IMG/VR virus record: IMGVR_UViG_3300049830_000285
Coordinates: 1-64,000 of that record
Strand: one strand, 5' to 3'
Origin: a virus
Length of the DNA stretch: 64,000 bases
Made by a program: the position numbers and the translations under genes. This document shows positions 1-64,000 of the stretch, piece after piece. Below the pieces are notes generated by a model, which saw only the letters and a list, made by a program, of their open reading frames with translations, was not told where the DNA came from and searched no databases. The stretch's first letter is position 1. Every line of letters begins with the position of its first letter.

Positions 1-34
1 TAAATGAACTATATATTAATATGGAGTCCCAAAA

Positions 35-649
35 ATGAGTAAAACATCACCAGTATTAGACATGAGAACTTGTCTAATTGTTGACGCAACATATTCGCCT
101 TATGTTGAAGAAGATTTAGATTCAGATATAGATGACACACCCTTCTCTGAATATGGCAACACTGTTGTGTTGCTGCTGCAAGATATTGAAACATATAATC
201 AATATCACTGCCCGCTGTCAGCGAGTAGCGTGGCAGAATTAGCAAAGCTGGCAGAAGAGCCAACTCCGAGGCAAATGATAAAGTTTGCCGCTGCTTTGAG
301 ACAAAGAGATAAACCAGTCACTCTGCTTGTGGCTACTGATTCTGATTTAGTAACGCCAGATATGATTGAGAAACTTCAAGCAAAAGGATTACTTCAAACC
401 GAAGAAGCAATGAAAAAATATGAAGCTGCTAAGGCGCGTCAAAATGAACTCATTGAAGAGCAAAAAGCAGTTCCACAGTCAGAATACGAGCAATTCATGG
501 CTGAACAAGACGAGCAATTGCGAGATAAATTTGCGCAATGGAGTCGTGAAAAAGAAGAAGCCAGCCGTAAATCTGCATTTTTAGATTTAGATAATATTGA
601 AGACGAGGAAGAAGAAATCGTCGCCAAAAAGACAAGGAAACAACAATGA
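35..649 (+). CDS. Acidic protein with C-terminal coiled coil, function unknown
   Basis: The 204-residue product was not recognised. Residues 1-60 are acidic, with several D/E clusters. Residues 110-185 are rich in E, K, Q and A with heptad-like spacing, consistent with a coiled coil, and the tail ends in a basic stretch. A GGAG sequence lies about 9 nt before the ATG. The stop codon overlaps the dUTPase start (ATGA), so the two are probably translated together. No catalytic motif is visible. Confidence 0.75.
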   Translation: MSKTSPVLDMRTCLIVDATYSPYVEEDLDSDIDDTPFSEYGNTVVLLLQDIETYNQYHCPLSASSVAELAKLAEEPTPRQMIKFAAALRQRDKPVTLLVATDSDLVTPDMIEKLQAKGLLQTEEAMKKYEAAKARQNELIEEQKAVPQSEYEQFMAEQDEQLRDKFAQWSREKEEASRKSAFLDLDNIEDEEEEIVAKKTRKQQ

Positions 650-1125
650 ATAATCCAATTAAAGTAAGAATTCGACGTTTTAGAGAAGGCGCTGTTATAC
701 CTTCTCGCGGTAGTGATTTAGCAGCAGGTTTTGACCTGTGTGCCTGGATTTCTGATGATTCAGGTGAAACCATCGTTGGAGTTGGTGAAATGGCACCAAT
801 TAAAACCGGGTTGAATATGCGCATTCCAGCAGGTTATGAAGTTCAAATCAGACCGCGCTCAGGATTGGCTTTCAAACACCAAATCACTGTTCAAAACACA
901 CCGGGTACGATTGATGCAGACTACGATGGAGATGGGGAGAAATTCGAAGTTGTTGTTATGCTTAGAAATGAGGGCTTTTCTCCATTTGTAGTCAATCACG
1001 GAGATAGAATCGCACAGATGGTAGTTAATAAATTGCCAGATGTTGTTTTAGTTGAAGATTTTGAAGATAATAATGAGCGAAATGCCAGTAGCCGAGTCGG
1101 AGGGCTTGGCAGCACGGGCACATAA
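646..1125 (+). CDS. dut: dUTPase (deoxyuridine 5'-triphosphate nucleotidohydrolase)
   Basis: This enzyme hydrolyses dUTP to dUMP and pyrophosphate, which keeps uracil out of DNA and supplies dUMP for dTTP synthesis. All five motifs of the trimeric family are present in order in 159 residues: AGFDLCA (27-33), PRSGLAFKH (about 70-78), NTPGTIDADY (about 84-93, with the catalytic Asp), GDRIAQ (about 118-123) and the C-terminal glycine-rich GGLGSTG. Length is typical of the family. The start overlaps the upstream stop, and the stop overlaps the next ATG (TAATG), so this sits in a tight operon. The phage also has a dCMP deaminase at 38.7 kb, which acts in the same pathway. Confidence 0.96.
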   Translation: MNNPIKVRIRRFREGAVIPSRGSDLAAGFDLCAWISDDSGETIVGVGEMAPIKTGLNMRIPAGYEVQIRPRSGLAFKHQITVQNTPGTIDADYDGDGEKFEVVVMLRNEGFSPFVVNHGDRIAQMVVNKLPDVVLVEDFEDNNERNASSRVGGLGSTGT

Positions 1126-1883
1126 TGGAGCGAGAAGCACAAAGGTACGCTGGTTTAATTGTTGCTGAAACACTTCAATACATGAAGGAGGCAATTATTA
1201 ATGGCGAGAGAAACACTCTCGCCATTAATAATTTAGCAGAAGCATATATGCTGGAAAAAGGTGTGTTTCCAGCGTGCAAAGGCTATCGACCACCTTTTCA
1301 TCCATCGTCTTATAATCACGGAACGTGTATTTCTATTAATCACGAAATTGTTCACGGAGTTCCACGAGAAGATAAAATTTTGGTCAATGGAGATATTGTT
1401 GGCTTAGATGTTGTTGGGTTATTTGAAGGGTGGCACGCTGATGCTGCTATAACTGTCTCTGTCGGTGAGATATCTGATTCAGCCGTGAGATTACTTGAAC
1501 AAACTGAAAAAGCGCTGTATCAAGGTATTGAAAATGCCAAGATTGGCGGAACTACAGGAGATATTGGCTACGCTGTTCAAACTCACGCTCGAAAACACGG
1601 ACTTGGTATCGCTAAATATCTATCTGGACATGGTATAGGCAGGGAGATTCACTGTAATCCCTCGGTGCCCAATCTGGGAATACCAGGGAAGGGAGATGTT
1701 TTAGAAGCTGGCATGAGTATTTGCATTGAACCAATGTTGACACTTGGTTCAGACTTAACACACCTTTCAGAAGACACATGGGCAGTTGTGACATCAGATA
1801 ATTCGATTTCAGCGCACTTTGAGCACACTATTCTCATCAGAAACGACGGAGAATTGGAAATATTGACAAAACTTCCGGTATAA
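1125..1883 (+). CDS. map: Methionine aminopeptidase, type I-like
   Basis: This enzyme removes N-terminal methionine from newly made proteins. The 252-residue product keeps the substrate-binding His77 (in INHEIVHGVP) and all five expected metal ligands: Asp95, Asp106, His169 (in SGHGIGREIH), Glu202 (in CIEPM) and Glu233 (in FEHTI). It lacks the N-terminal SH3-binding extension of eukaryotic forms. It starts inside the dUTPase stop codon (TAATG). Methionine aminopeptidase is uncommon in phages. A peptide deformylase is encoded at 40.4 kb, so both steps of N-terminal methionine excision are phage-encoded. A perfect 18-bp inverted repeat lies inside the gene. Confidence 0.95.
   Translation: MEREAQRYAGLIVAETLQYMKEAIINGERNTLAINNLAEAYMLEKGVFPACKGYRPPFHPSSYNHGTCISINHEIVHGVPREDKILVNGDIVGLDVVGLFEGWHADAAITVSVGEISDSAVRLLEQTEKALYQGIENAKIGGTTGDIGYAVQTHARKHGLGIAKYLSGHGIGREIHCNPSVPNLGIPGKGDVLEAGMSICIEPMLTLGSDLTHLSEDTWAVVTSDNSISAHFEHTILIRNDGELEILTKLPV
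1193..1233 (+). repeat. Perfect 18-bp inverted repeat inside the map gene
   Basis: Arms at 1193-1210 and 1216-1233 are exact reverse complements around the 5-nt loop AAACA. In RNA this would be a very stable hairpin within codons about 23-37 of the aminopeptidase gene. A strong Shine-Dalgarno-like GAAGGAGG (1184-1191) lies just upstream, and an out-of-frame ATG at 1201 sits in the stem and opens a reading frame of only 11 codons. There is no U-run after it, so it is not a typical terminator. Confidence 0.9.
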
Positions 1884-1893
1884 TGGAGACGAA

Positions 1894-2388
1894 ATGGCAG
1901 AACCCACGTTTAATGAATCGCTAGATTTATACGAGCTTGCATTCAAATTGCAAGACAGATATCGCTATGAACTTGGTCACGTAGACCTTGAACTAATTTA
2001 CTTCGCTGAAAAAATCGGAGAAAAGGGCAAAAAAGCTAAGATTGCCGAAGTGAGTGGAATTACATCGGCTTGGCTTAAGCAGTTGCTTTCTAAGGCTGGA
2101 AAAAACAACAAACTTTATTGTTTGGCGGTTTGGTCACAAGAATGGGGACAGCTCTCCCCTGCACAACAGCAATGGGCTATTTTTAATAGTCTCTATAGCA
2201 TTTCTCTCGAAAATGACGGCAAGCTACGCAAACCAGATGTTCAGGGTCATGGCCCAATCATCGAATTTCTCGGCCCATATTGGCAAGCTCGAAAAGATTT
2301 GCCAGATATGATGAGTGGCGACCCACTTGGCATTCCACCTCCCCCTGAACCAGAAGAGGATATTGAAGAATTGGGAGCCACCCTGTAA
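1894..2388 (+). CDS. Possible degenerate member of the phage putative-metallopeptidase family
   Basis: The 164-residue product has a middle segment (about residues 75-140) with the layout W-x-x-E-W...LS-x-x-QQ...G-K-x-R...G-H...EFLG-x-Y-W. As I recall it, this layout occurs in small phage proteins annotated as putative metallopeptidases. In those proteins a HELLH-type zinc motif follows the 'QR' segment, but here that place reads IFNSLYS, so the metal site is absent. If the relationship is right, the protein is not an active peptidase. The C-terminus is proline- and glutamate-rich. GGAGA lies 5 nt before the ATG and a strong terminator follows. The assignment is weak, the gene itself is secure. 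Confidence 0.6.
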   Translation: MAEPTFNESLDLYELAFKLQDRYRYELGHVDLELIYFAEKIGEKGKKAKIAEVSGITSAWLKQLLSKAGKNNKLYCLAVWSQEWGQLSPAQQQWAIFNSLYSISLENDGKLRKPDVQGHGPIIEFLGPYWQARKDLPDMMSGDPLGIPPPPEPEEDIEELGATL

Positions 2389-2395
2389 TTTCCCT

Positions 2396-2433
2396 AAAAA
2401 AAGACACATCATTTCTTGGTGTGTCTTTTTTTT
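2396..2433. terminator. Bidirectional intrinsic terminator
   Basis: AAAAAAAGACACA and TGTGTCTTTTTTT form a 13-bp stem around an 11-nt loop, with a U-run on the + strand and a matching A-run that would serve the other strand. It closes the dut-map operon. Confidence 0.9.
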
Positions 2434-2444
2434 GTCAATTGAAC

Positions 2445-2450
2445 TATCAT
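2445..2450 (+). promoter_or_regulatory. -10 box for a leaderless dnaX-like mRNA
   Basis: TATCAT ends 6 nt before the chosen ATG at 2457 and there is no Shine-Dalgarno. The same box (TATCAT) precedes the CUA tRNA at 43.3 kb. Transcription would start at about the A of the ATG. Confidence 0.5.
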
Positions 2451-2456
2451 AATATC

Positions 2457-3563
2457 ATGCCCATCAACAAAGATGTACTTTACAACAAATATCGCCCAAA
2501 AACATTGGGGCAGATTTCGCAAACTCACGTTGTTAAAGTCTTAAGAAAACAAATAGAAAAAAAACAACATCCTTCTACTTACTTGCTTGAAGGCCCAGCG
2601 GGAACTGGTAAAACAACGATTGCTCGCGTTGTATGCGCTGCTATGGCGTGCAAAGAGTTATCTGACTCTTATGAGCCATGTGGAGAGTGTTCCTTCTGTC
2701 AGGCGATTTTTGAAGACCGATTTAGAGAGCTGAATGAAGTTAACTGCGCTACTAATGGTGGTGTGGATGATATTAGAAGTATGATATCCGAAAAAATGTA
2801 TATTATGCCGTCACAAGGCAATAAGCGCTTCTTTATTTTGGATGAAGCACACATGCTGACAACTGCTGCTCAAAATGCTCTTTTAAAAATTATGGAAGAG
2901 CCTCCAGATTATGTCGTATTCTTTCTTTGCTCATCTGAGGGTCACAAAATCATCCCGGCTATTAGAAGTAGAGCGCAAATTCACAAATTAAAAAGATTAT
3001 CTGACAAATCATCTAGGGAAATTTTAGATTTTGTTGTAAAACAAGAGCAGTTGTCTACTGAATCAGATGCTTTGGATTTAATTGTTCAAGCAGCGGGTGG
3101 AAGCGGACGCGATGCATTAGTGCTTTTGGAGCAAGTTGCTTTAGTAGGAGTTACTGAAGAAAATGTTCGAGAAGTATTAGGGCGAGGGCCAAAAAGTCAA
3201 GCCATTGATTTCTTAAAGTCGATTTATTCGACCAATAGAGGTGAATGTCAAAGAATTTTGGACGCAGCTTTAATGGAAGGTCGCGATTTGCTTGCGCTTA
3301 TAGAAGAGGCAGAACGCGCACTTATGCAAATGGCACGATACAAGCTCCAACGCACCCCTAGCGCATCACAAGACCCATTATTAGAAGAACTAACCCCTTT
3401 GTGGTCAGGAACTCAACTGGTGGAAGTAACAACTAGCCTAATAGAGATTAACAAATTAATACGGCAAAACGTTCCCGCAGATTTGGCATGCCAGGTCGGG
3501 GTTTTGAAAGTTATAGATAGATTTGCTGCCTTGAAAAAAGCAGAAGAAGCCAGAAAAGCGTAA
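2457..3563 (+). CDS. dnaX: DNA polymerase III gamma/tau-like clamp loader ATPase
   Basis: This is the motor subunit that opens and loads the sliding clamp onto primed DNA. Features over 368 residues: Walker A GPAGTGKTT (46-54), a zinc-binding set of four cysteines (Cys65, Cys75, Cys78, Cys81), Walker B ending in DEAH (129-132), and an SRA sequence at the position of the SRC arginine-finger motif. It resembles bacterial DnaX rather than T4 gp44. It is short, matching gamma and lacking the tau tail. ATG 2457 is preferred over earlier in-frame starts because those lie in the terminator. It likely works with the beta clamp and HolA-like products nearby. Confidence 0.92.
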   Translation: MPINKDVLYNKYRPKTLGQISQTHVVKVLRKQIEKKQHPSTYLLEGPAGTGKTTIARVVCAAMACKELSDSYEPCGECSFCQAIFEDRFRELNEVNCATNGGVDDIRSMISEKMYIMPSQGNKRFFILDEAHMLTTAAQNALLKIMEEPPDYVVFFLCSSEGHKIIPAIRSRAQIHKLKRLSDKSSREILDFVVKQEQLSTESDALDLIVQAAGGSGRDALVLLEQVALVGVTEENVREVLGRGPKSQAIDFLKSIYSTNRGECQRILDAALMEGRDLLALIEEAERALMQMARYKLQRTPSASQDPLLEELTPLWSGTQLVEVTTSLIEINKLIRQNVPADLACQVGVLKVIDRFAALKKAEEARKA

Positions 3564-3626
3564 GCTAATTAGTTTCTATCGTCCAAAGATAAATTACAAA
3601 GTTAAATAGCCGCAAGGAGAAACACT

Positions 3627-4265
3627 ATGTCGAAAGACACAGAACAGTTTCTTCGGCTTGTAAAATCCGCAAAAGGCGGCGACGATAGAGCTTTTGACAA
3701 AATATTGTCAGAACTTGAACCGGAACTAAAGAAAATAGCAAAACGATATTTCATCTCGGGGTCTGACCCACAAGATGTACTACAGGAAGGCAGAATTGGC
3801 GTGTGGAAAGCCGTAATGGACTTTGATGACAGTAAGGATATGTCATTTAAGAATTTCGCTCTCAATCTCTGCGTGAAAAGACATGTGATTACCGCTGTGG
3901 CGGCGGCTAATCGAAAAAAGTTTGATTTACATAATAACGCTGCATCACTTGACACCGCTGTGTGGACAGGTGAAGAAGACTCAGAGCAATCATTGGCTGA
4001 TTTTATCGCTGACACGGAGATGCCACTCATCGACCGACTTGTGCAGAATGAAGAGTACGAAGAAAATTCAAATAAAGTAACAAAGCGCCTGACTCCATTG
4101 GAGAAGGCCATTTTCATGGAATACTCCTGCGAAGAGTCTTACAAAGACATCGCAGACGCCCTGGACATTAAACCGAAGGCTGTTGACAATGCTTTAATGC
4201 GAATTCGCAAGAAAGCAAATGACGTGTGGGTTCAATATGAGAAATCTACAAAAGAAAATCAATAG
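3627..4265 (+). CDS. Sigma-70 family factor, SigH-like
   Basis: The 212-residue protein has region 2 (about 15-95: GGDDRAF, DPQDVLQEGRIGVWKAV, a FDDSKD-SFKNFA segment and a VKRHVITAV helix) and region 4 (about 155-200: LTPLEKAIF ending in ALMRIRKKA). The layout matches the SigH/Spo0H group. It should direct host RNA polymerase to a phage promoter class. AAGGAGA lies 6 nt before the ATG. The gene ends with TAG, with TGA a few codons later in frame. It sits between clamp-loader and clamp genes, suggesting middle or late control linked to replication. Confidence 0.9.
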   Translation: MSKDTEQFLRLVKSAKGGDDRAFDKILSELEPELKKIAKRYFISGSDPQDVLQEGRIGVWKAVMDFDDSKDMSFKNFALNLCVKRHVITAVAAANRKKFDLHNNAASLDTAVWTGEEDSEQSLADFIADTEMPLIDRLVQNEEYEENSNKVTKRLTPLEKAIFMEYSCEESYKDIADALDIKPKAVDNALMRIRKKANDVWVQYEKSTKENQ

Positions 4266-4287
4266 TCAAGTGTGCTGAAATGACCTT

Positions 4288-4325
4288 CTGGATACGATAA
4301 TGAATAATAGCAATATCGTATCCAG
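4288..4325 (+). promoter_or_regulatory. 12-bp hairpin in the leader of the sliding-clamp gene
   Basis: CTGGATACGATA (4288-4299) is the exact complement of TATCGTATCCAG (4314-4325), with a 14-nt loop. The 3' arm ends in the AG of the AGGA Shine-Dalgarno (4324-4327) for the clamp start at 4333, so the hairpin would partly hide that site. It could instead be a protein-binding DNA palindrome. Confidence 0.7.
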
Positions 4326-4332
4326 GAATATT

Positions 4333-5478
4333 ATGAAGTTCACTCTTTCAAAAACAACAGCACAGTCTGTTTTAACTCAAGCCTTGAAGACATGCAACAC
4401 CAAAGCAAAAGGTGAGGCTGATTCAGAATTTCTCATTTACTATGAAGGCGGCAATATGTACGTAAAGTCAGTTAATGACACTGCGGAGCAAACTATTAAA
4501 CTGCCAGCGCATCAAATTGAAGCAGAAGACGGAGATTCTTTTGCAGCCCCAGGTCAAGCAATTGTAGAATTTTTGCGCCAATTTCCAGATGAAGACCTAG
4601 CATGCAATTATCAAAAGGATAAGAATGCACTAATGATGAGTTCGACTCTTCGTAAAAAGCGGATAGCATTGGTAACAGGTGACCCAGGCGACTTTGTGCC
4701 AATTAATTTTATTCCTGTTGGTAAACCTTTTTCAGTTGACGCAGAGTTACTTGCGAAAGCGTTTAAGTGTACTGCTTTTGCGACATCCACTGATTATGCA
4801 AAAATGCCATATGTGGCTGTAAAACTTCGTGTTGAAAATGACATGCTCAAAACAGAAGCCACGGACGAAGCTCGCATTTCTGTTTTCAAAGTGGAAATCG
4901 AAGATGTTGGAGCAGATAGTGAATTCTTACTTCCAAGAGAAACAGCCGAAAGTCTTAGCTCAATGTTCGACCACGTTGATACTGTCGAAATCCAACCTGG
5001 TCAACATCATTTGCGCATGAACTGGGAAGGCACTGTATTTACATCTAGCCTGGTTGCTAGTCCTAAACCATTCCCAAATATCAGTCAATATTTGGACGGA
5101 GATAAATGTGGTTCTGTCAAAGTATCTCGGGGTGATTTGCTCAGCGCATTGAAAATGGCTGCGCTTGTTGCGCGTGATTCTAGTTTACAGGCAAGTATTA
5201 CACAGGATGGCTTGCTGATATCTACAAATGAAAGAGCTGGTGCATCGCAAGATGTTATTCCAGCACAATCATTTGTAGGCGAAGGCGACACACACATGTC
5301 TTGTAAGCTTTTTACCAAAGCCGTGGAAAGCGCCACCGGAGCTTGGGTAGATATTGAATTTGCTGAAATAAGTGATGGTATTGTGGCACTTATTATCAAA
5401 GATGAGTCTTATCGCCACTTAATGTTTCCAGTGCAGCCAAAGGATTTAGATGCCGACCAAACCGAAGACGAAGAATAA
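4333..5478 (+). CDS. dnaN: DNA polymerase III beta sliding clamp
   Basis: This ring clamp holds the polymerase on DNA. The 381-residue product is the size of bacterial beta and not of T4 gp45. Diagnostic stretches are SLSSMFDHVDTVEI, FPNISQYL, the LLSALKMAALVARDSS segment of domain 3, and the C-terminal YRHLMFPVQP followed by an acidic tail. ATG 4333 fits an AGGA site 5 nt upstream and the usual MKFTLSK-type start. An alternative ATG at 4300 lies in the hairpin loop. The last 29 nt overlap the next gene. Confidence 0.93.
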   Translation: MKFTLSKTTAQSVLTQALKTCNTKAKGEADSEFLIYYEGGNMYVKSVNDTAEQTIKLPAHQIEAEDGDSFAAPGQAIVEFLRQFPDEDLACNYQKDKNALMMSSTLRKKRIALVTGDPGDFVPINFIPVGKPFSVDAELLAKAFKCTAFATSTDYAKMPYVAVKLRVENDMLKTEATDEARISVFKVEIEDVGADSEFLLPRETAESLSSMFDHVDTVEIQPGQHHLRMNWEGTVFTSSLVASPKPFPNISQYLDGDKCGSVKVSRGDLLSALKMAALVARDSSLQASITQDGLLISTNERAGASQDVIPAQSFVGEGDTHMSCKLFTKAVESATGAWVDIEFAEISDGIVALIIKDESYRHLMFPVQPKDLDADQTEDEE

Positions 5479-6577
5479 TAATTGGGATAAAGTTTACATC
5501 ATCAGCGGTGAGCCACAGCTTTGTAAGATGGCTCTCGCTGAAGTGTTTGATAAAATATCCAACCCAGGTATTAAACGATACTACAAAGATGATGATGCCA
5601 AAAAATTAGCATCATCATTCAATAGCTTTTCGTTTAATGCTTCGCCAGATGCAATCGTTGTTAATAACCCAAAAGCCGAAATGCTTAAGGTGTGTCAATC
5701 AGCCGTGGAAAATGGGCCTTTTAATGTATCTGCGCTAATAATCTTCAATCCCGGTGATTATATGGATGGAAGATTGTCATTTGTGACTGCCGCGAATAAA
5801 AACAAACGCACTTATCATTATGATTGTTTAGAAACCGTGAGTCGCGTGGCTTTAACCGCGTATATAAAAGATTGGGAGTCGGGGACTGGGGTAAATATGA
5901 CCGATGAAGCTCGTAAGTGGCTCATAGCCAACGCGCCGACGACCACTGGAAAAGTCAAAACTCAAGCTGGAAAAAAAGAAGCTGAAGTTTTTGATTTAGA
6001 ACTAATGGAAAGTGAATTGGACAAACCGTATATAATGCGAGTAGATACAGGACAAAAAATCACCATTGATGATTTACAAGAATTATGTACATTCGAGCAA
6101 GGGCATGATGTTTGGGCATTTATCGCCGCTTCGATTGACGGCAGAGTCGATGAGGCGTATCGAGAAATTGGGCGCATGCTTGAATCACAAGATATTAAAT
6201 CTGCGATAGCTTTGCTAATGTCTCAATTGAAATTTCTTATCGGGCTAAAATCTCTCGGTGACAAATATCTATCGTCATCTAGCGATTACGAAATTGCAGC
6301 TAAAATATCATTGTCTCCATATTTAAATTACTATCTCACAGAGGATTGGGTACCATTAGAAACACCATCTATCGCACCTGCAATTAATCCGTGGAGAGTT
6401 AAGAAAGCTTGCGAATCAACACCAAAATGGAGTCTTGAGCAACTTTGCAGACAATATACTGCGGCAGCGTATGCTTATAAAGATTTACGCTTCGGGGTTC
6501 CCGGTGACATCTTATTACCATATTTAATGATGGCTTTATCTGGAAAAATTGAATATCGCGAGCCTATAACAAGCTGA
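5450..6577 (+). CDS. holA: DNA polymerase III delta subunit-like protein
   Basis: The 375-residue product resembles HolA, the clamp-loader subunit that binds and opens beta. Visible HolA-like features are the early VYIISGEP segment, a middle L-x-x-ELDKPY region followed by KITIDDLQEL (about 185-215), then DVWAFIAASIDGR and a helical LLMSQLKFLIGLKSL (about 260-275). Sequence similarity is low, so the call rests on domain order, length and position directly after dnaN with 29 nt of overlap and an AGGA site 5 nt before its ATG. With the dnaX-like gene it completes a bacterial-style clamp loader. Confidence 0.75.
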   Translation: MPTKPKTKNNNWDKVYIISGEPQLCKMALAEVFDKISNPGIKRYYKDDDAKKLASSFNSFSFNASPDAIVVNNPKAEMLKVCQSAVENGPFNVSALIIFNPGDYMDGRLSFVTAANKNKRTYHYDCLETVSRVALTAYIKDWESGTGVNMTDEARKWLIANAPTTTGKVKTQAGKKEAEVFDLELMESELDKPYIMRVDTGQKITIDDLQELCTFEQGHDVWAFIAASIDGRVDEAYREIGRMLESQDIKSAIALLMSQLKFLIGLKSLGDKYLSSSSDYEIAAKISLSPYLNYYLTEDWVPLETPSIAPAINPWRVKKACESTPKWSLEQLCRQYTAAAYAYKDLRFGVPGDILLPYLMMALSGKIEYREPITS

Positions 6578-6582
6578 CACTG

Positions 6583-6588
6583 TATAAA
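6583..6588 (+). promoter_or_regulatory. -10 box for a leaderless sigma-factor mRNA
   Basis: TATAAA preceded by TG ends 6 nt before the GTG start at 6595, with no Shine-Dalgarno between. Confidence 0.45.
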
Positions 6589-6594
6589 ATTAAA

Positions 6595-7188
6595 GTGTTA
6601 GATGCTCAATATCAATATATCAATGAACTTGTTGTCAAAACAAAAGCTGGTGACACCGATGCATTAAGTGAACTAGTTCAATATTATCGCCCTCTTATTT
6701 TAGCATCTATTAAACGATGCTTAATAAGAGAACCAAAATTAATTGAATATCGCGAAGATATTGAACAAGAAGCTTATTTGATATTAAATGAATTAGTTCA
6801 GCAATACGATGAGACAATATCACTATTTTCATATTATTTGCTTACCAGATTAGATTACAGAATTTTGTCAAGAGCTAGGCGTTTCATCGGTAAAAATACA
6901 AGTGGGCAGGGCATTGATGAAACGCGATTCTCAAATATGCCAGAGCAATGGGAGCCAATACATATTGTTGACCCATTTAATAGAGTTGGTCTTCAAGAGG
7001 CATTAACCAATGCGATTGACCAATTAAGCGATGCGCAACAAGAAGCGATTGACTTGTATTTCTATCAAGGGCTAAATCAGCAAGAGGCTGCTTTAGCTTT
7101 GAATATCACGCAGGCGTCGTTTTCCAAGCGTTTAAACCGAGCATTATTGCAACTTAGAGAGATTTTACCCGATGATTTTTGCGAGTAA
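6595..7188 (+). CDS. Second sigma-70-like factor
   Basis: The 197-residue protein has an ECF-like region 2 (about 8-95: AGDTDALSELVQYYRP, EDIEQEAYL, and an LTRLDYRILSRARRF helix) and a region 4 helix-turn-helix (about 142-188: LSDAQQEAIDLYFYQGL, QQEAALALNIT, then an RALLQLREIL recognition helix). The start is GTG, 18 nt after the holA stop, with a -10-like box but no ribosome site. Two sigma factors 2.5 kb apart suggest a phage transcription cascade. Confidence 0.85.
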   Translation: MLDAQYQYINELVVKTKAGDTDALSELVQYYRPLILASIKRCLIREPKLIEYREDIEQEAYLILNELVQQYDETISLFSYYLLTRLDYRILSRARRFIGKNTSGQGIDETRFSNMPEQWEPIHIVDPFNRVGLQEALTNAIDQLSDAQQEAIDLYFYQGLNQQEAALALNITQASFSKRLNRALLQLREILPDDFCE

Positions 7189-7285
7189 GGGAATATTTTT
7201 AGAAAATATCCTATTATCTTAAGTTAGCCGTCTTTATAACTCAAATTTTGCCAAGTGCAAGCGAATGGATTATGACGCACTAAAA

Positions 7286-7311
7286 ACATGCAATACTTAT
7301 AATGTGCATGT
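7286..7311 (+). promoter_or_regulatory. TATAAT box flanked by an inverted repeat
   Basis: The 198-bp gap before the SWIM gene contains TATAAT (7298-7303) between ACATGCA (7286-7292) and TGCATGT (7305-7311), an operator-like arrangement around the -10. No good -35 is visible 17 nt upstream. Further on, AGTAGG/CCTACT (7322-7342) can form a 6-bp hairpin in the leader. Nothing else was seen in this gap. Confidence 0.5.
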
Positions 7312-7386
7312 ATAACATAACAGTAGGTTCGATATTCCTACTAAACCCACCTGTGATTGAACAGTAAACAATCAAAATAAGGAGAT

Positions 7387-8106
7387 ATGCCTGTGCCTCA
7401 AAATGAAATGATTTTAAATTGGAATAACACCATTCGCAAAACAAACGAAGGTGCGCGATATGTTGCTGCGCAAACTGCAACCGGACATCGCGCCAATGGA
7501 TTTAATGCAAGCGAAGCATTAGATTTAATGGTTGGAGACAATTTCGACGTAGACATTGCTAAAGAAGTATTGGCTCAAGTTTACGGTGAAGCGAGCCAGG
7601 GCGCAACACAGCCTAGCAATCCAACTCGATTTGCCATGGTTGTTCCAGTCTCTTACAAAGATGTTGTACCTTTGATTGACGAAGCGTTAACAAAGTTGTC
7701 ACCGTCACAATTTGTAGATTCATTGTTTAATAAGCTGATTGTTTCTTCTAAGCGAGATAGAGACGGTTGGAGACGACTTGCTCATCAATCAATCAACGAC
7801 CCAGTTGCAAAACAAATTTTACACGAAGATTTGCGACCATGGATTGAAGAAACAATGCTTAACTCTGTGTTAATCGCAGAAAAAGAGCAAGGTAGGGTTG
7901 CAATCGTGGATGAAAGCAATAAAAAATATACTGTTTCCTCTGCCACTGGTAGTGCTGAAGTAGACTTGAACGAAGGAACTTGTAGCTGTGATAGATTTAA
8001 CAGTGGTTGTTTTGCTTCCTTTGGTCTTGCTTGTGAACATATGGTTCGAGCGGCTGATACCATTTCCCCGTTCGAGCGATTAACTCGTGCATTAAAAGGC
8101 AAATAA
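7387..8106 (+). CDS. SWIM zinc-finger protein
   Basis: The C-terminus (about residues 192-225) has the SWIM pattern: GTCSCDRF, then LACEHMVRA, giving C-x-C...C-x-H. SWIM fingers bind DNA or protein. The first 190 residues were not recognised and are mixed helical and strand. AAGGAG sits at 7379-7384. The ATG at 7387 is only 2 nt away, so GTG 7393 (spacing 8) is an equally good start. The gene stands alone between a regulated-looking promoter and a strong terminator, suggesting its own control. Confidence 0.8.
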   Translation: MPVPQNEMILNWNNTIRKTNEGARYVAAQTATGHRANGFNASEALDLMVGDNFDVDIAKEVLAQVYGEASQGATQPSNPTRFAMVVPVSYKDVVPLIDEALTKLSPSQFVDSLFNKLIVSSKRDRDGWRRLAHQSINDPVAKQILHEDLRPWIEETMLNSVLIAEKEQGRVAIVDESNKKYTVSSATGSAEVDLNEGTCSCDRFNSGCFASFGLACEHMVRAADTISPFERLTRALKGK

Positions 8107-8114
8107 ACATCTAC

Positions 8115-8149
8115 AAAAAGAGCCGATGCATTAAGCATCGGCTCTTTTT
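8115..8149. terminator. Intrinsic terminator after the SWIM gene
   Basis: A 15-bp stem, AAAAAGAGCCGATGC pairing with GCATCGGCTCTTTTT, has a 5-nt loop and a U-run. It could act in both directions. Confidence 0.95.
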
Positions 8150-8212
8150 GTTTTAAAAGTAGTGATATTGACTACAAATCATGAATCAATTCAGTATCTA
8201 TTGAGTTGAACA

Positions 8213-9493
8213 ATGGCACAAACATTTATTCTCCCACCGCGTAAAGTTTCCAGTGGAGCAGTTGATTTAACTACTCTTGACTCCACATATATGCGCGTTG
8301 ATGGAGTAAATGGGCCTTTTACCGGCCCAGTATCAATGGGAACTCAATTAATAACAGTTGGTAATTTAGCATCGAATCCTGTTGGCGGAAGCCCCGGACA
8401 GATGTACTTTAATACCACTGCTAAGCAAATTAGAGTCTACGAAGATAATATCAATCAATGGCAGAGTATTATTGCTGATACAAATATTACACTTAGTAAT
8501 GCCACTGCTAATCAAATGAATTTCATTGGTGGTAGTGGAATTGATGGCGGTGGCGGGAATCTAACATTTCGAGTTACAGCATCTGCTTCCACTGCACACG
8601 TGGTGTCCATTAATAGCATGGGAACGTCTTTCTCTATTGTTGGTGGTATATCTCCGCAAAGAACACTTACGGTTCAATCATCAATCGGATTAAACGGACA
8701 AGGCTTTTCTATTACCCTTAATTCTGATTCATATTTGAGTTTGAATAGTCAAACACTTACCATTACAGCTAGCACAAGTGACATCACCCTTAAACCATCT
8801 AGTTCTACAGCCACCACCTATAACATAGCTACACATGCTACAAATTCGTGGCTACTATCTATCGGCGGAGCAGCTTTCCCAGGTGCAGCGGGAACCATGT
8901 TTCATGCTTCAAGTACCACCTTTGGTCAAATGTCCACTTTGGCGCTTGGTAGCTTTGGCTATGTTTTAACTGCTGGCTCCACTGCCCCACAATGGAGTGA
9001 CCTGGGTGCTATTGCAATTACCTGGGTTGCACCATCTTCAATAACATATAATCCCGCTGGCGGTGGATTTGGCACTTATGGCACCAACTACGCCCTTCAA
9101 TTAAACGGTACACCCAAAGCTACTGCCGCTGGTGCATTGGCGCAAATTGGAAATGGTGGTTTTGCTGGTGGTGGTGGTGATTTTACCGGAAGCGCTAACG
9201 GTACATTCATCGGTTTGAACACCGCCTCTGGATTCACTGGAAATATTATTGATATTCAGGTAGCTGGAGTAACTTTCATCAAAGTCACCAATAGTAAAGC
9301 AATCACTATTGGCTCATCAGCATCGACACTCGGTTTCTTTGGTCAAACTCCAGCAGTGCGTCCATCTGCATACACAGCATCTAATGTCACAACCGATAGG
9401 TCTTATGATGCGGACGCAACTTCCATTGATGAAATAGCCGATGTATTGGGAACATTGATTACAGATTTAAAGAATCTTGGCTTGCTTCAGTAA
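8213..9493 (+). CDS. Tail fibre / receptor-binding-like protein
   Basis: The 426-residue protein is rich in G, S, T and A with beta-repeat character and few charged residues. The last 60 residues, GFFGQTPAVRPSAYT...TLITDLKNLGLL, match the C-terminal trimerising tip often seen in phage fibres and collar proteins. The N-terminal region has a PGQMYFNTTAKQIRVYED segment, also typical of fibre proteins. It probably forms a trimeric fibre that contacts the host. It lies 41 kb from the tail module and on the opposite strand. No Shine-Dalgarno precedes the ATG. A weak TTGACT...TATCTA promoter may lie at 8168-8200. Confidence 0.75.
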   Translation: MAQTFILPPRKVSSGAVDLTTLDSTYMRVDGVNGPFTGPVSMGTQLITVGNLASNPVGGSPGQMYFNTTAKQIRVYEDNINQWQSIIADTNITLSNATANQMNFIGGSGIDGGGGNLTFRVTASASTAHVVSINSMGTSFSIVGGISPQRTLTVQSSIGLNGQGFSITLNSDSYLSLNSQTLTITASTSDITLKPSSSTATTYNIATHATNSWLLSIGGAAFPGAAGTMFHASSTTFGQMSTLALGSFGYVLTAGSTAPQWSDLGAIAITWVAPSSITYNPAGGGFGTYGTNYALQLNGTPKATAAGALAQIGNGGFAGGGGDFTGSANGTFIGLNTASGFTGNIIDIQVAGVTFIKVTNSKAITIGSSASTLGFFGQTPAVRPSAYTASNVTTDRSYDADATSIDEIADVLGTLITDLKNLGLLQ

Positions 9494-9544
9494 TTAAAAT
9501 AGCATAAATACAAGGTGTACTTATCACAAACTCTTAAATTCAGA

Positions 9545-9566
9545 GTATAAGTCACAAATTTTGTGA
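9545..9566 (+). promoter_or_regulatory. Candidate promoter with palindromic operator before the terminase genes
   Basis: A TATAAG -10-like box (9546-9551) abuts TCACAAA-T-TTTGTGA (9552-9566), a 7-bp inverted repeat around one base. A second TCACAAA copy lies near 9524. The palindrome would cover the transcription start. No clear -35 is visible. Confidence 0.35.
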
Positions 9567-9587
9567 TTTTATCTGTAAAAGGAGACT

Positions 9588-10340
9588 ATGGATACAAACG
9601 ATAATTTCCAGGATTTGGATGTAATGGATGCAGAGCTTGAAGAAGCTTCTGTTATTCAAAATATTCAAATAGTTAATACTAAAAGTGATTTACATGATTT
9701 GGGTATTTCAGATGCTAAATTGGCTAAGCCAAGAAAAATATCTGATTTACTTGAAACAGATAAACCTTTGGTTCCAATTCCAACAGATTTAATGATGGAT
9801 ACAATTTATACATCGAGAATCGAATCTCGATGTGTTTTGTGCCGTTCCCCGTGGCGCGTTCGCGCTGAGCATTGGTATTTAGAAAATGGACGAAAACCCA
9901 ACTCGGTTGTAAATTTCTTCCGCAAATATTTCAATGCTGTAATATCCTGGGAGTGCGTGGACACACATATGTCAAATCACTGCACTTTAGAATCACTGGG
10001 GAAAAATGGATTAGTGGATTTGGAAGCCCAAGAAGCAGACATGGCTCGGTGGAGATACCGGGAGCTGGACTTAGCTGTTTTAGGTACATTGGCTGAAATT
10101 AATGAACTTCGTGGTATTAGTTGTAAAACCAAGCCCGACTTAATGATAAGACGAGCTGGATTGTTGAATCAGCTATATGCCAGACTGGTCGAATACAAGC
10201 GCTTGCGTGATGAAGCAAGCGCAAATATGAGAGTAGATATTTTCTCTGTTCTAATGGAAGTCTATAAAAAGCTACCAGATAATGAATCGAAGAAAATTCT
10301 ATTAAACACAGTGCAAGAACTTCGTGAACAATATGCATAG
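9588..10340 (+). CDS. Putative terminase small subunit
   Basis: This 250-residue protein directly precedes the large terminase, the usual place for the DNA-recognition subunit. Residues 80-130 contain CVLC, then C and H residues around HMSNHC, suggesting a zinc site. The remainder is mostly helical, with a long helix near 150-200 that could oligomerise. No sequence match to a known small-terminase family was recognised, so the call rests on position. AAGGAG lies 3 nt before the ATG. The TAG stop is followed two codons later by TGA. Confidence 0.5.
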   Translation: MDTNDNFQDLDVMDAELEEASVIQNIQIVNTKSDLHDLGISDAKLAKPRKISDLLETDKPLVPIPTDLMMDTIYTSRIESRCVLCRSPWRVRAEHWYLENGRKPNSVVNFFRKYFNAVISWECVDTHMSNHCTLESLGKNGLVDLEAQEADMARWRYRELDLAVLGTLAEINELRGISCKTKPDLMIRRAGLLNQLYARLVEYKRLRDEASANMRVDIFSVLMEVYKKLPDNESKKILLNTVQELREQYA

Positions 10341-10351
10341 TATTGAAATTC

Positions 10352-12517
10352 ATGAGAAAAACAAAAAATAACAGTGAAGTAAAAGCATCCTCGGAAATTG
10401 CTGAAAGTTTTAAACGAGGCTTGGCTGCCTTTTCACAGGCAGCTTTAGAAGACCAACGTCTGTTAGAACCAGACGAGCACGAGGCAATTCCGGGTGAATT
10501 GCTGGATGAAGACGATTTCGATATTCCGGTGTCCAAAGGGAAGAGAGACAATTGCCCGCCACCGCCCGAGCCTGAAAAAAACAAATTTAACATTGACGGA
10601 ATGGTCGATGTTGTTGTTTTTTGCGAGCACGCTTATTTTCTCAATCTTCGATTAACACCGTGGCAAAAGTTAATTCTTAAGGTTTTTTACTCTGGTAGCC
10701 CAGGTAACACAAATCTTACTATCGAGGATAACAAAACAACAGATTGTTCCGGGTGTGTCTGGAATTACAACAGAAAGTTTGAAAATCTTTATTACAAATC
10801 GCTATTAAAAGACGAGGAAGGCGGGAAGGGAAGCTTGATGCCACCGGAAAACTCCCCATGTTTAATGTGCAATAGATTCAAGTCTGAAATCAGAGCCAAA
10901 CGTTACGAGAAGTTGCGAGAAGAGGCTATTCGACAAGACCAATTTGATGAAATAACATTGTTAGAAGCTCGTGAGTTAGTTGACATGTTTCAAACTGAAA
11001 TGGATTTGCTAAATGACCCTCAGATTGAGCATAAAGTTAGGCAGCAAATACTTGATAAATTCGGTAGAAAATTCCAAGAACTTATTTTGGTACTTGGTCG
11101 TCGTTCTGGAAAATCATTTTTAACGGCTGTTATTACGCTTTATGAAGTATATCGCTTCTTGATGATGGGGCATCCACAGGGAAGATATCCTATCATGGAA
11201 TTTGATATTATAACCATTTTGAATGTTGCTGTTTCTGAGGGTCAGGCAAAAATGGCTATTTTTGATAAAATTAGACAGCTTGCTGAATCCAGCCCGTATT
11301 TTGTGCAATACATCGGAAAGTCATTGCAGAATGAAATGTTCTTCTTAACAGACCACGACAAAGAAGAAAATGTAAGAAGGTTATCAAGAGGTCAAGAGGC
11401 AATGGTTGGAACCATCCAGCTCAAATCTGGGCACTCAAATGCCTCGGGAATGGTTGGAGGAACCATGGCTGTTATCATCATTGATGAAATGGCTGAAATG
11501 GCACCAGCGTCTGCCGAGGGCGGCACCGACGATGAATTGTACGATAAGTTGAAGCCTGCTATTTCTACTTTTGGACGAGATGGGAAAATGATATGTATTT
11601 CCAACCCTCTTGGCCCATATGGTAAATTTTATAAACTGTACTTAGATAGCTTTGACGATAACCTGGTTTTAATGGCTCAGTTGCCCACTTGGTTATCAAA
11701 TCCTTATATTGAGCAAGCTTTTCTTAACCAACAAAAGAAAAAAGACCCCACGAATTACCACGTCTTTTATGGCGCTAAATTTGGCTCTTCTGGTTCTGAT
11801 GCTTGGATAAGTGACGCTTATGTTAAGCGAGCTTTTGAACACATGGGACACACCAGAAGAGCAATTGATGGTAGACCGATGACACGCTATTTCGCGCACC
11901 TTGACCCATCGAAGTCATCGGATTACTATACGCTTGTTGTCTGTCACTCAGAGCCTATGGAAAATGCAATTGGGCCGGACGGAAAGCCAATGCAGCGAAT
12001 TATCATTGACCATATGCATATGTGGAAACCAAAGGGAAAAAACCAACCTATTAATTCCGAAGAAGTGGACAGATATATTCTTAAGCTTGCCACCAGGTTT
12101 AAGTTTGCTCAAATCAGCTATGACCAATGGAACAGTCAAAGTTCAATCACTAAATTGGTTAATCACGGATTAAACGCAGTGCAAAAAACATTTGATATGA
12201 AGTATAAATCAAGCATTTATGGTGAGTTGTATGAATTATTTAATGACGATAGAATCATTTTTTACAATGTTGATTCATTGTATGAAAATGAAACTGACGG
12301 TAAATTTGAAGAATTAATGGAAGTTACTGAATGTAAGAGACAATTTGTGAACTTGCAGAGAAAATTCAGTGGTAAATCATATAAGATTGAAGCACTTCCC
12401 GGATTTCAGGATGATTTTTGCGATGCCGTTGCTGCTGCTTCCTACGAAGCTCTTAAAGACAAAGTATATTCAACTCTTCCGAGGCTACGAACAGCGATGT
12501 TAAGGGGAATCCGATAA
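10352..12517 (+). CDS. terL: Terminase large subunit (packaging ATPase-nuclease)
   Basis: This motor protein pumps DNA into the prohead and cuts it. Visible in 721 residues: Walker A GRRSGKS (about 249-255), Walker B VIIIDEMAEM (about 373-382), coupling motif CISNPLGP (about 415), and nuclease acidic residues in HLDPSKSSDYYT (about 517), SYDQWNS (about 590) and DDFCDAVAAA (about 687). An insert near residues 130-175 has CSGC and CLMC pairs, probably zinc-binding. ATG 10352 is chosen over the in-frame TTG at 10343. There is no ribosome site, and TAGTAT ends 8 nt upstream. Confidence 0.95.
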   Translation: MRKTKNNSEVKASSEIAESFKRGLAAFSQAALEDQRLLEPDEHEAIPGELLDEDDFDIPVSKGKRDNCPPPPEPEKNKFNIDGMVDVVVFCEHAYFLNLRLTPWQKLILKVFYSGSPGNTNLTIEDNKTTDCSGCVWNYNRKFENLYYKSLLKDEEGGKGSLMPPENSPCLMCNRFKSEIRAKRYEKLREEAIRQDQFDEITLLEARELVDMFQTEMDLLNDPQIEHKVRQQILDKFGRKFQELILVLGRRSGKSFLTAVITLYEVYRFLMMGHPQGRYPIMEFDIITILNVAVSEGQAKMAIFDKIRQLAESSPYFVQYIGKSLQNEMFFLTDHDKEENVRRLSRGQEAMVGTIQLKSGHSNASGMVGGTMAVIIIDEMAEMAPASAEGGTDDELYDKLKPAISTFGRDGKMICISNPLGPYGKFYKLYLDSFDDNLVLMAQLPTWLSNPYIEQAFLNQQKKKDPTNYHVFYGAKFGSSGSDAWISDAYVKRAFEHMGHTRRAIDGRPMTRYFAHLDPSKSSDYYTLVVCHSEPMENAIGPDGKPMQRIIIDHMHMWKPKGKNQPINSEEVDRYILKLATRFKFAQISYDQWNSQSSITKLVNHGLNAVQKTFDMKYKSSIYGELYELFNDDRIIFYNVDSLYENETDGKFEELMEVTECKRQFVNLQRKFSGKSYKIEALPGFQDDFCDAVAAASYEALKDKVYSTLPRLRTAMLRGIR

Positions 12518-12576
12518 AAGGTTCAAGGTTGTATGGGTTCAGATACGTAAATGGTATACAGAGCTATGTGGATAAT

Positions 12577-13692
12577 ATGAAGTGTCTTACTTGTGAACAA
12601 AAGGGAGTGGTAATAGCAATGCTATTTAATGACATGCATCAAAAGCATGTTTGCCCAAGATGTTTCGCAGCAAATGAAGATAATATCCGCATTGCTCAAT
12701 TTGGTGGTGCTACTGGCGGAAGACCAAATGCATACTCTCCGGGCACATCACCTGCCGGCCAGGGTGGTGGAAGTAAAAATTATGGAATCAATGATTTTGG
12801 AGCAGACAAAACCATTGATTCTATAATTTCTGGAAGTCATAATCCACCACAAATTGATGAGCACCGCAACATCGAGCGTAGACTTGAAGTATATCATCAA
12901 CATAAAGAAGAAGATATGATTCCATACTGGTTAACCCCAGAAGAACGCGAAAAACTAAGAATTAAAAAAGAAGTGCGTAGACGAAATGAATGGTTGGAAA
13001 AATCCAAACACATGACAGACACAAATGCGGTTTCATATATTCAAAGAAATTTTCAGCCAAAGCCAGAGCACATGTCTACATTGGAGTCCCAGTTAATCAA
13101 TAGACACAAGTACAAGCCTGGGGATAAATCAAAATATGAAGACGAACTGCCGCCTGTTGCTAAGCCCGAACGAATTCACATGGCTCAAACAACAACACAC
13201 GGACGAACAAGTCCGTTTGACTCTACTACAGATGACGAAGAAGAAGCAGCGTATCCCAATTTTGACAATATCAGAATGAAAACACCACTGGGTGTTGGCA
13301 ACGCCCCTACTTTTGATAAAGGTTCAGAACTTGATGAATATTTAGACAAAGCATATAAGGCAGACTGGGGTGGATTAGAAGGGCCAAATGAGCCTACGTT
13401 GATGGACATTCCTAACGCAGATAATATCGGAAATCATTCGTGGGGATTTGGAGACAAAATTCCGTCTGCTGTTCATGGCGAAATAGATAGCGACTTAGAT
13501 GCATTTATGCCACTTGAACAACAGCTTGAAAGTACCAAAAGGCAAGAATCGCCCTTGCGCAATCCAAATGACCCATTTAGCTACTGGAGCGAATACGAAA
13601 CTGCGAAAGGTGTCGGAACACCTGGGGAGCCACTTGGCTTTGCTGATAAATATAGTGGCGGTTCATTCAATCCAAGCCCTATTCCTCGCTAA
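12577..13692 (+). CDS. Zinc-ribbon protein of unknown function
   Basis: The 371-residue product begins with a zinc-ribbon-like pair, CLTC (3-6) and CPRC about 22 residues later. It continues as a low-complexity, glycine-rich then charged protein with few hydrophobic segments. It follows the large terminase by about 60 nt, so it may be a packaging or virion accessory protein. The start is uncertain: ATG 12577 keeps the zinc motif, while a TTG at 12529 would add 16 residues. The 3' end overlaps the convergent methyltransferase by 4 nt. Confidence 0.65.
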   Translation: MKCLTCEQKGVVIAMLFNDMHQKHVCPRCFAANEDNIRIAQFGGATGGRPNAYSPGTSPAGQGGGSKNYGINDFGADKTIDSIISGSHNPPQIDEHRNIERRLEVYHQHKEEDMIPYWLTPEEREKLRIKKEVRRRNEWLEKSKHMTDTNAVSYIQRNFQPKPEHMSTLESQLINRHKYKPGDKSKYEDELPPVAKPERIHMAQTTTHGRTSPFDSTTDDEEEAAYPNFDNIRMKTPLGVGNAPTFDKGSELDEYLDKAYKADWGGLEGPNEPTLMDIPNADNIGNHSWGFGDKIPSAVHGEIDSDLDAFMPLEQQLESTKRQESPLRNPNDPFSYWSEYETAKGVGTPGEPLGFADKYSGGSFNPSPIPR

Positions 13693-15554
13693 CGCTTGGT
13701 GTGTAACCTGACTTGTTTGCTATTTTTCATCTTTGAAAAATAGACTTCTTTTGGCAAAATGTTTAAATCATAAACCATTGGCACGAGCACATTAGTTAAT
13801 GATTTGTGCTTTTGCTTGTATTCTGTGTACATACTGTTAATCAATTGGCTTGGTGCATTTTGTCCACACAATGCTTTTCTCCATTGATACCAACCAGAAT
13901 CATCTCTGTTTAGTTGATATTTTGCTTCTGCCAAGTGCTTGTATGGGAGAAGCATTTCGTATAACAAGTTACAGTGTTTCAACAATTCAGATGAATGTGA
14001 ATTTATTTCATTGTTTGATAGCCACTCATTCACATAACCGCCCAACCAAAAAAAATGATTCTTAATATCAACTTGCTCGCCATTATAGTTCGCGATTAAG
14101 CTAGCAGAGTGATTGAAATTACTAAACAGCAACCATACAATGAGATTATTTTTCAAATTTATGTAATCATCATGAGAAATGTCAGGCGCATTAAATTGGT
14201 CTTTATCATTTAGCCATGTTCCTTTAATAATAGCTCTCAATCCAAGCGCGACCAAGGATTCCTCGAAATTCTCTTTAGTGATTCCCCATCCACTGCCGTT
14301 AGCATAAGGCGCTGACAATAAATATGCTTGTTTGGAGTGCATCACGTCATTTGCGGCAAATACGGCAAATCCCATAGCGTCTTCGGGTAATTTGGTTAGA
14401 TTAATAGTTTTGTCGGGTGACGCCACTGTGATAGCGCTAGTAAATGGTACAGAATCAATAGTGTTTTTCGGACGCTTCACCCACTTGCTCAATGGTGCTG
14501 AAGGGGTAAAAAACGCCTTCTTACCAACTAATTTACGATTTTCATAAACATCTACATCAACTGATTTTTGGCTGCCAGATGATGACCAAATACTAAATAC
14601 AACGGGCCATTCTCCAGTCGTTCCTTCGAACTCGCTGCAATGAAAACAAAAACCATCAATAAACTTAAATGAGCTTAACCACTCTTGGTAAAACGATGAA
14701 TATGTTGGATTCATCGCAAATGATATTTGAGTGAACATTCCCACAGTAACATTCAAGTTATACTTATCGACCAGTTGTTTGATTTTCCATAAAAACTGTG
14801 TTGTAAGATTGGATGAGGCTTTATTCATCGCGGCTTCTTTCATCAAGGCACCTATTCGAGTATCTGCGACTCCCTTTTTATGGTCATCTCTTATGGTTGG
14901 GCTGGCAGAATATGGCGGGTTCAAGATAAACACCCACTCTGTGGATGTTTCAAGAAAATCATAATTCATATCAGAGTTAAGAAAATCTTGTGAAAACACA
15001 TGCCCGTTTTTGAATTTAGAACTGTTTAATATGTCAACATCTTCCGCGTTCAACGTTGACATATATAGCTGAGAATGCATTTCATTTGGACATTTTTTCG
15101 TAAGATTTCCAGTGCCACAACACATATCCCACCATGGCGTGGTGTACATTTTTTCACCAAGGTGCTTTGATAAATATGCATGTCCCAAGTCAGCATAAAA
15201 AGTGGGTGTGAAAAATTCGCCATCTGTTCTTCTAGACCACAAATCCACCAATCTATCTTTTTGTGATGTGATTTCGTTTAAGTTACCAGGCCTTGCATAT
15301 TTACCCCAGAATTCAAGATACGCCCAATGATTTAATTGAACATCTCCGCTCGCTGTTTGAACAGTATGGTGATACACGTCATATGTTCCGCGCTCACTTA
15401 TATCTTCAAAAAAAGCTTGTACATAAGTTTGCGTATCATGTCCCTCTGGCGCAAATTTCATCCATTCGTCAAATACTTTGTCGAAATTATTGGATGTAAT
15501 ATATGTTTTTGTCGGCTCAAAGTCATCGAGCATTTTTAACAAATTGTTTGCCAT
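13689..15554 (-). CDS. DNA adenine-N6 methyltransferase-like protein
   Basis: The 621-residue protein has the AdoMet-binding motif WWDMCCGTGNL (about 130-140) and the catalytic NPPY motif (ILNPPYS, about 205). Both are in the order found in gamma-class N6-adenine methyltransferases. The long C-terminal part may hold target recognition. No endonuclease motif was recognised, so it may be an orphan enzyme that masks phage DNA. The start is placed at 15554 because farther codons run into the divergent mutase gene. TATAAG lies 6 nt upstream, without a ribosome site. It ends with TAG and is the first minus-strand gene in the window. Confidence 0.85.
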   Translation of the reverse strand: MANNLLKMLDDFEPTKTYITSNNFDKVFDEWMKFAPEGHDTQTYVQAFFEDISERGTYDVYHHTVQTASGDVQLNHWAYLEFWGKYARPGNLNEITSQKDRLVDLWSRRTDGEFFTPTFYADLGHAYLSKHLGEKMYTTPWWDMCCGTGNLTKKCPNEMHSQLYMSTLNAEDVDILNSSKFKNGHVFSQDFLNSDMNYDFLETSTEWVFILNPPYSASPTIRDDHKKGVADTRIGALMKEAAMNKASSNLTTQFLWKIKQLVDKYNLNVTVGMFTQISFAMNPTYSSFYQEWLSSFKFIDGFCFHCSEFEGTTGEWPVVFSIWSSSGSQKSVDVDVYENRKLVGKKAFFTPSAPLSKWVKRPKNTIDSVPFTSAITVASPDKTINLTKLPEDAMGFAVFAANDVMHSKQAYLLSAPYANGSGWGITKENFEESLVALGLRAIIKGTWLNDKDQFNAPDISHDDYINLKNNLIVWLLFSNFNHSASLIANYNGEQVDIKNHFFWLGGYVNEWLSNNEINSHSSELLKHCNLLYEMLLPYKHLAEAKYQLNRDDSGWYQWRKALCGQNAPSQLINSMYTEYKQKHKSLTNVLVPMVYDLNILPKEVYFSKMKNSKQVRLHTKR

Positions 15555-15558
15555 ACAC

Positions 15559-15582
15559 AGCTTATACATGACTGTATAAGCT
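15559..15582. promoter_or_regulatory. Palindromic divergent promoter between methyltransferase and mutase
   Basis: AGCTTATACA (15559-15568) and TGTATAAGCT (15573-15582) are exact complements around TGAC. Each arm carries TATAAG on one strand. The minus-strand copy ends 6 nt before the methyltransferase ATG. The plus-strand copy (or TAAGCT, 15577-15582) ends 7-9 nt before the mutase ATG. Both genes lack Shine-Dalgarno sites. Confidence 0.6.
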
Positions 15583-15589
15583 ATATGTA

Positions 15590-16696
15590 ATGAAATACGA
15601 CTATCTAATTGTTGGAGCTGGGCTTTTCGGATGCACCTTTGCGCATGAAGCTCACAAGCACGGCAAAAAGGTACTCGTAATAGAAAAGAGACCGTATATC
15701 GGGGGAGATTGCCACACCGAGGAAATGGAGGGCATTCATGTTCATTTACACGGGCCACATATATTTCATTGCTCGCAGAAGTATTTATGGAATTATATCA
15801 ATCAGTTCGCGAGTTTTAATAATTTTCAATTAAGAGTTAAGGCAAACTACAACAACAGACTTTATTCATTTCCAATCAATCTGAGCACGATGCATGAAGT
15901 TTGGGGTGTGACAACGCCAGCGGCTGGAAAAGATAAAATTGCCAACACACTTGTTCCGTGCGACAATCCAAAGAATTTTGAGGATTTTGCTTTGTCGCAA
16001 ATCGGAAGTGAATTATATCAAATGTTTATTTATGGATACACTAAGAAAGTATGGAGTAAGGAGCCCAAATTATTGCCATCATCCATTATTAAACGCCTTC
16101 CGTACAAACTCCATCACTGCGGTAGACACTACCCGGATACAGATATTTATGAAGGTATTCCCGTTGGCGGGTACACTCAAATCTTTGAAAAAATGTTAAA
16201 TGGAGTTGAGGTGTTGCTTAACACAGATTTTTTAAGCAACAAACAATATTACGAATCCCTTGCAGACAAGGTAGTTTACACAGGAGCACTAGACCAGTAT
16301 TTCAACTATGAACACGGTGCTTTGGAATTCCGCTCATTGCGATATCAACTTGAACGTCACGATGGTGATTATCAAGGGCATGCGCAGATTAATTACACCC
16401 ATGAAGATATTCCATGGATTAGAATTATTGAGCATAAGCATTTTGAGTTTAAAGCAAGTCTGCCGCACACTTATATTAGTAAAGAGTTTCCAGAGCCATA
16501 TGATGGCACAAATTTGCCATATTATCCTCTTAACGATGAAAAAAACAATGCTTTACAAAAAACATACCAACATCAGGCTAGTTTGATACCCAATTTAATA
16601 GTAGGCGGAAGGTTGGGCGAGTATCGTTATCAAGATATGGATATTGTGCTGGCAGCAGCATTACACACAGCTCGAAAGGAGTTCGAAGGAGCATAG
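15590..16696 (+). CDS. glf: UDP-galactopyranose mutase
   Basis: This flavoenzyme converts UDP-galactopyranose to UDP-galactofuranose. The 368-residue product has the FAD Rossmann motif VGAGLFGC (8-15) with the acidic EK end of the second strand, and the family's HGPHIFHCS segment. It also has YGYTKKVW, the VGGYTQIFEKML segment and the C-terminal GRLGEYRYQDMD that contacts FAD. Length is normal for the family and no residue seems lost. It is rare in phages. With the pyruvyl-transferase-like and glycosyltransferase genes at 47.7-50.2 kb it suggests surface-sugar modification. It ends with two consecutive TAG codons. Confidence 0.95.
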   Translation: MKYDYLIVGAGLFGCTFAHEAHKHGKKVLVIEKRPYIGGDCHTEEMEGIHVHLHGPHIFHCSQKYLWNYINQFASFNNFQLRVKANYNNRLYSFPINLSTMHEVWGVTTPAAGKDKIANTLVPCDNPKNFEDFALSQIGSELYQMFIYGYTKKVWSKEPKLLPSSIIKRLPYKLHHCGRHYPDTDIYEGIPVGGYTQIFEKMLNGVEVLLNTDFLSNKQYYESLADKVVYTGALDQYFNYEHGALEFRSLRYQLERHDGDYQGHAQINYTHEDIPWIRIIEHKHFEFKASLPHTYISKEFPEPYDGTNLPYYPLNDEKNNALQKTYQHQASLIPNLIVGGRLGEYRYQDMDIVLAAALHTARKEFEGA

Positions 16697-16702
16697 TAGA
16701 AC
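16697..16702 (+). promoter_or_regulatory. -10 box TAGAAC before a leaderless gene
   Basis: TAGAAC, whose TAG is the second stop codon of glf, ends exactly 6 nt before ATG 16709. The Pth2-like gene at 45446 has the identical box and spacing. Confidence 0.5.
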
Positions 16703-16708
16703 AACTTA

Positions 16709-17155
16709 ATGATGAATCATAATATTTGGATAAAAATAGCTAACATAGCGGATACGTTAGATAAGCAAGGTTTTTTTAAAGAAGCTGATGACTTAGATAG
16801 CGTGCTCAGAACAGCACAATATTATGTAAATCCTGGTGTCGTTCCCATTGATGACCGGATGATTCCTGGTGATGAAGTTTTTCCAGAAGCCGAAGAAAGC
16901 GAACAATTGCGTATGAAAAACATGGGCAGATATCGTGTTCCTGAATATTCATCCCTCCCTGGCGGCGATAATCCAGCATCTGAGAAAGGTAACAACATTT
17001 TCAATATGGATGGAACAGATAATATCGACGGTTTTGCACAAGTGGACGAATTCCCGTCGCCAAGTATGGACGGAAACACCAAAGCATATGAGTGGGACAA
17101 CTATCGTGGAGAAAATTCTCAACCGCCATACACCAAGCTAATGCCAAGAGGTTAG
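16709..17155 (+). CDS. Protein with shared N-terminal IAN-LD-EAD module
   Basis: The 148-residue product begins (residues 8-37) with a helical hairpin of pattern IAN..D.LD..GF..EAD.L and ends that module with RTAQ. The same module opens the proteins at 45797 and 50241. The remainder is acidic, proline- and glycine-rich and looks disordered. Function is unknown; a virion or scaffold-type role is suspected from the shared module and position. The reading frame is the same as glf but separated by two TAG codons. Stop is TAG. Confidence 0.7.
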   Translation: MMNHNIWIKIANIADTLDKQGFFKEADDLDSVLRTAQYYVNPGVVPIDDRMIPGDEVFPEAEESEQLRMKNMGRYRVPEYSSLPGGDNPASEKGNNIFNMDGTDNIDGFAQVDEFPSPSMDGNTKAYEWDNYRGENSQPPYTKLMPRG

Positions 17156-17209
17156 TTTTTCAAAAAGGTAAAACACACATTTTTCATTAAATAAGCAATA
17201 GAGGAAATC

Positions 17210-17737
17210 ATGCCACAACCAATCATTCCTATTCATCAAATGAACAATCTTGATTCTTTATTCGTTAGAGAATCTGAATCAGAAAATTACGACCATTTAC
17301 TAGGTTCGTTAAGCGCTATGCAGCAGCAATTAATGGGCGGCGCAGCAAGCGAAAAAACGGCGGCGCGATATAGTGACAACATGGTTAATCACCTTGAGGC
17401 TATCTCCCAAGAAGAAGAAGAATTATTAACGGTGGCTAACTCAATGATTTCCGTTGGGCGAACTGGACAAACATATTATCGTGTTCCAAAAACAATATCT
17501 GACTCGGAATTAATTGGCTTAAAGACTCAGGGATTGGTTGTTGGAAGCGGCAGGGTTGTTGCATTTACAGACCGAGCTAAGGTGGCGCTTCGCGAAAGAT
17601 GGCTGATTGCTGAAAACACTTTGAAGAAAAATCGCGTTAAAGATGGTTTCGACCATCCTATGAAAACTGCGGAAACTTCTGATAAATTTACACGAACATC
17701 TGAAAGAAAAAGAAAAATTATTGTATCAGAGGAGTAA
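17210..17737 (+). CDS. Unknown protein with winged-helix-like C-terminal half
   Basis: The 175-residue product was not recognised by name. Residues 1-80 form an acidic helical segment. Residues 90-135 (YYRVPKTISDSELIGLK, then a GLVVGSGRVVAFTDRAKVAL turn and helix) look like a small winged helix. The tail is basic. GAGGAAATC precedes the ATG. An AT-rich palindrome (TTTTTCAAAAA, 17157-17167) lies in the short gap upstream. It is part of a dense + strand run between terminase and portal. Confidence 0.65.
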   Translation: MPQPIIPIHQMNNLDSLFVRESESENYDHLLGSLSAMQQQLMGGAASEKTAARYSDNMVNHLEAISQEEEELLTVANSMISVGRTGQTYYRVPKTISDSELIGLKTQGLVVGSGRVVAFTDRAKVALRERWLIAENTLKKNRVKDGFDHPMKTAETSDKFTRTSERKRKIIVSEE

Positions 17738-17738
17738 C

Positions 17739-18551
17739 ATGACTAAAATGATTAATGGTGTGCCTCTTCAAGCGCATGCTGAATCTATTGCTAAAACAAT
17801 GCATGAATTAGCGCAATGGAGTAAAGCACACCCAAATTCAAGAAAATATCACCGCAACTTAATCAAGCTGCCGCCTGTGTTTTTGTTGAATAATGATAGT
17901 CACGGCGACGGATTACAAAATTTGATTGCCATAATCAAAACGATTGGAGACTATGAAGATGGCGATATTAACGGCAATTATCCAAAATTAGCCGACCTAC
18001 CAGATATCTACAATGCATACAGCGGTAAGCCAGTGCTATCTAATAAGGATTTGCGAAAAATCCACAATTGGGTTCAACAAGTTAGCTTCGGCATTCGTGC
18101 AGCTATTATGGAGCAAGAAGAGCAAAAGCCGCTTTTTGCAGATTGGGATAAGTTTACTACACCCGAGCGAGTTTTTCGAAGACTGTATTTACACAACCAC
18201 AGACGTTCATTTATCACATGTTCTCCGACTAATAAAAATGAATACAAGCCATTAAGATATGCAGATGAAACCATTAAGATGAAATTAATCGAACAAGAAT
18301 ATGAACAACGTCGAAATAAAAAATCATCTACCAAGTATGGTGCTAAGCTAACAAATCAAGAATGGCAACAATACGGATTATCTGGACAACCTGTAAGACA
18401 TATGCGAAAAGAAATAGAAGAAAAGATATCAGTTTTACTCACGCTTGCTGAAAAACACGACATTGATGGTGAATATGAGCAGGCAGATGGCATTACGCAG
18501 AGAATAAATAATATGAATGCCGAATTAGCAACGCTGGAAAGTAGAACCTAA
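17739..18551 (+). CDS. Unknown helical protein with C-terminal copy of the shared motif
   Basis: The 270-residue product is mostly helical and basic in its second half. Near the C-terminus (about 237-262), LLTLAEKHDIDGEYEQAD follows the same helix-turn-helix spacing as the N-terminal modules at 16709, 45797 and 50241. The chosen ATG has GAGGAG 5 nt upstream and overlaps nothing. The in-frame TTG at 17721 is not needed. Function was not recognised. Confidence 0.7.
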   Translation: MTKMINGVPLQAHAESIAKTMHELAQWSKAHPNSRKYHRNLIKLPPVFLLNNDSHGDGLQNLIAIIKTIGDYEDGDINGNYPKLADLPDIYNAYSGKPVLSNKDLRKIHNWVQQVSFGIRAAIMEQEEQKPLFADWDKFTTPERVFRRLYLHNHRRSFITCSPTNKNEYKPLRYADETIKMKLIEQEYEQRRNKKSSTKYGAKLTNQEWQQYGLSGQPVRHMRKEIEEKISVLLTLAEKHDIDGEYEQADGITQRINNMNAELATLESRT

Positions 18552-18564
18552 TGGAGACAAGTTA

Positions 18565-21033
18565 ATGAAGTTTTTAAGATTGAATGAATATCACCCGGTG
18601 CGAACAGCAGAGGTTATCGAAGCGCTAAGCGTTTATGACATATTGCATGAAATACGCAATGAAATCCGAGCTGCAAAGGCGAACGGGCGTGTTATTACGG
18701 CTTCAATGAACCTCTTTAGCTTAAAAATTGCAAAAACAATAGAAAGTCAATCGAGCACGACGACGCTTTTGTCAAACATGGCAGAAGAATTAGCACATAT
18801 TAAGGCGAAAAACCCAGACCCCGAAGGACAAAAACAAGCTATTTCCAGTTGGCTTTTTGGCCCACGTGGACATTGGACTTTTCTGTGGGAGTCGCTTTAT
18901 GAAAATTATTTACCGCGCTTAACTAAAGCTTTAGTGAGAGGATTCGGCGGCACACCTCCTGTTGATGAAGAGGCTGCCAACGATATTGCCATGAAAGCAA
19001 TTGGTGAGTTCATGGAGCAAAAAGATAGCGCCTCCGTGGTTTCAGCGTTAGCTCAATTTGATTCATCCAAAGGCTCTTTGATGACATGGCTTGAGGGTGG
19101 TATACGATGGACAACTCAGCGAATGGTTAGGAATCATCTTAAATTACAGAATAGCGAAACTAGCACAAATCAAAAAATTGGTGATAATGATGATACCGAA
19201 ATGGGAGAAATGCTTCCAGACAAGAGTGCCGAAGACCCATTTGATATTGTTGATTATACTGAAAAAACAGATAGGCTCATTTCAACATTTGCGCGTTACA
19301 GAAGAACACTGAAAGAGCAAATCGAGCACTCTGACAATCCAGCAGAAAAATTTAAGCTTCAGAATCTTTTGCAGCATATCAGCAATCCCGCAAATGATGT
19401 TTCTCAAAAAATCGCAACATTGAAAAACACAGCAACTGATATTGATATAATTAATGATGAATTAGCTGATACAAAAAGCGAAAAACAAAAATTATTTTCC
19501 ACTCTAAGTGGAAAAAACCCAGACGCTAATACACTTAATATGGCTAAAACATATATTGAGAAATTCAAACAGAAAATTATCAAGCTAAACACAGCGATGG
19601 AAAAGAAAGTTGAAGCTTTTAATGCAATTTATTCTGAATTAAATGACATGGCACAATATGATGCAGAAACTGGCGCAACTCGAATTGAACCAGAGATGCC
19701 TGCACCAGCGCCAATGCAACAAGAAGTTGCGCCTGGGGTAGAGGCTGAGCCAGGAGAAATGGCACCAGAACAATCTCCGATTGTAGATGAACCCATGATG
19801 CGAACCAAGGCGATTGGTAATCGTGTTATTTTAAGCCCTGCTGACCAAAAAATAATGGAAGATAGAATGCGGGCTTCTCGCGATAAATTGAGACCAGAAA
19901 TCTATCGGTCGGTGTCTTTTCCTGACAAGAAAAGAGATTTAAAACAACGTTCTAATAATTTATTTAATCTAAAAGAGGTTTCAGATAATATTACAACACA
20001 AGATGATTTAGACCACTTGATTCAAGGCGACTTTTCCAAAGCATCTGTGCAAGCAATATATTCTGACATTTTTGTGCGCGGCATGTTATATGTTAGAGAC
20101 CAGGCAGCAATGGATAAAGCTTATTCCCCTGAAATTATTTCCGACTCTGAAGAAATGCGAAGGGCTTTAAGTAAGTTTAGTGATTTTGTAATCAACGAGG
20201 TAAACAATAATCCAAATTTACAAGCAAAAGAAGCTGAATATAAATCTTTACCAGCTCAAGAACAAATTCAAGTTGCTTCAAGTTTGAACAATCTATCACC
20301 TGTGGGTTATGTATTACATAGTTTGAAAAAATTAGTTGACGATGACGAAATAAAAAAAGACGGAACAATAAAAACTCAAGCAGGAAAGGAAAACAAATTT
20401 AGAACATTGTATGAATATTTCGACCATGCGGCTCGTGCGTCTGCATATGGAGCTTATAAAGATGAAGCGCTTAAAGACGAAAATTGGGAAAAATTAACAG
20501 ACGAAGAAAAAGCTATACGAATCGAAGAATTTAAGAAAAGAGGATTTGATGATTTGACAGACGAAGAACGAGCACGAATTTCTAAAAAAGTTTATGAAGA
20601 CCAATATGGTGCTGGGCATCGAGGAATGTCTACAGGAAGATTACGAGATAAAAGTATAGAAACAAAGAAATTTGAACCAAGATATCCACAGAAACCGGAT
20701 ACCGATGGAAGTAGATATCAAGAAATTATGAATAGAGAGCTGTGGAGAATTGGGCGAGAGAAAGCAAGGGGAAATCCGATAAATGCGCCCAGATATCCTG
20801 ATGAACAACATCATCAATATCGAAACCCAGCTTGGGGCACGGATAGTTGGTATGAAATTTCTGACAATCCTGAGGATTTTAAGAATGCAAACAAGCCACA
20901 AAAAGGAGACACACTGGCTCAATCTGGTGTTATTGAATTTCTTCTTAGAATTGCAAATGAATTTGATAATCACGGTTTTTATCGAGAAGCCGAAATGACA
21001 AATAATGATATTAAGCGTTTAATTCATGGATAA
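18565..21033 (+). CDS. Large protein with sigma-region-2-like segment, unknown function
   Basis: The 822-residue product has an N-terminal helical region. A segment at about residues 105-192 reads like sigma-70 region 2: YLPRLTKAL, EEAANDIAMKAIGEFM, then FDSSKGSLMTWLEGGI and a TTQRMVRN helix. No region 4 was found. Residues 240-360 are coiled-coil-like, followed by a P/E/A-rich linker (about 370-415) and a charged region. The last 30 residues carry the shared LLRIANEFDNHG-type motif. GGAGA lies 8 nt before the ATG. It overlaps the DUF192 gene by 8 nt. A virion protein that meets host polymerase is one reading, not proven. Confidence 0.7.
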   Translation: MKFLRLNEYHPVRTAEVIEALSVYDILHEIRNEIRAAKANGRVITASMNLFSLKIAKTIESQSSTTTLLSNMAEELAHIKAKNPDPEGQKQAISSWLFGPRGHWTFLWESLYENYLPRLTKALVRGFGGTPPVDEEAANDIAMKAIGEFMEQKDSASVVSALAQFDSSKGSLMTWLEGGIRWTTQRMVRNHLKLQNSETSTNQKIGDNDDTEMGEMLPDKSAEDPFDIVDYTEKTDRLISTFARYRRTLKEQIEHSDNPAEKFKLQNLLQHISNPANDVSQKIATLKNTATDIDIINDELADTKSEKQKLFSTLSGKNPDANTLNMAKTYIEKFKQKIIKLNTAMEKKVEAFNAIYSELNDMAQYDAETGATRIEPEMPAPAPMQQEVAPGVEAEPGEMAPEQSPIVDEPMMRTKAIGNRVILSPADQKIMEDRMRASRDKLRPEIYRSVSFPDKKRDLKQRSNNLFNLKEVSDNITTQDDLDHLIQGDFSKASVQAIYSDIFVRGMLYVRDQAAMDKAYSPEIISDSEEMRRALSKFSDFVINEVNNNPNLQAKEAEYKSLPAQEQIQVASSLNNLSPVGYVLHSLKKLVDDDEIKKDGTIKTQAGKENKFRTLYEYFDHAARASAYGAYKDEALKDENWEKLTDEEKAIRIEEFKKRGFDDLTDEERARISKKVYEDQYGAGHRGMSTGRLRDKSIETKKFEPRYPQKPDTDGSRYQEIMNRELWRIGREKARGNPINAPRYPDEQHHQYRNPAWGTDSWYEISDNPEDFKNANKPQKGDTLAQSGVIEFLLRIANEFDNHGFYREAEMTNNDIKRLIHG

Positions 21034-21400
21034 GCAAGCTGAGTTTAGGGTTCGATTTGTCGCCAATAACATTGCTGACAGAACGAAGGGGTTAATGTTC
21101 GCATCTCCGTTGGATGATGATGAAGTGGCTTTATTTGTTTTTCCATACAGCGATAGATATGGATTTTGGAATAAAAATGTATCATTTCGGTTAAGTTTGG
21201 CTTTTCTAGATGAAAACCAAAAGATTGTAGATATTAAAGATTTAGAGGCACAATCTCACGCATTGGTATCTCCAGACCATGATGCAAAATATGTTGTTGA
21301 GGCACAAAGTGGTGCATTTGACAGACTAGGAATTAAAACTGGCGACTTTTTGGTGTTTGACGCAAGTCAAAATAAACTAAAAACAATAAAAAAAGCTTAA
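21026..21400 (+). CDS. DUF192 family protein
   Basis: The 124-residue product follows the DUF192 pattern: a DRTKGLMFASPL start, an LFVFPYSDRYGFWNKNV core, LSLAFLDENQKIVDI, and a final VVEAQSGAFDRLGIKTGD. The family is widespread in bacteria and archaea with no firmly established biochemical role. The bacterial versions are often exported, but no signal peptide is present here. It overlaps the 3' end of the preceding large gene. Confidence 0.85.
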   Translation: MDKQAEFRVRFVANNIADRTKGLMFASPLDDDEVALFVFPYSDRYGFWNKNVSFRLSLAFLDENQKIVDIKDLEAQSHALVSPDHDAKYVVEAQSGAFDRLGIKTGDFLVFDASQNKLKTIKKA

Positions 21401-21444
21401 TTTTTTGAAAAAGGCAGGAACCACTAACACTTTTTTCAAAAAAT
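21399..21444 (+). repeat. AT-rich inverted element, copy 1
   Basis: AATTTTTTGAAAAA (21399-21412) is followed by TTTTTCAAAAAAT (21432-21444), its complement. The same 14-mer occurs after the portal gene at 29341. It lies in the leader of the next gene. Confidence 0.6.
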
Positions 21445-21488
21445 ATTCTAACACATGCGCATTTGCGTATACGTGGGAGAATACAACA

Positions 21489-22520
21489 ATGGCAGAAAGA
21501 ATTTTTCCAACTCAGCCCCAAGAACAGCTTGGTAGCAAATTGGTTTTTAACGGTATCGACATTGATACATTGATGACCAAATTGGCTGAAACACAAGATG
21601 ACACCAAAAAAGACGGCTTGTCTCCTGAGCTTCGCGAACAGATTGCGGCAATGAAATTAAACATTGTTACTAGCGATAAGGATGATGATGACGTATGTCA
21701 GTCATGCGGTATTGCAGACGCCGTAGAAGGCGGCGATTTATGCAAGAATTGCAAAAAAGATACACGAGAAGCAAAGAAAGCTATTCCTGAAGCATTTAAA
21801 GCTCATATGTTCAAGTCTAAAGACGCGAAAGATGAAGAGGGCGATGAAAAAGAGGGCGATGAAGGAGAAAGCGATGTTGTTGAAGGCAAAAAAGCCGAAG
21901 CGCGACGACGACGAATTCGATTTACAGCAGCTTCTCAGCTTTCACCAGAAGCAGCAGCCGCTGCTAAAGAGCAAGGCGACGAAGAATTGTTTAATGCAAT
22001 TTTGGCTGCGCGAAGTGATGTTCGAGTTCGAGAAGCACAGCGCTTGATTTCCCTTAGCGAAGAAGCCTTGAAGCGAGAAGCATCAAGCGTCACCAAGAGA
22101 AGTGCCTACCGAATGTCAGTTGTTAAGAATGTTGAAGACACACGACGAGCTATTGCTAGCACAGATTCGAAAGAAAATAACTCTGATTTCAAGTCAGTAA
22201 AGTCTATGACTGATGATGAAAGAAACTATTTCCGACGCACAGCTTTGGCTAAAGGTCTCCCAGAAGAGTATGTAGATAACATGTTTGCTGTAGAAGATAA
22301 TTCTAGTGCAGATACTTCGATTGAAGCAAGTATTCGAGACATCATGGCATCCACATTGGCTGTTGATACCAAGAAGGCAGCAGTTGGCGGTTTGGTAAAG
22401 ACTGCTATGCTCGACAGTGAGAATATTGCTCGATTGAAGAAATACTGGAAAGACGACCTCGGTTATGGCGACGAAGCTTGGATTGATGACTTGTTCACCA
22501 CCAAGTATGACAAAAAATAA
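21489..22520 (+). CDS. Charged zinc-ribbon protein, unknown
   Basis: The 343-residue product has a small zinc ribbon (CQSC...CKNC, about 67-87), then a D/E/K-rich stretch and a basic RRRRIRFTAA motif. A helical C-terminal half follows. The composition resembles head-associated or scaffold-type proteins but no family was recognised. ATG 21489 is preferred because GGGAGA lies 8 nt upstream. The longer frame beginning at 21405 would run through the AT-rich palindrome. Confidence 0.7.
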   Translation: MAERIFPTQPQEQLGSKLVFNGIDIDTLMTKLAETQDDTKKDGLSPELREQIAAMKLNIVTSDKDDDDVCQSCGIADAVEGGDLCKNCKKDTREAKKAIPEAFKAHMFKSKDAKDEEGDEKEGDEGESDVVEGKKAEARRRRIRFTAASQLSPEAAAAAKEQGDEELFNAILAARSDVRVREAQRLISLSEEALKREASSVTKRSAYRMSVVKNVEDTRRAIASTDSKENNSDFKSVKSMTDDERNYFRRTALAKGLPEEYVDNMFAVEDNSSADTSIEASIRDIMASTLAVDTKKAAVGGLVKTAMLDSENIARLKKYWKDDLGYGDEAWIDDLFTTKYDKK

Positions 22521-22539
22521 TCCAAAAGGTTGTATTCTC

Positions 22540-22564
22540 TGTGCCCTGGTAATTCCAGGGCACA
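22540..22564 (+). promoter_or_regulatory. 10-bp hairpin next to a ribosome site
   Basis: TGTGCCCTGG and CCAGGGCACA pair perfectly around TAATT. The hairpin ends 1-2 nt before the AAGGA site of the next gene, with no U-run. It may be a processing or translation signal rather than a terminator. Confidence 0.7.
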
Positions 22565-22574
22565 TAAGGACAAA

Positions 22575-22790
22575 ATGAAAGAAGGAATTGGAAGAGAAGA
22601 AACCCGAAATTTGGAGCCTTATATTAAAAGACTCGAAAAATTGTTGGCCCAGTCATCTGACCGTCAACATAAAATCGGCAATACAACCGGAAACAATGTC
22701 GCTGGAAATAACACGAAACATTTACCAAATTTTTCGACCAACAGCATTATTGATTCACAACTATGGAAAAAAGACAATAGCGGGAGCTAA
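22575..22790 (+). CDS. Small hypothetical protein
   Basis: The 71-residue, asparagine- and lysine-rich product was not recognised. AAGGA is 4 nt before ATG 22575. Upstream in-frame TTG codons fall in the hairpin and are unlikely starts. It lies 5 nt before the next gene's ATG region, in the same operon as its neighbours. Confidence 0.55.
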   Translation: MKEGIGREETRNLEPYIKRLEKLLAQSSDRQHKIGNTTGNNVAGNNTKHLPNFSTNSIIDSQLWKKDNSGS

Positions 22791-22795
22791 ACACC

Positions 22796-23695
22796 ATGAG
22801 CAAATTTAGAAGAGTAGAAGAAACACAAGCCGTTCCACAATATATTGATGAACGATTTGCTGGCACAAGTAATGACGACCCATACAAAAAACTTCGTGAA
22901 GGTCGTCAGGATAGACAAATGAAGATTGCTTCTCAAGAAATGGGAAGCCGTAGAGTGGAATCTCCAAAGGTTAATGAATGGGAACATCGTGAGTCTCAAA
23001 GCGAGTATGTTCAACCGTCAATGATGAGAGAATTTGACGAACAGTTAACAAGATTTAGCGCGGCTGACGTAAATCCAAATTCAGTTCGACGTTTAGACAC
23101 TGGATATGACGCTGGATTAAATACACGTTCTGCTGGAAATCAATTATTTGTAACTGAAACCGACGCTATTGATTTGATTCGAAGAGGAGCCTCTATGTGG
23201 AACTCAGACTTTGATGATATTTCAAGAGTATGCAATGCATCTATGTCTGAAAATGATGATGTATTTCAAGACCAAGAGAAGCGACGAAGTGCGCGGCAGG
23301 CGAGTCATCAAAAATGGGAAAAGAAAGCTTCACGACGCGAAATGCTTGGCAGAACCAATGTTCTTGACCGCGCAGGCGCAGTTGTTAGAAACTCGTTCCG
23401 AAATGAATATGATACAGCAACTGGTTTTGGTATGCCAAATTATGATTCTGTTTTAGAACAGGAAAAAACTCGAATGCAGCAACAACAAGAATCGCGAGAA
23501 TCACGGCTTGAATTGAAGCGACGAGGATATAGCCCAGAAGAGCGACAAAGCACATGGGAAGAGCATGCAACGCGAGCCGTACATGCTTCAAGATTCCAAG
23601 ATGTAAAGCTTGATTGGGTTGACCGCTATGTTCAGAAATATGACGACGACGACAACAATCAGGTTGATTTATCACAAGAATTGAGACGACGTTAA
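22796..23695 (+). CDS. Hypothetical charged protein
   Basis: The 299-residue product is arginine-, glutamate- and glutamine-rich with long predicted helices (about 155-260) and an acidic run near the end followed by basic residues. No motif or family was recognised. GGGAG lies about 11 nt before the ATG. It is co-oriented and closely spaced with its neighbours (9 nt to the next ATG), so it is probably expressed with the head-region genes. Confidence 0.65.
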   Translation: MSKFRRVEETQAVPQYIDERFAGTSNDDPYKKLREGRQDRQMKIASQEMGSRRVESPKVNEWEHRESQSEYVQPSMMREFDEQLTRFSAADVNPNSVRRLDTGYDAGLNTRSAGNQLFVTETDAIDLIRRGASMWNSDFDDISRVCNASMSENDDVFQDQEKRRSARQASHQKWEKKASRREMLGRTNVLDRAGAVVRNSFRNEYDTATGFGMPNYDSVLEQEKTRMQQQQESRESRLELKRRGYSPEERQSTWEEHATRAVHASRFQDVKLDWVDRYVQKYDDDDNNQVDLSQELRRR

Positions 23696-23704
23696 GGTGT
23701 AATA

Positions 23705-24748
23705 ATGGCGTACAATTTTGTCAAAGCACAAATGGTACCCGCTGCGCAAGAACCTATTGATGCCTCTAATCCCGCAAGTGGCATCAATAACATTCAAATG
23801 CAAGGTGGAGTGGACGCTGGAGGCGCTAATAGTGGCGCTCCTGGCGCTGAGGGTGGAGTGCCAGCAGCCGAAGCCAAAAGGTTGTTAAATCAAGTTGCTG
23901 CCGCTGGGCTGAAAGCACCAGAGTTTAAAGGTGTTGTTGAAGATTTATACAATCGCGTTACAGACCCAATTATTCAAGAGAAAGTTGGAAAGCTAATGCA
24001 GGCGCTTGAGAAAAATAACGACCCACGCTCACAAACAACAGACCCACAAACTGGGATTAAAGACCCGACTGCATCAGAAATGGCGCAACAATTAGTTATG
24101 GAGATTAACGAAATGGAAAAAAGAGATAGAGCCGAAGAAAGTGCAAAAGCTGCAAACAGCAAATATTTTAACCTTCGTGAATCTGCTGCCGCTAAGGGCA
24201 AAAAGAAGAAAAGAGATTCACGCGGTAATCCATTTAAAGTTTTGATGGGTAAGGTCGGTAAGCTTTTAGACCATGGTATTTCTAAAAAAGATATTGTCAG
24301 ATTTTTGCTCAAAGAAGGTCACTGGAATGAAGACACTGTTGAAAAAGCAGTTAATTTAGTTCGAGATTATAACAAAAAGAAACGTGGAGGCAGTGAAAGT
24401 AAAAAAGATGATACAGATAAGCAAGAAACTACTGCATCCATGCAGAAAGACAATACTGTGGCAAAAAACAGTTTTAATCTTAAGCGATATGCGCAAACTT
24501 CTTTAGAGTTAGACGGAATCTATGGTATTCAGCCAGAATGGTCTAAACGCTCTACTGCTGAGTTAATTATGCGTGCAGCTTGGTTGTTATCTTTACAAGA
24601 TTACGACGAAAATACGCGACAAGGTGATAGTAGAAAAGCAGCCAGCAAAAAGGGTGTAACAGCTCAATTGAAAGATATCAAAAAAGCTTTAACGGAACGC
24701 GGGTTTGATGGCGAAGAATTGTTCACAAACCTGAAAAGGAGAGTTTAA
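23705..24748 (+). CDS. Hypothetical protein with A/G-rich N-terminus
   Basis: The 347-residue product has a disordered alanine/glycine-rich start (about 15-58), a helical segment, a basic KGKKKKRD patch (about 163), and a helical domain at about 180-225. An R-Y-A-Q sequence follows at about residue 265 before a final helical domain. No family was recognised. AAGGTG lies 6 nt before the ATG. Its stop is one base from the next ATG. Confidence 0.65.
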   Translation: MAYNFVKAQMVPAAQEPIDASNPASGINNIQMQGGVDAGGANSGAPGAEGGVPAAEAKRLLNQVAAAGLKAPEFKGVVEDLYNRVTDPIIQEKVGKLMQALEKNNDPRSQTTDPQTGIKDPTASEMAQQLVMEINEMEKRDRAEESAKAANSKYFNLRESAAAKGKKKKRDSRGNPFKVLMGKVGKLLDHGISKKDIVRFLLKEGHWNEDTVEKAVNLVRDYNKKKRGGSESKKDDTDKQETTASMQKDNTVAKNSFNLKRYAQTSLELDGIYGIQPEWSKRSTAELIMRAAWLLSLQDYDENTRQGDSRKAASKKGVTAQLKDIKKALTERGFDGEELFTNLKRRV

Positions 24749-24749
24749 T

Positions 24750-26264
24750 ATGGATAAGATGAAAGTAAAAACTATTTTGTCAGAAACGAAAGAAATGGAA
24801 ACAAAAGACAAAGAGCCAAAAGAAAAGGAAATACCAGAAGCTCCAAAGGAGAAAGAAACATCAGAGGCTCCAAAGGAGAAAAAGATGCCAGAAGCTCCAG
24901 CATTAATTGGCGGCGGCGGATTGTTAGAACTTATTCATGACACTATTGGTCGTATCACTGATATTCTTCAAGAAGCTAGTAGCGGGGCAAAAGCCCACGG
25001 CGAAAATGAAGATAAAGTAGAATTTGTTGATGATGCGCCAGAGGATACAAATATCAAAGCTCTTCCGTTTGCTGGTGAAAAATCTGACGCATGTGGCATG
25101 TTGGCTGAAGATGATTTAAAGAATATGGTTCCTGGCGACAATATTGTCACTGAAGAATCGCCAATCAATGAAATGAAGAATAAACCCTTTTCCATTGAGA
25201 TTTTAAATGATAATGATTTCGATAATGCAGACCCAGTGGTTAATAACTTCAAGAATGAAATGGGCGGCGTTGGTGGAATGATTAAGATTCTGAAAATTAG
25301 CGGGCCGAATTCTTTAGAAAAACTTGCCGTTATGTATGACAAGTTGAATCAGATTCGAATAGCTAATAGGGCAACCGAGCTACAAGAAGTATTTCAACAC
25401 GTAAATAATCTTGCTGCTGGTAAAGGTGCGAGACATCAGCTTATTGCAGTTCAGAAGCTTGAAAAATTAGCAAAAGATTCTTCAAAAGAAGAGCGTTTTG
25501 CTTTGCTGAAAGCAAAAGATGCCATTTTAGAAGGCACAGCTCAGCATCTTGATGCTGCTGGTTTTAGAATTCGAGGTGTTTTCTCACAATATGCGCCAGA
25601 AAAGATGGTAAGAACAGCTTACACTAATTTGGAAACACAATCTGGGGAACTTATTATGATGCCGCAAGGAAAACATCAACTTGGATATCCCACAACCCTT
25701 GAACTTTCAAAATTTAGAGACCATAGTGTAGATGCTAAAATTGACCCAAATACAGGCGAAGTTAAAAACGGCTATGTGGGATTTGAGCAACGACGAGACA
25801 ACATGGAAGCTGCCAGAAATCGTTTTGAAATTCATAGAAATCCAGTTAACGATGAGTCGCTTTTAACTTTAGCCAAAAATGAAAGAGCTAAGCCATTAAC
25901 TAAAAACGAGCGAAACTTCGAACAAAGACTTGATGAAGATGTTAAGGGAAGATATGACGAGAAATCATGGGAAAAAAGCAGAGAGCAAATGCTTGATGAC
26001 ACCCCTGAGGCAAAACTTGGACATCACGGTGAACCCAAAGAAGACGAAAGTATCGCAAGAACTTTATCTAAAACAGCGCAAAAGTACGATAAAATTGACC
26101 CTAAATCAGACGACACTCTTGGTGGACAAATTGCTAATAGTCACAAAGATATTAAAAAAGATATGACTCTTGAAGAAATGTTAGATGACGAAAGAGTTGG
26201 TTTAACTGACGAAGAATTAGATATGTTGCTTGAAGAATGGCTTGAAAAATCTCGGGAAGATTAA
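24750..26264 (+). CDS. Hypothetical protein with N-terminal EAPKEKE repeats
   Basis: The 504-residue product opens with three tandem, near-identical repeats of about 10 residues (core EAPKEKE, about 28-50; the DNA shows matching repeats near 24836-24900). A glycine-rich helical segment and a largely helical, acidic body follow. No enzyme motif was seen. AAGGAG lies about 8 nt before the ATG. Composition and position suggest a virion-associated or scaffold-like protein, but this is inference. Confidence 0.65.
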   Translation: MDKMKVKTILSETKEMETKDKEPKEKEIPEAPKEKETSEAPKEKKMPEAPALIGGGGLLELIHDTIGRITDILQEASSGAKAHGENEDKVEFVDDAPEDTNIKALPFAGEKSDACGMLAEDDLKNMVPGDNIVTEESPINEMKNKPFSIEILNDNDFDNADPVVNNFKNEMGGVGGMIKILKISGPNSLEKLAVMYDKLNQIRIANRATELQEVFQHVNNLAAGKGARHQLIAVQKLEKLAKDSSKEERFALLKAKDAILEGTAQHLDAAGFRIRGVFSQYAPEKMVRTAYTNLETQSGELIMMPQGKHQLGYPTTLELSKFRDHSVDAKIDPNTGEVKNGYVGFEQRRDNMEAARNRFEIHRNPVNDESLLTLAKNERAKPLTKNERNFEQRLDEDVKGRYDEKSWEKSREQMLDDTPEAKLGHHGEPKEDESIARTLSKTAQKYDKIDPKSDDTLGGQIANSHKDIKKDMTLEEMLDDERVGLTDEELDMLLEEWLEKSRED

Positions 26265-26269
26265 GAATT

Positions 26270-26800
26270 ATGTGGTATCGACAGGCTCAGGGTTTTGGTG
26301 GGGGAGTTTTAAGTCCCGTTGAAGTTGCTATTCAACGGGCTTTATCTCCCAATTCTGCATCATCCGTGACGCCAGATGCCTCAATTATTCCCGCACAAGA
26401 TGGCCAGGTTGAATCAACCGATAATCAAGAGCAATCACCCATGAATGAAAACCCAGATGCTTATGAGCAAAGGATTTGGGATACATTAGTAAATCGAACC
26501 GATGGTGCGCAGGCAGATGGTGTGAGTGTTGATGGTGGAAAAATAAGTGGCGATGGCGGGGCTGTTGAAGCAGGCGATGCCCGAAGATTATCACCTTTTC
26601 ATCAGAATCCAGAAGAAACCACAATGGAAGAGCAGTTAGAGTCTGTTCGTCAACAAAATGTCAACACTGACCCAACACAATCTATGTCTTCAACTGAAAA
26701 CAGTAGAGGTAACGAATTGGTTCGGGGTGAATTCCCACATGCATCTGGAAAAGGTTGGAATGGTTATGAAGATTTGCCCTCAGATAAAAGCTGGGCTTAA
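26270..26800 (+). CDS. Hypothetical disordered protein beginning MWYRQAQ
   Basis: The 176-residue product is G, S, N, Q and E-rich and looks unstructured. It begins with MWYR, like the 2H phosphoesterase at 41479, and with an R-x-A-Q tetrapeptide. The start codon follows the previous stop by 5 nt, with no strong ribosome site. A 9-bp hairpin lies in the early coding region. Confidence 0.55.
   Translation: MWYRQAQGFGGGVLSPVEVAIQRALSPNSASSVTPDASIIPAQDGQVESTDNQEQSPMNENPDAYEQRIWDTLVNRTDGAQADGVSVDGGKISGDGGAVEAGDARRLSPFHQNPEETTMEEQLESVRQQNVNTDPTQSMSSTENSRGNELVRGEFPHASGKGWNGYEDLPSDKSWA
26315..26339 (+). repeat. Hairpin within the early coding region of the MWYR gene
   Basis: CCCGTTGAA (26315-26323) and TTCAACGGG (26331-26339) pair perfectly around GTTGCTA. 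An outer GGGAG/CTCCC pair (26302-26306 with 26346-26350) could extend the structure. Confidence 0.65.
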
Positions 26801-26837
26801 CTGTATAACTATAATACAACATTTCTTGGTGTAAATC

Positions 26838-29270
26838 ATGGCTAATAATAATAACAAAGCGGAGGGACTAGACGTTGCAATTGCGTCAGCAGCAAGAGAA
26901 GCTCTTGGTAAAAAGTCCACCCGTACCGCAGCAAGCACAACCCCACCTGGTGCGAATTCTTCAGAACATGTTCCACTTCCGGGTGTCCGAACGGGGCGCA
27001 TGGATGGAACGGTTACCAGGCGAATGGGGCAGTTCTCGGGCGGTGGTAGTAATACCAGCTTAGGGCCACCATCATTTTACGCACCATGGTTAACCGCATC
27101 TTCTTGGCAAATACCCAATAATAGAAAGGAAATCTATTTATGGGCACAATGGTGGGTTGATAACGAACCTAAAGTTGCCGCTGGTATTGAATTTTACACA
27201 GATTTTCCATTAAGTGGCTTTACACTTGAATGCCCAAATGCTTATGTTAAAGATTACTTTGAGAAGTTGAACAAAAAGCTGAAAATCAGTAAGAAAAATC
27301 CGCAAATTTCTCAAGAATATCATCTTAGGGGAGATTGTTTTGTTTTAGCCTCGCTAGAGTGCGAAAAATGTGGTGGAATGAATGAAGACCCCGATACGGG
27401 TGAACCGTGTAAACACGAAGGCGCTTCGTGGAAGGGATTGTCAATTTTAAATCCAGACCACATTGAAGTTCATCCAGCTATGCTCGACCAAGAGCCAGAA
27501 TATTTCTTCTTACCAGATGATATGATGAAAAAAGTAGTTCAGGAAAGAAGACCTGAAAAACTTTATAATTCAATGAGACCAGAAATGCGAAAGCTGATTT
27601 TAAGCGGTCAGCCAATTCATTTCTCTCCAGAATGTATTTATCACTTTAAGCGCGGCGGTCAACCCTGGCAGCCATTTGGTACCTCTCTTTTGCGTCGATT
27701 GTTCCAGACTCTTGCTTATAAGGATAAATTGCGTCAAGCTCAATGGTTGGTTGCAGAACGACACATCATTCCTATTAAAATCGTTAAGATTGGTGATAAA
27801 GACCGACCCGCAACAGAAGAAGATTTGATTGATGCACAAGACGAGCTTACAGCCCTCGCAAATGACCCTCTTCTTACTATTGTAACTCACCACGCATTTG
27901 ATTTTGATTATGTTGGCGCAAGCGGTAAGGTGCTGCAACTAACAAATGAATATGAAAATCTAAACCAAGATATTATTGATGGCTTGATGTTAAATAAAGC
28001 TATTATTAATGGCGAAGGGCCGTCATATAGTAATGCTCAAGTTGGATTGCTTACAATGGCTAAAAGACTTGAAAGATTCCGAGAAGAAGTGGCATTCTGG
28101 ATGGAAGAGCATCTTTATAAACCAGTTGCTATGTGGAACGGATTTACCACAGAAGGTAAGCGTGGTCAAATCGAATATGTTTACCCGACAGTAAAATTTG
28201 ATGATTTGCAATTACGAGATGACACCGGAAAGTTACAAACACTATTAGCTGCAAATCAGGCTGGTATTGTTTCAAATCAATCTGTTGTTGAAGCTTTGGG
28301 ATTACCATATGACCAAGAAGTTGAAAGACTTAGATTTGAACAAGGTTCTTCATTTATATCTTCACCAGACTTAATGAACACTGACATGAATAATGGATTT
28401 GGTCAAGGCGCGGGCGGCATGGGCAACGGCTTCCGTGGCCCAATTCCAGGGGCTCCGGGTGGTGCTCCAGGTGGCGCATCTCCAAGTGCCCCGATGGGAG
28501 CACCAGATATGGGCGGCATGCCTGGTTTGGCACCAGCAGCGAGTAATGACTGGAAAGCTAATTATAGATTTGCTTCCACGGTCAGCGGGGATATGTATGA
28601 TGTTCAATTGGCAACATGTCAAAATGAGCGCATTATTCGAACAGCTAGTAGAAAAATTCTCAGTCAAGCACATAAGGAATACATTGAAAGCATCGCACCA
28701 GTAACGGGAAGAGGCGCTTTGGGCGCTCTAGATATAGAGCCAAATGATGTATTTTCACAACTTGCTTTTGGGCCGAATGATGGTGGGCCGTTCTGTACTG
28801 CTATGAATAGAGCAGCTATGTATGAGATTATTCAATTTGATAAAGAAATGACTAATCGAGGCATGGTAAGAACTGGCGCTAAGAAAGGTGAAACCAAGCA
28901 AACATATCGCTTTACATCATTGGAACAAAAGCTATATCGACTCTTAATGCAAGCTGGATTACCTTTTGCCTGGTATGCACAGTATCTTGCTGGGCCGATG
29001 ACACAGCACTTCGAATATCAACTAGATGCCGCTATCCCAGCTATTAAATTGGGATTGGAAGCGGACGGTGAAATCTATCATAGTAATCCTGAAAAAATTG
29101 CTAAAGATAGAAAACGAGACTCATTACTAGCAACACAAGGTTGGACAATACTTCGTTTCACTGAAAGCGAATTAAATGAACATCCAGAAGAAGTGTTAAA
29201 AGTTATTATGCAAATGATTAGAAGGCTGATGGGCGCTGGCGAACATGTCGGTTCTACCGTTATTTTGTAA
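26838..29270 (+). CDS. Portal protein fused to a DUF559/Vsr-like nuclease domain
   Basis: Residues 1 to about 520 look like a phage portal: WWVDNEPKVAAGIEFYTDF, a LRGDCFVLASLE strand, NPDHIEVHP, FGTSLLRRLFQ and a long-helix NEYENLNQDIIDGLM region, with a CEKC...C-x-H zinc-like insert near 175-193. A glycine/proline linker (about 525-575) follows. The C-terminal part (about 690-800) carries the conserved residues of the PD-(D/E)XK family DUF559: Glu696, Gln715, Asp730, Glu741-x-Asp743, His748, Asp757, Asp761, then GW and RF. One unbroken frame joins both. A TATAAT at 26810 precedes a short leader. Confidence 0.85.
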   Translation: MANNNNKAEGLDVAIASAAREALGKKSTRTAASTTPPGANSSEHVPLPGVRTGRMDGTVTRRMGQFSGGGSNTSLGPPSFYAPWLTASSWQIPNNRKEIYLWAQWWVDNEPKVAAGIEFYTDFPLSGFTLECPNAYVKDYFEKLNKKLKISKKNPQISQEYHLRGDCFVLASLECEKCGGMNEDPDTGEPCKHEGASWKGLSILNPDHIEVHPAMLDQEPEYFFLPDDMMKKVVQERRPEKLYNSMRPEMRKLILSGQPIHFSPECIYHFKRGGQPWQPFGTSLLRRLFQTLAYKDKLRQAQWLVAERHIIPIKIVKIGDKDRPATEEDLIDAQDELTALANDPLLTIVTHHAFDFDYVGASGKVLQLTNEYENLNQDIIDGLMLNKAIINGEGPSYSNAQVGLLTMAKRLERFREEVAFWMEEHLYKPVAMWNGFTTEGKRGQIEYVYPTVKFDDLQLRDDTGKLQTLLAANQAGIVSNQSVVEALGLPYDQEVERLRFEQGSSFISSPDLMNTDMNNGFGQGAGGMGNGFRGPIPGAPGGAPGGASPSAPMGAPDMGGMPGLAPAASNDWKANYRFASTVSGDMYDVQLATCQNERIIRTASRKILSQAHKEYIESIAPVTGRGALGALDIEPNDVFSQLAFGPNDGGPFCTAMNRAAMYEIIQFDKEMTNRGMVRTGAKKGETKQTYRFTSLEQKLYRLLMQAGLPFAWYAQYLAGPMTQHFEYQLDAAIPAIKLGLEADGEIYHSNPEKIAKDRKRDSLLATQGWTILRFTESELNEHPEEVLKVIMQMIRRLMGAGEHVGSTVIL

Positions 29271-29302
29271 AAGTATTCTTTAGCAGGTGTTAGAGAATAC
29301 TT
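29271..29302 (+). repeat. Hairpin after the portal gene
   Basis: AAGTATTCT and AGAATACTT form a 9-bp stem directly after the portal stop, with a 14-nt loop and no U-run. It may protect or process the transcript. Confidence 0.55.
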
Positions 29303-29340
29303 CACCAAATAAATGAATACAATAGCTTCAAAAACATCTT

Positions 29341-29411
29341 AATTTTTTGAAAAACTAAAGGTATCAGCCCAATTCTTGCAGAAATGCTCTATTAGACTGA
29401 TTTTCAAAAAA
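29341..29411 (+). repeat. AT-rich inverted element, copy 2
   Basis: AATTTTTTGAAAAA at 29341-29354 is identical to the copy at 21399. A complementary TTTTCAAAAAA lies at 29401-29411. It is placed in the leader of the protease gene. Confidence 0.55.
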
Positions 29412-29443
29412 CTTGAAGCGAAAAACAGGAGAAAGCCAACATT

Positions 29444-32400
29444 ATGATGGAAAGACAAGGCAAATCAGGCGGATTCATTACGATAAGTAGTCTGATTATG
29501 AGTGAGGATAGAAAGAAAGCTGTTCCGCAGCGTCTTGCTATGGCTTCAGGTTCTGCTATGCGAATGGCAGCAAAAGAGGGTCTTTTAAGTTTATATGCTG
29601 ATGCAGATGATGTATTAGATAAATATAAAGATTTCGATATCGCCGCTTCTATGCGCGAACACAAAGGAAAATTACTGTGGGTGAGAGCGCGAGCTATTGA
29701 CGCAGATGTTGCTAACGCAAACGGTGATTATTTCAGTGAAAAGGAATTGCTTGGTGAGGTTGTTGACCAAAAGGGTAACAAAATGCCAGCCTACAAAACG
29801 TTTGAAGGCGTTCCGATTTACACAAACCACAAAAATGATGATATTGAACAAGCCAAGGGTATGGTTGTTTATGCCGAATGGGATGAAAAAGAAAAATGTG
29901 TTTATTGTACATTTATCGTAGACGAAGAAGCATATCCTGAAATTGCACGTGGTATTCGAGTTGGATATATGCATGATGTCTCAATGGGATGTCAAGTTGA
30001 ATCCGGTACATGTTCTGAGTGCGAAAATAAAGCATCAACAGAAAAAGAATATTGTGATTGTCTTAAAAAGTATAAAGGCAAAAAGCATCCCAAAACTGGT
30101 AAAAAGGTTTACGAAAAAAATCATGGTATCAAATTTATTGAACTTTCTGTTGTTGGTGACGGCGCTTTCGATAGTTGTATGATTGAAGAAATCTACGATG
30201 TAGATGATATTCTAAACAAAGCTGCTAATCTTGACAAAAGAGCAGAGTCAATCAGAAGTTCAATCATTGTCGCAAGTACATCCACTCCAAAAGACTTCAT
30301 GGTACGAAGAGCATATGAAGATTGTCTTCGTACTGCATATGATACAACTAAGCAGACTATTCGTGTAGCACAAAGTGCTGGCACGTTAGTTGGCGGTCAA
30401 TTGCTTGCTGGAGAGGGAGCGGGAAATAACACTACAGTTTCCAACATCTTGAAGTTCCTTGGTATTGAAGGTACCGCAGGATTGAATATTCTTGATATGT
30501 TGAACTTAGCGCTCAACTTTTTGGAAGTTGCCGTTATGAATCTTTTCGCTAGAAAAGATAATGTAGATTTGGCACACGTTGGCAAAATCACTAAATCTAT
30601 GGCTGATTTACAATCAACCATGCAAGATATGATTGATGATGGAGTCGAAACAGGCGGAAATGGTCAGCAACCTATGAATCAAGGTTCAATGCAGCCACCA
30701 CAAGAAGCACAACCAGGTGGTCAAACTCCACAAGACGATTATTCACAGGGCGCAGTAGGGCGCTCAATGGGGCCTCAAGCTCCACAGGGCGCACCTCAAG
30801 GTGGCGCACCTCAAACACAGAATCAGGCATTCCAGGGAATGCCGATGGGATTTGGTGGTGGTATTTTTGCCAACAGCAATTTCAACCGCGTAGTTTGGGC
30901 ACATGATGATGAGGAAGAGGTTTCTAGCAGAACTGTCACGGCAGCTACTATGCGAGAAACAAATGAATCATTTGAAATGAGCCCTGCGACTTACAACAGT
31001 AAGTCCGTGACAAAGTTGGCAGAATCTATTATGAGTCTAGCTGACACGCTTGGTGTATCAACTCATCAAGCAACCCCAAATCCAGTAGTGGCATCAAAAC
31101 CACTGCCAAACAAACCAAGCACCCAGACCGGAGGAAATAAAACAATGAGCATTGACTTTTTCAAGCAGTTCAAACAGTCTCGCAATAAGCGAGAGGCCGC
31201 GGTGATGGAGCAGGAAGTCAAGGTTTCTGATAAATCAGGACATCAACTTCGGCTCTCCGCTGACGGTAGCATCAAGGCATATTATCAAGGACAACTTGTT
31301 CCTGATTTTGACCCAATTCTTACAGAAGAGCACAAAGCAGCTATTGAAGCTGAAGACGGCCCTCGCGTAGCCGCCGCCCTTTTATCAGATTTTCAGAGAT
31401 TTACTCGAACTGCTGAGTGGAAACCATCTCATGAATACAATGAAACACGAGAAGAACAATTAGAAGCAGTTCGAACTGGAACTGACGATGATGTGAAAGA
31501 AAATCTTCTTGGTGATAAAGCTGGTCGATATAATCGAACCAACGAAGAGCAAGATATCAAAGAAAGAGAGCTTGGTAAGAAAGATTTGCGACCTGGCACC
31601 GACGATGAGGTAAAAGAAAATCTTCTTGGTGACAAAGCTGGATTGTATTCTCGACAGAACAATGAAATTGATGTTCGAGAGAATTTAATCAATGACGCTC
31701 GACGTGGGCACCCTGTCGATGTTATTGAACTCCAACTTGACCAAGTTCGAAAGAATTACGGGCCTGGTGACACTGGTTTGGTTACAACTGCGAGTGTTGA
31801 TGCTTTGTGCAAAGCTGTTATTGCTGCACGAGTAACTCCAGAAGAAGTTGTTGAAGCAACTCAAGTGCTTGCTGAAAGAGCTGATTTCGTTGAATTGCTT
31901 CAACTTGCTCACCTTGGTGATAAAACTCGCCGCGTTGAAGCAAAGCGAAATGATTTCTGGAAACTTGGTAGCACCGAAATTGCTGCTGAAGCTGCTGTAC
32001 TTGACGCTCTTGGAACTGCTGTAACTAATGAAATTACTGCTGCTGACATTGCAGAATGTCTTCATGTTGTAACATCAGAAGTAAGCAAGGCTATTCAGTC
32101 AGTTACTCGAATGGTTAAAGCTCATATAGGAGACAACTCTGGTGTCGAACCTTCTATGTTGCGCAAGACAGTTTCTAAAGCTGACAAATATCGCGCAGCT
32201 TTGGCTACCATTGCCGAAACTGAAACCGAACAACCGATGAAAGACCATATCAAAACAGCTTTGTTTGCTTTTGCAAATGCCGCTGACGAATTGGCTGCTC
32301 ATCCACATGAAATTGTTGCTGCTTTATCAAGTGTTGAAGAATCTGATTTGCTCGCAGACATGGAGCTTGCTCGTTCTGCCGCAGTTCGCGCTTCTCGATT

Positions 32401-33760
32401 AACAGTTAGAGCACGTCGCGATTTCTGGGGTGCGGGACGCTTTGCTTCTAAAGAAGGCGTTTATGAAAATGTTGTTGGTTGGTTGGCTGACTATGCGGAA
32501 GCTGGTAACTACTCCAGCGGAAGCATTGTTACTGCTGCTAAGAAATTGGTTGCACAGCCAGTTGCTGCTGAGAAATTAATCAGCAAGGTTATTACAACCA
32601 CAACTAAAACAGCCGCTATTCAGGTAACTGACGAGCGAACAAGCACCAAGCGATTGGAATGCACTGTGACCGATATTGGTCTTGACCCGAAAGATGAGGG
32701 TTTTGAATCTGCTTTTCGAGACAAGGCAATTGAAATCATGGCTTCCAACGGATACACAGTTGACCCATCTACTTTCACATTCACTGATTTAAATATCAAC
32801 GGCGAAACAGTTAGCGCATCTGTAACCTCTACAGTTCGAAAAACATTTAATGCCGATGCTCCTAGCACTGGTATGGTGTCTGGTGCAACTGATGGTGGCG
32901 ATATTTCAGCCAATGTTTCAGCACCTGGTTCAGAAGAAATAGCTGAAGCAGCTCCTACCGAAGAGCCAACAGTAGTTATGAGTGAATCAATCAAGAACAT
33001 TCGAATCGCACAGCGACAAGAAATCTTGAGTCGATATGCTCAAATGCCTGGTGGTGGTGGTGGTATGGGCGCTGGTGCCCCTGGTGGAGCTGGTGCTCCT
33101 CCTGCTGGTGATTTAGCTGGTGCGGCTGACGGACTTGGCATTTCCTCGTTCACTGCTCCAACTGCTGAAAATCCAGATGAAGACCCAACAAATGTTGACG
33201 ATATGTCTGAACCAGGAACTAAAAAGCCATGGGGGACAATTTGTCCACAGTGTGGTAGTGAAGATGTTGATGTTGCAAACGGTGAAGGCAACTGTAACTC
33301 ATGTAATGCTCAAATTGAGTATGAGTTCAGCGCCAAAGTTAAGCCAAGTAGTGACAAAGATAAAGGAGCTGAGCCAGCACCTGCCGCTGACGAAGCCGCA
33401 GCACCTGAGCTTGGTGGAGATATGGGACTTGGCGGAGCAACTGCTCCTGCACCTGCTGGTGGCGCTCCCGGTGGAGCCGCACCTGGCCCTGGTGGAACTG
33501 CACCAATGATGATGTCCGCCTCTTACAAGACTAGCCCAGAAGTATTGATTCGTGTTGCACAACTTGGTGACAATTTCGATAGAAATGCTGAAAAGGTTCT
33601 TCCTGTGGGATTCGTATGTCCTAAGTGTGGAGACAAGAATGCAAACAAAATTGCATCAATCGGACGCTCCTATTGCTACGAATGCGGAACCATTGCCGCA
33701 TCTGAAATTCAAGAAAGAAACGGAGAACTTTACTCCACCATTTCATGGGTTATTAACTAA
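29444..33760 (+). CDS. Prohead protease fused to a long scaffold-like and zinc-ribbon region
   Basis: The first 250 residues match phage prohead maturation proteases: ANANGDYFSEKEL, the FEGVPIYTNH segment with likely catalytic His129, MHDVSMG with likely Ser180, a four-cysteine insert (CSEC...CDC), and IKFIELSVVGDGAFD. The remaining 1190 residues are helical, with glycine/proline linkers, a 39-residue tandem repeat (about 679-732) and two C-terminal zinc ribbons (CPQC...CNSC, CPKC...CYEC). At 1438 residues it is far longer than a free protease. Four R-x-A-Q sites occur in it. AGGAGA precedes ATG 29444. A strong internal start lies at 31145. Confidence 0.85.
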   Translation: MMERQGKSGGFITISSLIMSEDRKKAVPQRLAMASGSAMRMAAKEGLLSLYADADDVLDKYKDFDIAASMREHKGKLLWVRARAIDADVANANGDYFSEKELLGEVVDQKGNKMPAYKTFEGVPIYTNHKNDDIEQAKGMVVYAEWDEKEKCVYCTFIVDEEAYPEIARGIRVGYMHDVSMGCQVESGTCSECENKASTEKEYCDCLKKYKGKKHPKTGKKVYEKNHGIKFIELSVVGDGAFDSCMIEEIYDVDDILNKAANLDKRAESIRSSIIVASTSTPKDFMVRRAYEDCLRTAYDTTKQTIRVAQSAGTLVGGQLLAGEGAGNNTTVSNILKFLGIEGTAGLNILDMLNLALNFLEVAVMNLFARKDNVDLAHVGKITKSMADLQSTMQDMIDDGVETGGNGQQPMNQGSMQPPQEAQPGGQTPQDDYSQGAVGRSMGPQAPQGAPQGGAPQTQNQAFQGMPMGFGGGIFANSNFNRVVWAHDDEEEVSSRTVTAATMRETNESFEMSPATYNSKSVTKLAESIMSLADTLGVSTHQATPNPVVASKPLPNKPSTQTGGNKTMSIDFFKQFKQSRNKREAAVMEQEVKVSDKSGHQLRLSADGSIKAYYQGQLVPDFDPILTEEHKAAIEAEDGPRVAAALLSDFQRFTRTAEWKPSHEYNETREEQLEAVRTGTDDDVKENLLGDKAGRYNRTNEEQDIKERELGKKDLRPGTDDEVKENLLGDKAGLYSRQNNEIDVRENLINDARRGHPVDVIELQLDQVRKNYGPGDTGLVTTASVDALCKAVIAARVTPEEVVEATQVLAERADFVELLQLAHLGDKTRRVEAKRNDFWKLGSTEIAAEAAVLDALGTAVTNEITAADIAECLHVVTSEVSKAIQSVTRMVKAHIGDNSGVEPSMLRKTVSKADKYRAALATIAETETEQPMKDHIKTALFAFANAADELAAHPHEIVAALSSVEESDLLADMELARSAAVRASRLTVRARRDFWGAGRFASKEGVYENVVGWLADYAEAGNYSSGSIVTAAKKLVAQPVAAEKLISKVITTTTKTAAIQVTDERTSTKRLECTVTDIGLDPKDEGFESAFRDKAIEIMASNGYTVDPSTFTFTDLNINGETVSASVTSTVRKTFNADAPSTGMVSGATDGGDISANVSAPGSEEIAEAAPTEEPTVVMSESIKNIRIAQRQEILSRYAQMPGGGGGMGAGAPGGAGAPPAGDLAGAADGLGISSFTAPTAENPDEDPTNVDDMSEPGTKKPWGTICPQCGSEDVDVANGEGNCNSCNAQIEYEFSAKVKPSSDKDKGAEPAPAADEAAAPELGGDMGLGGATAPAPAGGAPGGAAPGPGGTAPMMMSASYKTSPEVLIRVAQLGDNFDRNAEKVLPVGFVCPKCGDKNANKIASIGRSYCYECGTIAASEIQERNGELYSTISWVIN
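31145..33760 (+). CDS. Possible nested scaffold product from an internal start
   Basis: Within the protease fusion frame, a clean GGAGG (31130-31134) lies 10 nt before the in-frame ATG at 31145 (codon 568). The region before it is a glycine/proline-rich linker. The nested product would be 871 residues without the protease domain. This is the arrangement of lambda C/Nu3, where the scaffold is made from an internal start of the protease gene. No direct evidence of translation exists. Confidence 0.5.
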   Translation: MSIDFFKQFKQSRNKREAAVMEQEVKVSDKSGHQLRLSADGSIKAYYQGQLVPDFDPILTEEHKAAIEAEDGPRVAAALLSDFQRFTRTAEWKPSHEYNETREEQLEAVRTGTDDDVKENLLGDKAGRYNRTNEEQDIKERELGKKDLRPGTDDEVKENLLGDKAGLYSRQNNEIDVRENLINDARRGHPVDVIELQLDQVRKNYGPGDTGLVTTASVDALCKAVIAARVTPEEVVEATQVLAERADFVELLQLAHLGDKTRRVEAKRNDFWKLGSTEIAAEAAVLDALGTAVTNEITAADIAECLHVVTSEVSKAIQSVTRMVKAHIGDNSGVEPSMLRKTVSKADKYRAALATIAETETEQPMKDHIKTALFAFANAADELAAHPHEIVAALSSVEESDLLADMELARSAAVRASRLTVRARRDFWGAGRFASKEGVYENVVGWLADYAEAGNYSSGSIVTAAKKLVAQPVAAEKLISKVITTTTKTAAIQVTDERTSTKRLECTVTDIGLDPKDEGFESAFRDKAIEIMASNGYTVDPSTFTFTDLNINGETVSASVTSTVRKTFNADAPSTGMVSGATDGGDISANVSAPGSEEIAEAAPTEEPTVVMSESIKNIRIAQRQEILSRYAQMPGGGGGMGAGAPGGAGAPPAGDLAGAADGLGISSFTAPTAENPDEDPTNVDDMSEPGTKKPWGTICPQCGSEDVDVANGEGNCNSCNAQIEYEFSAKVKPSSDKDKGAEPAPAADEAAAPELGGDMGLGGATAPAPAGGAPGGAAPGPGGTAPMMMSASYKTSPEVLIRVAQLGDNFDRNAEKVLPVGFVCPKCGDKNANKIASIGRSYCYECGTIAASEIQERNGELYSTISWVIN
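31478..31641 (+). repeat. 47-bp imperfect direct repeat in the protease fusion gene
   Basis: Copies at 31478-31524 and 31595-31641 are offset by 117 bp (39 codons). Both encode GTDD-x-VKENLLGDKAG. The DNA differs mainly at third positions, so the duplication is old enough to have been shaped by selection. Confidence 0.75.
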
Positions 33761-33776
33761 GAAAACTTAGTTATCC

Positions 33777-33808
33777 GGCTCCTAAGGCATCGCCTTGGGA
33801 GCCTTTTT
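33777..33808 (+). terminator. Intrinsic terminator after the protease gene
   Basis: GGCTCC-T-AAGGC pairs with GCCTT-G-GGAGCC (one mismatch) around ATC and is followed by five T residues. Confidence 0.9.
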
Positions 33809-33887
33809 GGTTCATTATAAGCTTTTTTCACAGAATATGCCATGTTTTGCAGGTGAAAACAAAAAAGATTTAGAAGACATTAAGTGT

Positions 33888-33907
33888 TGCGAGAAATAGT
33901 TCTCGCA
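33888..33907 (+). promoter_or_regulatory. Hairpin in the leader of the acidic head gene
   Basis: TGCGAGAA and TTCTCGCA pair perfectly around ATAG, about 11 nt before the GGGAG ribosome site of the next gene. A weak promoter (TTGCAG, 18 nt, TAGAAG; 33847-33876) may lie just upstream. Confidence 0.55.
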
Positions 33908-33934
33908 CGAGACAGAAAGGGAGCAAGTCAGTAA

Positions 33935-35794
33935 ATGAAAACTCAAAATACAAGCGCCCACCGTGATGCGGTTCGAAAGTCAATGAAATTGGCTGAGTTC
34001 CGTGACATCTTAAGTGCTACTGACGCAACCGATATGGAAACCTGTGTAAATGATTTAGTCAAGAATGCAGGATTGAGCATAACGGAGGCGCGAGTAGTTG
34101 CTGCTGCCTATCGCAACGAAGCTCTTCCTCGAATTGCCCATGAAATGGGATTAGGAGAAGAAGAAGCAAGAGGTGCAATAGGACTTCATGGTGGCATGAA
34201 GACTACTGACTTCGCAAAAGCTAAACCACACGACGACGAATTTAAAGACGACAAGGATGGCATCTTGCCTAGCGATGAATCTATTGATGAGGAAATCGAA
34301 GAGCATGGTCACACTCCATCAGCAGAGGAAGAAGGTATGGAAGGGGAAACCCCTGAAATGCACTCACCGGAAGTTGAGGAAGCTATCGAAGATAAAGGCG
34401 CTATGATGCCTAACGAAGATTTAAACACAGATTTAAGCGAAGTAAACGAAGATAAAGGCGAAACAGCTTTAATACAAATTGAAGTACCCGCAAGCGAGAT
34501 TGATGCAGTTCAACGATTGTTGGACGAACATTTCGGAGGCGGATTAAACGCTCACGATGATGATGCCCTGCCAATCAAGGAAGAATCTCTTCCAATGGAT
34601 GGTGGTGCAGAATTTGCGGAATCAGCCCCGGCAAACCCGCTAAATACACACGAACACGAACAGGTGGAACCACAAATGGATGCAAAACAGCTATTAGCTC
34701 GCAGAAATGAACGTGCTGCAATTCTTGCAGGCACAAACACCCGCACGGTTACTGCCGAAGATGACACAAAGCCAAAGGACATTGGACTTGGCAAGGATAC
34801 TTCTGATGGTGGAAAATCGTTCCAGTATGCGGGAGATGCTCAATATAAGGGCGAAGACGACCGACCAACTGCTACTAAGCAGAATTCTGAAGGCAATAGC
34901 CTTCGAGAACAGAATCCTACTTTCAAGAAGCAGCCAGTCCCAACCAACAACGCTGATAACCTACAGCTTAAGAGCGGCTATGACGCTGTTAAGAGAGAAG
35001 GCAGCCCTGACGGAACATTAGATTACACAGTCGATTTCGACCAGTTGAATAAAATTCCTTCGTCAGACCCAGACAGAATTGACGGATATACCGTCCCAAC
35101 ACAAATGCAAGAAGTAGTTGGCCCACGTAAGACGACTATTGCTGAGCGCATTGTAGAATGCAGCGGATGTAATAACCCTCATACAAAGTCTATTAATCAA
35201 GCTGAGTGTCAGGACTGCAAAACAGTCATTGCTATCTGTGAAGATTGCGAGAACGAAGGCTATTGCCCAGTTTGTGCAGGAGTCACAGTTGCTAAGACCG
35301 TTGAGGCAGAAGACAGTGGTGTAACAATCGAAATTGATGCCAAGAAAGATACTGAAGAAGCAAAGGGTACCAACCCTAGCGTCAAGCAGAACAATGGTGA
35401 TGGTTTCGTTCGCAAGCCACATGAAGACGACGAATCATCTCGTAAAGCGATGGCTCTATCCCAAGCTCGTATGAAGACAGCTTACTCTGTAAGCTACAAA
35501 CTTGCTTTGGCTGGTGTTATTGAAGCCGAGGAAGTGGACAGCAATGTGGATATGTGGTTGGCTGATGGCTTGAGCCCAGCGACTATGGTTTCACAAGGCA
35601 AGTTAATGCTTAAGTCCGCATCGTCAGCGGCAGAAAGAGTTGCTTCTAGCTTCTCTGATAATCGCAACGTTCGAACAGCGAACGTCTCTTTGAACCCTGG
35701 TGCATTTGTTACTGCGTCTACGCAAAACAATGCTCCAAATGACTTAAGAGAGGCTCTTCGCAGCATTCTCATGCCGAAATACGAGGATTCTTAA
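33935..35794 (+). CDS. Acidic head-associated protein with zinc ribbons
   Basis: The 619-residue product is strongly acidic at about residues 95-230, then loosely structured. A cysteine cluster at about 405-450 (CSGC...CQDC...CEDC...CPVC) would form two zinc ribbons. The C-terminal 120 residues are helical, with an A/S-rich end. It lies between the protease and decoration genes, where a scaffold or inner-head protein is expected, but no family was recognised. GGGAG lies 11 nt before the ATG. Codon use already leans to C-ending codons in its 3' half. Confidence 0.7.
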   Translation: MKTQNTSAHRDAVRKSMKLAEFRDILSATDATDMETCVNDLVKNAGLSITEARVVAAAYRNEALPRIAHEMGLGEEEARGAIGLHGGMKTTDFAKAKPHDDEFKDDKDGILPSDESIDEEIEEHGHTPSAEEEGMEGETPEMHSPEVEEAIEDKGAMMPNEDLNTDLSEVNEDKGETALIQIEVPASEIDAVQRLLDEHFGGGLNAHDDDALPIKEESLPMDGGAEFAESAPANPLNTHEHEQVEPQMDAKQLLARRNERAAILAGTNTRTVTAEDDTKPKDIGLGKDTSDGGKSFQYAGDAQYKGEDDRPTATKQNSEGNSLREQNPTFKKQPVPTNNADNLQLKSGYDAVKREGSPDGTLDYTVDFDQLNKIPSSDPDRIDGYTVPTQMQEVVGPRKTTIAERIVECSGCNNPHTKSINQAECQDCKTVIAICEDCENEGYCPVCAGVTVAKTVEAEDSGVTIEIDAKKDTEEAKGTNPSVKQNNGDGFVRKPHEDDESSRKAMALSQARMKTAYSVSYKLALAGVIEAEEVDSNVDMWLADGLSPATMVSQGKLMLKSASSAAERVASSFSDNRNVRTANVSLNPGAFVTASTQNNAPNDLREALRSILMPKYEDS

Positions 35795-35830
35795 TCGGTT
35801 TCGGAAATCTCTAGGAGGAAATAAAAAACA

Positions 35831-36508
35831 ATGGCTATTCGACCACTATTCGAACTCATTCAAGGAAACTTCGAAATGAGCAAATCAGTTACCTGCTTGG
35901 CAGGTGACGCCTTAGTCCGCAGCCCATATACTGGACTCTGCATTGTTGCAGACCGTTCTTTGGTTGCAACTGCATACAACTCGGGCACAGGTGCCTTCAG
36001 CCACACAGCGCATACATTTGTAGGCTTTGCTGCTGATGACCACGCTCGAACTGGTGCAACGATGATTCTGCCTGACCCAGTTGGTTCAACTGTTGTTAGC
36101 TCAGATGGTAGCACGTTCACTGCTTCTAACAACGGTTTCTATGCTGTTGCAAAGCGAGCTTTGGGCGATTTCGTTGACGAACTCGTAACTAACGTTTCTG
36201 ACCCAACTAGTGGTTCCACTGGTTATCAGGGCCCACGCCGAGGTATTGGTGTTTACACCTCTCCTTCAGGTCAATTCGTTACAGACCGATTCGTTGCTGT
36301 TATTACAACTGCTGCAAGCACCGACGACACCAACCCATACACATTCTTGCCAGGTGACTACTTGACATTCGGTGCGACCGCAAATGCTGGAAAGCTTGTT
36401 GCTATCGACCGAGCCAACCCAACCTTCGGTGAACCCGTTGCTAAAGTTGACAAGTACGACGCTACCGCAGGATTGCTGTACTTCACACAAATCGGAGCTA
36501 TTAACTAA
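35831..36508 (+). CDS. Capsid decoration-like protein
   Basis: The 225-residue, beta-rich product is low in lysine and rich in A, G, T and V. It lies directly upstream of the major capsid gene, where a head decoration or stabilisation protein is often encoded. Its strong ribosome site (GGAGG, about 11 nt before the ATG) and its use of GAC, AAC and TTC codons fit high expression. No named family was recognised, so the role is inferred from position and composition. Confidence 0.6.
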   Translation: MAIRPLFELIQGNFEMSKSVTCLAGDALVRSPYTGLCIVADRSLVATAYNSGTGAFSHTAHTFVGFAADDHARTGATMILPDPVGSTVVSSDGSTFTASNNGFYAVAKRALGDFVDELVTNVSDPTSGSTGYQGPRRGIGVYTSPSGQFVTDRFVAVITTAASTDDTNPYTFLPGDYLTFGATANAGKLVAIDRANPTFGEPVAKVDKYDATAGLLYFTQIGAIN

Positions 36509-36546
36509 GGTTAGTGCCTAACGAGGAAAAGGAGAATTAAAAGAAA

Positions 36547-37407
36547 ATGAGCATGGTACGAAACAATCGAAACACCAATGAGCAAAGAGAAGCTATTATT
36601 GCAATGGCTCTTGACACCGCCGATGGACGTGTTGCTCTCGCGCAAGCGATGGTGGAACCCATCAAAACAAGCTTGATGTATCAAGCAATCGGACGTAAGC
36701 TTTTGATGGTAGACGAATTGCCTCAAGGCGCTCTCCCACGATACGAACGAGATGTGGCTGTGAAGTCATATGTCATTCCAAAGCGTGGTATGGTTCCAAC
36801 TCACGTAGTTGAAGCTGAAGAGTTGTTAATCCCAGTTGTTGAGTTGGCTACCAACCCTACAATCAAGATTAACGAAATCAACCAACGACGATACTACATC
36901 GTTGACCGAGCGCAAGTTCGTGCAAAGGATAGTATCCAACGACAAGAAGACGTTGAAGTGTTCAAGGTCATCAACGCCGCAGTTCCTACCGACCACAGCA
37001 TTGCTGTTGCTGGTACATTGCAGCCAGAAAACATCAACCTCGCGTTGACGTTGATTGAAGAGCACGAATTGATTGGCGCAAAGGTCATTATGCACCCACA
37101 GCGCTACAAGGACGTTCGAGACTGGGGTAAGGATTTCTTCGACGAGGCAACTCAACGAGACATCTTGATGACTGGTCTTTACGGTCACATCTACTCTGCG
37201 GACATCCATGTTTCGACAATGGTTCCAAAGAACGCTGTGTACGTGCTTGCACCTGCGCAGTTCGTAGGCGCGATGCCTGTTCGACAGGACATCACTGTTC
37301 TTCCTGCTGACGACCCTAAGAAGCTTCGACTTGGTTGGGTTGTTTTCGAAGAAGTTGGCTTCGGTGTTATAAACGACTACGCGATTAGTCGAATCATCGT
37401 TAGCTAA
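36547..37407 (+). CDS. Major capsid protein (HK97-like)
   Basis: The 286-residue product has features of HK97-fold capsid proteins. The N-terminal part has RKLLMVDELPQGALPRYERD, then a YIVDRAQVRAKDSIQRQED helix. Later come the IMHPQRYKDVRDWG and FFDEATQRDILMTGLYG segments, VPKNAVYVLAP, FVGAMPVRQDITVLP, and a final GWVVFEEVGFGVIND strand. AAGGAG precedes the ATG. A second ATG follows two codons later. Codon choice differs from most of the window: C-ending pairs and CGA for arginine dominate. A strong terminator follows, closing the head operon. Confidence 0.85.
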   Translation: MSMVRNNRNTNEQREAIIAMALDTADGRVALAQAMVEPIKTSLMYQAIGRKLLMVDELPQGALPRYERDVAVKSYVIPKRGMVPTHVVEAEELLIPVVELATNPTIKINEINQRRYYIVDRAQVRAKDSIQRQEDVEVFKVINAAVPTDHSIAVAGTLQPENINLALTLIEEHELIGAKVIMHPQRYKDVRDWGKDFFDEATQRDILMTGLYGHIYSADIHVSTMVPKNAVYVLAPAQFVGAMPVRQDITVLPADDPKKLRLGWVVFEEVGFGVINDYAISRIIVS

Positions 37408-37444
37408 TAACTAACAACAATTAAAAAAATAGTTTACTATTTTT

Positions 37445-37476
37445 AGGCTAGAAAGGAAACTTTCTAGCCTTTTTTT
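37445..37476 (+). terminator. Strong terminator after the capsid gene
   Basis: AGGCTAGAAAG and CTTTCTAGCCT form an 11-bp stem with a GAAA tetraloop, followed by a run of six T residues. Confidence 0.95.
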
Positions 37477-37480
37477 ATGG

Positions 37481-37486
37481 TATAAT
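37481..37486 (+). promoter_or_regulatory. Extended -10 (TGgTATAAT) for a leaderless gene
   Basis: TATAAT with TG one base upstream ends exactly 6 nt before ATG 37493. There is no ribosome site. It directly follows the capsid terminator. Confidence 0.7.
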
Positions 37487-37492
37487 TAGGTT

Positions 37493-37930
37493 ATGTTAGA
37501 AAGATGGAAGTTAAAAACTCCGCGAGATAAATCGTTAATAAATATTCACGTTTTACATCAAGAGACATTTAATAAATTTGGTTATTATCCAGAAGAAATA
37601 TCTCATGCATCAAGCAAAGAAGTCGCCTGGAAGTGCCTAGATTGTCCAAAAATATCGTTCGGAAGAGAAAAGGATATTAAAAAAGGTAAGAGATGCTTGT
37701 CTTGCGCACAAAGAATAAGAACTCAAAATCGCAATCAGCAAATGAAAGAACAAGGCTTAGCTCCAAACGGTATCGTTTTAGGAACTAGAAATAAAGTTGG
37801 TTATCGAGAAAAACACCGATTATGGCGTAAAAAATGGCGTGCCACTCCAATTGGCTGTCTAACCAACCGTCTTCGCGTCAGTCTGAAGAGAGTTCATAAA
37901 GGGATGATTGTAAGATATCACAATATCTAA
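37493..37930 (+). CDS. Zinc-ribbon protein, possibly homing-endonuclease related
   Basis: The 145-residue basic product has a segment (about 28-77) with FGYYPEEISHASSKEVAWKC, LDC and RCLSC. This fits the two-CxxC zinc-ribbon type found next to nuclease domains in homing enzymes. The C-terminal half is rich in R, K and W but no HNH or GIY-YIG core was found. It may be a DNA-binding remnant or a stand-alone regulator. It is transcribed from a leaderless-type promoter just after the head module. Confidence 0.55.
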   Translation: MLERWKLKTPRDKSLINIHVLHQETFNKFGYYPEEISHASSKEVAWKCLDCPKISFGREKDIKKGKRCLSCAQRIRTQNRNQQMKEQGLAPNGIVLGTRNKVGYREKHRLWRKKWRATPIGCLTNRLRVSLKRVHKGMIVRYHNI

Positions 37931-37938
37931 AATAGTGG

Positions 37939-37944
37939 TATAAT
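37939..37944 (+). promoter_or_regulatory. Extended -10 (TGgTATAAT) for a leaderless gene
   Basis: TATAAT with a TG motif ends exactly 6 nt before ATG 37951. It is the same arrangement as at 37481. Confidence 0.7.
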
Positions 37945-37950
37945 TTACTT

Positions 37951-38478
37951 ATGGTACTAATAGTTCACGAAGACGTTCAAAACATATTGCCTCATTTAGA
38001 TTCATTTGTTATTAGTAATGAATTTGATAAAGTCAAAATAAATCTTGCAAAGCACATTGCCAATAAAAATAATATTGGATATGAAACAATTGATGCGTTT
38101 GATTTTCCTGCTGCTACCACCATTAAAGGCTATGCTATAGAATTCTTAAAGAAACACAACGTTAAGAATATTGATGTGTTGGATAATTTAAATTTGATAT
38201 ACATATTTGCCAATGCTTTAGGTTTTCGCAAGACTGAAGAATATGAAGTTTACTCTGAAGAGCAAATGCAACATTGGCGCAAAACAAGCACGACGGCAAA
38301 TAAAAACGCAGAAGAAGAAAAACATCTTCGTGCTGCTTATGCGATGAATGTCATAAACACTGCAATTGAAAGCGCACACGCAAAAGGATTAGCACTCGAT
38401 GTCACGCTTCTGACAAAAGAAGAATTATTTCCAAATAGAACTATAGTTAGCGCCGCGAGAATGAATAAAGGATTTTAA
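37951..38478 (+). CDS. Hypothetical protein
   Basis: The 175-residue product was not recognised. It has an N-terminal alpha/beta pattern (VLIVHEDVQNIL, then IDAFDFPAATTI) that could be a small Rossmann-like or nucleotide-binding-like domain. A charged helical C-terminal half follows. It has its own -10 box and no ribosome site. Its stop overlaps the next ATG (TAATG). Confidence 0.6.
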   Translation: MVLIVHEDVQNILPHLDSFVISNEFDKVKINLAKHIANKNNIGYETIDAFDFPAATTIKGYAIEFLKKHNVKNIDVLDNLNLIYIFANALGFRKTEEYEVYSEEQMQHWRKTSTTANKNAEEEKHLRAAYAMNVINTAIESAHAKGLALDVTLLTKEELFPNRTIVSAARMNKGF

Positions 38479-38672
38479 TGCACAGGAATACTCTTCGCGC
38501 ACAAGCATTAAAGGCATTGTTTCCTAAATTCAATGGCAAAATTGAAGATTACATCATTGATGTACAAATTCAATCATTGATTGCGCGTGGCATTATGGAA
38601 GAAGGCGATTTGTATATAATTTTTGACCCTGATTGGACACAGGGTATTCCAAGCGTGGCTCCATATTTTTGA
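38478..38672 (+). CDS. Small hypothetical protein
   Basis: The 64-residue product was not recognised. It starts inside the previous stop codon (TAATG), which suggests translational coupling. It ends immediately against the convergent dCMP deaminase stop, with no intervening base. Confidence 0.5.
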   Translation: MHRNTLRAQALKALFPKFNGKIEDYIIDVQIQSLIARGIMEEGDLYIIFDPDWTQGIPSVAPYF

Positions 38673-39200
38673 TTACAATTCCACTTCTTGCTTATTGAAA
38701 AACGCTTTGGGTTGAAGTAATTTACCGCTCCACCACTCAAGTTCGACACCAGCTTCTGCCAAGAGTTCAATTGCGTGTTTATGGTCTTCTGTCCATCGGT
38801 GGTCGGCAAGTCCATAGGCTGCGTCATAAGCTTCTTGCCCATCTTTGTGTACGATAACCTTAGAGATACCAACCTGAACAATTGCTCTGGCGCAATCCAT
38901 ACAAGGCATAATCGTAACATAAATCGTACAATTCTCTAAACTTGTACCTTGACGAGCGCTGTTATAAATTGCATTTCGCTCTGCGTGTTCTGTGTAAAGA
39001 TATTTGAGCGGTCTCTCGTGTCGCGGGTCATCGTCCCCCCATGGAGATGTGCCTCTGCACCAGCCATTATAGCCCATAGCAAGCACAACGTTTGTTGGAT
39101 TGACTACAACCGCGCCAACCTTAGTTCCCTTGTCAGAGCTACGCATTGCCATAAGACAAGCCATAGTCATAAATGTTTCTTTCCACTCTGCTCTTTTCAA
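38673..39200 (-). CDS. dcd: Deoxycytidylate (dCMP) deaminase
   Basis: This enzyme converts dCMP to dUMP for dTTP synthesis. The 175-residue product has the zinc and catalytic motifs EHAERNAI and MPCMDCARAI, and the family's N-terminal WKETFM...MRSSDKGTKVGAVVV and MGYNGWCRG. To keep the conserved N-terminus the start must be TTG at 39200, which overlaps the upstream gene's stop (TTGA). It would work with the dUTPase at 0.6 kb. It is one of three early minus-strand units in this region. Confidence 0.93.
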   Translation of the reverse strand: MKRAEWKETFMTMACLMAMRSSDKGTKVGAVVVNPTNVVLAMGYNGWCRGTSPWGDDDPRHERPLKYLYTEHAERNAIYNSARQGTSLENCTIYVTIMPCMDCARAIVQVGISKVIVHKDGQEAYDAAYGLADHRWTEDHKHAIELLAEAGVELEWWSGKLLQPKAFFNKQEVEL

Positions 39201-39679
39201 TTTCGTCTACTCCACACAATCTGTGATTCGTATTTCATTATAGCACCTTCGTAGGGCTTAATTGAATCTTCTGGCGTAAGAACAACAACACTGGAGCGAG
39301 GAATGCGAAAATAACTCCATCGGCTATCTAATGGAGAATCTATCCATTCTGGCGTCACACGGACACTTGTTGTCAATCGCATGTCGCCCTTATTAAGAGA
39401 TAAATCTGGAATAATTTCCTCTTCTTCAATGTTCGAACACCACTGGGCACATTCTTCTTTAAATTCATATAAACCACCCTCATATTCTCCATTACAGAAT
39501 GATTCAGGGTAAAATCCGGGAACAAGCTCAAGTAAAGGTATGTGTTCGATGACAAGGAGAACACAGTTATAAATAATGGTTGCGGGTTCAATAAGCTCAA
39601 GATATTTTGGCTTTGCATCAGAATCGCGCATATAAAACAAGCGCGAAGCCTCTTTCAGTTCTTCTTCTTTCGTAGACAT
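39197..39679 (-). CDS. Hypothetical acidic protein
   Basis: The 160-residue product was not recognised. It is acidic with mixed alpha/beta character and two cysteine pairs that do not form a clear zinc site. It is co-transcribed with the dCMP deaminase (overlapping TTGA). A TACAAT box on the minus strand ends 7 nt before the ATG. Confidence 0.6.
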   Translation of the reverse strand: MSTKEEELKEASRLFYMRDSDAKPKYLELIEPATIIYNCVLLVIEHIPLLELVPGFYPESFCNGEYEGGLYEFKEECAQWCSNIEEEEIIPDLSLNKGDMRLTTSVRVTPEWIDSPLDSRWSYFRIPRSSVVVLTPEDSIKPYEGAIMKYESQIVWSRRN

Positions 39680-39686
39680 TGTGCAG

Positions 39687-39692
39687 ATTGTA
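39687..39692 (-). promoter_or_regulatory. -10 box for a minus-strand leaderless mRNA
   Basis: TACAAT (minus strand) ends 7 nt before the ATG at 39679. The whole divergent intergenic region with the next + gene is only 19 bp. Confidence 0.5.
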
Positions 39693-39698
39693 CCTTAA

Positions 39699-40037
39699 AT
39701 GTACGAATATAATAATATGAACGAAAGATTGTTAGAACTTGAGGATTTTACACCACTCAGTGCTTTTGCTCCAAATTTTGCCAAATGGCTCAACCATGCT
39801 GATAGAAATAGTAAAAATGATGAATTATTGCGTTTTTACGGTCAACAATTAACTGCTGCCGAAGCAGCGTTTTGCGGTAGTTATGCCAGACATATAATCC
39901 TTGGTACGCAGCCGCCGAATCTAGAAGAAGGGTCTTTTGATGGTTCTCCGGTTTATCGACAATGTTTGTTGGAAAAAATTGTAAGAGAGAAATTGAAAAC
40001 AGATAATTATGTCTTTCCATTAGCAGTTAGGATTTAA
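39699..40037 (+). CDS. Hypothetical protein
   Basis: The 112-residue product is helical, with no recognised motif. The start is uncertain: ATG 39699 has no ribosome site, and ATG 39717 is an in-frame alternative 6 residues later. The gene is divergent from the dCMP deaminase unit. Confidence 0.5.
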   Translation: MYEYNNMNERLLELEDFTPLSAFAPNFAKWLNHADRNSKNDELLRFYGQQLTAAEAAFCGSYARHIILGTQPPNLEEGSFDGSPVYRQCLLEKIVREKLKTDNYVFPLAVRI

Positions 40038-40040
40038 TTG

Positions 40041-40046
40041 TAAAAT
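40041..40046 (+). promoter_or_regulatory. -10 box TAAAAT for a leaderless gene
   Basis: TAAAAT ends 7 nt before ATG 40054. The following ATATCACT is shared with the promoter before ATG 41479. Confidence 0.5.
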
Positions 40047-40053
40047 ATCACTA

Positions 40054-40347
40054 ATGAGTGACGAAAACCCATTAGTGAAGCAATCATCGTTAGATGATAT
40101 TGCAGAAAATTGCACATTGGCGTGTTTGGAGCACGGAGCCAATCTATATCGAAATATCATATCAGCTTGTTTCGAATCAAAATTTCAAGGCATGGATGAA
40201 TGCATGAATTTCATTGACAGCATGATACACGCAGACATTAGTCATTTAACTGGTGCAGAACAACGAGCTGTGCTCTTGACACTGAACAATATTCGCATAG
40301 CATTCGCTCATCAAAGAGAGTTAATAATCAAGGCATACGATAAATAG
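40054..40347 (+). CDS. Small helical hypothetical protein
   Basis: The 97-residue product is predicted all-helical with three cysteines and no recognised motif. It ends with TAG. The next gene's -10 box begins 2 nt after this stop. Confidence 0.5.
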   Translation: MSDENPLVKQSSLDDIAENCTLACLEHGANLYRNIISACFESKFQGMDECMNFIDSMIHADISHLTGAEQRAVLLTLNNIRIAFAHQRELIIKAYDK

Positions 40348-40348
40348 G

Positions 40349-40354
40349 TATACT
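40349..40354 (+). promoter_or_regulatory. -10 box TATACT before the peptide deformylase gene
   Basis: TATACT ends exactly 6 nt before ATG 40361, and no Shine-Dalgarno is present. Confidence 0.55.
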
Positions 40355-40360
40355 CACGGA

Positions 40361-40930
40361 ATGGATGTAAAAATACCAGACCTTTACGCTCCTCTTTTTG
40401 ACAACAAAAATGGTGTAGTAAAGTATCCGAACGATGTTCTTAGGAAAATTGCCGAACCCGTTGGCGAAAATGAAGATGTCAGTGCTATTATCGCACAAAT
40501 GTCAAATATTCTTGGTAAAACAACTGGTATAGGATTAGCAGCGCCACAAATAGGTGTCAGCAAACGTATTATCATGGTGAGACGCGATAAGAGATATGCT
40601 TTAATTAACCCAGTTATTGAAGAAGCCTCTGGTGTTTTTACAGCAGACGAAGGCTGTATGAGCATCCCGAATCTATGGGGACATGTTGTTCGTCATCAAT
40701 CAATCACTCTCCGTGGCACCTCTCCACATGGAAAGGAAGTGGTGCTCAAGCTCACAGACATGGAAGCTGTTGTGCCTCAGCATGAAATCGACCATTTAGA
40801 TGGAATATTATTCATTGACAAATCCATTCCAAAATCACTTAATTGGTTTGCGAAAAAAATTGGAATACCGTTAAGCGCCGAGTTTGAAGATATCCTCAAG
40901 AATGAAGACGAAGAAGGTACACAATCATGA
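40361..40930 (+). CDS. def: Peptide deformylase
   Basis: This metalloenzyme removes the formyl group from new polypeptides. All three motifs are present in 189 residues: GIGLAAPQIG (about 57-66), EGCMSIP with the cysteine ligand (about 97-103) and QHEIDHLDG with two histidine ligands and the catalytic Glu (about 140-148). The length exceeds that of the short forms known from some marine phages. It overlaps the next gene by 4 nt (ATGA). With the methionine aminopeptidase at 1.1 kb, both steps of N-terminal methionine excision are encoded. Confidence 0.96.
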   Translation: MDVKIPDLYAPLFDNKNGVVKYPNDVLRKIAEPVGENEDVSAIIAQMSNILGKTTGIGLAAPQIGVSKRIIMVRRDKRYALINPVIEEASGVFTADEGCMSIPNLWGHVVRHQSITLRGTSPHGKEVVLKLTDMEAVVPQHEIDHLDGILFIDKSIPKSLNWFAKKIGIPLSAEFEDILKNEDEEGTQS

Positions 40931-41457
40931 TAACAATTGACGAATTGCAAGTCACGCAACGGAATATTAGGAATCCAGAGCAACTTGCGCGAATGACTGC
41001 ATTTGTAAAGAACGATGGATTTTTCACCAAAAATTGTTTAAGCAAGCACCAAAGTCGTGGAAAGACATCTCCATTAATCGAAATCACACAATTTGAAGAT
41101 GGACAATATTTTTTACACGACGGACATCATCGTGCAGCCGCTATTGTGCTGGGTGGAAGAGATTTCATCGACGGGACAGAATATCGAATCCGTCAGTTCA
41201 CATATGAACAATACATCAAACCAAATTTAGCAGTTGAATGGTGGACACCGTTCGACCCTAGAATCGAACTTCGTCTCACGGATACTTCCACTTACAAAAA
41301 TATGTTACATAAGCTGAAAGATGCTGTTCCCCCAGAAACAGAGGATATTTCAATGCTGGAGGAAGCATTGCTGCATAGCATTTACACTAAGCGTCATTTA
41401 TACGTCGAACCCCGAAATGGTTTGTTTACATTGCGCGAATTTGTAGGCTCTTTGTAA
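40927..41457 (+). CDS. ParB/sulfiredoxin-fold protein
   Basis: The 176-residue product has a segment with PLIEITQFEDGQYFLHDGHHR (split here as PLIEIT and YFLHDGHHRAAA, about 55-78). This matches the DGHHR-type nucleotide-binding core of ParB/Srx-fold proteins. No helix-turn-helix of a true ParB was found, so a partitioning role is unlikely. A DNA-modifying or nuclease role is possible. It is translationally coupled to the deformylase gene. Confidence 0.6.
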   Translation: MITIDELQVTQRNIRNPEQLARMTAFVKNDGFFTKNCLSKHQSRGKTSPLIEITQFEDGQYFLHDGHHRAAAIVLGGRDFIDGTEYRIRQFTYEQYIKPNLAVEWWTPFDPRIELRLTDTSTYKNMLHKLKDAVPPETEDISMLEEALLHSIYTKRHLYVEPRNGLFTLREFVGSL

Positions 41458-41464
41458 CATCTGG

Positions 41465-41470
41465 TAGAAT
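41465..41470 (+). promoter_or_regulatory. Extended -10 (TGgTAGAAT) for the 2H phosphoesterase gene
   Basis: TAGAAT with an upstream TG ends 8 nt before ATG 41479, with no ribosome site. Confidence 0.5.
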
Positions 41471-41478
41471 ATCACTGT

Positions 41479-42015
41479 ATGTGGTATCGAAACATTGTGA
41501 CAGCGGAGCAACACACAAGTGTAATTGTGGCTCTTTGGCTGCCCGATGACAAAGCAAAAAAACTGGCTTTGAAAAAAACAGACGTAGACAAACCCGAAGC
41601 TGCTGACAGTCTACATTTAACAATGCTTTATATCGGAAAAGCAGATGCGCTTAAAGATAAACGTGAGCTTATTGAATCCGCTCTAGAAGCTATGTCAAAT
41701 CAATACCCGGCAATTAAGGGTAAAGTTCAAGGCGTTGGATGTTTTTCTGGCAATGATGAAACAAAACCATTTTATGCATCTTATGATTCTGCGGAGCTTT
41801 CAGAAATTCGACAAAAACTTGTTGAAACGATGGAATCTTTGGGAATCGAGCTTGATAAGACACATGGATTCACACCCCATATTACATTGGCTTATATTGA
41901 TGCCAATGATGATTTACCAAATGTTAATGTTCCAGATTTAGCTATAGATTTTGACAAATTGACACTAGCCTGGGCTGGAAAGCAAACTCATTATTCTTTA
42001 AACCAAAAAAGTTAA
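41479..42015 (+). CDS. 2H phosphoesterase (2'-5' RNA ligase-like)
   Basis: The 178-residue product has the two H-x-T motifs that define the superfamily: LHLTMLYIG (about 46-54) and PHITLAYI (about 133-140), with the usual strand pattern between. Members act on 2'-5' or cyclic phosphodiester bonds in RNA or nucleotides. In phages some degrade host cyclic-oligonucleotide signals, so an anti-defence role is possible but unproven. It starts with MWYR, like the protein at 26270. Confidence 0.85.
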   Translation: MWYRNIVTAEQHTSVIVALWLPDDKAKKLALKKTDVDKPEAADSLHLTMLYIGKADALKDKRELIESALEAMSNQYPAIKGKVQGVGCFSGNDETKPFYASYDSAELSEIRQKLVETMESLGIELDKTHGFTPHITLAYIDANDDLPNVNVPDLAIDFDKLTLAWAGKQTHYSLNQKS

Positions 42016-42033
42016 GTAAATTTGACATTATCC

Positions 42034-43026
42034 ATGTATATGGATAATGTGATAGATGTAAATATACCAAAATTTTGGCTTGAGCAAGAGTATGTCGTAA
42101 AGCAGCGCAGTATGCAAGAAATTGCTTTTGATTTAGGTATCAGCGCTCAAATAGTATATAAAATTTTATGTACATATGGTATTCAAGTGCGAACTAATCA
42201 ATATGCCAGAAAACATCTCTCAATAGACAAAGATTGGCTTATTGAAGAGTATGTAAACAAAAGAAGAAGCACAACTGATATTTCGAAAGAATTGAATTGC
42301 GGTTACAACACAATTAATCGAAGATTACGAGAATACGGTATTGTGGTTCGTGATAATGGAAAGCCGCAAAAAACAGAATTATTAGGACAAACATTCGGCA
42401 AATGGACGGTGCTCTGCGAGATACCAGGAAAGACAGAACATCACTCTTGTCAATGGAAATGTCAATGCGTTTGCGGACAAATCAAAACACTGTCTACATA
42501 CACTTTGACATCTGGCGCTAGTAAAGGGTGTCTCACATGCGATATCGCGCAGACACAAGCGGAAAAGCACGTGATTACATCTTATTACTGGGGTTCTCTG
42601 CAAAGCAGTGCAAAAAAAAGAGGTTTAGATTTTGCAGTTACCAAAGATTATGTGGCTGATTTATATGAGAAACAGGGTCGAAGGTGCGCTTTAACTGGAT
42701 TGCGTCTGAATATGGCTGATACTCACTGCGCTTGGCGTGAGGGAAAGCAAACTGCTTCATTAGACCGTATTAACTCACTTATGACATATGAAGACGGTAA
42801 TGTTCAATGGGTTCATAAAATGGTTAATCTTGCAAAATGGGATATGCCACAAGAAGAATTTATTAGAGTTTGCCATTTGGTTGCTAAATTGCACCCTATG
42901 GAAATCGAAGAAGAAGTTGAAAATCCAGAAATTAGCATAGATGATGAAGAGACTTCAGAATGGGATTCAGATTTGTGGAGATGGGTGGATGAAAGAGTCA
43001 AACAAAAACAAATAGAAGAAGCGTAA
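42034..43026 (+). CDS. HNH-type homing endonuclease-like protein
   Basis: The product (about 330 residues) has two helix-turn-helix segments at the N-terminus (IAFDLGISAQIVYKIL and TDISKELNCGYNTINRRL). A zinc-ribbon region follows (FGKWTVL, W-x-CQCVCG, then KGCLTC), and then an HNH-like core (CALTGLRL, ASLDRINS, GNVQWVHKMVNLAKW). The ASLDRI...GNVQWV...N..K pattern is typical of phage HNH enzymes. The acidic tail is long. ATG 42034 and 42040 are both possible starts. It is free-standing and could be a mobile element within the accessory region. Confidence 0.8.
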   Translation: MYMDNVIDVNIPKFWLEQEYVVKQRSMQEIAFDLGISAQIVYKILCTYGIQVRTNQYARKHLSIDKDWLIEEYVNKRRSTTDISKELNCGYNTINRRLREYGIVVRDNGKPQKTELLGQTFGKWTVLCEIPGKTEHHSCQWKCQCVCGQIKTLSTYTLTSGASKGCLTCDIAQTQAEKHVITSYYWGSLQSSAKKRGLDFAVTKDYVADLYEKQGRRCALTGLRLNMADTHCAWREGKQTASLDRINSLMTYEDGNVQWVHKMVNLAKWDMPQEEFIRVCHLVAKLHPMEIEEEVENPEISIDDEETSEWDSDLWRWVDERVKQKQIEEA

Positions 43027-43092
43027 TACGTATAGAATTAAAAAGGATTTCAGTTGATTTTGCGGTAAAATAATAGTTCGCGAGATGTCCCT

Positions 43093-43215
43093 ATGAGCAA
43101 AGAAAACCAAGAACTTAGCCTATCCTCTTCAGAGGAACGACAACCTGCCGAAGTAGAACAATCAGAAACAGATGCATTTTGGCATGCATATCCGTTAATG
43201 TTTGAACAATCGTAA
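43093..43215 (+). CDS. Possible 40-residue acidic protein
   Basis: A 40-codon frame begins MSKENQELS, is acidic and serine-rich, and ends with AYPLMFEQS. TAAAAT (43066-43071) lies 21 nt upstream and there is only a weak ribosome site. It fits the gap between the HNH gene and the tRNA. No homologue was recognised. Confidence 0.4.
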   Translation: MSKENQELSLSSSEERQPAEVEQSETDAFWHAYPLMFEQS

Positions 43216-43242
43216 TTTTATATTGTGATTGTAAGTCTATTA

Positions 43243-43270
43243 CGAGGGGTGGAAGTAATTCTGCCCCTCG
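43243..43270 (+). repeat. Hairpin in the gap before the first tRNA
   Basis: CGAGGGG (43243-43249) and CCCCTCG (43264-43270) pair perfectly around 14 nt. No U-run follows. Nothing else was seen in 43216-43310. Confidence 0.5.
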
Positions 43271-43313
43271 CAGGCGTACTCGCTATATTTCCTCAAAATC
43301 ATATTTTCTGTGG

Positions 43314-43319
43314 TATCAT
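43314..43319 (+). promoter_or_regulatory. Extended -10 (TGgTATCAT) for the CUA tRNA
   Basis: TATCAT with TG at 43311-43312 ends 8 nt before the tRNA's first base. Transcription would therefore begin at or just before the mature 5' end. Confidence 0.55.
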
Positions 43320-43327
43320 ATGGGAAC

Positions 43328-43402
43328 GACCCCATAGTTCAGTGGTGGAACAGCTATCTCTAAAATGGCGTGTCGCGAGTCCGATTCTCGCTGGGGTCAC
43401 CA
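43328..43402 (+). tRNA. tRNA with CUA anticodon (amber suppressor type)
   Basis: A complete cloverleaf can be drawn. The acceptor GACCCCA pairs with TGGGGTC, then discriminator A and an encoded CCA (43400-43402). The D stem GTTC/GAAC has a GG-containing loop, the variable loop is 5 nt, and the T stem GCGAG/CTCGC has the loop TCCGATT. The anticodon stem GCTAT/ATGGC (one G-U) closes the loop CTCTAAA. With U33 at 43359, the anticodon at 43360-43362 is CUA, which reads UAG. Position 55 is C instead of the usual U. The amino acid identity cannot be read with confidence. Confidence 0.85.
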
Positions 43403-43416
43403 AGAGTAAAAAAAAT

Positions 43417-44217
43417 ATGAAACGATTCCTTAAATGGTTATCGGGTCTCTTCAATGTGTTCATGGACAAGGTTGAAGACCCAATGATTATGATTGACCAG
43501 GCTAAACGCGACATGCAAGAAAGCCTAGTCCATAATCGTGAACTCGCCGTACAAGCCTTGACACAAAAGAATAACCTAGCTGCTATGGTTAAAGCCGCTG
43601 AATCTCAGGTGGAAAAAAACAAGGCACAAGCTGGAATGGCTCTTAAGCAACGCGAAAGCTATGCACAAGGCACACCCCAGTATGATAATGCGCAAAAATT
43701 AGCTTTGCAATTCGCTGGAGAAATGCAAAACAATCAAGCACAGCTTGCCAATCTTCAAGCTTCATATGAACAAGCCGATGCTGCATGTGTAAATGTTAAA
43801 AAGGCATGTGACCGACAAGAAGCAGACTTCCGAAAGAAACTTGGCGAAGCTGCTGCTATGAAGGCAAACTACAAGAGCGCACAAGTTCAAAATGCTATTC
43901 AAAAAGCATTGTCGGAATTCAATTTCGAGAACATCAATGAGGGCTTTGGTGCTGCTGGTGAAAAGATTCAGAATATGCAAAGCGAAGCTGCTGCTCGAAC
44001 AGAAATGCAGAATTCGTCTCTTGCTGGAAAAGTTGCTGAACTCGAAGATGCTTCACACGACTTTGAGGCTCAAAATGCACTCTCTGACTTGGAAAAGCAA
44101 CTTGGCTTTGCTCCAACAACTGTGCAGACAACTGCGGCTCCACAGACCGTTTCTGTTGGCACGGGTGGGACTCCTGGCGGCGCATTAAGCGACCTTACCC
44201 AGCGTCTTAACCAATAA
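43417..44217 (+). CDS. PspA/IM30 (ESCRT-III-like) family protein
   Basis: The 266-residue product begins MKRFLKWLSGLFNVFMDK and continues with VEDPMIMIDQAKRDMQE. This is the conserved start of PspA/Vipp1 proteins, including an amphipathic first helix and the EDP motif. A long coiled coil (about 30-215) follows, then a flexible T/G/A-rich tail. These proteins coat and repair membranes. It starts 15 nt after the CUA tRNA without a ribosome site, so it is probably released by tRNA processing. PspA-like genes are rare in phages. A role in protecting or remodelling the host membrane is inferred. Confidence 0.85.
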   Translation: MKRFLKWLSGLFNVFMDKVEDPMIMIDQAKRDMQESLVHNRELAVQALTQKNNLAAMVKAAESQVEKNKAQAGMALKQRESYAQGTPQYDNAQKLALQFAGEMQNNQAQLANLQASYEQADAACVNVKKACDRQEADFRKKLGEAAAMKANYKSAQVQNAIQKALSEFNFENINEGFGAAGEKIQNMQSEAAARTEMQNSSLAGKVAELEDASHDFEAQNALSDLEKQLGFAPTTVQTTAAPQTVSVGTGGTPGGALSDLTQRLNQ

Positions 44218-44224
44218 TCAATCG

Positions 44225-44250
44225 TTTGGGGCGTATAAAATCGCCCCAAA
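44225..44250 (+). promoter_or_regulatory. 9-bp palindrome with TATAAAAT in its loop
   Basis: TTTGGGGCG (44225-44233) and CGCCCCAAA (44242-44250) pair perfectly, and the 8-nt loop is TATAAAAT. It lies between the PspA gene and the second tRNA-like gene. It may be a terminator-like hairpin, or a -10 box inside an operator, as at 7286. Confidence 0.5.
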
Positions 44251-44260
44251 CACAACAAAT

Positions 44261-44348
44261 GCTCCAGTAGCTCAATGGTCAGTAGCCACGGTTTCTAAAG
44301 CAGAAGGCCCTCACAAGGTATATGCGGGTTCGAGTCCCGTCTGGAGCG
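44261..44348 (+). tRNA. tRNA-like gene with long variable arm, anticodon uncertain (CUA?)
   Basis: The acceptor stem GCTCCAG/CTGGAGC, T arm GCGGG-TTCGAGT-CCCGT and a variable arm with CCT/AGG indicate a class II (Ser, Leu or Tyr type) tRNA. No CCA is encoded. The D stem has 3 bp. If the loop is TTCTAAA, the anticodon is CUA, as in the first tRNA. The anticodon stem ACGGT/GCAGA then has two mismatches, so the structure or the function may be decayed. The next gene starts 12 nt later. Confidence 0.55.
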
Positions 44349-44359
44349 CTCAAATTTAT

Positions 44360-44824
44360 ATGTTTAACAATTACCCCAATCCTGAACAAATCTGGTTTTT
44401 GCATGAAATAATGCAACCAGCCAATCGTCAATTTCCACCGACTACCCAAGAGGCTATTGATGACGAGGAAGAAATCAAACAACGATGTCGGCATATAAAC
44501 TTTATCTTTAATGAGTTGAAATGGAAAATAAACACCATTTTCTCCGAAGAAGAACAAGCCGAACTTCGAAGTCAACTTAATCCATTTAATAGGCCTGGTG
44601 AAATTTTCTTTGGCGCTGAGCATTATGCTGGATATGCAGAAGACCGAGTTCACGAAGCATTAACATCTGCTTTTGGTATTACTGGTGGATTGCAGCAGGG
44701 CGGCTTGATGGGCTCTGAGCAAGATGCCGCCGAAACAATTGCAAAAGGAAAAGAAGAAATTAAAGGATTTTTGTTGAAACTTGCTGAAAAACTTGGTGTT
44801 AAGGGCATGAAATTTGAAGATTAA
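44360..44824 (+). CDS. Hypothetical protein
   Basis: The 154-residue product was not recognised. It is helical and acidic, with a glycine-rich turn near residue 115. It starts 11 nt after the tRNA-like gene with no ribosome site, as the PspA gene does after the first tRNA. Confidence 0.6.
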   Translation: MFNNYPNPEQIWFLHEIMQPANRQFPPTTQEAIDDEEEIKQRCRHINFIFNELKWKINTIFSEEEQAELRSQLNPFNRPGEIFFGAEHYAGYAEDRVHEALTSAFGITGGLQQGGLMGSEQDAAETIAKGKEEIKGFLLKLAEKLGVKGMKFED

Positions 44825-44841
44825 CAAGAATTCCTCAAAAT

Positions 44842-44889
44842 CATGTTGTAGAATAATACTAACAAAGTGAATACCATGTTGTAGAATAA
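44842..44889 (+). repeat. 15-bp direct repeat with TAGAAT boxes
   Basis: CATGTTGTAGAATAA occurs at 44842-44856 and 44875-44889, 33 bp apart (about three helical turns). Each copy has a TGTAGAAT -10-like core, as used before ATG 41479. They may be tandem promoters or binding sites for a regulator. Confidence 0.6.
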
Positions 44890-45005
44890 ACAAATCAAAT
44901 CTCACGCGCTTACCGAGGCGATGATTTCATCATCCGCTGAACGTGCGCCACCCGTGTGTCTCCTAACCTGCTTCGACACTACTACACGACCTTAGGAGAT
45001 TTAAA
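44890..45005 (+). promoter_or_regulatory. Structured leader RNA that can hide the Shine-Dalgarno
   Basis: TTAGGAGA (44992-44999), the ribosome site of the next gene, is fully complementary to TCTCCTAA (44959-44966). Competing pairs are GTGTC/GACAC (44956-44960 with 44975-44979) and CGTGT/ACACG (44953-44957 with 44984-44988). A separate hairpin, GCGATGAT with ATCATCCGC (one bulge, 3-nt loop), lies at 44918-44937. The layout suggests an RNA switch or a protein-controlled leader. No known riboswitch class was recognised. Confidence 0.5.
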
Positions 45006-45419
45006 ATGAACACACTATCAAAACAAATTACGCCACTCTTCTTTAATGAAGACACTCGACACAACTGCTACAACGAAGTCAAAAAGCATTGGCTTAAACT
45101 TCAGGCTAACAGTGAAGAGCATCCGCTCACACTTGCTCACCACATTCTTTACGCTATTTTGCGTGGAAAGGATTGGCGCAAGGCTTTCACACCAGTTAGT
45201 AACGAGGTAAAGCTCGCGAATGGTGCAAGAGCAGAACTTGCTTTAACAGAGGCACAATACAGTCTTAATGCCCGTCTTGACGTGTTTAATGACTTCGCAC
45301 CACTGATTGACCCGAAAACATGCGCTGAGCTTGTCAGAGCAGCTATACAAGGTCGAAGAGCGGGCGCGTATAATCCAGCCGCTATTGAAGATATGCTTCT
45401 AAGCAAGGCGGTGGCATAA
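45006..45419 (+). CDS. Hypothetical protein under a structured leader
   Basis: The 137-residue product is helical, with no recognised family. It has TTAGGAGA 6 nt before the ATG, the strongest ribosome site in this region and one that can be masked by its leader. It is unlike the neighbouring genes, which lack ribosome sites. Confidence 0.65.
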   Translation: MNTLSKQITPLFFNEDTRHNCYNEVKKHWLKLQANSEEHPLTLAHHILYAILRGKDWRKAFTPVSNEVKLANGARAELALTEAQYSLNARLDVFNDFAPLIDPKTCAELVRAAIQGRRAGAYNPAAIEDMLLSKAVA

Positions 45420-45433
45420 TGAGTCTGGATTTG

Positions 45434-45439
45434 TAGAAC
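45434..45439 (+). promoter_or_regulatory. -10 box TAGAAC for a leaderless gene
   Basis: TAGAAC ends exactly 6 nt before ATG 45446, the same box and spacing as at 16697. Confidence 0.55.
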
Positions 45440-45445
45440 GAAAAC

Positions 45446-45745
45446 ATGTATATTTATGTTTTCGTTCGAACAGATATTCCTGTCGCTGACCAAATGGTTC
45501 AAGTTGGACACGTTTGTTATGAGGCTGGGCTAAAATTCAAAGCACAAGATGATACGTATTTAGTGCTCTGTCAGGTTGCTTCGCAAGAAGATTTACTTGA
45601 AGTTGAAATGAGGCTCAATAATTCTGGTGTAGAAACACATAAGTTTTTCGAGCCCGATGATGACATGGGGTATACAGCGCTTTGTACTCAGCCGATTAGC
45701 AAAGCAAATCGTAACTTGTTCCGAAGATATAAACTTTGGACATAA
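45446..45745 (+). CDS. Peptidyl-tRNA hydrolase 2-like protein
   Basis: The 99-residue product fits the Pth2 fold pattern: YVFVRTDIPVADQMVQVGH with the conserved Q-x-x-H region, LVLCQVASQEDLL, and a closing FFEPDDDMGYTALCTQPI. Pth2 frees tRNA from stalled peptidyl-tRNA. The protein is shorter than the usual 110-120 residues. With deformylase, aminopeptidase and tRNAs it adds to a translation-support set. Confidence 0.75.
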   Translation: MYIYVFVRTDIPVADQMVQVGHVCYEAGLKFKAQDDTYLVLCQVASQEDLLEVEMRLNNSGVETHKFFEPDDDMGYTALCTQPISKANRNLFRRYKLWT

Positions 45746-45796
45746 CAAAAGGAATAATGCTGCCGATTGGAGAAAAAATCTTTAATCGGTGGCATT

Positions 45797-46426
45797 ATGC
45801 GTTTATCCCTGGCAAAAAAACTTCTGAAAATAGCTAACGAACTCGACGCGCTCAGTTTGTATGAAGAAGCAAATTCCTTAACAAATATAGTGAGAGAAGC
45901 ACAAACTATGCCTGATATGTCTCAGACCCAAGCACCAACACAGCCATATCAACAGCCATATCAACAGCAACCTTGGACTGCTCCCGCCGCCGCACCAACA
46001 CCCTACAACGCTCCTCAAGCTCCCTACAACGCTCCATACAACGGTTATGCACAACAACAGAGTGGATGGTATAACCAACCTCAAATACCGCTGCCTCCGC
46101 AGAATAACGTAAATCCACAACAGACACAGCAACAACTGTTAAATATGCCAGCTAGTCCATTTACGGCAGTTAGGTTTGGGCCAGATGGTAAACCTCTTCC
46201 GCAACAAAGACAGCAGACAATGCAAGAATATGTAAACAACTATATCAAATCTATGCAAAGCAAAATGCAAGGTCAGGGTCAATCTGGCGCAAATAATACG
46301 ATTCAAAACGCTAGACAAATGCAGATTCAACAACGAAGAAATGAATTAGCTGCCGAAGATGCTCAATTGGCGTCAGAGCAATACAATCAAAATCTTGGTG
46401 ACGGACATCCAAAATTATATAAGTAA
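45797..46426 (+). CDS. Pro/Gln-rich protein with shared N-terminal module
   Basis: The 209-residue product opens with the IAN.LD...YEEAN.L module and ends that module with REAQ at residues 33-36. A long P/Q/Y/N-rich disordered stretch (about 40-125) and a helical Q/M/R-rich tail follow. GGTGG lies 4 nt before ATG 45797. The in-frame TTG at 45767 is less likely. Its 3' end overlaps the convergent gene by 12 nt. Function is unknown. Confidence 0.65.
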   Translation: MRLSLAKKLLKIANELDALSLYEEANSLTNIVREAQTMPDMSQTQAPTQPYQQPYQQQPWTAPAAAPTPYNAPQAPYNAPYNGYAQQQSGWYNQPQIPLPPQNNVNPQQTQQQLLNMPASPFTAVRFGPDGKPLPQQRQQTMQEYVNNYIKSMQSKMQGQGQSGANNTIQNARQMQIQQRRNELAAEDAQLASEQYNQNLGDGHPKLYK

Positions 46427-46828
46427 TTCAATCAGCATATCTTCGCCAACAATAGCGAATTGTTCAAAGGTAATATTTGGCACTTGAAATTCGACATTAC
46501 CCTTATCGTTTTTCCATATTTTACACTGGGATAGGTATTTACTTAGTGAAGTAACAATAAGTTCGCCAGCTTTTTTTCTCACTACGCCGAATGCACCGAA
46601 ACCAGCAATCGTGGCTTCTTTAATATTGATTTCGATATTACCATTTTCTAATGGATAAATCTGAAGGCGCATGGTTACAGCACCAAGTTTTAGATTTTTC
46701 TTAAAAGTGACATCTCCGTTTAAAGAGACATTCTGTTTCAAAATGTCAAGCGTTGGTATATATTTCGCATCAGTGAGTAACGCTGATAGCAAATCCACTA
46801 TTTCAGACTTGTTACATCGAATAATCAT
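46415..46828 (-). CDS. Hypothetical protein, paralogous to its upstream neighbour
   Basis: The 137-residue product is beta-rich. The segment NVSLNGDVTFKKNL with flanking helix and strand matches GVAIEGDIKLTKSL in the 64-residue protein encoded upstream, so the two arose by duplication. No function is known. It overlaps its neighbour by one base (TAATG). Confidence 0.6.
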   Translation of the reverse strand: MIIRCNKSEIVDLLSALLTDAKYIPTLDILKQNVSLNGDVTFKKNLKLGAVTMRLQIYPLENGNIEINIKEATIAGFGAFGVVRKKAGELIVTSLSKYLSQCKIWKNDKGNVEFQVPNITFEQFAIVGEDMLIELLI

Positions 46829-47022
46829 TAGCCAGGTGTAATAATTACTTCAAGAATGACAGACGTATCTTTCGCAAGTGATTTTGTTAATTTAATGTCA
46901 CCTTCTATTGCGACCCCTTCAATGATTTGTTCCATTGCATCGAGTTTAACACCGGGGAACATCTGCTCAATCAATTTAATGATTTTTACAGGTTCGCTAC
47001 TTGACATTGTTAATTTAGCCAT
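46828..47022 (-). CDS. Small hypothetical protein, paralogue of the downstream gene
   Basis: The 64-residue product has a helix followed by GVAIEGDIKLTKSL and a final strand, like the N-terminal half of the 137-residue neighbour. On the minus strand AGGAG lies 6 nt before the ATG, so this short operon uses an ordinary ribosome site. Confidence 0.6.
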   Translation of the reverse strand: MAKLTMSSSEPVKIIKLIEQMFPGVKLDAMEQIIEGVAIEGDIKLTKSLAKDTSVILEVIITPG

Positions 47023-47091
47023 AATATACTCCTAATGGAGATTACACTCATTGGACAAAGTAATCCTTTTCCTCATATGTGAAAAATGTGG

Positions 47092-47097
47092 TAATAT
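47092..47097 (+). promoter_or_regulatory. Extended -10 (TGgTAATAT) for the kinase gene
   Basis: TAATAT with an upstream TG ends 8 nt before ATG 47106, with no ribosome site. Confidence 0.5.
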
Positions 47098-47105
47098 TTC
47101 ACATA

Positions 47106-47570
47106 ATGAACAAACTTATCATTATGCGAGGCTTGCCAGGTTCTGGTAAAAGCACCAAAGCGCAACTATTGGTTGGTGATGGTAAAATCTACGCTACTGA
47201 TGATTATTGGGGTGACGATTATGCTTTTGACCGAGCACGTATTGGAGAAGCACATGAATGGAATCAACAGCGCGTTCACGAGGCGATTGTTGCTGGCGTA
47301 AGTCCAATTGTTGTAGATGCGACAAATATGCAAATGTGGGAGATGCAACCTTATGTTGAATTTGCTAACGCTTTTAACTACGATATATCCTTCCATGAAT
47401 CAGATGCGCCTTGGAAATTTGATGCAGAAGAACTTGCACAGAGAAATCGACACGGAGTTCCTATTGAAATTATCAAGCAAATGTTGATGAATTGGGAGAA
47501 AGAACCAACAGTGGAAAAAGTTCTTGCAGCAGTTCGACCCAAGTTTGGTAGTTGGCGGGACGAAGAATAA
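47106..47570 (+). CDS. P-loop polynucleotide-kinase-like protein
   Basis: The 154-residue product has a P-loop, RGLPGSGKST (8-17), a DDYWGDDYAFD segment with catalytic-type Asp, HEWNQ, VVDATNM, and the RNRHGVP lid motif near 119-125. This is the pattern of the N4BP2-like/polynucleotide kinase group, which phosphorylates DNA or RNA 5' ends or nucleosides. ATG 47106 is chosen over a GTG 9 codons earlier because it follows a -10 box and starts at the conserved strand. A terminator follows. Confidence 0.85.
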   Translation: MNKLIIMRGLPGSGKSTKAQLLVGDGKIYATDDYWGDDYAFDRARIGEAHEWNQQRVHEAIVAGVSPIVVDATNMQMWEMQPYVEFANAFNYDISFHESDAPWKFDAEELAQRNRHGVPIEIIKQMLMNWEKEPTVEKVLAAVRPKFGSWRDEE

Positions 47571-47584
47571 TCTTCATCGTCAAT

Positions 47585-47620
47585 AAAAGAGAGACAGCAA
47601 ATTCTACTGTCTCTCTTTTT
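47585..47620. terminator. Intrinsic terminator after the kinase gene
   Basis: AAAAGAGAGACAG and CTGTCTCTCTTTT form a 13-bp stem around 9 nt, with five T residues. Confidence 0.92.
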
Positions 47621-47728
47621 GTATTAAGGTATTTTTAATGTCGCAAATTGCTCTTAAATAGTATAGGAATTTTTGAAATTCTACATAAATATTCCATAGG
47701 TGGTGCTACGAACACCACTTTTACTAAC

Positions 47729-48799
47729 ATGACAATAGCTCTATGCGGATTTTATGCTAAATACAATTTTGGAGATGACTTGATGGCTCATCATCTTTCC
47801 AGGGTGCTATCTGTTGACGACACACATACTGTTAGAATTTTTTCAGATAAAAGTCTTGATAATGTAGAAAATGGTATGGCGTCCAATGGTCATTTAGATT
47901 GTGATGTTATTGTTATCGGTGGCGGCGGAATCGTCAACAATGATTTTTGGGCATTCAAAAATGATGGATTGATAAAACTCAAAAATGCACAAAAGCCCAT
48001 CGCATTTGTCAATGTAAATATTACGAGCGAGATTTTGAAAGATTCACAACTGATTGAGGATTTAAAATCTCTAAAAGCCAAATGGTGGGTTAGAAATAGA
48101 CAATCTGTGGATATTTTAACAGAAATCGGCATCACAGCATCACTTGTGCCAGATATCAGTTTTAGGCCAGGTGTCGTAACGCCATATAATAAAATGGCTG
48201 GAAAGAAACAATTATCAGTATTCTTAAACAGTTATGTATTTAACGACTTGCTTCATAACGACAATGTAAATCAATTTGTTCAAGCATTGCATAACTGTCG
48301 AATTATAGCTCAATTTTGTGATTGGATGGCAACTTTTGGTTGGAATATAACGTTCTTTTCGGCTCACACAGCTAAGTATGTTGATGACCGAATTCCATCT
48401 GCCTTTGTCTTTGGAACGATGCAAAATAAAGATGCAGCTAAATGGGTTGCAGAACCATTGGCATGGGATGACTTGATAAGAGAAATAGCACACAGTGATT
48501 TGGTGCTATCTATGCGTTTTCACTCAACAACAACGGCGTTGGCAGCAGGAGTTCCGTGTGTAGACATTACTCATCATGCAAAGAATAAATCTTTGCTTGA
48601 TGAAATTGGCGCACTATGTATTTCGGCTGAATATTCTTCACTTACACACGAGGCTCTTGTAAAAGCAGCGCAATGTGCAGAAAACCCAACATCTCATGAT
48701 AATAGAGTAAAAGCTTATCGCTCTGAAGCTGCTACTCGTTGGGAGTTATTTGACCGAGAATGGAGCACATACTTAAACAATCTAGAAGGATTACAATGA
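47729..48799 (+). CDS. Polysaccharide pyruvyl transferase family protein
   Basis: The 356-residue product has the family's CGFYAKYNFGDDLM start, DVIVIGGGGIVN (about 55-66), a middle VPDISFRPG, and the closing MRFHSTTTALAAGVPCV. CsaB/WcaK-type members add ketal pyruvate to surface sugars or act on related glycans. The start is set at the conserved N-terminus. A GTGGTG/CACCAC hairpin lies at 47700-47718 just before it. The stop overlaps the next start (ATGA), so the two products are probably made together. Confidence 0.82.
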   Translation: MTIALCGFYAKYNFGDDLMAHHLSRVLSVDDTHTVRIFSDKSLDNVENGMASNGHLDCDVIVIGGGGIVNNDFWAFKNDGLIKLKNAQKPIAFVNVNITSEILKDSQLIEDLKSLKAKWWVRNRQSVDILTEIGITASLVPDISFRPGVVTPYNKMAGKKQLSVFLNSYVFNDLLHNDNVNQFVQALHNCRIIAQFCDWMATFGWNITFFSAHTAKYVDDRIPSAFVFGTMQNKDAAKWVAEPLAWDDLIREIAHSDLVLSMRFHSTTTALAAGVPCVDITHHAKNKSLLDEIGALCISAEYSSLTHEALVKAAQCAENPTSHDNRVKAYRSEAATRWELFDREWSTYLNNLEGLQ

Positions 48800-50214
48800 A
48801 CAACAACGACCACCACAACAAAGAAAATTTCTCAACAAAACTGCTAAGGGAAATGTGGGAATTTATATTTCACAAACACGATTCCCCCCATTGTGGTTGC
48901 CCTCCTCACTGCGGCGAACCCCCTCATTGTGGCGAACCCCCTCACTGCGGTTGTCCCCCTGACGGTGGCGGCATAAACATTGGTTGTGCTTTTGCTTTAT
49001 TTTTGTTTTGGTTTTGGCTGCCAGTGATGATGTTTGTTATGAAACTTGGAAGTAAATCAAATAAAAAAAAAGATGAAGAAATTAAAGTAAAGCCAAAAGT
49101 TGCTTTTATTAGTGTTTATAACACTCCATGCGGTATATCAACATACAACGAACAATTGATAAAACAATTGAGAAAGCATGCTGATGTTCATGTGTTCGCT
49201 GAATATGCCGATGATGAAAAAAATATCAGCATAGAAGGCGACCCCGATTTTGTAACTCGTTGTTGGAGTCGGACTGAGCACCCTAAAACAAAATTAATGT
49301 TTGCAGTGGATAACTGGAAACCAGATTTGATTCATTTTGGTCATGAATATGGTTTTTTTGCCAAAGCCTATTTGTTCACGTCTCTTGTTTCTTGGTTCAA
49401 AGCACACAAATATATTGTTATAGCAACAATGCATTCTATTTATGAGCACAGAGATAAAACTGTTCAAGAGGCGAGTGGTCAAATTATTATCACACATACA
49501 GAGTCTGGTAAAAAATGTCTAACAGATAAAGGAATAGACCCGTCTATTATCACCGTCATTCCACATGGCTCCAATGTTTTAGATGGTGATGCTGGTAATC
49601 CGAAGTTACTACCAGCACTCTGGAACACATGGCAGAACGAACATACAATTTTTCAACCCGGTTTTCTGTTTGACTACAAGGGTCATATTAGGATGCTTGG
49701 TGTGATAGCTGAGTTGAAAGAAAAATACCCAGATATTCATTACATTATTCAAGGTTCTGAAAACCCAAATAACATGAAGGAACACGACAGGGTATTTCAA
49801 CGATTAGTTTCAGAATGTAAACGATTGAATATAGAGGAAAACGTTACCATCAATCGAGGCTTTGTGAGCGAAGATGTATTGATGTCGTTTGTTCGCACCA
49901 CCAAAGTATGTGTTTTGCCATATATTAGCCATCCCGAGCACGATGTTTGCTCTACATCTGGTATTGCCAGAGTAGTAGTCGGGACTGAAATACCGCTAAT
50001 CACAACCAAAGTACATCTTTTTGATGATGTTGCTGGCATAGCCACTCAAGTAGGGAATGACCATGAACTGTATAATGCTATTGATGATGTATTTAGCAAC
50101 CCGCAAGCGCAAGGCGCTGCGAACAATGCTCGCGTGGAATTTTTGAAACAAACCAATTGGGATAATGTTGCAAAAATGCACTTTGACTTGTATACAAAGG
50201 TTATAAAGGGCTAA
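48796..50214 (+). CDS. Membrane-anchored GT4-type glycosyltransferase with PHCG repeats
   Basis: The 472-residue product has a tandem Cys/His/Pro repeat at residues 31-55 (PHCG followed by CPP or EPP, four copies) and one membrane helix (about 62-82, rich in F, L and W). A GT-B glycosyltransferase domain follows, with PCGISTYNEQL, PDLIHFGHEYG, VIPHGSN, FLFDYKGH, an EDVLMSFVRTTKVCVLPY segment and a DVCSTSGIARVV donor-site region. AAGGA lies 5 nt before the ATG. The C/H repeat looks metal-binding or disulphide-forming. It is coupled to the pyruvyl-transferase-like gene. Confidence 0.85.
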   Translation: MNNNDHHNKENFSTKLLREMWEFIFHKHDSPHCGCPPHCGEPPHCGEPPHCGCPPDGGGINIGCAFALFLFWFWLPVMMFVMKLGSKSNKKKDEEIKVKPKVAFISVYNTPCGISTYNEQLIKQLRKHADVHVFAEYADDEKNISIEGDPDFVTRCWSRTEHPKTKLMFAVDNWKPDLIHFGHEYGFFAKAYLFTSLVSWFKAHKYIVIATMHSIYEHRDKTVQEASGQIIITHTESGKKCLTDKGIDPSIITVIPHGSNVLDGDAGNPKLLPALWNTWQNEHTIFQPGFLFDYKGHIRMLGVIAELKEKYPDIHYIIQGSENPNNMKEHDRVFQRLVSECKRLNIEENVTINRGFVSEDVLMSFVRTTKVCVLPYISHPEHDVCSTSGIARVVVGTEIPLITTKVHLFDDVAGIATQVGNDHELYNAIDDVFSNPQAQGAANNARVEFLKQTNWDNVAKMHFDLYTKVIKG

Positions 50215-50240
50215 AACATGAAATATTGTGTGGTGATGTC

Positions 50241-50675
50241 ATGAAAAGAAAAGAAGTTATTGCTACGTTGATTCATATTTCTGATGATTTAGATAGCATG
50301 GGAATGTTTGATGATGCAGATTCGCTAACCCGTTTTGCACAAGCTTGGGGCGAATTAGGGATGCACGATGTAGAATCGAATCCAGATAACGATGCCGCAG
50401 AGCATGGATTTATGGGCGAGCATCAATATGAACAAGAGCAAAAATTAATGAATGAAATGAACAATGAAGATGCATTGATGACTCTTGATGCACGCATTAA
50501 GGAACTTCAACATAAACCAGCTCCAACAATGGAAGAAATTCACGAATTAGAATCTCTGTTGGATTATCGAATGGGCGACGGATTTGATTCTTCAAATGTA
50601 TCTTCTCCGCACAAACACGATGAATCCGGTTTTGTCAATGAATTGCAAAACGCGGGCGCTAAAGTAATTAACTAA
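50241..50675 (+). CDS. Protein with shared N-terminal IAN-LD-EAD module
   Basis: The 144-residue product opens with HISDDLDSMGMFDDAD (residues 12-27) and ends the module with RFAQ (31-34), aligning with the proteins at 16709 and 45797. The rest is acidic with histidines. The in-frame TTG at 50226 is a less likely start. It is the last + strand gene, and its stop overlaps that of the minus-strand tail unit by 3 bases. Confidence 0.65.
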   Translation: MKRKEVIATLIHISDDLDSMGMFDDADSLTRFAQAWGELGMHDVESNPDNDAAEHGFMGEHQYEQEQKLMNEMNNEDALMTLDARIKELQHKPAPTMEEIHELESLLDYRMGDGFDSSNVSSPHKHDESGFVNELQNAGAKVIN

Positions 50676-50998
50676 GTGTTGATATCACCAAGACCAAGCC
50701 AAAAATCTTCATCGAAAGGTGGAGATTCAACACTTTGTTTTTCAGACTCTGATTGACTAAAAACTTGTTCATTTGTTGTGGTGTCAAATCGCAAATCTGA
50801 ATATTTTTCTTTTAAACTTGTCATCATGTCGGCGGTAGCGAGTTTAAAATCAGCATGAGACTGTAATGAAATACACAGCCAATTTATTAAATCTTTTTGC
50901 GAAAAATCAGAAGATTTTCTTGCTCTCATGCCGCGAATCATCTGCATTAATTCATTGGCTTCTTGTCTCATTTTATTAATTGCTTCTTTGGGTTCCAT
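50672..50998 (-). CDS. Small helical protein of the tail unit
   Basis: The 108-residue product has a helical first half and an acidic, disordered second half. No family was recognised. It is the last gene of the minus-strand tail operon and begins 1 nt after the preceding stop. The stop is TAG. Confidence 0.6.
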   Translation of the reverse strand: MEPKEAINKMRQEANELMQMIRGMRARKSSDFSQKDLINWLCISLQSHADFKLATADMMTSLKEKYSDLRFDTTTNEQVFSQSESEKQSVESPPFDEDFWLGLGDINT

Positions 50999-50999
50999 A

Positions 51000-51827
51000 T
51001 TAATCCGGTGGTCTATTTGGGTGTCCTATTGGAAAACGATTTTTCCATGTATCAAAATCAAATCCGCTACTATCTTTAATTTCTGGTATATCTATTACAG
51101 TGGTGGAATTGGACGAAACTTGTCTTTCAGTGTAAATACCCATTACGTCAGCTCGCGCCATTCTTACAATTTGCATTCTTTCCCAATCGCCAGCCGTGAT
51201 ATCTTTAAGCTCTTTTAAACTCAATGAACTCCAACCATCGCAAATAGCAATAGTTTCAGGAATAATAGAGGGAATAGGAACACCTTCCTGAGCTTGATTA
51301 TTCAGATATTTTATGGTTGCTTCATAGAGTTTTTGGGCCTCTTGCGTGGTTACACTCGTAATTGCTTTATATTTGTGCCACAGAGCATCTATTACGTCAT
51401 ATTGAAGGCGCTCTAGCACATAACCATCTTTGTTGAAAACAACATTCTGTGATTTTTCATCAGCTATCCAAACAATGGCTCGCGAAAGTGTGTGCCTTCG
51501 TTCATATTCTTCCGAATAATAATCAACATCATTATCTGTTGTGCGAAATGCTTTCAAATCAATATTCATAGCTGTTTGCCAATCTAATTCTGAAACACAA
51601 AAAACAACAATACATTTGTCGATTGGAATATCAAGCAAAAATTGATTATCTATAACATCTGGTAATGTTTTCAGCCATGCTTTGAAATCTAGCTGCATGA
51701 CGACTGGTTCTATTGCTTCAGGGGGTGCGGTAGATTCTCGCTGCAAATCAATAGGCTTGTTGGTTTGTGCCATCTTTGACCTACCAAGCATATTTTGCAT
51801 ATTTTTGATTACTTCTTGTTCATCCAT
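51000..51827 (-). CDS. Hypothetical tail-unit protein
   Basis: The 275-residue product is mixed alpha/beta with a disordered start (about 15-45) and a proline-rich end. Position and composition would allow a tail-assembly chaperone, but no frameshift site joining it to the next gene was found. It overlaps the upstream gene by one base (TAATG style). Confidence 0.6.
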   Translation of the reverse strand: MDEQEVIKNMQNMLGRSKMAQTNKPIDLQRESTAPPEAIEPVVMQLDFKAWLKTLPDVIDNQFLLDIPIDKCIVVFCVSELDWQTAMNIDLKAFRTTDNDVDYYSEEYERRHTLSRAIVWIADEKSQNVVFNKDGYVLERLQYDVIDALWHKYKAITSVTTQEAQKLYEATIKYLNNQAQEGVPIPSIIPETIAICDGWSSLSLKELKDITAGDWERMQIVRMARADVMGIYTERQVSSNSTTVIDIPEIKDSSGFDFDTWKNRFPIGHPNRPPD

Positions 51828-53038
51828 TAGCTTTCTTCCGTATTGCCATCTTCGCTAGTATCTAAAATGACAGTTCCTAAATCAAATTCAGAAACTGGTA
51901 AATCGCTTGTTTTGAATCCCATTTGTATTGCATTGTCGGCTGCGCGAGCAATAAAGTTATACAAGTGATACCAACCCTGACCTGGAATTTGTTTAACAAT
52001 AGGTTTTTGCCATTCAATATTAGACATTGGGAATAAAAACGGCCCACCAAAATACATAGTTAAAGCGCCAGTGTCTGCATTGGTACTTGAAGTCCCCACC
52101 ATAATGGTGTGATTCCTGGAAAAATAGGAAATACTGCCGCTTACTTTACGATTTTTAATTTCAGCAAATCGCGGCCCGTCGGAATCACTATGAGCGCCTT
52201 TGTTACCAGTGAAAACAAAATCAACATCTTGCGTCATGGATAGTTTCATTTCTATAATTCGCATTGATGGTGATTCTTTTTCTAATTCATAAAATGGGAC
52301 TAAGTAGTCTTTCAAAGATTGTAAATCAGTAAAAATATCTTGGGCAGACATGCAATCAATCATACTTGCAGTCCTGTATGCTTGATAATCAGTGGTACCG
52401 CTGTAATCAATAGTGATGGGCGTCACGATATCCATTATTGGTGATTTAATAGCTTTACCACCAGCAAATTCAACATCAATATTTACGGGTGATAAACCAC
52501 CCTCTCCGCTGACAGAAAAAGAAACGCGCTTGAAAAATACCGGCCCGAACATATTTCTACTCAACAATGTAGTGCTCAACATCATTGGCATGGCTGGGAA
52601 CAATACACTTTGCCAAATAGCATATTCTGCGTCATATGTTTCTGCATTTTGATTACCATTAATATCAAAATTTGGTACAAGCGGGCTAAATTCAAATGAA
52701 CCAGTATAAACATGTGCAGTTGCATCGAGATAATTGAATGGCGACACGGTAAAAATGGTTGGTAGCGTTTTGTATAGTCCCTCGCCCTCATCATCATTAT
52801 AGGATTTCAGCCACATTTTGTTCCAAAATGGGTCGCCTTTCTTGATTTTTGAAAAAACACCACGATTGCCAAGTCCCCTTAAATCCCATGTGTATACTTC
52901 TCTAACAGCATCTGGATTATTTCGATATAATCCCGCCGTGACTTGATTCGGGTCGCTCCATATGCTGGAATCTTTTTCTGTCAGTGACATAACGAAGACA
53001 AGATTTTTAGATGCTGGTATGTGAGTAGTTGTTGGCAT
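51827..53038 (-). CDS. Tail structural protein, possibly tube-like
   Basis: The 403-residue product is beta-rich. Near residue 305 it has RKVSGSISYFS, like RTITGTISYKS in the protein encoded at 53451, and both have a long strand-rich C-terminus. A tail-tube or baseplate role is inferred from this and from operon position only. It overlaps both neighbours by one base. Confidence 0.5.
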   Translation of the reverse strand: MPTTTHIPASKNLVFVMSLTEKDSSIWSDPNQVTAGLYRNNPDAVREVYTWDLRGLGNRGVFSKIKKGDPFWNKMWLKSYNDDEGEGLYKTLPTIFTVSPFNYLDATAHVYTGSFEFSPLVPNFDINGNQNAETYDAEYAIWQSVLFPAMPMMLSTTLLSRNMFGPVFFKRVSFSVSGEGGLSPVNIDVEFAGGKAIKSPIMDIVTPITIDYSGTTDYQAYRTASMIDCMSAQDIFTDLQSLKDYLVPFYELEKESPSMRIIEMKLSMTQDVDFVFTGNKGAHSDSDGPRFAEIKNRKVSGSISYFSRNHTIMVGTSSTNADTGALTMYFGGPFLFPMSNIEWQKPIVKQIPGQGWYHLYNFIARAADNAIQMGFKTSDLPVSEFDLGTVILDTSEDGNTEES

Positions 53039-53433
53039 TATTCTTTTCCGCTTGTCATTTTAAGCCATTTTTTAGCTAAGGCTCGCACTAAAGTGTCGTG
53101 CATTTTGCCAACAATATGATTTTCTATTGGAATCATTTGATTATTTGAATCATACAAATTCCATTCTTTAAAAAATCTCAAAACAATAGAACGATAAAAC
53201 ACAGCTCGTCTCACTAAGGTGTCGCCGTTAATGTGATTAATGATAGAAGCATTTTCTAATATTCTTGACATATTATCAAAATCTCTTCCAATCACTGAAC
53301 AATTTAAGGTTTTAGCATTAACATCAGTATCATCTGGTAGCATGACAACTGCAATTAATTTACCTGATTTGTCAACAATGGATTTAAAATACACTGTTAA
53401 TTCAAATGGGTCATCGGAAACAAATACAGACAT
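53038..53433 (-). CDS. Hypothetical tail-unit protein
   Basis: The 131-residue product has a beta-rich first half and a helical, basic C-terminal half. No family was recognised. It lies between two tube-like genes and is translationally coupled to the downstream one. Confidence 0.6.
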   Translation of the reverse strand: MSVFVSDDPFELTVYFKSIVDKSGKLIAVVMLPDDTDVNAKTLNCSVIGRDFDNMSRILENASIINHINGDTLVRRAVFYRSIVLRFFKEWNLYDSNNQMIPIENHIVGKMHDTLVRALAKKWLKMTSGKE

Positions 53434-53450
53434 ATTATCCTTATACGTGT

Positions 53451-54821
53451 TTATGGTTGTGTCGAGTAATCAAGTCTTGGCATATCGTCATAATTTTCAG
53501 CTAACATGCTCCATTCTAATTTACGGTCTACATCACTTTCTGCTTTACCCGAGCCCTTAGATGGAGTCCACGCAACTTCATTGATAGTAATTTGAAAACC
53601 ACCAAAATTAATATTGATACCACCCTTGTTAATACCCGATGGGCCAGCCAATCTTTCAAGCACAGACCATGCATCTAAGGGTGATTTATATGAAATAGTT
53701 CCAGTGATAGTTCTCCCCTCGGAATACAATGATGTAGGGTGATTATTTTCATCATGTCGCTTGGCAGTATTGGTTGCTAATGAATGTGACGTGTAAACGT
53801 CACTCAAATGATTATCTACAACAATACTAATTCCAGTTACAGTAACCGGATGAATGTTTAGCCCTTGATATCCGCCAAATAATTCATTACCAAGTGCCAC
53901 ACCCAACCCAAAAGCGCCAGAAGTGGGAGTTGGAGATGATAGAGTTAGTTCTGAACCAAAAATCAATCGTCCTAAACCCTTTGCTCCCATACTTGTTAGC
54001 AAAGCTTGCTGAACAGCCTTTAGGTCAACTTGTGCTTTTCGAAATGTATTAATATGAGCCAACTCAACATTAAGGTCAATGGATGATTTTAAATCTGAAG
54101 CCTCAATAGTCAATTTGTTAACCAAACATGGAGTCAACATGCCTTCTCTTAAAGACATTAATGAAAAATCAGGCTCTCTTTCTGGCCCTGCGAGCATTGG
54201 TGCAAACGATAGTAATGTTTGCTGAGTGGTATGATTGTATTGTGTCGGATTGATTAGTACAATCTTTCTATCTGCTTTTGAAATTGAATCTACCGTTACT
54301 GTTTCATATTCCTCGCCGCTACCGTCTAATGGGATAATTGTAATCGGAAAGGGAGTAACAAATGTTAAAAAATCAGCAATATTATCTGTGTAAATTTCAG
54401 ATTGACCAGACGTGATAATCGTATCTCCTATGGGTGATATTAGTCTCCCGACTGAAGCTGTCGCGCTACCCCACCACGCTTGTTTACATAAATCCCACAG
54501 AAGCGCTATAACTGGGTCAACCCAACCTTCTGTTGGAATTATGATTGGTACAAGCACATTTGTGCGAGATTTGCGAACACCAATCTGAATGGTTGCTGAT
54601 TCAGCCCCTTCACCCGCTAATCGACTTTGATAGGCGGAGCTTTGCGATAGATTAAAGTCAAAAGATTTTGCTGGAATGACATTATTGGGTTTGATATCAT
54701 TCACATTAAACGTGAAATTATTTTCATTAGGATTATTTTTCAATATTGCCAACAAATCAGTAAAGCCTTGGTCAAAACCAAGGCTCGAATAAAGACTTTG
54801 CATTTCTGAATAATCACTCAT
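53451..54821 (-). CDS. Tail structural protein, possibly tube-like
   Basis: The 456-residue product is beta-rich with few charged patches. The region RTITGTISYKS...GGFQITINEVAWTPS is reminiscent of the final strands of phage tail tube proteins. A related G-x-ISY element occurs in the 403-residue protein downstream. The function is inferred from context. It overlaps the upstream gene by one base. Confidence 0.5.
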   Translation of the reverse strand: MSDYSEMQSLYSSLGFDQGFTDLLAILKNNPNENNFTFNVNDIKPNNVIPAKSFDFNLSQSSAYQSRLAGEGAESATIQIGVRKSRTNVLVPIIIPTEGWVDPVIALLWDLCKQAWWGSATASVGRLISPIGDTIITSGQSEIYTDNIADFLTFVTPFPITIIPLDGSGEEYETVTVDSISKADRKIVLINPTQYNHTTQQTLLSFAPMLAGPEREPDFSLMSLREGMLTPCLVNKLTIEASDLKSSIDLNVELAHINTFRKAQVDLKAVQQALLTSMGAKGLGRLIFGSELTLSSPTPTSGAFGLGVALGNELFGGYQGLNIHPVTVTGISIVVDNHLSDVYTSHSLATNTAKRHDENNHPTSLYSEGRTITGTISYKSPLDAWSVLERLAGPSGINKGGININFGGFQITINEVAWTPSKGSGKAESDVDRKLEWSMLAENYDDMPRLDYSTQP

Positions 54822-57631
54822 TATGGCGCTGTCTCCACCGTAATTAAATCATATACACTCCAGTCAATAGAACCATCTGTCATCAGGCGCAAATTGGCAC
54901 CTGGAACCACTTGAATATCATCAACTCTATCATATAAATCAGAAGCTCCGCCCAATAAAAATCTAGTATCGCGAGATGTTCCACGAGGAATGGTGACGGT
55001 GGGAAGTTGCACCACTTTTCCTGTAGCACCGAGGCGGGCTTTCACTGTTACCAAAAGTTCATTTTTCGTACTAGTGTCTTCACTTGATTCCACATTTTCC
55101 CCAGATTGAGATACGCTTGGGAGTCTTCCACGGTCGGAAGTAATTTCAACGGCTGGTACATAAACAGATAATCTGCGCCCTGTCTGAGCCTTGTTGTTGG
55201 TTAGGCGAATACCACGCCTGGTTAAGTATAATCCAGTTCTTCCGTAATCCAACCAGCCGAGTAAGCGCAAATATGCTGTTTTATTATTTTGAAGTGTCCA
55301 AGTGCCAGTGTTATTTTGTTCACCATCTGGTGCATAACCATATTGACCAGTGACAACTGAAGTGCTGATATATGTACTGATTCTAGCACCAACAGGCGGG
55401 CTGCTTCGCCCAATGACAATCCAATAAGTAGAACCGCCTGATAATACGTAATCAAACTGACTTGTGTAGAAGGCAGGAGAGGTGGTTAAGTCTTTAAAAT
55501 AGATTGGTGTTCCAGCAGCGACAACTGCGCCTGGGCTGCCAGCATTATTTGCGTGCAAATGAATTGTCAGAAAATCATTGTCATTTCTAACAGAACTAGT
55601 TTTTCTAAGTTTTAAACGTAATCCGCCGAGCTGAGTCCCGCTAAACGATGATATTTTAATTGTCTCCGCTTGAGCATGCAATAATTCATCTGCATTCAAT
55701 GTTGGGGTAACACGCACTTTTGTTCCACTCACTTCACCGGGCACAATACCACTCGAATAAGCGCCTCTATGTAAATATATATTTGAACTTGGTGTAGCAG
55801 AGCGACCAATGACAATCCAATATGTCCCGGCAACTAATGTATAAGCCAAGGCTTTATTGAATACTGTATAACCAGTTCCGATTTCGCTGAACAAAATGTT
55901 TTCTCCCTGTTTCATAAACGCACCGGGTTCTCCAGCGGAATCTGCCACTAGGTTTAGTGTGAGATAATCTGTTCCAGTTCCAGTTAATGCGAGAGAAGAT
56001 TTAATTTCTAATTCTATTTCCGTGATAGGAGTGGTGCCACCAACGGTAAATTTAAACGCATCATATGTATTACCAAGTCTTTCTTCTACACTCATTGTAT
56101 CAGTTGGAATGGCAAAAGAACCACTACCAGTTACAGTTCCAACGGTAGTTAATCTTGCCTCTGTTTGGTCTCCAGCTACAGTTGCTCTTCGATAAATATG
56201 ATAAAAGAGAGCACCAGGCACAGAAGACCATGTGAGTTCATTGACAAAATAATTCGAAGAATTTGTATCCGTCGTAGTTACAATATAGCTCGCTGGAGTT
56301 TCTCCATAAGTTGACCCAGACGGTAACACTGCGGAAACTCCGTATACATAAGTTCCTCTTCTTAGAGTTGATGGCACAGATGTAGATGTAAAATTGTGTG
56401 TAGCTAACCCAGAAACTTGTGAATTATTGATTAATGGATTCGTTAAATCATATAAATCGCCTCTAAAAATTCCAAAAGTGTGTTGCAAATCATCGTTATT
56501 GAAGTCGTAATATGCTTTTTTGAATGATTCCGGGAATTCCATCCTTTCAAGGTCATAAAAACTAACACCACGGGCAAAATATGAATTCGCTCTAAATGGC
56601 TGACTGCCCCAATATTGTCTAAAGCTCGGGTTATTGTTCGTGGCAATAGAGTTCGTATAATCTGTTAATGCTGCAATTGCATCACCAAATGATATAGTTT
56701 GTTTAACTTGTTTAAGATTAGCTCTTGATGCTGTGACGATTTTCAAAATAGTCTTAGCGTCACTGGATTCAAAAACAGTAGCATCAGAAGGCCATTCCGA
56801 AACTGTACTTGATATATACGCCGCAGTTGGAGCGACGATATTTGTTGCAATAGTTGGGGCTGTAACCAAAACATTTGCGATTGGCAGCCAATCAGAAGGC
56901 ATTGGGGGATAATATGAAAATACATCCGGGTCTGTCCCCGATGAAACAACTGGTATACCAACTATTGATTGCACCCTTGGCTCATATATGAAATATACTC
57001 GCGTATTTTGCGGAAATATATCACCTAAAATACCATAATTAACTCCATCGGGTGTAAAGCTTGGGTCAACTTGTAATGCAGTTCCATTTGAATTAAAACC
57101 ACTAAAAACAACAAATGATGTTCCAACGTGGGCTTTTAATGGAAATCCAAGATTTACAGGCGTTGCCGTGTCTGCTACATACAAAACTTGGTCTGAGCTT
57201 GAAGCGGATTGTGAAACAACTGTTGAATATAGCTGAGATGCTTTTTTAGCTTCAGATAATGGGAAGCCAAGTTTCACTCCATATTGATATGTATTATCAT
57301 ATTGCTTTGCTGTTGCTCGTGCAATTGGAACTCTTTGTGCCTCAACTGATATTCTTTGAGTCTTATATGCGACAGTACCACCGCTTACTGATACAAAAGT
57401 TGGTTCATTGGCGTGGTCGTAAGTAACACTAAAGCCCCGGGGGGAGCTTTCCAAAACACCAAATCTCGGCAATTGATTTGTAGAAGACAGGTCAGATAAC
57501 TGAGCCATTTCAAATAAAGCCGTACCTGGTGTGTCTTCACTACCTATGCCATCTCTGACACCAATATATGCATCACCCACGGCGCGAGCATATTCGACAA
57601 TATATTCTTCGATTCTTGCAGTTGTTGCCAT
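54821..57631 (-). CDS. Large baseplate/fibre-like protein with repeated beta domains
   Basis: The 936-residue product has an N-terminal segment typical of baseplate-type proteins and an FN3-like domain (about 415-490: TYVYGVSAVLPSG, LTWSSVPGALFYHIYRR). Two copies of a jelly-roll-like domain follow (about 520-625 and 645-745), each ending in TYWIVIGRS. A C-terminal domain of about 100 residues closes it. The repeated domain also occurs twice in the 1539-residue protein encoded upstream. It is probably an adhesive structural protein of the tail tip. Confidence 0.65.
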   Translation of the reverse strand: MATTARIEEYIVEYARAVGDAYIGVRDGIGSEDTPGTALFEMAQLSDLSSTNQLPRFGVLESSPRGFSVTYDHANEPTFVSVSGGTVAYKTQRISVEAQRVPIARATAKQYDNTYQYGVKLGFPLSEAKKASQLYSTVVSQSASSSDQVLYVADTATPVNLGFPLKAHVGTSFVVFSGFNSNGTALQVDPSFTPDGVNYGILGDIFPQNTRVYFIYEPRVQSIVGIPVVSSGTDPDVFSYYPPMPSDWLPIANVLVTAPTIATNIVAPTAAYISSTVSEWPSDATVFESSDAKTILKIVTASRANLKQVKQTISFGDAIAALTDYTNSIATNNNPSFRQYWGSQPFRANSYFARGVSFYDLERMEFPESFKKAYYDFNNDDLQHTFGIFRGDLYDLTNPLINNSQVSGLATHNFTSTSVPSTLRRGTYVYGVSAVLPSGSTYGETPASYIVTTTDTNSSNYFVNELTWSSVPGALFYHIYRRATVAGDQTEARLTTVGTVTGSGSFAIPTDTMSVEERLGNTYDAFKFTVGGTTPITEIELEIKSSLALTGTGTDYLTLNLVADSAGEPGAFMKQGENILFSEIGTGYTVFNKALAYTLVAGTYWIVIGRSATPSSNIYLHRGAYSSGIVPGEVSGTKVRVTPTLNADELLHAQAETIKISSFSGTQLGGLRLKLRKTSSVRNDNDFLTIHLHANNAGSPGAVVAAGTPIYFKDLTTSPAFYTSQFDYVLSGGSTYWIVIGRSSPPVGARISTYISTSVVTGQYGYAPDGEQNNTGTWTLQNNKTAYLRLLGWLDYGRTGLYLTRRGIRLTNNKAQTGRRLSVYVPAVEITSDRGRLPSVSQSGENVESSEDTSTKNELLVTVKARLGATGKVVQLPTVTIPRGTSRDTRFLLGGASDLYDRVDDIQVVPGANLRLMTDGSIDWSVYDLITVETAP

Positions 57632-58500
57632 TATGTTATCAATGTAATCCCTAAAACTTCACTTAAATATTGCTCTAATCTTGCTGGCATAATATTGCTA
57701 CCACTTTTTTGCCAATAATGTAGAAAATCTGGCTCCCACGTCGGTAGTTGAACCCAAGTGTTTACAATATTTTGTACAGCATTCTCTGAAATATTTACAC
57801 CAGCTATCACATTGTTATAATTCGTAATAGCTGCTGGAATAAGAGTAACACCCATGTTTTCTTCTGCATAACCGCCCCAGCCTCTTGGTTTTCTAACATC
57901 AATTAAGTGTGTTTCTATGCGATTTTTATAGCTTTCATTAGAATCATAATAAGTGATATCCATGATAAAGCGATAGATTTCCAAAATAAAGCCACTACTC
58001 GGTGGCGCGACAGGTGTAATATCTCCATTTTGTAAAGCTGATATTGCTGTGTCGATATCAAAATCTTTATTCATTAATATTCTCGTTCCAGTGCCGTTAG
58101 TGCCGCCTCTTAACAATAGTGGGACAATAGTTGGTGCTGTTGGAGCTGTATTACTTTGCAAAAATATACTACCAAAAGCATAAACATTTTGTAACGGTTC
58201 TGCGCCACCAATATCCAACAATGATGACAGAGATAATCCAGATTCAACAGAGGGAATATTCAATAAGTCTCCCTCTTGTCTGGTGACGCCAATACTTATT
58301 ACCGCTTCCTTGGCATAATTAGTCGTCAATTGTGGTTCAACAGAGGCGTATCCCCAACATAAATCTAAATCCCTGACCGTAAGATTCACACCCATCGCGA
58401 ATTCCTCTAAAGACAATGATGTGTCTTGCGAAGAATAGATTAAATCTCTTCCTCGCAGCATCGAATCTAAAACATTCGCTGTGTATTTATTTGGTGACAT
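57631..58500 (-). CDS. Hypothetical tail-unit protein
   Basis: The 289-residue product was not recognised. It is mixed alpha/beta and has no catalytic motif. It lies between two large beta-rich proteins and overlaps both by one base, so a baseplate role is likely by context. Confidence 0.6.
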   Translation of the reverse strand: MSPNKYTANVLDSMLRGRDLIYSSQDTSLSLEEFAMGVNLTVRDLDLCWGYASVEPQLTTNYAKEAVISIGVTRQEGDLLNIPSVESGLSLSSLLDIGGAEPLQNVYAFGSIFLQSNTAPTAPTIVPLLLRGGTNGTGTRILMNKDFDIDTAISALQNGDITPVAPPSSGFILEIYRFIMDITYYDSNESYKNRIETHLIDVRKPRGWGGYAEENMGVTLIPAAITNYNNVIAGVNISENAVQNIVNTWVQLPTWEPDFLHYWQKSGSNIMPARLEQYLSEVLGITLIT

Positions 58501-61500
58501 TATGTGCTCCTCAACACTAAGATGTCGCCAGGGGGCGCACCATGAGTCGATGTTGAAAACGCATCAGATGTTTTACCAACAGAAAGAAAAACAATTCGGT
58601 CTGCGTTATTTGGTGTTATTTGTACAGGGATAGGCGCAATATCTGTGGCACCGAGACTAACATAAGCGGCTAAATTGGATGGTGGAGACCATTCTAGATG
58701 TAATTTTTCATTATCAGAACCATCGTATGGAGCACCATAATAGTGTTCTACTACAACAGAATAGTAAAGTCCAGATGTTAATGATGGTGTCATGGCTGTT
58801 AATATTTGCTGACTATTAGGGTCAGCAGTAGGCCATGAATCAATTAATAATTCTCCTTCAAAATAAACTCGAACGCCGTCATTAAATGTTGCTTTAATAC
58901 GATGTGCTCCGGTCTCTAAAGCCTGTACACTGCTTTCAAAGCGACCGTTGAAGTACGTACTCTGAGTGGTGCTAAAGTCATAGCTTGTGTAGTTTAATGT
59001 ATTAGTCATAACATCAACGTCGGGCGCAACATTAATATCAATAAACTTGTAACTACCAGAATTTCTTTTCCACCACAAATTTCTCCAACCTTGCGCAGCA
59101 GGAAGCTTAACAGTGTAATCGTATGTTGTACCACCGATTTCGTACCTTACACATACGTAAATATCTTTACTTCTCCGAACATATGACCAGGAAAACCCGT
59201 CATTAACAGCCCTTGGGTAAATAGATATTGGGCCGGATGTTGGCATTTTATCACATGTAAATGCCCAATATCCATCCACTTTGTAAATAGATGTATGCTC
59301 TCTTGCGGTATTTGGGCCTGGTAGATATTGCAAGATGTTGGCAGTCGAGCGATTGAATGCGCCCAAGATAAAGCGACTCGATTGATAGAACTTAAACCAC
59401 GCAGAGCCAGAATCTACCTGCCAAACATTTGCACTATCTGTTTTAGCAACATGTTCTGGGCTTGAACCTTTATCAATAACAACAACTCCGCCAGATACCT
59501 GAGCGTTTTTGGTTAACACAAACCAATAATTACTCCCGATTGTTGCGCCATCTATCGCAAATGTAAATTCTTGCCATGTATTTGTAAGTGTGTTGATTCT
59601 TATAAAACTACCATCCAGTGCCTGTACAACCACTGGTACACCGCCACCAGCATCACTGTAAATAAATGCAGTGAATTTATCATCTGAACTATTGTATGGT
59701 ATTAATGTTAAATTAGTTGAGTCGGGAATGAATTTCATTCTTATAACGAACGAGCGCATCTGTGATACAAGAGATGCTGACGCGAGATAAATAGCTTGTG
59801 ATTTGGCCAAAAATGGCTCTTCAAACCCAGTGTATGCATTTCCACTGTGGTCAATAAGCAAAGCCCCGGAAGCTGGCGATACATTATCATAACATTTAAA
59901 CCAAGCACCGCCACTGCCAACTCTCCATGTGTCTGCACTTGGGGTATCCCACATTGTTGAGTTCCATAGATAAGAAATACCGCCGCCAGTTGGATTAGAG
60001 CCATTGACGCTATCAAATACAATTGTTCCGCCCTCGGTGGGAGCGCTTTTTTCTAACACAATCCAATATTTAGTTCCAGTGGATAAGCTCGCGTACAGAT
60101 TGCATCTAAATTCTTGATATGCACTTGTGAACGAACTATAGCTAATTTCCCCACCTGTGACAATTAATTCTCCGGGAATATTTTGAGCATTGTCATTAAC
60201 TGTATTTGAATATAGAGAAACGGTGATATGTTCGCTGTTCGTATTTGTCAACAATCCTGTTGTATTTGCAATGTCAAATACACATTTTGCCTTAAATGAA
60301 AATTCTCCCACTCCACTGGCGTCAGTTGTCGATAAGTAAAAACCAATAGAAGTAGACACAAATGGTTTTTCTTTTCCAGTATTAGCAGAAGCATCTAGTG
60401 CTGCATCACTGGGAAGTTGAGCCTGTGTGCCAAAATTTTCTAAATCGCCAGCCGCTAGATTAGATGGTGCAATAGTAAAAGAATCAGAGCGCAGACTTGA
60501 CAACGGCGGCATTGCCTCTTCTCCATCGCTTTGTATTGCCCCAAAATACGGATTTGTATTTTCTTTCCAATATGGAATCGTCGCGAAGCTATAATCAGAA
60601 ATACTAATAGATGCGCCTCGCAGTGCAACAAAATCATTTGGATACTGACGTAAATCAACAGTGTAAAATTCGCCGCCAGAATCGAGATATAGTTGAACAA
60701 ATATATCTATTTGTTCCTGGGTGTATCCTTGATTTTCCAGATTTTTTCTAAATTGTGCTTCTGTTGTTTTGGTTTCATCTTCTGGCGCAACAACTTTTGT
60801 ATATAAAGTGCGATAATCTCCCATAGATAAATCTGGAACTATACCAGCATAACCATGTAGTCTCCACTCATCTATAGTTTCAAGAGTACCACTTGCCCTT
60901 GATGCTCTTTCTTCGTCGGTGCCTTTCTTGTAATAACCAATTGTTGTTAAACCCTGAGATATTCTATTGGCATACTCTTGATTAGTAAGATAATATTTAG
61001 AAGCCATAATATCCCAATCTTTTTGAAATGTATTTTCATCAATGTCTTCGAGAAGTAGGCGCAGTTTATAATCTAACCCAATTCGAACACCAGCGGAGTC
61101 AGTATCCAGCACACTACAGGATTCAGATGGTTCAAGAAAAATCTCAAATTTGGTTGGGATATTAAATCTATTGTTTTTGAGATACAATTTATCTGAATCA
61201 AATCTTAAAACTTCCGTAGAAGGTGGTAAACCAGATAATTCTTCAATCATTCCTCTCGCAGAAGCAGTAAATTGAAATGCTATTGGCGTTTCATCAACCG
61301 CCGCTTGTAGTAATGGATTGTGTGGTTTCTTTAACAATCCGCGAAATGTTTGCGAAGCATTTCCATCTGGATTTACCAATGCAAGGCGTGAATTAGCCAG
61401 TGTATTTGGTGTCCTGGAGCCTGGGACAACCAAATGAAAAGCCGCATTCAAAACGGGATTGTTAAAATGAGTTGAGCGATAATTTTGTACCGTTTTAGCC

Positions 61501-63119
61501 AACGAACCAAGTAAACTGTCTGTTAATATTGTGTCATCAAATGGTGGATGGGCGAATGTTACCGCTGGTTGGTCAATAAACAAAATTGAAAAGTTTTGAT
61601 GTAAATTGCTACTTGTTACGCCTTCAAAATCATTTGTTTTAACTGCCCCAATCAACCCTCCATCCACGCCTTCAACTGTTTGATAGAGTGTGCCCGGAGC
61701 GCGACGATAAACCACTCTTGCAATAACGGTGTAATCTTGCGGTGGAATAGGCCAGTATGAAAAATTACTCCAATTATCGGGATAATCTTCGGGGGATATA
61801 GGAGCGCCTACAAAAACCAATGGGTCTGATTGCGGATAATCAAATTCAGTACCTCGATTTTTAGTAAGATATAATACTGGCACAGCATCGCCAGTATTAA
61901 TATCCAATAGATATCCGGTAATACTATTTGTTAAACCATGTGTTGCAGACTCAGGCCAATCATGTAATAAATGATATGCGGCTGGAGCTGTGGGATTACT
62001 ATATTGTCCATCAAAGAATTGAAAATGAGTTCTACGTTTGTCAATCAAATGAAGATTAGATGTTACAGAATTAGATTTATCATTGATTGCCAAGCTAGAC
62101 CAAGTGAGTCTATCTGTTATCTCATTGCGAAAATAGCTTTTCTTTTCCCATTTAATTAAATGGTCACTGGTAACAACAACAACAGGATTGCCATTTGCGG
62201 CGTTTTGCGTTCCAATAGTAAATGTATCCTTTGAACCCCAATAAATAACAATATGCCACCACTCGTTATTTAACCAATTGGTTAAAAAAGCAGGCCTAGT
62301 TACGGTAATATCCCAGCTAGTATTTACGGAGCCATTTCTTGCAATAGAGTAATCCAGTTGAGTCAAAATACCATTAGTGTCATCACTTACAGGCGGCTGA
62401 GTTAGAGCACCCCATGAACTAATTGTTCCATTTCCAGAGACGACGGCAGTTTGGTGTAAATTGGCATGAGAATATAAGCGTACATCTAATGGAGCGTCTG
62501 TTGCTGCATTAGTGAGCATCACTCCCTCAAGCTCTTCTTTGGTCAATGTAAATCGAAAATCTTTTACCGGAGATGTTCCGCCTGTGGTGTTTTTAATAGA
62601 AAGCCAACGAGCATTCTGCCAAAATCCAACCTGATGATATGTACCAGAGCCAACGTGATATCGGACTGGTGTTAACCGAGTAAGTCGAGAGGCGTAGCTG
62701 GGTTCTGAATTTTCGTCATTATTAGATGGTCGAGCACGCGGATATCCCTTCCATTGGTTATAATCCCAAACTCCCCATCCCTCCGGTGTGGGTGGCCCAT
62801 CATAACTTGGATTCCAATTTCCAGATACATATGCGGGAAATAACGATTGTGTTTTACCATTATCAGCTAAAACAGCTCCACCTTGAATTCCATATCCAAC
62901 TCGGTCTAGACTACCAAATTTTAATAATGACGTGTTGGGAAGTGCATAATCAAAATCATGAAAACGAACAGAACCCTTCAATCGACATAATGCTCTCTCT
63001 AGCCGTAACAATGCTCCTGGGCGTCTATCTATGTCCCCTATAGGTGTATCTATTGCTCCCCAAGCTCTTCCTAAAGATTCTGTCAAAAGCGTGAGTTGTT
63101 TTCTGTCAATATTTGTCAT
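58500..63119 (-). CDS. Giant tail/baseplate protein with PA14 domain
   Basis: The 1539-residue product begins with a short helix followed by a long beta-rich region and a helical segment (about 690-790). It then has two jelly-roll-like repeats (about 905-1035 and 1060-1190) with KYWIVLEKS and NYWFVLTKN. A PA14 domain (about 1395-1490) follows, with DGVRVYFEGELLIDSW and LHLEWSPPS. PA14 domains bind carbohydrate. The protein probably forms part of the tail tip that contacts surface sugar. At 4.6 kb it is the longest gene here. Confidence 0.7.
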   Translation of the reverse strand: MTNIDRKQLTLLTESLGRAWGAIDTPIGDIDRRPGALLRLERALCRLKGSVRFHDFDYALPNTSLLKFGSLDRVGYGIQGGAVLADNGKTQSLFPAYVSGNWNPSYDGPPTPEGWGVWDYNQWKGYPRARPSNNDENSEPSYASRLTRLTPVRYHVGSGTYHQVGFWQNARWLSIKNTTGGTSPVKDFRFTLTKEELEGVMLTNAATDAPLDVRLYSHANLHQTAVVSGNGTISSWGALTQPPVSDDTNGILTQLDYSIARNGSVNTSWDITVTRPAFLTNWLNNEWWHIVIYWGSKDTFTIGTQNAANGNPVVVVTSDHLIKWEKKSYFRNEITDRLTWSSLAINDKSNSVTSNLHLIDKRRTHFQFFDGQYSNPTAPAAYHLLHDWPESATHGLTNSITGYLLDINTGDAVPVLYLTKNRGTEFDYPQSDPLVFVGAPISPEDYPDNWSNFSYWPIPPQDYTVIARVVYRRAPGTLYQTVEGVDGGLIGAVKTNDFEGVTSSNLHQNFSILFIDQPAVTFAHPPFDDTILTDSLLGSLAKTVQNYRSTHFNNPVLNAAFHLVVPGSRTPNTLANSRLALVNPDGNASQTFRGLLKKPHNPLLQAAVDETPIAFQFTASARGMIEELSGLPPSTEVLRFDSDKLYLKNNRFNIPTKFEIFLEPSESCSVLDTDSAGVRIGLDYKLRLLLEDIDENTFQKDWDIMASKYYLTNQEYANRISQGLTTIGYYKKGTDEERASRASGTLETIDEWRLHGYAGIVPDLSMGDYRTLYTKVVAPEDETKTTEAQFRKNLENQGYTQEQIDIFVQLYLDSGGEFYTVDLRQYPNDFVALRGASISISDYSFATIPYWKENTNPYFGAIQSDGEEAMPPLSSLRSDSFTIAPSNLAAGDLENFGTQAQLPSDAALDASANTGKEKPFVSTSIGFYLSTTDASGVGEFSFKAKCVFDIANTTGLLTNTNSEHITVSLYSNTVNDNAQNIPGELIVTGGEISYSSFTSAYQEFRCNLYASLSTGTKYWIVLEKSAPTEGGTIVFDSVNGSNPTGGGISYLWNSTMWDTPSADTWRVGSGGAWFKCYDNVSPASGALLIDHSGNAYTGFEEPFLAKSQAIYLASASLVSQMRSFVIRMKFIPDSTNLTLIPYNSSDDKFTAFIYSDAGGGVPVVVQALDGSFIRINTLTNTWQEFTFAIDGATIGSNYWFVLTKNAQVSGGVVVIDKGSSPEHVAKTDSANVWQVDSGSAWFKFYQSSRFILGAFNRSTANILQYLPGPNTAREHTSIYKVDGYWAFTCDKMPTSGPISIYPRAVNDGFSWSYVRRSKDIYVCVRYEIGGTTYDYTVKLPAAQGWRNLWWKRNSGSYKFIDINVAPDVDVMTNTLNYTSYDFSTTQSTYFNGRFESSVQALETGAHRIKATFNDGVRVYFEGELLIDSWPTADPNSQQILTAMTPSLTSGLYYSVVVEHYYGAPYDGSDNEKLHLEWSPPSNLAAYVSLGATDIAPIPVQITPNNADRIVFLSVGKTSDAFSTSTHGAPPGDILVLRST

Positions 63120-63122
63120 ATA

Positions 63123-63902
63123 TCAATCCCAAGAATCTGTAGGTACAGTGTCTGGCCCATATGCTGTCTGTTTCACCAACTCTTCCATCATGATTGAAAA
63201 TTCAGATGCATGCAATAATTGTTTCCCCATACCATCATCACTTGGTTTAATGTCAGTCATGTCAACATTGTACAAAAAGCGAACGGCTCGTCTTTTGTCA
63301 TTTTGATAATAAAGAATTCTATCTCTTGCTTGTGTGGTGAGATTTGGAACTGAAACACTATTTCGAACATCTGTGTCAAGCAATTCATATGCCGCTCTCG
63401 CTACTCCAGAGTCCACAAATGGAGGAATTGTATCGGTTGAGGGATGCGTTTCCAACCATGTGTTGGTTAAATCTGTTTCTACGATTGTAACATAAGGTGC
63501 AAATAATGTGGCATGTGTCAACGTAAAATGCAAAGGAGACATAATTTTTTTGTTACATATGGGGCACTTAACCATCACCCATATTCTTTTATGCGGCAAT
63601 AATGTCTCAAATAAAATACGAGCCATTTCTTGACTAACTCTTTCAGATATCTCTTTGTTATCATTCTGAGCCCATGTTTGAATAGTGATTGTATGGGTGA
63701 GTTTATAAAGACTATGAGCGTATTTTTGTGGCTTGGAAGTGGAACCCTTAATGACAATCGCTGGTTGCTCAGGGATTGTCTCTTGGTCGCCAAAAAGGAA
63801 TTGTTTAATTACACGGTCATAAACAACGTTTTGACCCGCGTTGTTTTTTGGCAAATCTGTAAATAAGATGCCGCGTACCGTTTCATAGACTTGTTCAAGC
63901 AT
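63123..63902 (-). CDS. Tail-completion-like protein with zinc motif
   Basis: The 259-residue product has a segment (about 45-110) with PAIVIKGS and LTHTITIQTWAQND that resembles tail terminator/completion proteins. CPIC (about 112-115) followed by H-x-x-x-x-x-H may bind zinc. It is the first complete large gene of the minus-strand tail operon and is 3 nt from the 1539-residue gene. Confidence 0.5.
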   Translation of the reverse strand: MLEQVYETVRGILFTDLPKNNAGQNVVYDRVIKQFLFGDQETIPEQPAIVIKGSTSKPQKYAHSLYKLTHTITIQTWAQNDNKEISERVSQEMARILFETLLPHKRIWVMVKCPICNKKIMSPLHFTLTHATLFAPYVTIVETDLTNTWLETHPSTDTIPPFVDSGVARAAYELLDTDVRNSVSVPNLTTQARDRILYYQNDKRRAVRFLYNVDMTDIKPSDDGMGKQLLHASEFSIMMEELVKQTAYGPDTVPTDSWD

Positions 63903-63990
63903 GCTTGTCTGTAATTTCTAGCAGAAGTCTTTGAAATCCTTGATTACTTGGAGTCTGATTTTCCGCCAGAAGCTGGGTTGCGCGGAGCAT
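63895..63990 (-). CDS. Possible 31-residue protein
   Basis: A frame MLRATQLLAENQ...ITDKHA starts two codons after tandem TGA TGA in its own frame and ends over the next gene's ATG. This fits the dense overlapping style of the operon. It is too short for more certainty. Confidence 0.3.
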   Translation of the reverse strand: MLRATQLLAENQTPSNQGFQRLLLEITDKHA

Positions 63991-64000
63991 TCATCAAAGT
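63944..64000 (-). CDS. Possible C-terminal end of a tail-unit gene, cut by the window
   Basis: An open minus-strand frame runs from the window edge to TAA and ends NAPRNPASGGKSDSK, a plausible flexible protein tail. It overlaps the 31-codon frame, so only one of them may be real. Confidence 0.35.
   Translation of the reverse strand, partial: TLMNAPRNPASGGKSDSK

Follow-up and report, generated by a model that had tools for sequence, protein, structure and literature searches.

A portal protein carrying a predicted DUF559/Vsr-type nuclease domain in a lineage of uncultured large and giant phages

The fusion gene and its surroundings

The window analysed here, 64,000 nt of a 177,708-bp viral contig, contains a head operon in which a portal gene sits with terminase, protease and capsid genes, and continues in the same frame into a predicted nuclease. 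The features of the locus are as follows (evidence in brackets).

10343..12517, + strand: large terminase subunit, TerL (PHROG 2, E = 2.8e-26)
26838..29270, + strand: portal-nuclease fusion gene, 810 aa, a single open frame (architecture shared with 65 other loci)
27120..28352, + strand: portal core, residues about 95-505 (Portal_Mu, PHROG 16240, YonE 9pha, Foldseek)
28353..28541, + strand: Gly/Pro/Met-rich flexible linker, residues about 506-568 (low pLDDT, pairwise identity, dN/dS)
28542..28907, + strand: variable, partly helical spacer, residues about 569-690 (pairwise identity, dN/dS, deep relatives)
28908..29228, + strand: predicted DUF559/Vsr-type PD-(D/E)XK nuclease domain, residues about 691-797 (Pfam, models, Foldseek, hhalign)
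28923..28925, + strand: E696, aligned with Vsr E25 (hhalign; invariant)
29025..29027, + strand: D730, aligned with Vsr D51 (hhalign; invariant)
29058..29081, + strand: E741-A-D743-G-E-I-Y-H748 (D743 with Vsr H64 and H748 with Vsr H69 by hhalign; E741, D743 and H748 invariant)
29106..29120, + strand: D757-x-x-R760-D761 helix signature (invariant)
29229..29267, + strand: C-terminal tail with a hydrophobic end (like ends in many relatives)
29444..33760, + strand: head-maturation-protease-type protein, directly downstream of the fusion gene (PHROG 18299, E = 3.2e-19)
36547..37407, + strand: major capsid protein (PHROG 2522, E = 6.5e-67)

Reading of the frame in the window found an ATG start, a TAA stop and zero internal stops in the fusion gene, confirming the single unbroken 810-codon frame claimed by the first-pass annotation. 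The Gly/Pro-rich linker that it described is also present, and is Met-rich too, but it is not adjacent to the nuclease, as the spacer lies between the two. The linker is predicted with low pLDDT and has a mean pairwise identity of 0.53, whilst the fast-evolving spacer has a mean pairwise identity of 0.50 and is mostly absent from the deepest relatives (L212, L281 and L283). A short hydrophobic stretch (for example TVIL, SITL or EIKI), possibly a docking peptide, closes the C-terminus of many fused portals.

The window TerL has Walker motifs plus its own C-terminal nuclease acidic motifs, the whole set lying at residues 252, 378, 519, 592 and 690, and the TerL of most relatives aligns nearly to the C-terminal end of the window protein. 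Because the window TerL has all motifs, we rule out that the portal domain replaces a lost TerL nuclease. Directly 3′ of the fused portal, most relatives also have a protease-type head gene; the window product (1438 aa) combines a protease-type N-terminus with two CxxC zinc-ribbon-like segments near its end. The small protein encoded after the capsid gene (37493-37930) has a treble-clef zinc finger that is DUF4379-like, below the cut-off, and is possibly a relative of mobile endonucleases. A methyltransferase-like gene with an NPPY motif lies at 13689-15758 on the - strand, opposite to the flanking structural genes, and was not found in the eight related phage records searched.

Other candidate head and debranching nucleases were sought in the fusion-bearing records, which may be incomplete. 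T4 gp4 was not found in any of those searched, nor were the endonuclease VII, RuvC and T7 endonuclease I families. RusA-type resolvases turned up in five of eight records, in two cases scoring above the curated cut-off; in those phages the portal nuclease would therefore not be alone in a debranching role.

The portal half and the nuclease half

The fusion protein is a true portal subunit. Residues 261-486 match Pfam Portal_Mu over the cut-off (E = 7e-8 to 1.4e-7), the portal half matches PHROG 16240 'portal protein' at E = 3.1e-36, and the core has a profile match to YonE, the SPbeta portal (9pha). When a full-length AlphaFold2 model of low to moderate confidence (mean pLDDT 57 overall) was compared with the PDB by Foldseek, 89 matches were obtained at E <= 0.001; of these, 50 were listed, each of them a portal, neck or portal-vertex entry, and they include the lambda, T4, HK97 and GTA portals.

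The first-pass annotation had placed a PD-(D/E)XK nuclease at the C-terminus of this portal, and this assignment was upheld by Pfam, two AlphaFold2 models, Foldseek, an invariant active site and purifying selection. For a 132-residue C-terminal piece, the Pfam match to MTES_1575 (E = 6.8e-12) reached 45.8 bits against a cut-off of 38.2 and that to DUF559 (E = 1e-10) 41.9 bits against 20.6, well outside what chance would give. The AlphaFold2 model of the domain, which has moderate confidence (mean pLDDT 76, from an alignment of nine sequences only), contains an alpha-beta-beta-beta-alpha-beta core that recurs in the full-length model, so that structure prediction did return the PD-(D/E)XK core and gave no model lacking it. 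The best solved matches of the domain model are I-Bth0305I (3r3p), the DUF559 protein 3hrl and Vsr (1cw0), with Foldseek probabilities of 0.99-1.00 and E-values of 0.0017-0.015.

Profile alignment with Escherichia coli Vsr (hhalign, E = 4.7e-5, probability 68%) pairs E696, D730, D743 and H748 with Vsr E25, D51, H64 and H69, the residue numbers having been counted from the alignment. D51 of Vsr is a metal ligand. The catalytic residues thus stand in the Vsr/EDxHD-type order E, D, H/D, H, D, and the residue numbers given in the first-pass annotation (E696, Q715, D730, E741-x-D743, H748, D757, D761, G768-W769 and R773-F774) proved exact. Taken with the models, these alignments support a DUF559/Vsr-type PD-(D/E)XK fold for the nuclease half; the domain is probably an active DNA endonuclease.

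Distribution, selection and descent

A search for the same fusion in other phage portals, proposed in the first-pass annotation, found it at 65 further viral loci. Scanning IMG/VR with a portal-based pattern gave a primary set of 65 loci. Of these, 56 encode the fused protein as a single frame of the expected length, seven are cut by a contig end and one (L068) has the fused protein in one frame with an intein. The remaining locus (L054) is the sole exception to the unbroken frame: a single in-frame TGA interrupts the linker at 7687-7689, after which the nuclease frame resumes, and a real split, readthrough and a sequencing error cannot be told apart. Later scans added eight further loci (L179, L203, L212 and L281-L285), all fused, of which L281-L285 are biased towards nuclease presence because they were located through the nuclease; the others were located through the portal. 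Besides the window, there are 65 unbroken fusions on independent contigs from many metagenomes, a total that includes near-identical copies from related samples.

The bearers are uncultured large and giant phages of one lineage, the longer records including contigs of 169, 296, 300, 316, 347, 358, 379 and 476 kb. The fusion is kept down to about 43% portal-core identity to the window, and every full-length member of the clade except L054 has the nuclease fused to the portal, an essential gene. Beyond the clade, portals that are 24-29% identical (phage G gp14, 648 aa; Rctr197k_046; L213) have no nuclease match at the C-terminus, and none was seen in the LR745208 portal, as judged by reading its 566-aa frame only. 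No relative came up when contigs of bacterial and archaeal genomes were searched with the portal alignment. The distant portal of L213 (4704-7751, 1016 aa, 29% identity) is extended at its C-terminus in another way, by a segment that shows a CxxC...HxxxC pattern and matches no nuclease. From one lineage to the next, portals seem to acquire different C-terminal modules.

Several deeper relatives also have intein-like in-frame insertions in the portal gene (L068 5818-9342, L212 4794-8069, L281 833-4300, L282 89-4474 and L285 2-4546), with two in the L282 gene and at least three in that of L285. The insertions of L068 and L212 match LAGLIDADG_3. Their sites differ and fall at conserved portal positions, corresponding in the window to A361/S362, Y397/S398 and near residues 105-122.

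Selection on the nuclease is as strong as that on the portal core. All 13 nuclease residues checked, among them the active-site signature E-Q-D-E-D-H-D-R-D, are invariant in each of the 57 intein-free fused portals, window included. Pooled over 286 pairs of moderate divergence, the portal core has a dN/dS of 0.045 and the nuclease one of 0.044, whereas the linker (0.189) and the spacer (0.148) are both relaxed. Large synonymous differences make these values rough, but the regions contrast strongly. Among 30 representatives, distances in the portal core correlate with those in the nuclease (rho 0.90, Mantel p = 0.001), which indicates that both halves were inherited together. As the two trees also share their main groups, the fusion must be older than a clade in which portal-core identity to the window falls to about 43%. 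The fusion is therefore old, vertically co-inherited and kept by purifying selection, and an active site that is old, invariant and vertically inherited argues that the phage needs a working enzyme. In most whole fusion-bearing records no DUF559 match besides the portal domain exceeds the curated cut-off (G009 and G011, whose portals are identical, have one additional match), and this points to a fixed structural role rather than to a spreading mobile family.

Possible function and rival explanations

About twelve subunits make up the ring of a portal, with the C-terminus in the crown, and the crown faces the capsid inside. The stem, wing and crown of the T4 portal lie within the capsid (PMC9958956), as do the crown and wing of the JBD30 portal (PMC11445458). 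Because the crown holds the C-terminus, the nuclease arm most likely points into the head interior. With a nuclease at the tip of each subunit's long and flexible C-terminal arm, the inward crown of the twelve-membered ring would bring roughly twelve copies together round the inner mouth of the DNA channel, where the flexible linker could let them form a cloud. A nuclease in this position must be selective or restrained, because tightly packed phage DNA surrounds it.

The lumenal placement, activity, substrate and timing of the nuclease are what we infer here, and we give about an even chance to the proposal that the tethered domain makes selective cuts in DNA at the vertex while the head is being packaged or is maturing. 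Candidate substrates would be unfinished ends, aberrant or branched DNA, or DNA that lacks a required feature. TerL retains motifs of its own for the motor and for cutting. Two T4 proteins offer precedents: gp4 is a head-completion nuclease needed for morphogenesis, according to the account of Benler 2020 cited in PMC7824862, and the gp49 resolvase is portal-bound and releases stalled packaging of branched DNA (PMC9958956). A more elaborate version, in which the ring of about twelve tethered Vsr-type nucleases forms a lineage-wide DNA-cutting checkpoint in the head that inspects or finishes the DNA passing the portal, is tentative and less likely than not.

Trimming or regulation at the packaging stage ranks above attack on foreign DNA. 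Vsr/DUF559-type nucleases are often site- or structure-specific and giant phages often carry anti-competitor genes, both of which would suit a portal-nuclease that attacks the DNA of the host, of plasmids or of rival phages but leaves that of the phage intact, whether free or assembled within the infected cell or delivered at entry; toxin domains do occur on phage head proteins, in the MuF polymorphic toxins (PMC3482391). Such a weapon is the main rival reading, yet an unlikely one. Weapons usually diversify, whereas this nuclease is of one fixed type, inherited with the portal and constrained like the portal core, no conserved immunity-type gene lies downstream of the fused portal, and the shared methyltransferase of a self-protection pair is absent. 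A restriction-modification-like pair with the 13689-15758 gene was ruled out, as the gene is not shared by the eight related records. Hypermodified DNA as a self-marker was likewise rejected, in a search limited to the thymidylate synthase route of base modification, in which no member of that family was found. With no thymidylate synthase and an unshared methyltransferase-like gene, self-recognition by modification gets no support.

The nuclease might instead assist TerL in choosing or processing DNA ends, at the first cut or the headful cut. HNH proteins beside terminases, and T4 gp4, are thought to help terminase make ends, and the vertex location, the head-operon gene order, an intact TerL and the failure to find T4 gp4 in the fusion-bearing records searched all fit such a partnership. 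We rate it as unlikely too: gp4 is unrelated in sequence (hhalign probability 0.25%), and terminase docks on the outer clip of the portal, so an arm that starts at the inner C-terminal crown would have to take an unusual route to reach it. A remnant that is inactive or merely structural, such as a homing endonuclease that the portal gene took up and that now only binds DNA, is very unlikely. The nearest solved catalytic domain, that of I-Bth0305I, does belong to a homing endonuclease, and homing-type inteins occur within the same gene in several relatives, but the active-site residues are invariant in all sequences examined, dN/dS is 0.044, presence is not patchy inside the clade and the nuclease lies outside any intron or intein. 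An assembly or reading-frame artefact, to which only the L054 stop codon would lend colour, has a negligible probability, and a chimera is excluded because the unbroken fusion recurs on independent contigs.

The usual view of portals is that they act as channels and sensors and leave cutting to terminase. A conserved nuclease built into the portal would station an enzyme where the channel opens into the head. Questions about packaging termination, DNA quality control and competition would become open to direct tests, since one active-site change in one protein separates the portal and nuclease roles. If true, a portal-based DNA checkpoint would be a step not described for any portal found in the papers searched. 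The fusion also offers a signature by which a large and uncultured lineage of phages can be recognised in sequence data.

Comparison with known systems

The fused domain resembles DUF559 and MTES_1575 (PF04480, PF18741), scoring above both curated cut-offs, carrying the signature D...ExDG....H...D..RD..L...GW..LRF and having the predicted fold of 3hrl. To our knowledge, members of these families are free-standing or joined to other enzyme domains; here the nuclease is the C-terminal domain of a portal. Its four active-site residues align with those of Vsr, and Vsr and I-Bth0305I are both among its top Foldseek matches. It differs from Vsr in having D743 at the H64 position, and from both proteins in that no repair partner genes, intron or intein surround it. 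The marks of a homing endonuclease, carriage in an intron or intein or a free-standing gene with patchy distribution, are not found.

The portal core is of the Mu/phage G type (Portal_Mu, PHROG 16240), with the gene order terminase - portal - protease - capsid, and, unlike the portals of phage G (gp14), Rctr197k_046 and L213, it carries a nuclease. T4 gp4 is also a restriction-fold nuclease at the phage head (PMC7824862), but it is a separate small protein, and the same hhalign comparison gives it no sequence relation to the fused domain. In MuF polymorphic toxins, too, a phage head protein ends in a nuclease or another kind of toxin domain at its C-terminus (PMC3482391). The fused portal is ruled out as one of them by its carrier, which is a portal and not MuF, by one fixed domain in place of a swapped set, and by the lack of a conserved small gene downstream that could encode immunity.

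No portal fused to a DUF559, Vsr or other nuclease domain is described in the papers searched, whose coverage of subscription journals is partial, in line with the first-pass view that such a portal was undescribed. The fused portal is a new architecture built from two known parts.
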